IMG/VR virus record: IMGVR_UViG_3300009181_000359
Location: 1-23,154 of that record
Source: a virus
Length of the DNA stretch: 23,154 nucleotides
Reading direction: 5' to 3' (one strand)
The position numbers and the translations under genes were made by a program. The notes under the pieces were generated by a model. That model did no database searches, had not been told where the DNA came from, and saw nothing but the letters and a program-made list of their open reading frames with translations. Of the stretch, positions 1 through 23,154 are shown piece by piece (the first letter of the stretch is position 1; each line of letters starts with the position of its first letter).

Positions 1-131
1 ATATCTTTCCAGCCATGATCCTCAACATGCCAGCGCCGCACCTCTGCCACCTTCTCGCTGGTGGGTCGTACTGCCATCCATTCTGGACGGGTGGCAGTGC
101 AGTGAACGATGATTTCGCTGATGGGTCTCAT
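1..131 (-). CDS. Endolysin, T7-lysozyme-type N-acetylmuramoyl-L-alanine amidase (N-terminal part only)
   Basis: The first 43 codons of a gene that runs off the left edge. Translation from the ATG at 131 begins MRPISEIIVHCTATRPEW and continues through VRRWHVEDHGWKD. This matches the start of T7-lysozyme-like Amidase_2 enzymes, in which the His of the IIVHC strand (residue 10 here) is a zinc ligand and the RRWH..HGW helix follows. Known members cut the bond between N-acetylmuramic acid and L-alanine in peptidoglycan and release progeny phage. The start overlaps the stop of the preceding gene as ATGA, so translation is probably coupled. No signal peptide is visible, which fits a holin-dependent endolysin. 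The rest of the catalytic domain lies outside the window, so completeness cannot be judged. Confidence 0.85.
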   Translation of the reverse strand, partial: MRPISEIIVHCTATRPEWMAVRPTSEKVAEVRRWHVEDHGWKD

Positions 132-394
132 TGGCCGACCCTATCTTTGAGTGTCATCCAAACCGCGCCACTGATGAAAATTAATATTGCCGTTGTCGTC
201 ATCTTTACAGTCGTTGCCCAGATCGCTTTGCGCGTCTCACGCCATGACGATAGCAAGCTGCGGATCTCATTGAGATCATCAGAAGCACTATCGTCATGCA
301 ATCCCAAATCCTCCAGCGCCTTCTTTGCTCCCTGAAGAGCTGCACGGTTTAGCATGTCTTCAAGTTCCTGCGGGGTGATCAGGATGCTGCTCAT
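128..394 (-). CDS. DUF6127-like small membrane protein, candidate holin
   Basis: Eighty-eight residues starting MSSILITPQELEDML. An amphipathic N-terminal helix, an acidic middle (HDDSASDDLNEI) and one hydrophobic segment at about residues 64-82 (TAILIFISGAVWMTL) end in a short charged tail. The layout resembles the DUF6127 family of phage and alphaproteobacterial proteins. I chose the ATG at 394 because it lies one base after the stop of the preceding gene and fits the family start; an upstream ATG at 421 would add nine residues and overlap that gene. Neither start has a clear Shine-Dalgarno sequence. The gene sits directly before the amidase, with an ATGA overlap, which is where a holin is expected. 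The holin role is inferred from context and the single membrane segment only. Confidence 0.75.
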   Translation of the reverse strand: MSSILITPQELEDMLNRAALQGAKKALEDLGLHDDSASDDLNEIRSLLSSWRETRKAIWATTVKMTTTAILIFISGAVWMTLKDRVGQ

Positions 395-395
395 C

Positions 396-689
396 TTAGA
401 TACGCGGTGGCCAGATGTCATAGCCGTTTATGGAGGCAACAACTGTGCCTGACGTGAATCCACCTGTTGCCACGCCGACTCGATAAAAGTTTGAAACTGG
501 ATCATATCCAACTTCTTCAGATGGCACCGTCCATGTATCTGTGGTTCGATAAGTTGTTCCATCTTCAGAACGCTGCACGATCACATTCGCTACAAATGTT
601 CCACTGATAGAAAGGTTAAAACTACCCACAATCCTGATTGGATCAGAAAAAGTGTTCTGCGCTGTGATTGATACTGACGTTCTTGGCAT
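396..689 (-). CDS. Small beta-rich phage protein of unknown function
   Basis: Ninety-seven residues with alternating hydrophobic and polar positions typical of an all-beta fold (FNLSISGTFVANVIVQRS, then FYRVGVATGGFTSGTVVASI). It ends in IWPPRI. There are no Cys residues, membrane segment or signal peptide. A good ribosome site (AAGGAGGG, seven bases before the ATG) supports the start. Similar short Ig-like or jelly-roll-like proteins are common near tail fibre genes of phages, where they may be small virion proteins. It lies between the second S74 fibre and the lysis genes, so a tail-tip or accessory virion role is possible. I do not recognise a specific function. Confidence 0.8.
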   Translation of the reverse strand: MPRTSVSITAQNTFSDPIRIVGSFNLSISGTFVANVIVQRSEDGTTYRTTDTWTVPSEEVGYDPVSNFYRVGVATGGFTSGTVVASINGYDIWPPRI

Positions 690-701
690 GATGCCCTCCT
701 T

Positions 702-1436
702 TTAATTGCCTAGCGTAGCCAGCTTTACAGAAAGCTTGGCGATAGTTGCTTCAAGCTCCACAATGCGAAGCTCATGGTTTTGGATTACCAACGTGTGGAC
801 GGCAGCAACCGAACGGTCATAATAGCCCATGGGCTTATCAGCTTCTGGGGTTGGAGCAGCTTCTTCACCAATAGCAATATGGACGTTCTGAGCATAGTGA
901 CCAAGTTCACGCCGATCCCGCATCGGGTTCGTGATGGCGTTGCCATCATCATCAATCTCGTCTTCTGGCAGGTTCCACTTGTAATAGCCCGGTTTAAGAG
1001 CCATCACCATCGAAACAGGATCTTCAGGAACACCATCCTTAATTTTCAACCGTTCATCAGAAACTGAACTGATATTCCCGCTCGCATCAAATGTTGCAGT
1101 GCCAGCACCATAAGCATGGAACCTCCAAAGCCCAGTAAGTCCGCAGGTCGCACGATCCAACGCTGCACTGGAGTCTCGAATTGTAAAAATACTGCTTGTT
1201 GAGGATAATCGCCAATCCCTGCCACTGAACAAAGACAAAACTGATGTTGTGCGAAGAACTGACGCAGTTGTAACTAGGCCAGTCCCATTTGCTGCAAGAG
1301 TAAGGCTTCCATTCGTGTCAGTAGCGCTGATGGTGTTTCCATCAACCTGAATGTTGTCCACATTTAACTTTAACGCCGAAACGTCACCAAACTGCGGGTT
1401 TCTTCCGAACACTCCGCCTAGATTTCTGATACTCAT
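702..1436 (-). CDS. Short tail fibre with C-terminal S74 self-cleaving chaperone domain
   Basis: A 244-residue protein. Residues 20-60 hold a short fibre-like beta motif (NTISATDTNGSLTLAANGTG) common in phage fibres. At residues 126-132 is SDERLKI, the signature of the Peptidase_S74 intramolecular chaperone. In known members the Ser of this Ser-Asp pair cuts the chaperone off after the fibre has trimerised. The domain continues with ALKPGYYKWN and an ELGHYAQNV segment, and ends in a likely coiled coil (about residues 214-244). The ATG at 1436 follows a near-perfect AGGAGG, which overlaps the stop of the tailspike; the TTG one codon upstream is poorly spaced. The short exposed part makes this more likely a side fibre or cap than a main fibre. 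Confidence 0.85.
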   Translation of the reverse strand: MSIRNLGGVFGRNPQFGDVSALKLNVDNIQVDGNTISATDTNGSLTLAANGTGLVTTASVLRTTSVLSLFSGRDWRLSSTSSIFTIRDSSAALDRATCGLTGLWRFHAYGAGTATFDASGNISSVSDERLKIKDGVPEDPVSMVMALKPGYYKWNLPEDEIDDDGNAITNPMRDRRELGHYAQNVHIAIGEEAAPTPEADKPMGYYDRSVAAVHTLVIQNHELRIVELEATIAKLSVKLATLGN

Positions 1437-1447
1437 CAATAGGCCTC

Positions 1448-3436
1448 CTAAATAGCTGCGATGATGAACGCAAGAAGCTGGTCATAGCGGACGCCGTAAG
1501 AGTTGCCCGCCGCTCTGACTAGCTTCATAGTTCCTGTTTCAACATATTCCGTGACTTCACCAATCTCTGGGTAGTCAACTTTCACTTCTTCGTATTCAGG
1601 CTCATATTCCGCATTCCACTCATCATAGCAGAACACACCGTAATGTTCAGCAATAAGGCCTTCAGCCTCAAATGCTGTTTTCACATCTTGGGCCATGATG
1701 CCAACATGAATACGAGCATCTTCGCCCTTTTCCTCAACAGCATCAGTCCATTTGAACGCTCTCAAAAGACCCTTCAATCGAACAGCAACAGAGTGTTCTA
1801 CATCAGAAATCTGACGCACTTGTTGTTTTTTGCGTGCGTCAGATGTGTTAATTGTGCCATTGACAGCAAAGACCTCAGTCCAGCGTTCGCTCGCTGTTCC
1901 AAGCTTTGTAGTATTGTTTGCTGCTGGTCCAACGGATACGCCGTTTGGATTGAGCAATAGCAGGTCAACCTGAGATCCTGTATCACTGACGGAGAATATC
2001 ATTGAGTCTTTGCTTGCAGCAACTTGCTGTGACCGGATACGCCCGCCAACACGATAGCTATTGGTTCCGTCTGGCGGCTGAAACTCAATGCCAACACCCC
2101 GTCCATTGGAGGCGTTTGCAGTGTTTCGCACAGCCAATGGATAGAATGTTGTCCCAGAAAAACCTGACGCAAGCGTTTGATACACATCACCCTTTGGGAA
2201 CTCTGGGCCGAGAATTTTTGTTTCGAAGGTGTTAAAAACACTTGGAAACGCGTCTGCATCTACAAAACTTGCATAGTCTGTTCCATAAAAACGGTTTATA
2301 TAACCATCATTGCGAACATTTCCCAGCGTGTTGCCTTCTGTTTGATCCCCACCAATTAGCGCGTTCCACCTTGCCCCGGTAAAAGCTGATGCGCCATCAT
2401 TTTTGAAATAAACGCCATATCCGCTATTTAACTGTGCGGTAAATCCGATGATAGTGTTAAACCATGCTTGGTAAACTCGTAGACCGTCTTGCGTATTTAA
2501 TCCAGCTTCACAGTTTATCACCATACCAGCATTTGCATTTGGTGGGAAAACGCCATCATGGATGTAAAAACCATGCCGACCATTTGAACGAGCATAACAC
2601 CGCTCAATGTGGAAACAGTTGACATTTGCCCCCGCTGTATTTCCAACACGGAAAGCATCCTGCCCCATATAGTGGCCTGAGCAGTTTGTTATTTTGCACC
2701 GACCGGCAGCAATCTGGATGCCGTCCCCAGTGTTGCCTGCGATGCCTTGAATGTGGATTCCATCAATGGTTGACCCATCCTTGTCGAGCAAAATAGCTGG
2801 CCCAGAAATAGCCGCTGACTTTGTGATAGTTGTCCGCCCAAGAACACCACCAGTAAGGCTATTTCCCTCACCTACCAAAGATGTCGGGTTGGTAAGAGAA
2901 AGCCCAGACGCAATGATATAATTTCCTGCTGGAAAAAATACTGTTCCGCCACCAGATGGAATTGACGCCAATGCAGCCTGAATTGCGGCAGTATCGTTAG
3001 CTACACCGTTGCCAACTGCACCAAAATCTTTGACAGATACATAATCCTGTAAACGCGATGTGAGAACGCGGTTGACTGCACCTGTTCCGCCCTCATTATA
3101 TGTCATTTGATCTGTGAGGGATGCAGATGTGCCGGGCGTGATACCATAGCCAGACGGTGAATAGATCACCATAGCCTTGTTCTTGTCCCGCACAGTCACT
3201 GAGAAATAGCCGTTGGTATAGATAGCTGCTGGAGAGCCATTGCGCATCACATAGCCATTAGATGTGCGCAGCGGCTGCGCTGCAGGCTGTGTCAACGCAC
3301 TGTCGTAATAGACCGTGATTGGGTTAGTCTCTGGGTTCAGGTTTGCCGTCCCAAAATACAGATAGCCATTATCGAGCGGCGATCCGCTCTTGTCGGTGAA
3401 GATCGGATAGGGCGGTGCAAGCTGCGTCAGCGTCAT
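1448..3436 (-). CDS. Tailspike: P22-like head-binding domain, pectate-lyase beta-helix, S74 chaperone
   Basis: A 662-residue receptor-binding protein. Residues 1-110 look like the P22 tailspike head-binding domain (PYPIFTDKSGSPLDNGYLYFG, then TNGYFSVTVRDKNKAMV). Residues 133-155 carry the VSVKDFGAVGNG...NDTAAIQAAL entry of pectate-lyase-type right-handed beta-helices, followed by Gly/Asn-rich coils to about residue 430. A second beta region leads to an S74 chaperone with the Ser-Asp pair at 532-533 (NTSDARKK) and a GIMAQDV segment. In the family this C-terminal part is removed by self-cleavage after trimerisation. The beta-helix probably binds and perhaps cuts surface polysaccharide; catalytic residues cannot be assigned by eye. 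A strong AAGGAG lies just before the ATG. Confidence 0.92.
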   Translation of the reverse strand: MTLTQLAPPYPIFTDKSGSPLDNGYLYFGTANLNPETNPITVYYDSALTQPAAQPLRTSNGYVMRNGSPAAIYTNGYFSVTVRDKNKAMVIYSPSGYGITPGTSASLTDQMTYNEGGTGAVNRVLTSRLQDYVSVKDFGAVGNGVANDTAAIQAALASIPSGGGTVFFPAGNYIIASGLSLTNPTSLVGEGNSLTGGVLGRTTITKSAAISGPAILLDKDGSTIDGIHIQGIAGNTGDGIQIAAGRCKITNCSGHYMGQDAFRVGNTAGANVNCFHIERCYARSNGRHGFYIHDGVFPPNANAGMVINCEAGLNTQDGLRVYQAWFNTIIGFTAQLNSGYGVYFKNDGASAFTGARWNALIGGDQTEGNTLGNVRNDGYINRFYGTDYASFVDADAFPSVFNTFETKILGPEFPKGDVYQTLASGFSGTTFYPLAVRNTANASNGRGVGIEFQPPDGTNSYRVGGRIRSQQVAASKDSMIFSVSDTGSQVDLLLLNPNGVSVGPAANNTTKLGTASERWTEVFAVNGTINTSDARKKQQVRQISDVEHSVAVRLKGLLRAFKWTDAVEEKGEDARIHVGIMAQDVKTAFEAEGLIAEHYGVFCYDEWNAEYEPEYEEVKVDYPEIGEVTEYVETGTMKLVRAAGNSYGVRYDQLLAFIIAAI

Positions 3437-3450
3437 TTGTGATCTCCTTG

Positions 3451-3466
3451 CGTGTTATTTAACACG
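3451..3466 (-). promoter_or_regulatory. Short hairpin just upstream of the tailspike ribosome site
   Basis: On the coding strand CGTGTTAAATAACACG can fold into a six- to seven-base-pair stem with a tiny loop. It sits in the 52-base gap between the gp16-position gene and the tailspike, and ends one base before the AAGGAG of the tailspike. There is no T-run after it on either strand, so it is not a standard terminator. It could act as an mRNA end or stability element, or limit access to the ribosome site. Confidence 0.35.
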
Positions 3467-3488
3467 AAAATGGGGTGTTTGGATAGCA

Positions 3489-6002
3489 TCATCGACGGGG
3501 TTCCGATTCAGATGCTTGTTGGTTAGCTGTTGTTGCCAAGATTACACCCTGCACCCAAGCATTAGGATCAGTGATGCCAACGATTTTTGTCCATTTTCTG
3601 AATTTTGGATCAGCAACTAGTTGGCTTTGTGCGCGTTTAGAAACAGGGCCAGCAGCAGCCTGAGCAACTACGTTTTTGAAAGCGTCAGATGCAAACATAT
3701 CGCCCATTGCGATAGCGTTATTTTTCTTGCCAACATCCGTCAGCACGCCAACCATAGCGCCAACACCTGCCCCGACCAATGGCGATCCCATGGCAGCGCC
3801 CGCAGCGCCCGCAGCCGCTTGCGTCGCCCGGCGACCAAGTGTTGAGTTCATAGCCGCTGCGACCCAACCTTGGGCATTCAATTCGCCAAGAAGTGCTTGG
3901 TTAGACGCACCCGTTCCAACTATCTTTGCAGATGCATCATTGACATATTTTGACACATCATAAAGATCGCGCAAAACCTTCTGTCCATCCTCTCCAAGCG
4001 TCTCAGCAATTTTTCCATAAACAACAGAATTCTGTCGAAGGTCACGATACAACTTGGCATATTCCGCAAAGCTGAACGGCGCACTGATCCCCTCACCTGC
4101 TTGATCTAGACCACCCGCCAAAGCCCTTCGTGACCTTGAAAGCGCAGCAATAGCAGACGCCATTGCCTCACGCTGCAAGTCCTGCGGAATAGTCTTCAGC
4201 ACTCTGTTGAGTCCAGCAATATCGCCGCGCCGCCCGCTTGTGATCGACCCACGAATGGCAGTTGCAATGCTGCCATCAAGGTCTTTCCCAAATGCGCCCG
4301 TGATACGTTTCTCAAGCGCTTTTTGCTTTGCAGTTGTTTGGTTTGCCAAGCGCAAAGTTTGGCGTAACTCATCACCGCCAATGGTTGCAGCGGCAGCAAG
4401 CTGATCCTCTGCCAAAGCGCCATAGACACGTTTCAGAACAGCATCGTTTACATCAGTGTATGGGCCGCCACGACCTTCTAATGCCCGGCCAACATCTTGC
4501 TTCAGCGTAACTAGGCCAGCATATGTCAATGGCACATCTGGATTTGTAACGAGGTCAAACAGCTCTTTTTCTTTACCCTTAAGCGCTCCAGCACCACCAA
4601 GATCATTGATGCGTTGGTTAAGCAATTTCACGCTATTTAATGGATCAACAAGTGTGCTGTTTGGAATCTTCGCATCAACGCGACCATAGAGCGAGGTTGC
4701 CTCTTTCTTCAGGTTATCCCGCGTCTTTTGAAGGTTGTTTAGAATGTCAGCAGAAATGGCAGACAGGTCTGGGCTTCCATCAATGGCTTCAATGGCGGTG
4801 TCAGCCTTGTCGACAGCATTCCCAAGCGAAATTGTCCAATCCTGCTGCGCCTTCGATCCAATCTGTGATCGAGCAAGACCGACCGCAGCACGAAGTTGCT
4901 GGTGATCTGCCCAAACATCCGGCGGCATATCAATGCCCAAGCGATCAGCCGCAGCCTGTGCTTGCGGATTAACCTTTGCCATTAGCGCAAGTTTTTCTTT
5001 TGCGGCTTGCGATCCGGCCCCGCCCAATGCGGCTGTGCGCATAATTTTATTAAAGTCTTTGGCGGCTATTTCATCAGCAGTCATTGCTGCCGGGCCAGCA
5101 GTTGGCTCTAGACCAGCCTTTGGTGGCACTGGCGCTTCAGTTGCCGCTGTAGGCCCAGCAGGACGCGCTGTGGTTGGCATCTCTGCTGCAGCAGTGCGCA
5201 TGGTGGTCTCAGGCGCGGGAAGCGCTAGGACAGGCCGCTCTGGCGCTGCCAAGGGCGGGCGTTCAGCGACAACACCAGCTTCACGGGCAGCCCGCGAAGG
5301 CAAAGCAACTTGCCCCGGCGTTCCAGAAAACGCTTCAGGCATTGCCATAAGATCATTAACCAAACGTCCGGCATTGCCTTTATCCATGACGCCAGCATTG
5401 ACAAGCAAATCTCCAAGACCACCAGCCAGATAGTTATATGCACCACCACCAGCGCCAGCTGCTGCTACAAGAGCATTGCCAAGATAGTCGCTGACAGCAC
5501 GAACTGAGGCTGGGATCGGAACCTGATAACCTTCTTTGCTATATAGCGGAATGCTTTCTGGGGTTTTTACAACACCCTCACCGCCCACAAGACCACCAGC
5601 CGCCTGTTTAGCAGCAGCAAATGATTCAGCACTTGCTGCCGTGCGCATTGGTTCAGCAGGTTGTCCAGCGCCTTGTGCAATGGCGTCTTTGACCGACATG
5701 CCATTCATAATGCCGCGCACAATGGTCTGATTGTTTGTCGAGTAGTCAGGGCTGACAAACGTATATTGCGGGATTGGCTTTCCTGTTGTGATGTCAGTGC
5801 CTTCAGACCCAGACAGTGGCATCTGCACAATGCGGCCACCACCCTCAACCTGCATGACAACATTTTCAGTGCTTGGCGCACCACGCTTCAATAGATCCGC
5901 AGCCATTGTTGCCGCAGATGTAGCAGCGGGCGCAGCCGTTCCTGTCGGTGCGGAAATCTTAGCTAGTAGTTCCTTTGCAAGCGTGGCGGCATCTTTATCC
6001 AT
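3489..6002 (-). CDS. Large internal virion / DNA ejection protein in the P22 gp16 position
   Basis: An 837-residue protein, third of three ejection-type genes placed as P22 gp7, gp20 and gp16. I see no enzyme motif. Residues 172-205 and 726-758 are Gly/Ala-rich hydrophobic stretches with GxxxG-like spacing (AAGAAGAAMGSPLVGAGVGA in the second), which could insert in a membrane. Residues about 230-308 form a Pro/Ala-rich linker, and 310-720 are mostly helical. Known ejection proteins leave the capsid ahead of the DNA and build a conduit through the cell envelope; I infer that role from position, size and these segments. The start overlaps the preceding stop as TAATG. The alternation of disordered, helical and hydrophobic parts is typical of such proteins, but sequence similarity to P22 gp16 is not obvious by eye. 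Confidence 0.75.
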   Translation of the reverse strand: MDKDAATLAKELLAKISAPTGTAAPAATSAATMAADLLKRGAPSTENVVMQVEGGGRIVQMPLSGSEGTDITTGKPIPQYTFVSPDYSTNNQTIVRGIMNGMSVKDAIAQGAGQPAEPMRTAASAESFAAAKQAAGGLVGGEGVVKTPESIPLYSKEGYQVPIPASVRAVSDYLGNALVAAAGAGGGAYNYLAGGLGDLLVNAGVMDKGNAGRLVNDLMAMPEAFSGTPGQVALPSRAAREAGVVAERPPLAAPERPVLALPAPETTMRTAAAEMPTTARPAGPTAATEAPVPPKAGLEPTAGPAAMTADEIAAKDFNKIMRTAALGGAGSQAAKEKLALMAKVNPQAQAAADRLGIDMPPDVWADHQQLRAAVGLARSQIGSKAQQDWTISLGNAVDKADTAIEAIDGSPDLSAISADILNNLQKTRDNLKKEATSLYGRVDAKIPNSTLVDPLNSVKLLNQRINDLGGAGALKGKEKELFDLVTNPDVPLTYAGLVTLKQDVGRALEGRGGPYTDVNDAVLKRVYGALAEDQLAAAATIGGDELRQTLRLANQTTAKQKALEKRITGAFGKDLDGSIATAIRGSITSGRRGDIAGLNRVLKTIPQDLQREAMASAIAALSRSRRALAGGLDQAGEGISAPFSFAEYAKLYRDLRQNSVVYGKIAETLGEDGQKVLRDLYDVSKYVNDASAKIVGTGASNQALLGELNAQGWVAAAMNSTLGRRATQAAAGAAGAAMGSPLVGAGVGAMVGVLTDVGKKNNAIAMGDMFASDAFKNVVAQAAAGPVSKRAQSQLVADPKFRKWTKIVGITDPNAWVQGVILATTANQQASESEPRR

Positions 6003-7549
6003 TATTTACCCTTTGCCGCAATCACATTCAGTCTATTTAGTTCAGCTTGCGTAAAAGTTTCGCCGCGCGCATATTTGTCTTTCATAGCGCTGAGAAACGC
6101 CAACTCTTCTGTTTCGCCAGCCGGGGTTGCTGCTGTTGGGGCTTCTGGTGCAGTGGCCGTTTCTGTTGCCGCTGGCGTTTGTTGCCCTTCGGTTGGCGCA
6201 CCATAGTTTGGACGGTTTGCTCTCATCCACTTGTTTAGGTCTTTTTCGCCGCTGTCGACAAAATCAAACCACTGACCCGGCGGATAACCTCGTGAGAAAA
6301 ACTTGGATTGCTCAGTGAAATAGTCTGCAAGTTTTTCCTGTGCCGCTTTTTTGCTGCGCAGCCAGTTTGCCAAATCTGGGCCATCAAGATCAGTCGGCAA
6401 AGCAACTTGCAAAGCCAAACCTAGTTCACCCTGTGATAGCGCACCAAACGTAACTGCGCCAACAACATCTAGACCAAGTTGGCTTTGCAGGTTATTGAGT
6501 TCGATTGTGGCAGCATTCCAGTTTGGTAGTTTTGACTGAATGACACCAGTATTTGCGCCTTCGACTTCAATAAGATTGATTGCCTTATCAAGGTTTGCAA
6601 TGTTGGAGCGAATTGGTTGAATTTTTAGATAAGCATCTGTTCCTAACTTGACAGCGCTTGCACCGCCTGCTGTTGCAGCAGCCGCAGCAGCACCAAGGTC
6701 TGCTGTAGTGGTTAGCCTTGCAGCGGTTCCAGCAGCTTCCCTTGAACCAGTCATATTTGCTTGAAGCGTATTTGCCTCGGCCAACAATGTGTCTGCGGCT
6801 GGGCCAGTTACAATTTGATTTGTTCTAGCATCTTTAATCTGAACTGAACCGTCCTTCATTGTTAGGACAATAGCAATTCCCCCAAGGTTGTTGCTTGATT
6901 GAACAGTTGTAGAATCTGCTGCGGCTTGGTTTGGTTGCGTTGCGTCAAGGATACCCTTCATTGTTGCGCTATCAATAGCACCAGTTGCACTGAGCGTAGC
7001 AAGCATACTCACTCCAGCCGCATGTGGGTCCATTTCCACAACCGCCAAATTTGCTTTCAATTTTGCAACTTCATCCGTATTCCCAGATGCTTCTGCTGCA
7101 GCAATCCGCTCATTCAGGAGTTTAACACCGACCTCTGGACTAGCCCCAAGCAAACTCGTTGCCAAGTTAATGCCGAACGATGTTTGCGATGCTTTCTGGG
7201 CATCTGATATTGCCGTAAATGCAGTTTTGAATTCATCAAAGTTTGTCGCATGGCTGATTGAAAACTGATTGACTAGGTCAGGCGTCAGCGTTCCAGCATC
7301 TGCTGCTTGCTTTAGGCCCATTAGATCAGTCTGAAACGCAGCAGCCTGTGCTTTTTGCTGTTCCGCAGCAGCGCGTTGTTCTGCCAAGGCAGTCTGCTGA
7401 TCTTCAAACGCCTTTTGTGCCATTGTAGCATTCTGCTGTTGGATTTGCAGTTCCTGACGCTGGGCGATGTCATTGCGGCCCATCGTATAGCCCTTGATGG
7501 CTTCCTCAATGGGGTTCTTTACGTCGAGGATATAGTTGATCGGGTCCAC
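6002..7549 (-). CDS. DNA ejection / internal virion protein in the P22 gp20 position
   Basis: A 515-residue protein. Residues 25-75 are a Gln/Ala-rich helix, probably a coiled coil. Residues 260-300 are very Ala-rich. A conserved-looking helical block (about 340-430) contains LNNLQSQLGLDVVGAV and PTDLDGPDLANWLRSK, a type I associate with podovirus ejection proteins. Residues about 445-485 are a Pro/Thr/Glu-rich flexible stretch. The start is GTG at 7549, directly after the TAA of the preceding gene, backed by a GGGGGGA ribosome site seven bases upstream; the next Met is at residue 23. Position between the gp7-like gene and the large gp16-position gene supports a role in the ejected conduit. 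The exact role is inferred. Confidence 0.78.
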   Translation of the reverse strand: MDPINYILDVKNPIEEAIKGYTMGRNDIAQRQELQIQQQNATMAQKAFEDQQTALAEQRAAAEQQKAQAAAFQTDLMGLKQAADAGTLTPDLVNQFSISHATNFDEFKTAFTAISDAQKASQTSFGINLATSLLGASPEVGVKLLNERIAAAEASGNTDEVAKLKANLAVVEMDPHAAGVSMLATLSATGAIDSATMKGILDATQPNQAAADSTTVQSSNNLGGIAIVLTMKDGSVQIKDARTNQIVTGPAADTLLAEANTLQANMTGSREAAGTAARLTTTADLGAAAAAATAGGASAVKLGTDAYLKIQPIRSNIANLDKAINLIEVEGANTGVIQSKLPNWNAATIELNNLQSQLGLDVVGAVTFGALSQGELGLALQVALPTDLDGPDLANWLRSKKAAQEKLADYFTEQSKFFSRGYPPGQWFDFVDSGEKDLNKWMRANRPNYGAPTEGQQTPAATETATAPEAPTAATPAGETEELAFLSAMKDKYARGETFTQAELNRLNVIAAKGK

Positions 7550-8230
7550 TTAGAATCCCCCCAGCATTGCTTGATTGAATGTCAGAGGTGCTGTTGCGCC
7601 CTGTGGAGTATAACCTTGATAAGCCACACCGCGCCCCAAAAGGCCACCGATGCTGCCGATTGCATTGCCCCAAGCCTGACCAGATGCAAGCGTTCCGCCA
7701 GCCTGTGCTGCGCCCTGCTGGGCCAGAAGGTTAGAGATGTTCGTGCCTGTCTGCATCCCGGCGTTGCCTACACCAACCGCAGCATTCTGGCCCATTGTCG
7801 ATAGACCGCCCAGACGATTATATTGTTGCTCGATCAGTTGCGACAAAACCTGTGGGCGAAACTGAGCCAAAGCGCCCTGAACATTCCCGCCACGAAGGCC
7901 GCCCGTAGCAGCCGCATTCTGCAAGATAGCATTCTCACCCTGCTGCACCAGAGATGTGAACTCTGGGCCTTGCTGCAAAGCGTTGATGGCGGTCTGTTGG
8001 GCCTCTGCCCCACTGACGCCAATCAAAGCAGCCTGCTGGCCTAGCGCTGTTGTGCCTGTGCCAACATAGGGCTTCATCAGCACTTGCAGAGCGTCAAACT
8101 GGCGGCGCTGTTCTGCAATGCCCTTGCCTGCGGCTGCTGCTTGTTGACCTGATGCCTTCTTGGCTGCATTGGATTGAATAACACCGCTAACGATAGTGCT
8201 TCCGACGACGGCTGCTGCGACAAAACTCAT
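7550..8230 (-). CDS. P22 gp7-like DNA transfer (ejection) protein
   Basis: A 226-residue protein with a hydrophobic N-terminal helix (residues 3-19, FVAAAVVGSTIVSGVIQ), then a Gln/Ala-rich helix and the block QGENAILQNAAATGGLRGGN followed by ALAQFRPQVLSQLIEQQYNRL. This block is typical of phage DNA transfer proteins of the P22 gp7 kind, which are packed in the head and released into the host envelope at infection. The C-terminal half is Gly/Ala-rich. The start overlaps the cupin stop as ATGA, and the stop abuts the GTG of the next ejection gene, so these are probably translated together. Confidence is good for the family and moderate for the precise step. Confidence 0.85.
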   Translation of the reverse strand: MSFVAAAVVGSTIVSGVIQSNAAKKASGQQAAAAGKGIAEQRRQFDALQVLMKPYVGTGTTALGQQAALIGVSGAEAQQTAINALQQGPEFTSLVQQGENAILQNAAATGGLRGGNVQGALAQFRPQVLSQLIEQQYNRLGGLSTMGQNAAVGVGNAGMQTGTNISNLLAQQGAAQAGGTLASGQAWGNAIGSIGGLLGRGVAYQGYTPQGATAPLTFNQAMLGGF

Positions 8231-8775
8231 GCCACTTTTCCTCCAAGATATTCGTGAACAGCCAAGTCAATCTGCTGAATGCCCATCAGATCTTTCCAAT
8301 CTTCGCTTTTCTCAACAAACATGTCTTCCAACTTTTCAATGTCGGTTTCTGTCGTTGCATAGATGTTTTGAAAGATCGTGTCCTCGATGATGTAGGCAAA
8401 CTTGCGACCGGGCTGGCCGATGAAGATGCACGGCCCCTCAATAACCTTAGCCTCGCCATTAACGATCACAGCCATCTTGCCCTTCAGCATGACGTTCATG
8501 TGTTCGCATTTGTGCGCATGGCCCATGACATAGGTGCCAGCAGGCATGAACACTTCACGAATGTAGATGCCCGGCCCAAAGTGATGCTGCACAGGACAGT
8601 CCACTTGATCCGCAGTGAGCATCATGGATTCAATGCCATCCAGCATTGCAGGAACGTCTTGGATGGGCTGAATTTCACGCAACGGCTGATCCACTTCGGA
8701 TAGCGCCTGCTGGTGGGCCAATGTCTCAGCCCGCGCAGTATCGCAGAAAAGCGGGTCTTTATCAAGGTTTGTCAT
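8227..8775 (-). CDS. Cupin-fold protein inside the virion operon
   Basis: A 182-residue protein with a single cupin barrel at about residues 60-145. Motif 1 is recognisable as GHAHKCEHMNVMLKG, with possible metal ligands H86, H88 and H92. Motif 2 is degenerate: PGRKFAY has Phe where many cupins have the last metal His. Other candidates are H64 and H65. The N-terminal 55 residues and the acidic C-terminal helix lie outside the barrel. No membrane segment or signal peptide is visible. It overlaps the transglycosylase gene and the gp7-like gene, each as ATGA, so it is made with the ejection proteins. Cupins range from sugar isomerases and dioxygenases to non-enzymatic binders; I cannot assign a substrate. 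It may modify a surface sugar or be a structural part. Confidence 0.85.
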   Translation of the reverse strand: MTNLDKDPLFCDTARAETLAHQQALSEVDQPLREIQPIQDVPAMLDGIESMMLTADQVDCPVQHHFGPGIYIREVFMPAGTYVMGHAHKCEHMNVMLKGKMAVIVNGEAKVIEGPCIFIGQPGRKFAYIIEDTIFQNIYATTETDIEKLEDMFVEKSEDWKDLMGIQQIDLAVHEYLGGKVA

Positions 8776-9290
8776 GTGAGCATATATCTCTTGCGAATTG
8801 CCTCTGGATCATAGAACTGCGTTAGATCAACTGGCTTGGGATATAGATCTGCTAACGTCTTGGCTGGCTGAAACCCACGCGCAAAGTCACCCTGCGCTGG
8901 TGCAGTTTGTGCGGGTTGAGGACCAGTAGAAACCATGCCCATGATGCGATCAACATAGGCTTGCGTTTCTGGGAATGGCGGAATGCCACCGTATTTGCTG
9001 ACATTGCCCGGACCCGCATTATACGCAGCGAGTGCTAGTGTTGGATCACCGAAGCGATCCATTTGTTGCTTTAAATATCGCGCACCACCGCGAAGGTTCT
9101 GCACGGGATCAGTAGGATCAACGCCCAGATCACTTGCAGTGCTGGGCATCAACTGGGTCAGTCCAATCGCACCCGCCGACGATGTGGCATTGGGGTCAAA
9201 TGAACTCTCAGCCTCGACCAGCCGCATGAACAGGTCAGGGTCAACGCCTTCTTCAACTGCGATCTGGCTGGCAAGGCTGCGATAGTCCAT
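8772..9290 (-). CDS. Virion-associated SLT-type lytic transglycosylase
   Basis: A 172-residue protein with a compact SLT domain. The catalytic Glu is E28 in VEAESSFDPNA; GLTQLMP at 43-49 and AYNAGP at 89-94 are the other classic motifs. Known enzymes cut the MurNAc-GlcNAc bond and form a 1,6-anhydro product. Residues about 120-172 form a Pro/Gln-rich tail ending in FYDPEAIRKRYMLT. There is no signal peptide, and the gene sits within the ejection block rather than with the lysis genes. It probably opens a local hole in peptidoglycan for DNA entry. The ATG directly follows the preceding TAA. Confidence 0.92.
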   Translation of the reverse strand: MDYRSLASQIAVEEGVDPDLFMRLVEAESSFDPNATSSAGAIGLTQLMPSTASDLGVDPTDPVQNLRGGARYLKQQMDRFGDPTLALAAYNAGPGNVSKYGGIPPFPETQAYVDRIMGMVSTGPQPAQTAPAQGDFARGFQPAKTLADLYPKPVDLTQFYDPEAIRKRYMLT

Positions 9291-9662
9291 TTACTCGTCC
9301 TCTTCCCAAGCCTGACAGACGCGCAGGTTGTGGCAGATAAAGTCGAACTTCTCACAATAGCCTCGGCCGCCGCCATCCATGTCAAACTTGTCCAGCGGGA
9401 TGCTTTCCATCTTGGCCTGCATCATAGGATCGTTTTGGAAGTATTCGCAGTTAGCGCAGAGACGGCGACGAGCTTCTTTCTCGCTCATGTCCCAAGCTGC
9501 CGCAACACCCTTCCAGAACTGGCCATTGGCTGACGGTTCAACGGTTGCCTTTTCCGGCCCCAGCTTCCACTCGTCGATTACCACTTGGCGGTTCTTACGG
9601 TTCTCGGATGTCGAAACGATTTTCTGCTTCGGCAAACCAAATTCAATCATCATGTCGTCCAT
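9291..9662 (-). CDS. Small Cys-cluster protein, possible zinc-binding
   Basis: A 123-residue protein. Cys69 and Cys72 form a CANC pair; Cys103, Cys110, His111 and Cys116 form a second group (GYCEKFDFICHNLRVCQAW). This spacing suggests a metal site, most likely zinc, though an iron-sulfur cluster or disulfides are possible. The pattern is one I associate with small conserved proteins in podovirus tail operons, with no known function. The N-terminal 60 residues are polar, and the C-terminal end is acidic. It overlaps the preceding gene by one base (TAATG) and its stop touches the start of the lytic transglycosylase, so it may take part in tail assembly. The function is unknown. Confidence 0.82.
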   Translation of the reverse strand: MDDMMIEFGLPKQKIVSTSENRKNRQVVIDEWKLGPEKATVEPSANGQFWKGVAAAWDMSEKEARRRLCANCEYFQNDPMMQAKMESIPLDKFDMDGGGRGYCEKFDFICHNLRVCQAWEEDE

Positions 9663-9997
9663 TACGAAATCTCCCTTCCAGAAGCGCGAATCGTCAAAGA
9701 TGTTGCCGCAGAGGCAAGCGTTGATATGAACTGCCCAGCTTCCAAAACTTGGCCGACCAGTTCAGGGCAGGTGTAGGTTTCGCTTACAGCGATGCCACGT
9801 GTCTTGATAATGAGGTTGCTATCCCCCGCAGATCCGCTGGCGTTGATAAGGTTCACCGAAAAGTTCACGCTCCCAGCGGAAGTGTTCGTCACTGTGAACT
9901 TGTCAATGATCGCCTTGACACCAGTTGCTGTATATTGCGTCGTCTGGCTGCTCTCAGCCTGCTTGGGCGGTATTATGTTGACGGGTGTCACTGCCAT
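9662..9997 (-). CDS. Small beta-rich phage structural-type protein
   Basis: A 111-residue protein with regular beta alternation (KAIIDKFTVTNTSAGSVNFSV, then SNLIIKTRGIAV and FISTLASAATSLTIRASG). It resembles short beta-sandwich proteins often found in tail or neck operons of phages. It has one Cys and no membrane segment. AAGGAA lies six bases before the ATG. It follows the needle-position gene by nine bases and overlaps the Cys-cluster gene by one base. A decorating or tail-tip role is possible, but nothing in the sequence proves it. I do not recognise a specific family. Confidence 0.78.
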   Translation of the reverse strand: MAVTPVNIIPPKQAESSQTTQYTATGVKAIIDKFTVTNTSAGSVNFSVNLINASGSAGDSNLIIKTRGIAVSETYTCPELVGQVLEAGQFISTLASAATSLTIRASGREIS

Positions 9998-10006
9998 GTT
10001 GTTTCC

Positions 10007-10483
10007 TTAGACGATGCTTGTGATGAGACCGTTCACGACGGTAACTGTTTGGATGCCCGCAAGAAATGACCCAGATGCGCCGACAACGGGTAACCAAGCT
10101 CCCAATGTCGCATTATAAACCAAAATTGATCCATTGGCTGCACCAAATGCGCGGACATCTTGTAGGCGATCAATCCGCTGTTCGCTTGGTGCTGGCCCAG
10201 TTGCAACAAGATCAGCCGTCTGTTGCGCTGCGGCAGCATTAGCCCAAGCCGTGGAAGCCGTGGCCTGTGCCGCAATTGCACTGGACGTGGCAACCTCGGC
10301 CTTATTGTCAGATGCGCCAGTGGCGTAGCTGTTGTCAGTAATCAACTGCGTCAGAGTGGTAATGTCGGCAGGCGTTAAATCCCCAGCAACAATGAACAGA
10401 CGCTCAAGCGCCTTGACCATTGCCGGGTCATTGCCAACAAGTGCGGCGATCTGGTTGCGTGTTGGGACTATTGGATCAGCCAT
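10007..10483 (-). CDS. Helical-plus-beta protein in the P22 tail needle position
   Basis: A 158-residue protein. Residues 9-50 look like a small helical domain (QIAALVGNDPAMVKALERLF). Residues 60-92 are an Ala/Gln-rich helix that could be a trimeric coiled coil. The C-terminal 50 residues (from about 110) are beta-rich, like a small knob. The gene directly follows the gp10-like gene (one-base overlap, TGATG), where P22 has gp26, the needle that plugs the tail. The helix is much shorter than that of P22 gp26 (233 residues in total), so if it is a needle it is a short one. A tail fibre or adaptor role is equally possible. Confidence 0.75.
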   Translation of the reverse strand: MADPIVPTRNQIAALVGNDPAMVKALERLFIVAGDLTPADITTLTQLITDNSYATGASDNKAEVATSSAIAAQATASTAWANAAAAQQTADLVATGPAPSEQRIDRLQDVRAFGAANGSILVYNATLGAWLPVVGASGSFLAGIQTVTVVNGLITSIV

Positions 10484-11883
10484 CAGAATGCCAGCGGTTC
10501 AACCCGCGCCTCCAGTGCTGCAACGGCAATGTGAGCGTCAGAGGTGCCACGGAAGCGCTGCATCCGCATATTCCGCATGTTCCCCTGCTGGAACCAAACT
10601 AGGCGCTTGTTGCGCTGTCCTATGGTCCCTGCGCTGATGCCTTTCTCAACGCTCCATGTGATACCATCGACAGAATACTGCGTCCAGATTGTGGGATCGA
10701 CACCGAATGCCGTTGAGCCTGTCAGGCTGACCAATTCCATGTCATGGAACAAAGCGCCGTTGCCTGCATTGTAGACGATCAGCGTGCCAAATTCCCAGCC
10801 AATGGTCTCGCCCCAGTGGGTGCTGATGTTATCGACAAGATAGCCAAATTGGGTAGTTGTTGGGTGAGCCACGTTCCAGCGGTCATAGCACCACACGCAC
10901 TCGGTTGCGTTCCAGATGTCTTCATCAACAAGCGTAGACGAAAGCATGAACCAGACGGGCATAGACAGGACAGTTGATGCAGCGCCATCAAAGACAAATG
11001 TGTGACGCGGCAGGTGAACGATTAGGTGCTGGTGTGCCCGGTCAATCTTTTCCTCAATGAAGGATATACTCAACTCGGCTTCGGTATATTCCTGCAAGAC
11101 TTCTTCAATCTCACGGGTGGAAATCTTTTGCGCGTTGCCGTTTGCACCAAGATAGATTGCTGGCGCTTCATTCCGACCGCCGCCGATAAACGCAATGGCA
11201 TCCATGAACACGCAACAGGCAAATGTTCCGACTGTGCCTTTTTGAATTTGCGCACCTGTCACCCGTTGGAACGGAAAGTTTGCCGTTCCTACGTTGTCAA
11301 ATACCTCGATGGTATAGCGATTCAGCGCATAGATTTCGTTGCGAAGTTTCCAGATCGCTTTGATCGGGTCTGGGTCAGCTTCAGATGAACCATACTTTAG
11401 TGGGTTCACTGCAAACGGGTTGTCCAATTCTGTGATGACAAGAAATTCGCCATCTGTGGTCATGTAATAACCATCGACCCAAACCACATCGAGAGCCACA
11501 CCTAGATCGGGGTCAGTCACTTGTGTCAGTGTAGCGCCATCATACAGATACAGCCGACCGCCCGATGTCACTGCCAGATAGGTAAAACCATAATCAAACG
11601 TAACGCGGCCACCATCCCCAACATCGCCAATTACCGTCACAACATTGGCCGATGAAATAGAGACTAATTGTGTCCCCATCACGCGGTAAAGTGTGCCGTT
11701 CCAGTTAATCGCCCCGCGACTAATGCCGGGTCCAGTGCCTAGTTCAACAATCCCTTCGCCGGGCCGCAGATAGCCTTTTGAAATCCCATTATCTTTGGGA
11801 ACAGGAACCATGTTTTTCGGATATGATGTCCGAAAGTTTGGCGATCCGTCTGCGTAGATGCCCGACAAAATTGGGATTTGCAT
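10483..11883 (-). CDS. P22 gp10-like packaged DNA stabilisation protein (tail hub)
   Basis: A 466-residue protein resembling P22 gp10 along its length. Matching parts include the start (NFRTSYPKNMVPVPKDN, then GYLRPGEGIV), SRGAINWNGTLYRVMG, the middle IQKGTVGTFACCVFMDAIAF and IEEVLQEYTEAEL, and HQHLIVHLPRHTFVFD. Gp10 joins gp4 under the portal, retains the packaged DNA and carries the tailspikes; length and gene order agree with that role. The ATG at 11883 has GAGG six bases upstream; the TTG one codon earlier is less likely. The C-terminal part (TQYSVDGITWSVEKGI, then NKRLVWFQQGNMRNMRMQRFR) is the usual beta end of the family. Confidence 0.92.
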   Translation of the reverse strand: MQIPILSGIYADGSPNFRTSYPKNMVPVPKDNGISKGYLRPGEGIVELGTGPGISRGAINWNGTLYRVMGTQLVSISSANVVTVIGDVGDGGRVTFDYGFTYLAVTSGGRLYLYDGATLTQVTDPDLGVALDVVWVDGYYMTTDGEFLVITELDNPFAVNPLKYGSSEADPDPIKAIWKLRNEIYALNRYTIEVFDNVGTANFPFQRVTGAQIQKGTVGTFACCVFMDAIAFIGGGRNEAPAIYLGANGNAQKISTREIEEVLQEYTEAELSISFIEEKIDRAHQHLIVHLPRHTFVFDGAASTVLSMPVWFMLSSTLVDEDIWNATECVWCYDRWNVAHPTTTQFGYLVDNISTHWGETIGWEFGTLIVYNAGNGALFHDMELVSLTGSTAFGVDPTIWTQYSVDGITWSVEKGISAGTIGQRNKRLVWFQQGNMRNMRMQRFRGTSDAHIAVAALEARVEPLAF

Positions 11884-11891
11884 CAACGACC

Positions 11892-12818
11892 TCAGAAGTT
11901 GATGTTGAGCTTGAAGTATTCAAGGCGCATCAGGTTATTCGCTGTGGCGGGTTGCGCCGTGATTGCAAACACCAGATCAGTGGTGGCATCTGCAGTCACA
12001 GATACTACTGCACCAGTAGATAGGCCATGTCCCACCGATGTTGTGGAGTTGGTAATGATCGTCGAGGAACCACGGTTAACCAAGTTCTTCTGGACAGAAA
12101 CGCTTGCATTGTTTGCAAGTGCTGCCGACAGAATAGAGGTTCCGGCAAGTGTCATGCCAAGCGTTTTAACCGTGGCATTGTTCGTCATTGAGAACAGCGA
12201 GTCAATTTCCATCCCGCCGCCGATACCCATTGACCATGCAGGAATGGTAACAGATGCTAGCGTGACAACTGTGTTCGCCACTGCGACTGTCGGGGTGCCA
12301 AGGCCCAAGACATAGGGATAGTTAATGGTAATCTTGACGCCAGTTGTGTCAGCATCGAGCGCAGTGACCGCATAAAGACCATTGACGCCCGTTCCTGTTG
12401 CCCACGTCACATAGACGCTTGCACCGACAGCGATTGCCGCCGTCAGACCGTGCGCACCTGCGCTGACAAGGCGAACTAGACCAGCGTTGGTTTCATAAGT
12501 CAGCGTGGCGAAGGTTGCCGCAGGTTCGACCAGACCAACACCGGGGATGTTTTCAATAAACAGATTTGGGAAACTACGCAGAGTTGGTGTCAATCCAACA
12601 TCATACTCAACTGTTGAGTAATAGTTGGTAATGGTTGCAATGCGTTCACCAGCATATGGACCAAAACCTTGTGCGCGGTTAGACAGCGACACAAGCGTGT
12701 TATTGACGCTCACAAACGATTGCTGGTTGCCAGTGCTGCCAACATACAAAGTATGTCCAGTTGGGATGATGACATCAGTGTTTGTGCTTACGTCTGTGGC
12801 GTAGATATATGTGGACAT
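11892..12818 (-). CDS. Beta-rich virion protein, probable fibre or head/neck decoration
   Basis: A 308-residue protein starting MSTYIYATDVSTNTDV. Residues about 110-170 hold a motif of the type VSAGAHGLTAAIAVGASVYV then NGLYAVTALDADTTG, which is typical of beta modules in phage tail and fibre proteins. The C-terminal 100 residues (MTNNATVKTLGMTLAGTSIL and onward) are also beta-rich. I do not recognise a named family. The ATG at 12818 has AAAGGAAAG about eight bases upstream; a longer frame start at 12845 lacks such support. It lies between the fibre-like gene and the gp10-like gene, a position empty in P22, so it may be a neck fibre or decoration protein. Confidence 0.75.
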   Translation of the reverse strand: MSTYIYATDVSTNTDVIIPTGHTLYVGSTGNQQSFVSVNNTLVSLSNRAQGFGPYAGERIATITNYYSTVEYDVGLTPTLRSFPNLFIENIPGVGLVEPAATFATLTYETNAGLVRLVSAGAHGLTAAIAVGASVYVTWATGTGVNGLYAVTALDADTTGVKITINYPYVLGLGTPTVAVANTVVTLASVTIPAWSMGIGGGMEIDSLFSMTNNATVKTLGMTLAGTSILSAALANNASVSVQKNLVNRGSSTIITNSTTSVGHGLSTGAVVSVTADATTDLVFAITAQPATANNLMRLEYFKLNINF

Positions 12819-12833
12819 TTTGCTTTCCTTTAC

Positions 12834-12856
12834 ATTATATGCCACGCACTTGTGGC
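12834..12856 (-). promoter_or_regulatory. TATAAT box with an adjoining small hairpin before the 308-residue virion gene
   Basis: On the coding strand an exact TATAAT (12839 to 12834) follows a GCCAC/GTGGC stem with a six-base loop (12856 to 12841). The only -35-like match, ATGACA, is 19 bases away and poor. A start about seven bases downstream would leave a leader of only some ten bases with the ribosome site almost at its end. It may be a weak promoter, an mRNA hairpin, or chance. Confidence 0.25.
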
Positions 12857-12865
12857 TGTGTCATA

Positions 12866-13963
12866 TTAAGATGGCGTCACAGCGTTTGTGCCAGCCGCGT
12901 CTACCCAAGTCGATGCAGCAAGCGCACCAGTTGCCACCTTTATTTTCGAGTTTGTGGTATCCCAGACCATCTTGCCAGCAGCTTTGCCAGTGGTGTTGAT
13001 CGTGTTGACAATAGAAGCGATGGTGGCGGCAGAGACGTTCTGCAAAACGTCTGTTGATGTAATCGTAGGGTTTCCCGCAACGCCATCACCATCCGCAATG
13101 CTGATGCCAGCCCCGGCAGTAATGGTGCGCACAGACGCCGTTCCAGCACCAGTGCGGGCAATCATGCCGTTCGTAGCTAAGCCAGCCAAAGCGCCAAGGT
13201 CAGCATCGTATGCCTGCACATCCACGCCAACCTCGGTGTCCATAGCCTGCTGCGCAGCATTCGCCGTGGCGGCAATGAATACTGCCCCACCAACTGCCCC
13301 TGCCCCTAGATTGGTGCGGGCGTTAGCGGCTGTGGACGCACCAGTCCCGCCGTCAGCAATGGCAAGGTCGGTGATGCCAGTGATTGCGCCTCCTGTGATA
13401 GCCACACTAGCCGCAGCCTGCGTTGCAATCGTCCCAAGGCCCAAGACGGTGCGACCATCAGCCGCGTTTGCAGCTAGGCCAAGCGATTGCCCAAACGCGC
13501 TCAGAGTGACAAACGCTTGGTTTTCAGGATACCATGAGTTGGTCACTGCATCGTAACGCATGGTGAAAGCGGTGTTGGCCGCAGCGGATGTCGGCGCACC
13601 AACTACAGCAGCACCAGACACAGAAACCGTAAGCGCCGTGATTGCCTTGGTCGTGACAATGGAAACAACCGACAGGTCTGCCACGCTGTTAGGAAGAACA
13701 ACAGTCCCGGTCGCAAATGCGTTGGTTGGATTCAACACCAGCCATGTGTTTGCAGCCGCAATCGCCACTGTAAATCCAGTTGCACTTGGCGCAGAGTATT
13801 GGCTTTGCATGATTGCTACAGGCAGGTCGATTGTGCCAACAACGTAGTCAGTCACTAGCGACATGGAAGCCTTCCGTGTGTCGCCATTGTTCTGGCCCCA
13901 GACTGCTAGAAGATCGCCGCCTTGCAGTGTCGAAGTTGACGAAAGCTGATTGATGTTAGCCAT
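12866..13963 (-). CDS. Tail fibre-like protein with GGTGAS repeat motifs
   Basis: A 365-residue protein rich in Ala, Thr, Gly and Val. Residues 202-219 carry ADGGTGAST...ARTNLG, the common phage tail fibre motif. Residues 249-300 carry VQAYDADLGALAGL followed by MIARTGAGTASVRTITAG and GISIADGDGVAGNPTI, another frequent fibre module. A helical N-terminal part (1-40) may attach the protein to the virion. There is no S74 or collagen-like C-terminus. GGAG lies eight bases before the ATG. It sits directly after the gp4-like gene, where P22 has no fibre, so it may form a second set of fibres at the neck or head. Receptor binding is inferred. Confidence 0.85.
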   Translation of the reverse strand: MANINQLSSTSTLQGGDLLAVWGQNNGDTRKASMSLVTDYVVGTIDLPVAIMQSQYSAPSATGFTVAIAAANTWLVLNPTNAFATGTVVLPNSVADLSVVSIVTTKAITALTVSVSGAAVVGAPTSAAANTAFTMRYDAVTNSWYPENQAFVTLSAFGQSLGLAANAADGRTVLGLGTIATQAAASVAITGGAITGITDLAIADGGTGASTAANARTNLGAGAVGGAVFIAATANAAQQAMDTEVGVDVQAYDADLGALAGLATNGMIARTGAGTASVRTITAGAGISIADGDGVAGNPTITSTDVLQNVSAATIASIVNTINTTGKAAGKMVWDTTNSKIKVATGALAASTWVDAAGTNAVTPS

Positions 13964-13966
13964 GAT

Positions 13967-14452
13967 TCACTCCAGATCAAGAATGCCGTCAGAGCCAACC
14001 GTCAAAGGATCGGTAGGCTGACGCAAATAGGGGTTGTTGTAGTAGCGCCAGCCCTTGTTGCCAGCACCAGATGGAACGGTTTGATTGCCAATCTGCATCT
14101 CAATCGGAAGCGCCGATTTGCCAAGCAGTTGGCTGTAGGCGAATTTTGCGGCTAGTTTTGTGTCTGGGCTGACAGTCTTGCCATACCCACTTGAGATCCG
14201 AATGGCCAAATTCAAATACATGGCTTCCAGAGCCATGTCGGTCACGCCTGTCACTTCGTCCAGATCACTGCCACCGGGAGATGACGGCAGCGGATAGCCA
14301 ACGCGGATGCCCTTGCCGTTCCATGTCGCCATCATCATGTCCAACTGGCGAAGCGCATTATCAAGCTGCTGCGGTTGCAGGTCGAACACATAATCGGCCA
14401 TGCCAATTTCGGCAAACGCTTGGTTGATGATGTCGCGCTTCGTGAAGGCCAT
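13967..14452 (-). CDS. P22 gp4-like tail accessory factor / head completion protein
   Basis: A 161-residue protein. The start (FTKRDIINQAFAEIGMADY), LDNALRQLDMMMATWNGKGI, the middle LEAMYLNLAIRISSGYGKTVS and the helix DTKLAAKFAYSQLL match the P22 gp4 plan, and its length is close to the 166 residues of gp4. Gp4 binds the bottom of the portal ring after packaging and gives the gp10 hub its seat. The gene is in the right place after the coat gene and two small genes. The ribosome site GAGGA lies within the last codons of the preceding gene. In P22 gp4 also has cell-wall hydrolase activity; nothing in this sequence shows that directly. Confidence 0.9.
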   Translation of the reverse strand: MAFTKRDIINQAFAEIGMADYVFDLQPQQLDNALRQLDMMMATWNGKGIRVGYPLPSSPGGSDLDEVTGVTDMALEAMYLNLAIRISSGYGKTVSPDTKLAAKFAYSQLLGKSALPIEMQIGNQTVPSGAGNKGWRYYNNPYLRQPTDPLTVGSDGILDLE

Positions 14453-14455
14453 GAT

Positions 14456-14632
14456 TTATTCCTCAACCTTTGGCTTGCGGCCACGCTTAGGCTTCTCGCT
14501 GGCCTCAGTTGTGGTCAGTGCCCAGCCCTCGGCGATAGACGCATCAACGTCAGCCTCATCCACAACGATGTAATCAAAATCGCCACCATGAAACTTGTGC
14601 GGCCCCGGAGATTTGTAGAGCATCACAGTCAT
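14456..14632 (-). CDS. 58-residue small phage protein after the coat gene
   Basis: A short frame starting MTVMLYKSPGPHKFHGG and ending GRKPKVEE. The middle, DFDYIVVDEADVDASIAEGW, is acidic; residues 46-55 are basic (EKPKRGRKPK), a possible flexible, nucleic-acid-binding tail. The start overlaps the stop of the 56-residue gene as ATGA, and its last codons hold the ribosome site of the gp4-like gene, so it is framed by real genes on both sides. Proteins of this kind (short, with an Asp/Glu-rich core and a GW motif) occur next to coat genes in other phages, without a known role. It could be a head accessory protein. Confidence 0.8.
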   Translation of the reverse strand: MTVMLYKSPGPHKFHGGDFDYIVVDEADVDASIAEGWALTTTEASEKPKRGRKPKVEE

Positions 14633-14799
14633 GCCATTTTCCTCTTGGGCGCTTTTGATGGCTTGCCCGCTTTCTTTGCGGCCTTTTCAGCAGTGCTGAG
14701 AGCAATAGCCAATGCCTGTTTGGCAGGCTTGCCATGCTTCATTTCCAACTTGATGTTGGAACCAATAGTCTTGCTACTGTAACCTTTTTTGATCGGCAT
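14629..14799 (-). CDS. 56-residue very basic small phage protein
   Basis: The ATG at 14799 gives MPIKKGYSSKTIGSNIKLEM and then KHGKPAKQALAIALSTAEKAAKKAG, ending KAPKRKMA. AGGGGA lies seven bases upstream of this Met; the longer frame starting at 14925 would overlap the coat gene by over 70 bases and has no such site. Lys is nearly a quarter of the residues. The KPxKQAxAIALSxA motif recurs in short phage proteins of unknown function. It lies just after the coat gene hairpin and overlaps the 58-residue gene (ATGA). A DNA-binding or capsid-internal role is suggested by its charge only. Confidence 0.82.
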   Translation of the reverse strand: MPIKKGYSSKTIGSNIKLEMKHGKPAKQALAIALSTAEKAAKKAGKPSKAPKRKMA

Positions 14800-14820
14800 G
14801 TCAGTCCCCTTTTGAAAGTA

Positions 14821-14844
14821 GGGAAGGAGCCGAAGCCCCTTCCC
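14821..14844 (-). terminator. Strong UUCG-loop hairpin after the coat gene, partial terminator candidate
   Basis: On the coding strand the arms GGGAAGGGGC and GCTCCTTCCC pair over ten positions, with one G-U pair, around a TTCG loop closed by C-G. This is an extra-stable tetraloop. It starts nine bases after the coat stop and ends 21 bases before the ATG of the 56-residue gene. The bases after it are TACTTTC, a weak U-tract, so it may be a leaky terminator or an RNA 3'-end stabiliser that raises coat mRNA relative to downstream genes. Confidence 0.6.
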
Positions 14845-14852
14845 AGTTGTTA

Positions 14853-16121
14853 TTAGGTCTGCGAGAACAACTGAATGCCAGCCATTTCGGGCTGCAACAT
14901 CACCACACCAAACAAAGTATCCCAACGATACTTGGTCTTCTGGGTGTTGATGTCGAACTGCTTCTGCATCACCAGTTCCACGCCCTGATCGGTCGTGGCA
15001 CGCATGATGTCAGCGCCAGCATCTGTCGGGATAGCCAACGATGCGGGCAGCAATTCGATGGCGCTGCGGTGCCAGAAGCAGTTCACAGCTGCAGTCACAG
15101 TGTTCAAGAAGGTGATAGCCGCGCCGTTTGCAGGCGTTGCGGTCACGTTCTTATACTGCGCTTCAGCATCGGTCGAACCGCCATTGGAGATGATTGGCGG
15201 GCTGATCGTGACCACACCCGAACCGCCCGAACCAGAGACGATTGCGGTGATGCGGAAGGTCTTCAGAACGCCAGTGCTTTGCTTGGTGATGTGGTGAAGA
15301 GCAAAGACGTTTGCGATGGTGAACGCATCGCCAACTTTAACCGTGCCGCCACCGACAGCAATGGTCAGGTTTTGGTAGCGGTTGTCAACGTTTGCAACTT
15401 CACCCGTTGCAGCCGTCGAAGTGGCCTTGGGGGTGTAGTATTGGTTGGCGCCGTTGACCGTCACAGTTGTGCCAGCAGCCGCCGTCAGGCGGTTTGCATA
15501 GTCCATCTTGTAGGTCTGGAAGCCAGCCACTTCGCCAACGTAAGCGCGACGATACGCCTCGGTCGGGATTTGGATCATGGTCTGACGTGCAGCCAAGTCA
15601 GCCGCCATGCCGTTGTAGTCACGGGTGGACAGCGCATAGTTGCGGTCGCTCATCATCACGCCCTGCTCGTTCATCAGAGCATCAACCTCTGCAACATCAG
15701 TGAAGCCCGATGCAGCGGTGGTGCGCTTGGAAACGATAGTGCCTTGGTTGGATGCCACAGTCAGAACGGCCACGTTGATGTCAGAAGCCAGCTTCTGAGC
15801 AGCAGCCTGACCCAGACGGTTTTCTTGCAACTGGTCGCGCAGTTCTTTTGCGGTCAGCAGCGCCGTCGAGTGCTTCTGGTAGCCAATGGTCGAAGGCACA
15901 GCAAGCTGGGTTGAGTCTTTGAAGTTGGACGTAGCGTCCGAACCGTCAAACGACTGAGCAATGTAGGGTTCGGGGCGCCAGATGGTGTCCGACGAACGCT
16001 CCATCTGTTGGCCGTTGGTGTTATACTTGTTGACGAGCGAAGACAAAACGAGAGCATCATTAAAGGCGTCTAGGATGTCTTCGAACGCAACGCGTTCTTC
16101 TTTACTGAAAGAGTTTGCCAT
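14853..16121 (-). CDS. Major capsid protein, P22 coat family
   Basis: A 422-residue protein close in size to P22 coat (430). The N-terminal half holds MERSSDTIWRPEPYIAQSFDG (compare MQRSSNTIWMPVEQ in P22), LLTAKELRDQLQENRLGQAA and QKLASDINVAVLTVASNQG, which match the HK97-fold core. Residues about 210-330 would include the inserted beta domain of the P22 family. The C-terminus reads QKFDINTQKTKYRWDTLFGV then LQPEMAGIQLFSQT. AAGGA nine bases before the ATG supports the start. It follows the scaffold gene by 20 bases and is followed by a stable hairpin, as expected for the most abundant product. Confidence 0.93.
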   Translation of the reverse strand: MANSFSKEERVAFEDILDAFNDALVLSSLVNKYNTNGQQMERSSDTIWRPEPYIAQSFDGSDATSNFKDSTQLAVPSTIGYQKHSTALLTAKELRDQLQENRLGQAAAQKLASDINVAVLTVASNQGTIVSKRTTAASGFTDVAEVDALMNEQGVMMSDRNYALSTRDYNGMAADLAARQTMIQIPTEAYRRAYVGEVAGFQTYKMDYANRLTAAAGTTVTVNGANQYYTPKATSTAATGEVANVDNRYQNLTIAVGGGTVKVGDAFTIANVFALHHITKQSTGVLKTFRITAIVSGSGGSGVVTISPPIISNGGSTDAEAQYKNVTATPANGAAITFLNTVTAAVNCFWHRSAIELLPASLAIPTDAGADIMRATTDQGVELVMQKQFDINTQKTKYRWDTLFGVVMLQPEMAGIQLFSQT

Positions 16122-16141
16122 TGGGCATGTCCTTATATGGG

Positions 16142-16984
16142 TTATGCCGATTGCTTCTGCTTCTTATACTGGGCCACTTTTGTATAGTTGCCAGTGCGAT
16201 CTGCTTCTGCTCTCAGCCGTTCTAGGGTGCTGTCTACCGTTCCAGAAGGACGGCCTGTGCCGCTGATCTTCTTTTCCGGCGTGGATGACGCCTTGCGATT
16301 TGTGACTTTCAAATTGGTCTCCAACTTGGCCACCGCAAAGGCGAACTTTACGGGATCGGTTATAGAAGCAAGTTCCTTCGCTTTCTTTGGGTTCTTGCCC
16401 AGAGCATAAACGAGCAATGCGGGATTTTCCGCACCTTGCACGATCATTCCCTGCTGCATGACGCTTAGGGTGTCTTGGACAACTTCTTCTGCGAAGTCAT
16501 AGTCCTTGACCTTCAAATCAGCTTTCGCCGAATGATAGCCCTCAAGCTTCTTTTCCCATCCCTTCTGCACAGCTTCCTGTTCAGCCCGGACGGATAGTTG
16601 CCTGTCGTCATGCTGGCGCTTCTTTTCATACCACGCCGCAAGTGCCGTCTCATATCGGTCGGTATCGTAGTCAACCGAATCTAACGTTGGCTTCTGGCCT
16701 AGCGGCTGTTGCGCGGGTTGTGTCCGCTGCTCCAGCTGCTGAACCTTTTGCTCAAGGTCTTTCGCTCGACGTTTTTCCTCACGATACGATTTGCGAAGAT
16801 CACGCACCCAAGTGGGAGCGTTAACTTCCTTCTCGTCTTCTGGGTCAGGCGATTCCCCATCTATGCTGACAACGACATCATCCGTTTCGCCCTCAGTGTC
16901 GAGTTCTTCCCCTTCGGGTTCTTCGACTTCCGGCTGCTCAACTTCATTTAGATCGTCGTCAAATTCTGCCTTATCTTCGTCCAT
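16142..16984 (-). CDS. Scaffolding protein
   Basis: A 280-residue protein. The first 60 residues are very acidic (runs of Glu and Asp), residues 70-100 form a charged coiled-coil-like helix (REEKRRAKDLEQKVQQLEQR), and the last 60 are basic with a helix ending TKVAQYKKQKQSA. P22 gp8 binds coat through a basic C-terminal helix-turn-helix, and this protein has the same overall plan and length (gp8 has 303 residues). It lies between portal and coat as in P22. I chose the ATG at 16984 because GAGGA lies four bases upstream; an in-frame TTG at 16999 would add five residues. Confidence 0.9.
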   Translation of the reverse strand: MDEDKAEFDDDLNEVEQPEVEEPEGEELDTEGETDDVVVSIDGESPDPEDEKEVNAPTWVRDLRKSYREEKRRAKDLEQKVQQLEQRTQPAQQPLGQKPTLDSVDYDTDRYETALAAWYEKKRQHDDRQLSVRAEQEAVQKGWEKKLEGYHSAKADLKVKDYDFAEEVVQDTLSVMQQGMIVQGAENPALLVYALGKNPKKAKELASITDPVKFAFAVAKLETNLKVTNRKASSTPEKKISGTGRPSGTVDSTLERLRAEADRTGNYTKVAQYKKQKQSA

Positions 16985-17009
16985 TCGATCCTCGTTCAAT
17001 TCTCACCCA

Positions 17010-19118
17010 TTAGAATGTGCGGCTGGGCGGTTGCCGCATTCCGGGCGATACAGCACTTTGCAATGCTCTCGCCGTGTTCAATACGCTGTCGCGCTCTTTC
17101 TGCTGGATGCCAGCGAGCGTTTCAACGGTCTTGGCTTTGGTCTCTTGGGCCCGTGCCAAGGTGTATGCTGTATTGGCCTGCGCCTGACCTGCTTTGGCCT
17201 GCGCTTCCATTGCCGCGGCTTGCAGATACTGCGCCTGTGGATCGGGCTGCTGCTGCGACTGCGCCTGTTGCAGTTCCTCTAGCAATGCCTGCTGTTCTTC
17301 TTCGGTCGGTTTGGCTACGCCCATCTTGATTAGGCGGTTGCGGAAGAAGTCACGCACGTCAGAGATGCCTTCCCCTTCCATGTTCAACATAATCATTGAT
17401 CCAAGCACCTGTTGCGTTTCTGGATCAATTGCTAGTTGCATCATAGCCATCAGAGACCGCACAGTGGCGGAACGTCTAGTTTCCGATGATGGCCCGACCT
17501 CAACTGCAACGTCAAACTTGGCTTTGCTCAGGTCGTTCTCGTATTCCACAGCGCCAGTCTCTTGGTTCAGCACGGGCTTGGCAAGTTCCACTGTGGACGT
17601 TTGGCCCTGAGAGCCAACGCCTTTTAGCTTCCGGCCCGATTCAACCATCACATCGCGGGCCATAGAAAGCCAAATTTCCCCAGCGCGTTTTATAGCCTTG
17701 GCCATGTTTGACATGTAGATGTAGGTCTGCATATCGATCTTGGTCTGGATCAACTCCACGGCCTTGCCCGAAATGTTGGAAACCATCTTTTCTCCAGCCT
17801 GCTGATTCCCCAACAGATTAGTGAGGTCTTGGCTGGTGATCTGCAACAGGCCAGCCAGTGCGGGCGGAATTTGCGGTGGCTTGGTGTATGCCACAGGCCC
17901 AGCCAGTGCCTCGTTGCCGTTGGCATCCGTCATGGTGTTGATCAGCAGATAGGGATAGTTCTTCAGGTTGTCCTCGGCCCACATCATCTCATAGCCAGCG
18001 ACCTGCTCGGCTGCAAAGATCGGCTTTTCGGTCGTGGACAGCGCAGAGATTTCGCCCAGCTTAGATAGCTGCATGTTCTTGAGCCGTTGCGCATCCTTGG
18101 CCATGCGAACTTGGCCCATGCAGCGCTCGATGTTGTCGATATACCAGCGCTTGCCATAGACAGGCACAATCGGGATTTCAGACCCGGCGATGTAACCACT
18201 GTCTTCCAGAATGCTATTGCCGCTCATGATGTATTTATGCACCTTGCGGCGCTTCACACGCTTCTGACGCACCTCGACCTGACCCGTGGCCGTCAGCATG
18301 TTCTCAAGTTCTGGATCGTCAGCGAAGTCTTTCTCGCTATAGCGCGTTTCTTCACCATCAATGGATCGGAACGTGCGGATCAGTTCCGATGCTTCCTCAA
18401 CGCGGAAAACCTCGGCGACAAACACCATGTCAGGCGTTGACCAGTCAAATTCGTTCTGGTGGATTTCGTGCGGCCATGTGTCAGGGTCATCGTTCCAAGT
18501 GGCCTTATACGAATCGCGCGTCATTGCCGTCAGGACATAGCATAGCCGGGCATCTCTTTTGTCTTGGCGCTTGGCATCCATGTCGAAGAACACAGTCGTG
18601 TCGGCATCATAGATTGGCTCGATCCGAATGCGCTGGTTGTCATTCTCGGAATCATATTCGTCTTCGTATTCAGTGCGCAGACGGAATGCACCAAATCCAC
18701 CGCCGACTGCCTCTTCAAAGGCGTTGTCATACGCCTCATCCGCACCGCTGTCTTGCTCATCTGCACGGAATAGCATGTCGCAGGTGTCAGACAGGTTATC
18801 GTCTGATGTGCCGTCTTTAGACACAAAATCGACCGTGATGCGGTTGTTTCGATATTCGTTGATGATCCGCATCACCGACAAGTGAACTTCGTTAAATTCA
18901 AAGCGTGGCTTGTTGTTGAACTGCTCTGCAAGGTTGCCTTCCCACTGCGCCCCGGCGATGGAATAAAAGCGACGATCCTCAAGGCATTGCAGACGGCCTT
19001 CACGCATGGCGCTTTGAATGTCATTGAACTCTTGCAGCGCATCTTCATGCACTGTTGCAAGCCGTTCACTTCTGGTCACTCTTGCCACAGTTGTTCCTCG
19101 CAATTCATTCCGCGCCAT
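17010..19118 (-). CDS. Portal protein, P22 gp1 family
   Basis: About 702 residues (P22 portal 725). Recognisable parts are RRFYSIAGAQWEGN, FEFNEVHLSVMRIINEYRNNR, the acidic AFEEAVGGGFGAFRLRTEYED, YDADTTVFFDMDAKRQDKRDA and VPVYGKRWYIDNIERCMGQVR, all typical of the P22 portal clade. The last 100 residues are Gln/Ala-rich and helical (QQAQSQQQPDPQAQYLQAAA onward), matching the C-terminal barrel that reaches into the P22 capsid. The ring is the DNA entry point and the seat for terminase and gp4. The start is uncertain: a TTG at 19145, right after the terminase stop and preceded by AAGGTGA, would add nine residues; the ATG at 19118 lacks a clear ribosome site. Confidence 0.92.
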   Translation of the reverse strand: MARNELRGTTVARVTRSERLATVHEDALQEFNDIQSAMREGRLQCLEDRRFYSIAGAQWEGNLAEQFNNKPRFEFNEVHLSVMRIINEYRNNRITVDFVSKDGTSDDNLSDTCDMLFRADEQDSGADEAYDNAFEEAVGGGFGAFRLRTEYEDEYDSENDNQRIRIEPIYDADTTVFFDMDAKRQDKRDARLCYVLTAMTRDSYKATWNDDPDTWPHEIHQNEFDWSTPDMVFVAEVFRVEEASELIRTFRSIDGEETRYSEKDFADDPELENMLTATGQVEVRQKRVKRRKVHKYIMSGNSILEDSGYIAGSEIPIVPVYGKRWYIDNIERCMGQVRMAKDAQRLKNMQLSKLGEISALSTTEKPIFAAEQVAGYEMMWAEDNLKNYPYLLINTMTDANGNEALAGPVAYTKPPQIPPALAGLLQITSQDLTNLLGNQQAGEKMVSNISGKAVELIQTKIDMQTYIYMSNMAKAIKRAGEIWLSMARDVMVESGRKLKGVGSQGQTSTVELAKPVLNQETGAVEYENDLSKAKFDVAVEVGPSSETRRSATVRSLMAMMQLAIDPETQQVLGSMIMLNMEGEGISDVRDFFRNRLIKMGVAKPTEEEQQALLEELQQAQSQQQPDPQAQYLQAAAMEAQAKAGQAQANTAYTLARAQETKAKTVETLAGIQQKERDSVLNTARALQSAVSPGMRQPPSRTF

Positions 19119-19145
19119 TATAGGCGCTTTTGGCGGATAAAACAA

Positions 19146-20372
19146 TCACCTTGCCATTGGCATCATTGTGACCACTGGCCGGGCCTTTGGCTTCTGCTGG
19201 ACGTTAGCCCGCCGCGCACCTTCCAGAGCATAGCGCACCGCGTCGATCACATGGTTGTCGCGGTCTTCCAGCACCGGGAGAATCTTGCCCGTCATATGAT
19301 CGGTCTTGAAACTATACAGCGTCAGTTCGTCAATCGTGTGCTTGCACCGCGGGTGAACAACGATGTCAAACGACTTCAGCCATTCAATGCCTTCCTCGAC
19401 AGACTTCGCGCCCTTGACCGCTGATTGTATCTTGGGGAAGCCATTGCGACGCATGTGGCTGATCGTCTCAGGTCTGGCACTGTCGGCCACCATTGGCCAT
19501 TTCTCAGCCTCTGGGATGGACATGAACAGCGATGGCGTGTCAACGATTTCGCAGCCGACCTGATAAGCCTCATAGTCGATGTATAGCTTGCGGCCTATGA
19601 TGTGGCAGCGAACGCAGACTGTTGGATCTGTTGCAAAGCCCCAGTCTGCACCGAACCGATGGACAGCATCCGGCGGCGCTTCAAAGTCTTCAATCACCCA
19701 GTTCTTAAACACGCGCGTTTCGCTGTTGCGAACATACTGGCCCTTCCAAACGTGCAGATATTTATCTGGATCACGTCTTAGGTCGTATTGCATCTCGTCC
19801 CGCAGCACGTCTGGAAACCACGGATTGTCGGAATAGTTGACCTCTACCACGATGCTGTCGGTTGGAGCGTTGCTTCCACGCAGCAATGATTCAACTGGAT
19901 CGTCCTCATAGCGTGGGTTCCAACTGAACAGCAACTGCGAGCCGGGCTTGCGGATTGTCGGGCGCAGCAGGTCTAACGAAAACTGGCTGATCGACTGCGC
20001 CTCTTCCACCCAAGCAATGTCAAAGCCTTCGAGCGACTTGATGCTGTCGGCTGTGTGGTTCTGCATCCCCTGAAAAATGATCACGCCACCATGCGGACAT
20101 TTGATCTCGGCCAGCTGCACCTCAAACATATGCCCAACGCCCAGTTCTTGGATCTTGTTTTCGATCAACTTCTTGACGGATTGCTTTAGTGACCTTTGCA
20201 CCTCACGAACGCAGACCACATCTGTGCGCTTCATCACGCAGCGTTCAACGATCCATTCGGCAAAGAAGGTTGACTTGCCAGAGCCACGCCCACCGAATGC
20301 GCCGATGTAGCGGGCGTGTTCTTTCTTGAGGATTGGAACAGCCCAGCGCGGGGTGTTGATGTTTAGGTTCAC
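19146..20372 (-). CDS. Terminase large subunit (packaging ATPase and nuclease)
   Basis: A 408-residue protein. Walker A is GGRGSGKST at 27-35, Walker B with the catalytic Glu is IAWVEEA at 119-125, and the coupling motif SWNPR is at 150-154. The RNase-H-like nuclease half has candidate metal Asp residues at D243 (GADWGFATDP), D297 (VADSARPE) and D377 (HVIDAVRYAL). It is of the P22/Sf6 headful type, though shorter than P22 gp2 (499). It drives DNA into the head through the portal and cuts it at the end. The start is GTG at 20372, overlapping the stop of the upstream gene by one base (TAGTG). Confidence 0.95.
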   Translation of the reverse strand: MNLNINTPRWAVPILKKEHARYIGAFGGRGSGKSTFFAEWIVERCVMKRTDVVCVREVQRSLKQSVKKLIENKIQELGVGHMFEVQLAEIKCPHGGVIIFQGMQNHTADSIKSLEGFDIAWVEEAQSISQFSLDLLRPTIRKPGSQLLFSWNPRYEDDPVESLLRGSNAPTDSIVVEVNYSDNPWFPDVLRDEMQYDLRRDPDKYLHVWKGQYVRNSETRVFKNWVIEDFEAPPDAVHRFGADWGFATDPTVCVRCHIIGRKLYIDYEAYQVGCEIVDTPSLFMSIPEAEKWPMVADSARPETISHMRRNGFPKIQSAVKGAKSVEEGIEWLKSFDIVVHPRCKHTIDELTLYSFKTDHMTGKILPVLEDRDNHVIDAVRYALEGARRANVQQKPKARPVVTMMPMAR

Positions 20373-22009
20373 TATGTGCCTGACACTAAGTTGTTGAGTT
20401 CTTCCTGCGTCATGTTCTCGGTCAGAGTCTGCGAGATTTGATCTGCTGATGTGCCAAGCATCACCGCTGCGCCAGCGATGCCATACTTGCGCACGATGCT
20501 GATAAGGTTCTCATCAAAGACAACGAAGTTGCGGGTTGCAGTACGTCCAGCAGTCTCAATCACCTTCCGCACATCGTCGCGCTCAGTTGTAGCAAATCGT
20601 TCAGCCGGGTTGCTTCTGTTGAAAAGTTGCAGAGCAATTTCAGCATCACCATTCGCCTGATCTAAAAACGCCCGCGCTTCATTAGAAATCGGGTTGTTTG
20701 GTAAGTTGGATGGCGTATAACGTGATCTTGCATCTAAAAACTTAATCCCAGGGATTCCTTTTGAGGCGAGCATATCTGATGCAATCTTGTCTCCAGATCT
20801 AGTGTTGCGTGCCGCACTAATGGCCTGAGCAATCTTGTCTGGAGAAGCATCTGGAAATATCAAAGGCAACATTTTCTCTGCACTGTTACCTTGCTTTCGA
20901 GCGACATTTACCATTGGATCGAAACCAGAAGCCTTTTTGTATAGTTCTTGTCCTGTTAGTTTATCAGAATTTGGGCCAAACATTGGCAGAATAACATTAC
21001 GCACACTATCTGACTGTTCACTCAATGGCTTTCCCCAATCAAGGAAAGTGTTGGGGTCAGCATTGATGTTGACCTCATACATGCTACCGCTAGAAACTTT
21101 CTTAGCGTCAAGCAATTTAACCACTTCACCTATTTCTTTGGCCTCCTGTCGATCAAGGTTGCCCGTCAATAGACGTTTTGCAGCATCAGCAGCCTTTTCG
21201 TAATTTCCACCTGCGTTCTTAAGCAACTCCTCGGCCTTGTAGGTAACGTAAGGCGTGAACCTGTTGCTTTGAGACAATGTATCACGGTAAGTTTTCGCCA
21301 CATCTTCAGCTTCAGCCGCATAAATCCCTGACCCATAAGCCTGTGCACCCTCACCCGTTCCCAGCTTATCCATCCGCATCCGGCCAAGCGGGAAATCCTG
21401 CAACACCTCTGCACCAGTGGGAACGTCCGGCAGCACGTCAGGCGCACCAACGATGTATTGTGTCGATCCGTCAGGCATCCGCACAAGGCGCTCAGCTGCG
21501 AAGTTATGCGGTGAGCCTTGGTAGGCGCGAATGCCCTGCGCTTCCTGCATGGCCCGCTCGGCATCAGCAAATGTCACTGGCGGTCGGCCTTCACGCGCTG
21601 CGCCCATACGCAATGCGCCAGCAGGTGCGGTTGCAGTACCAGCGCCAAGCGTCATCATGCCTGTCAGCCCTGCAATGTCGCCATAGGTCAGCGGCTGGCC
21701 TTCCATCGCTCTGCGCGGCACTGAGATGGCATCCCAAGCGCTTTGCACGGCATTACTGAGCAAGTCACCAGTGAAGCCCAGCGGGTTGGCTGTTGCCTCA
21801 CGATACGCGCCCTTGATCACCGATTGCGTTTTAGGCGGCGTCATCTCGAACAAGTATTGCGTGCCGTCGAACCGCGATCTACGGATCTTCTGGCCTAGTT
21901 CATCATAGCCAACAACAGGGTCATTTTCTGGATCAGCCCCAGCAGGCAGACGCATTGGGTCATATGCAAATCCGTCAGCCTTTGGAGTGAGAAAATCGAA
22001 AATGCCCAT
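20372..22009 (-). CDS. ADP-ribosyltransferase-like protein between the terminase genes
   Basis: A 545-residue protein starting MGIFDFLTPKADGF. Residues 163-170 (YQGSPHNF), 217-233 (GTGEGAQAYGSGIYAAE), 310-315 (MYEVNI) and 494-510 (NFVVFDENLISIVRKYG) match the ADP-ribosyltransferase fold seen in phage and mobile-element polyvalent proteins. That family would transfer ADP-ribose from NAD to a target. Residues 1-150 are a separate N-terminal part with a Gly/Ala-rich stretch at 113-136. Long helical insertions lie between the core strands. I cannot confirm catalytic residues by eye. It lies one base after terminase small subunit and overlaps the large subunit by one base. AGAGG before the ATG at 22009 supports this start over the longer frame at 22063. 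Confidence 0.82.
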   Translation of the reverse strand: MGIFDFLTPKADGFAYDPMRLPAGADPENDPVVGYDELGQKIRRSRFDGTQYLFEMTPPKTQSVIKGAYREATANPLGFTGDLLSNAVQSAWDAISVPRRAMEGQPLTYGDIAGLTGMMTLGAGTATAPAGALRMGAAREGRPPVTFADAERAMQEAQGIRAYQGSPHNFAAERLVRMPDGSTQYIVGAPDVLPDVPTGAEVLQDFPLGRMRMDKLGTGEGAQAYGSGIYAAEAEDVAKTYRDTLSQSNRFTPYVTYKAEELLKNAGGNYEKAADAAKRLLTGNLDRQEAKEIGEVVKLLDAKKVSSGSMYEVNINADPNTFLDWGKPLSEQSDSVRNVILPMFGPNSDKLTGQELYKKASGFDPMVNVARKQGNSAEKMLPLIFPDASPDKIAQAISAARNTRSGDKIASDMLASKGIPGIKFLDARSRYTPSNLPNNPISNEARAFLDQANGDAEIALQLFNRSNPAERFATTERDDVRKVIETAGRTATRNFVVFDENLISIVRKYGIAGAAVMLGTSADQISQTLTENMTQEELNNLVSGT

Positions 22010-22010
22010 G

Positions 22011-22397
22011 TCACGCCTCTGATGGATCAATGATGGTTCGCTTGATCTCGATTGGTATTGCACCGCCTGATGGCCCAGATAGTTCCTGCTTCGTCGCGTC
22101 AGAGTAGCCGTGCTTGGAAAGCATCATCTTGGTGATCGAGTAGTTGAAGTCACCAGACAGGCCATTATTCAGCAACTCCCGCTCTTGCTTTTGCGCAATT
22201 GCCTTGAGGATGTCGGAAAATTCTTTGTCCTTGTCCCGCGCCCAATCATGACAGGTCTCTCGGTGAATGCCAATTTCGCAAGCCAGACCCGCGACTGATG
22301 GCACCTTGTCACCTGCTGCGATCCATCCGCCCTTGGCGTAGTCCCACGCGGCCTTGACGATCTTGGGCGTGTAATCAGTTGGTCTACCAGCAGCCAT
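22011..22397 (-). CDS. Terminase small subunit
   Basis: A 128-residue protein: MAAGRPTDYTPKIVKAAWDY, then a helix-turn-helix (VPSVAGLACEIGIHRETCHDWA) and a C-terminal assembly helix, ending MMLSKHGYSDATKQELSGPSG. The order GRPT-DYT, HTH, NGGLSGDFN-like loop (here NNGLSGDFNYSITKMML) and HGY is common in phage terminase small subunits, which recognise the packaging site and regulate the large subunit. The ATG at 22397 has GAGG six bases upstream; a frame start at 22442 would add fifteen residues without support. The pac site often lies in or near this gene, but I cannot locate it. Confidence 0.88.
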   Translation of the reverse strand: MAAGRPTDYTPKIVKAAWDYAKGGWIAAGDKVPSVAGLACEIGIHRETCHDWARDKDKEFSDILKAIAQKQERELLNNGLSGDFNYSITKMMLSKHGYSDATKQELSGPSGGAIPIEIKRTIIDPSEA

Positions 22398-22411
22398 GAC
22401 ATACCTCATCT

Positions 22412-22429
22412 CGACACATAGCGGTGTCG
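22412..22429 (-). promoter_or_regulatory. Small hairpin in the leader of terminase small subunit
   Basis: On the coding strand CGACACCGCTATGTGTCG forms a six-base-pair stem with a six-base loop in the 51-base gap before the terminase small subunit, about 14 bases from its start codon and just ahead of its ribosome site. There is no T-run after it. It could be a translation control element, an RNA processing site or an operator; the stem is short enough to be chance. Confidence 0.3.
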
Positions 22430-22448
22430 GTCGCTGCGGCATCTTACA

Positions 22449-22742
22449 TCAATTTGGCTGCTGTTTCAATCTGGCAACCTTATCAAGCACAGACAGGCCA
22501 AATTCCGATGTCGGATCAAACCACCATAGCGCTCTTTGGCTGCGGTCTTTATTGGCTGTGTTTCGTAAGATGCTGTGAACGCCTGTCTGTTCGTTGCGCA
22601 CTCGATTGATTGCACCGATGCAGGCATTCTTGGTCATTCCCACCAGATCGGCAGCTTTGCTGTGGCTTAGGCCCACGTTCTCGACGAGGTGCAACGCCAT
22701 TAACAGCCGCTCGTCCTTCAGTCGATCTACCGTTCCATACAT
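22449..22742 (-). CDS. GcrA-like helix-turn-helix protein
   Basis: A 97-residue protein. Residues 24-48 (GLSHSKAADLVGMTKNACIGAINRV) match the helix-turn-helix of GcrA-type regulators, in which a segment like LGGVTRNAVIGKVHRL contacts methylated DNA and sigma-70 RNA polymerase. Residues 60-97 do not look like the long C-terminal part of cellular GcrA, so this is a short relative or simply a similar HTH. It overlaps the DUF6378-like gene by 16 bases and has an AGGGGA ribosome site. Possible roles are switching late transcription or an accessory part of packaging; position just before terminase small subunit allows both. Confidence 0.75.
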   Translation of the reverse strand: MYGTVDRLKDERLLMALHLVENVGLSHSKAADLVGMTKNACIGAINRVRNEQTGVHSILRNTANKDRSQRALWWFDPTSEFGLSVLDKVARLKQQPN

Positions 22743-23008
22743 TGGATTTCCCCTGCGATTGCCAGATACCCGGCGGCATCCACATAGCTGTCAACGTGAG
22801 TTGGGTTTCCTTTGATGCGGGCGATCTTGAACAGCACCATCATCATGGAAACGTCAAGGCCATCAAAAACGCACCTGTCGCGCCCTTGCATCCACCATGA
22901 CCAGAGGTCTGCGATGTTCTCAAAGCTGTCTTCTGCATCGCCATGCGTGGCATCGCGGTCTTTGGTGATGTATTGGATTGCGGTGCTTAGGATCTGTTCG
23001 CGGTTCAT
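22727..23008 (-). CDS. DUF6378-like small phage protein
   Basis: A 93-residue all-helical protein. The residues DRDATHGDAEDSFENIADLW at the start, VSMMMVLFKIARIKGNPTHV and DSYVDAAGYLAIAGE at the end are the conserved pattern of DUF6378, a family frequent in phages. Its acidic-helix layout recalls MazG-type nucleotide pyrophosphohydrolases, but I cannot show that relationship from sequence alone. GAGG lies six bases upstream of the ATG, within the last codons of the Cys-rich mini-gene, and the two overlap as ATGA. Confidence 0.82.
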   Translation of the reverse strand: MNREQILSTAIQYITKDRDATHGDAEDSFENIADLWSWWMQGRDRCVFDGLDVSMMMVLFKIARIKGNPTHVDSYVDAAGYLAIAGEIQCMER

Positions 23009-23070
23009 TTTTTCCTCGCTGGGCAGTCACGCCCTTCGTTGCAGTTGTGATTACATGGCGGGCAGGTCAT
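23005..23070 (-). CDS. 21-residue Cys-rich mini-protein
   Basis: A tiny frame, MTCPPCNHNCNEGRDCPARK plus one Lys, with Cys at 3, 6, 10 and 16 and a basic end. A GGAGGG ribosome site seven bases upstream, an ATGA overlap with the next gene and an ATGA overlap with the frame before it all suggest it is translated. The NCNEGRDCP core is a motif I have seen at the start of short phage proteins. Four Cys could bind one zinc. The function is unknown. Confidence 0.6.
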   Translation of the reverse strand: MTCPPCNHNCNEGRDCPARKK

Positions 23071-23154
23071 TCCACACCCTCCAGTTCAGCCAGCACGGCG
23101 CGGGTGGCGGCGCTTTAGAGGTCACTCAGTCGCCGCTGGTGAAAGCGGTTCCAA
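23067..23154 (-). pseudogene. Possible end of an upstream gene, broken by a TAA
   Basis: A frame entering from the right edge reads WNRFHQRRLSDL, then TAA (23115-23117), then SAATRAVLAELEGVE and a TGA that overlaps the next ATG (ATGA). The second part looks like the natural C-terminus of a small phage protein coupled to the mini-gene, yet the TAA cuts it from the first part. Either the gene is broken or the real gene ends at the TAA. The window ends too soon to decide. Confidence 0.25.

What the first reader, a model, noticed from the sequence alone, without database searches (positions are those of the whole stretch)
20372..22009. ADP-ribosyltransferase-like gene inserted between the two terminase genes
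Seen: motifs at residues 163-170, 217-233, 310-315 and 494-510 of the 545-residue product fit the ADP-ribosyltransferase fold of polyvalent proteins, and the gene touches both terminase genes. Known: phage ADP-ribosyltransferases modify host RNA polymerase or other targets, and some are injected with DNA. Inferred: late co-expression with terminase suggests either a packaged effector that acts at the next infection or a toxin that acts late in the cell. The first 150 residues are a separate part and could be a packaging or targeting segment.
Basis: partly seen in the sequence, partly recalled or inferred. Interest (0 to 1): 0.62.

Follow-up and report, generated by a model that had tools for sequence, protein, structure and literature searches.

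The report
Swappable effector gene between terminase genes
A bacterial virus carries, wedged between its two DNA-packaging genes, an enzyme-like effector gene (ADP-ribosyltransferase type) in a slot that related viruses fill with different effectors or leave empty, which makes it a natural experiment in how phages swap weapons they probably inject into host cells.

Summary
The gene is real: minus strand 20372-22009, 545 aa, one base after the small-terminase stop and overlapping the large-terminase start by one base. Residues ~159-520 are homologous to phage ART-PolyVal/N4-type ADP-ribosyltransferases: motif blocks are conserved in 101 relatives, 27 of 37 aligned members match PF18760, and AlphaFold2 gives six core strands in ART order. 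No solved structure matched. The catalytic strand-1 His is Gln here (Q-Y-D instead of H-Y-D); all 16 Gln versions carry one 40-residue insert.

Beyond the finding, the slot is exchangeable. Among 54 loci with a closely related large terminase (>=78% identity), 40 are filled and 11 empty, one empty with 97.8% terminase identity. Several N-terminal versions combine with at least seven payload types (ART, GNAT, LPD23 plus HEFQH motif, others). A 14-residue linker, GRPPVTFADAERAM, often marks the joint, and its nucleotide changes are mostly silent. Inside the ART domain the segments between motifs are also shuffled.

Best reading: a one-slot effector locus, MuF-toxin-like or polyvalent in style, whose product is probably packaged and injected. 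Homology and shuffling are shown; packaging, catalysis and target are inferred.

The parts
20372..22009 (-). Slot gene, 545-aa protein (P0001), between TerS and TerL
   Evidence: Open frame with ATG one base after TerS stop; stop overlaps TerL start
21590..22009 (-). N-terminal module, residues 1-140, proposed delivery or docking part
   Evidence: 85-92% identical in L007-L013, which carry different C-terminal payloads
21548..21589 (-). Linker GRPPVTFADAERAM, residues 141-154
   Evidence: Joins different N-termini to different payloads; differences mostly silent; pattern hits only 16 viral contigs
21500..21535 (-). ART motif I / strand 1, residues 159-170, with Gln164 in place of His
   Evidence: 85 of 101 relatives have His, 16 Gln; strand 160-166 in model
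21380..21499 (-). Segment V0, residues 171-210, 40-residue insert that goes with Gln164
   Evidence: 16 of 16 Gln sequences have it
21275..21379 (-). ART motif II, residues 211-245, with invariant Tyr230
   Evidence: Y230 in 101 of 101; strand 229-232
21095..21274 (-). Variable segment V1, residues 246-305
   Evidence: Discordant DNA identities between relatives
21014..21094 (-). ART motif III, residues 306-332 (MYEVNIN)
   Evidence: Conserved block; strand 309-315
20765..21013 (-). Variable segment V2, residues 333-415
   Evidence: Discordant DNA identities
20720..20764 (-). ART motif IV, residues 416-430 (GIPGIKFLDARSR)
   Evidence: Conserved block; strand 421-425
20540..20719 (-). Variable segment V3, residues 431-490, contains a UBA-like match
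   Evidence: PF14555 5.3e-5 at 443-463; V3 shared with L001 at 86% DNA identity
20450..20539 (-). ART motif V, residues 491-520, with N494 and Asp499
   Evidence: N494 in 101 of 101; D499 in all 16 Gln types; strands 493-497 and 503-509
20375..20449 (-). C-terminal tail, residues 521-545
   Evidence: Shared with L001-L004
22011..22442 (-). Terminase small subunit (gp3-like)
   Evidence: PF16677 1.7e-23
19146..20372 (-). Terminase large subunit
   Evidence: PF04466 4.9e-34

Best explanation
The gene is the current occupant of an exchangeable effector slot in the packaging operon of a P22-like phage. The N-terminal module and linker form a delivery or docking part that takes the protein into the virion. 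The C-terminal payload, here an ART-PolyVal-type ADP-ribosyltransferase, enters the next host with the DNA and modifies a host or defence macromolecule. Occupants are exchanged by recombination at the TerS-slot-TerL borders, at the linker and at the conserved ART motifs; the shuffled V0-V3 segments between the motifs would set target choice. Shown: homology, position, filled and empty slots, modular exchange, mosaicism, conservation of the linker peptide. Inferred: packaging and injection, enzymatic activity with Gln164, the role of linker and V segments, the target.
For: ART homology and predicted fold. Slot census: 40 filled, 11 empty, 3 undeterminable of 54 loci with TerL >=78% identical; a near relative with 97.8% TerL identity is empty. 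Same N-terminus with different payloads and the reverse. Linker with mostly silent differences. Mosaic ART at DNA level. ART relatives lie near TerL in 18 of 23 records where TerL was found. Published surveys place many phage ARTs by packaging genes and predict packaging (PMC9503650; PMC5512222). The N-terminal modules are as Gly/Ala/Ser/Pro-rich (37-41%) as this phage's ejection-type proteins (34-42%), against 24-25% in TerL and portal, which is weak support.
Against: No virion proteomics. The catalytic His is replaced, so activity is uncertain. No solved ART matched. N-terminal fold not predicted with confidence. The linker is not found in every slot protein. Context counts are biased by short contigs.
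Confidence: 0.6

Rival explanations
1. Late intracellular effector: an active ART made with the packaging proteins that stays in the producing cell, modifying host targets or excluding rival phages late in infection.
For: The gene overlaps the terminase genes, so late expression is expected; T4 ModA/ModB are non-packaged phage ARTs (PMC9503650).
Against: A shared, exchangeable N-terminal module in front of unrelated payloads is easier to explain as a delivery part.
Confidence: 0.22
2. Non-catalytic ART-like protein: with Gln in place of His it binds a partner or ADP-ribose but does not transfer ADP-ribose.
For: Gln164 in 16 of 101, always with a 40-residue insert.
Against: The Gln types keep Tyr and Asp without exception while His types vary at the Asp position, as expected if the site is still used.
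Confidence: 0.14
3. Packaging accessory: the protein helps terminase and its enzyme-like part is incidental.
For: Location between the terminase subunits.
Against: Absent from a near relative with 97.8% identical TerL and replaced by unrelated domains in others; homologues lie elsewhere in other phages.
Confidence: 0.04

Closest known systems
ART-PolyVal / N4-type ART (Tox-ART-HYD2 clade; PF18760; PMC5512222)
   Same: Homologous domain; strand-2 Tyr and strand-5 Asp; often near packaging genes
   Different: Gln replaces the strand-1 His; 40-residue insert; domain is a mosaic of shuffled segments
MuF polymorphic toxins of temperate phages (PMC5576092)
   Same: Constant N-terminal part with variable C-terminal effector, in the packaging module; ART among the payloads
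   Different: No MuF domain, no immunity ORF (TerL follows directly), sits between TerS and TerL, no integrase found in 16 relatives' records
Polyvalent proteins of phages and conjugative elements (PMC5512222)
   Same: Shares domain types (ART, GNAT, LPD23) and probable delivery with DNA
   Different: Small, one catalytic domain here; one fixed slot; linker peptide at the joint
T4 Alt
   Same: Works-like model: an ART carried in the head and injected with DNA
   Different: Alt is of the R-S-E clade (PMC5512222)

Membership tests
ART-PolyVal / N4-type ART (H-Y-D) | His in strand 1 | tested here: not met
   Gln164; His in 85 of 101 relatives
ART-PolyVal / N4-type ART (H-Y-D) | Tyr in strand 2 | tested here: met
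   Tyr230, invariant; strand 229-232
ART-PolyVal / N4-type ART (H-Y-D) | Asp in strand 5 | tested here: met
   Asp499 right after strand 493-497
ART-PolyVal / N4-type ART (H-Y-D) | ART split beta-sheet fold | tested here: inconclusive
   Six core strands in ART order, pLDDT 81.5, viral ART-PolyVal models matched, no solved ART matched; coordinates not inspected
ART-PolyVal / N4-type ART (H-Y-D) | Match to PF18760 | tested here: inconclusive
   27 of 37 aligned members match, best 5.3e-11; the window protein itself does not
MuF polymorphic toxins | N-terminal MuF domain | tested here: not met
   No MuF match in Pfam
MuF polymorphic toxins | Small immunity ORF downstream | tested here: not met
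   TerL starts at the stop codon
MuF polymorphic toxins | Carried by temperate phages | tested here: inconclusive
   No tyrosine integrase in 16 relatives' records, all of them possibly fragments
Polyvalent proteins | Two or more domains of the described set in one polypeptide | tested here: inconclusive
   Window: ART plus an unclassified N-terminal module; relatives L118, L119 and L232 join GNAT and ART, L013 has LPD23
T4 Alt (R-S-E ART) | R-S-E active site | tested here: not met
   Aligned positions read Q-Y-D

The most novel reading that the evidence does not exclude
A phage effector system that builds diversity at two levels: whole payloads are exchanged behind a selected linker peptide in one TerS-TerL slot, and within the ART the target-recognition segments are shuffled between fixed catalytic motifs, including a transferable Gln-plus-insert active-site variant.
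Probability: 0.4. Interest if true: 0.8.

Novelty: new variant of a known kind. Interest (0 to 1): 0.6.

Why it matters
Virion-carried effectors are widely predicted but hard to study because the delivery part and the payload are usually not separable. Here related phages supply the same N-terminus with different payloads, the same payload with different N-termini, and a near-identical empty slot, so packaging, target and fitness can each be tested by comparing natural variants. The linker peptide is a concrete candidate for a packaging, docking or cleavage signal, and the Gln-type ART tests how fixed the catalytic His of this family is.

Tried and rejected
Pfam, PHROGs and NCBIfam scans of the window protein alone gave no ART match; the link needed relatives. 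The first full-length AlphaFold2 run with 40 sequences was poor (pLDDT 62) and was not used for fold claims. PDB fold and profile searches found no ART. Weak single matches (single-stranded-DNA-binding protein, arginine decarboxylase extension) were discarded as chance. The idea that the linker is only a DNA recombination site was set aside because its nucleotide differences are mostly silent, though a recombination role in addition is not excluded. A packaging-accessory role was rejected because a near relative lacks the gene. Named isolates with the same slot occupant were sought and not found: Xanthomonas phage PBR31 (TerL 68%) has only a small ORF before TerL, and the genome-collection search gave only more distant terminases. 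Papers on MuF toxins and viral ARTs were read in part; no paper describing this slot turned up in the searches made.

Full report
Observation. The gene is on the minus strand, 20372-22009, 545 aa. It lies in the late operon of a P22-like phage, in a virus record of 23,154 bases (portal PF16510, coat PF11651, scaffold, P22 tail-accessory and Hc3-like proteins). The ATG is one base after the TerS stop and the TAG overlaps the TerL GTG.

ART domain. Alone, the protein matches no ART profile. Its relatives settle the homology. A viral-contig search gave 80 loci, a second search with a domain alignment gave more, and 27 of 37 aligned members match PF18760 ART-PolyVal, best 5.3e-11. In the 101-row alignment, motif residues are invariant across very diverse sequences. 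AlphaFold2 on residues 155-527 gave pLDDT 81.5 and pTM 0.76, with strands at 160-166, 229-232, 309-315, 421-425, 493-497 and 503-509 (numbers shifted by 154); this is the order expected for the ART core. Foldseek matched phage proteins including several ART-PolyVal models (22 matches at E<=0.001) but no solved structure at that level. I could not inspect coordinates.

Active site. The family is described as having His in strand 1, Tyr in strand 2 and Asp in strand 5 (PMC5512222). The window has Gln164, Tyr230, Asp499. Of 101 sequences 85 have His and 16 Gln; all 16 Gln sequences also have a 40-residue insert after motif I and keep Tyr and Asp, whereas His types show D, N, S, R or Y at 499. One His-type (L236) has a similar insert. 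On a tree built without these columns the Gln label needs 9 changes, at least 5 forced by well-supported branches. Because the gene recombines, the tree is only a rough guide, but the motif-I-plus-insert piece clearly occurs on different backgrounds.

The slot. With TerL as query, 54 loci at 78% identity or more were classified: 31 with an occupant in a closed reading frame (one of them, L116, a 160-aa remnant), 9 with a partial one cut by a contig end, 11 empty, 3 undeterminable. The window is not among these 54. Below about 76% TerL identity no occupant with these modules was recognised, and where TerS could be placed it directly precedes TerL. In L086, TerL is 97.8% identical and the flanks are 84-92% identical in DNA, but TerS runs straight into TerL. 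The gene is therefore dispensable cargo at an exact site. Two further scans added a handful of loci with the same pattern.

Modules. N-terminal versions (MGIFDF, MGIFDL, MAIEDL, MKLIDP, DRLAEL; some share parts and are distantly related) combine with ART, 'SYSRGF', 'ARIIPTV', GNAT, LPD23 with a HEFQH motif suggestive of a zincin peptidase (L013), and other payloads. The same payload occurs behind different N-termini: 'ARIIPTV' behind at least three, 'SYSRGF' behind two, the L110 payload behind two. Payload names in quotes are sequence tags for domains I could not identify.

Linker. The peptide GRPP[VL]TFxxxxRAM sits at the joint in many of these proteins, twice in L093 and L310. A degenerate DNA pattern for it hits only 16 contigs in IMG/VR, and those I inspected hold slot proteins. 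Between the window and L083, which differ on both sides, the linker has 4 silent and no amino-acid-changing differences; the second L093 copy has 8 and 3, L172 8 and 5. Selection on the peptide is the simplest reading, but it is a short stretch. Not every slot protein has it: L013, L096, L118 and L121 were not matched by the pattern.

Mosaic ART. Between the motifs, segments V0-V3 have separate histories. At DNA level L001 and L003 share V2 at 94.7% while V1 and V3 do not align; L020 and L022 share V1 at 93.7% but not V0 or V2; the window shares V0 with L002 (87%) and V3 with L001 (86%), and V1/V2 with neither. Ends of high-identity blocks fall at residues ~6, 120, 150-160, 168, 233-236, 426 and 491-493, mostly at the linker and motif edges. 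29 pairs show such discordance. I did not run a formal recombination test, and some loci could be chimeric assemblies, although the same joints recur in independent samples.

Function. Shown: homology, exchange, conservation of the linker peptide. From the literature: phage ARTs are often encoded by terminase, portal and capsid genes and about 44% lie in contexts suggesting packaging (PMC9503650); here 18 of 23 ART relatives with a detected TerL lie within 5 kb of it, with a bias from short contigs. Inferred: injection, catalysis, target. V3 contains a UBA-like match just above the Pfam cut-off, a weak hint that V segments bind partners. The GC3 of residues 246-490 (0.40) is lower than that of TerL (0.66), as expected for exchanged DNA.

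Comparison. It works like a MuF polymorphic toxin or a small polyvalent protein, but it is not a MuF toxin (no MuF domain, no immunity gene) and strictly is a Q-Y-D variant of the H-Y-D ART family. I call it a new variant of a known kind.

Noticed in passing
residues 443-463 of the protein, window 20621-20683, minus strand: UBA-like match (PF14555, 5.3e-5, just above its cut-off) inside variable segment V3; also found in one other member of the alignment.
   Followed up: partly
window 14847-15914, plus strand: 355-codon open frame antisense to the coat gene; probably a by-product of codon use, not checked.
   Followed up: no
window 1448-3436, minus strand: Tailspike with pectate-lyase-like helix and a C-terminal S74 chaperone domain; a weaker S74-like match in the next gene, 702-1439.
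   Followed up: no
window 22727-23008, minus strand: Small DUF6378 protein (4.9e-28) upstream of TerS.
   Followed up: no
L116 1210-1692: Slot gene reduced to a 160-aa N-terminal remnant, perhaps a decaying occupant.
   Followed up: no
L110 239-3442: Slot protein whose N-terminus joins the MGIFDL start to a DRLAEL-type body, so N-terminal modules recombine too.
   Followed up: partly
L192, L193, L198, L199 (Mycobacterium sp. KBS0706): Several terminase loci very like those of Inquilinus limosus in a genome labelled Mycobacterium; the label may be wrong.
   Followed up: no
BK063671.1 32537-33139: A related ART in a virus assigned to Methanomicrobiales (27% identity), so the family may cross into archaeal viruses.
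   Followed up: no
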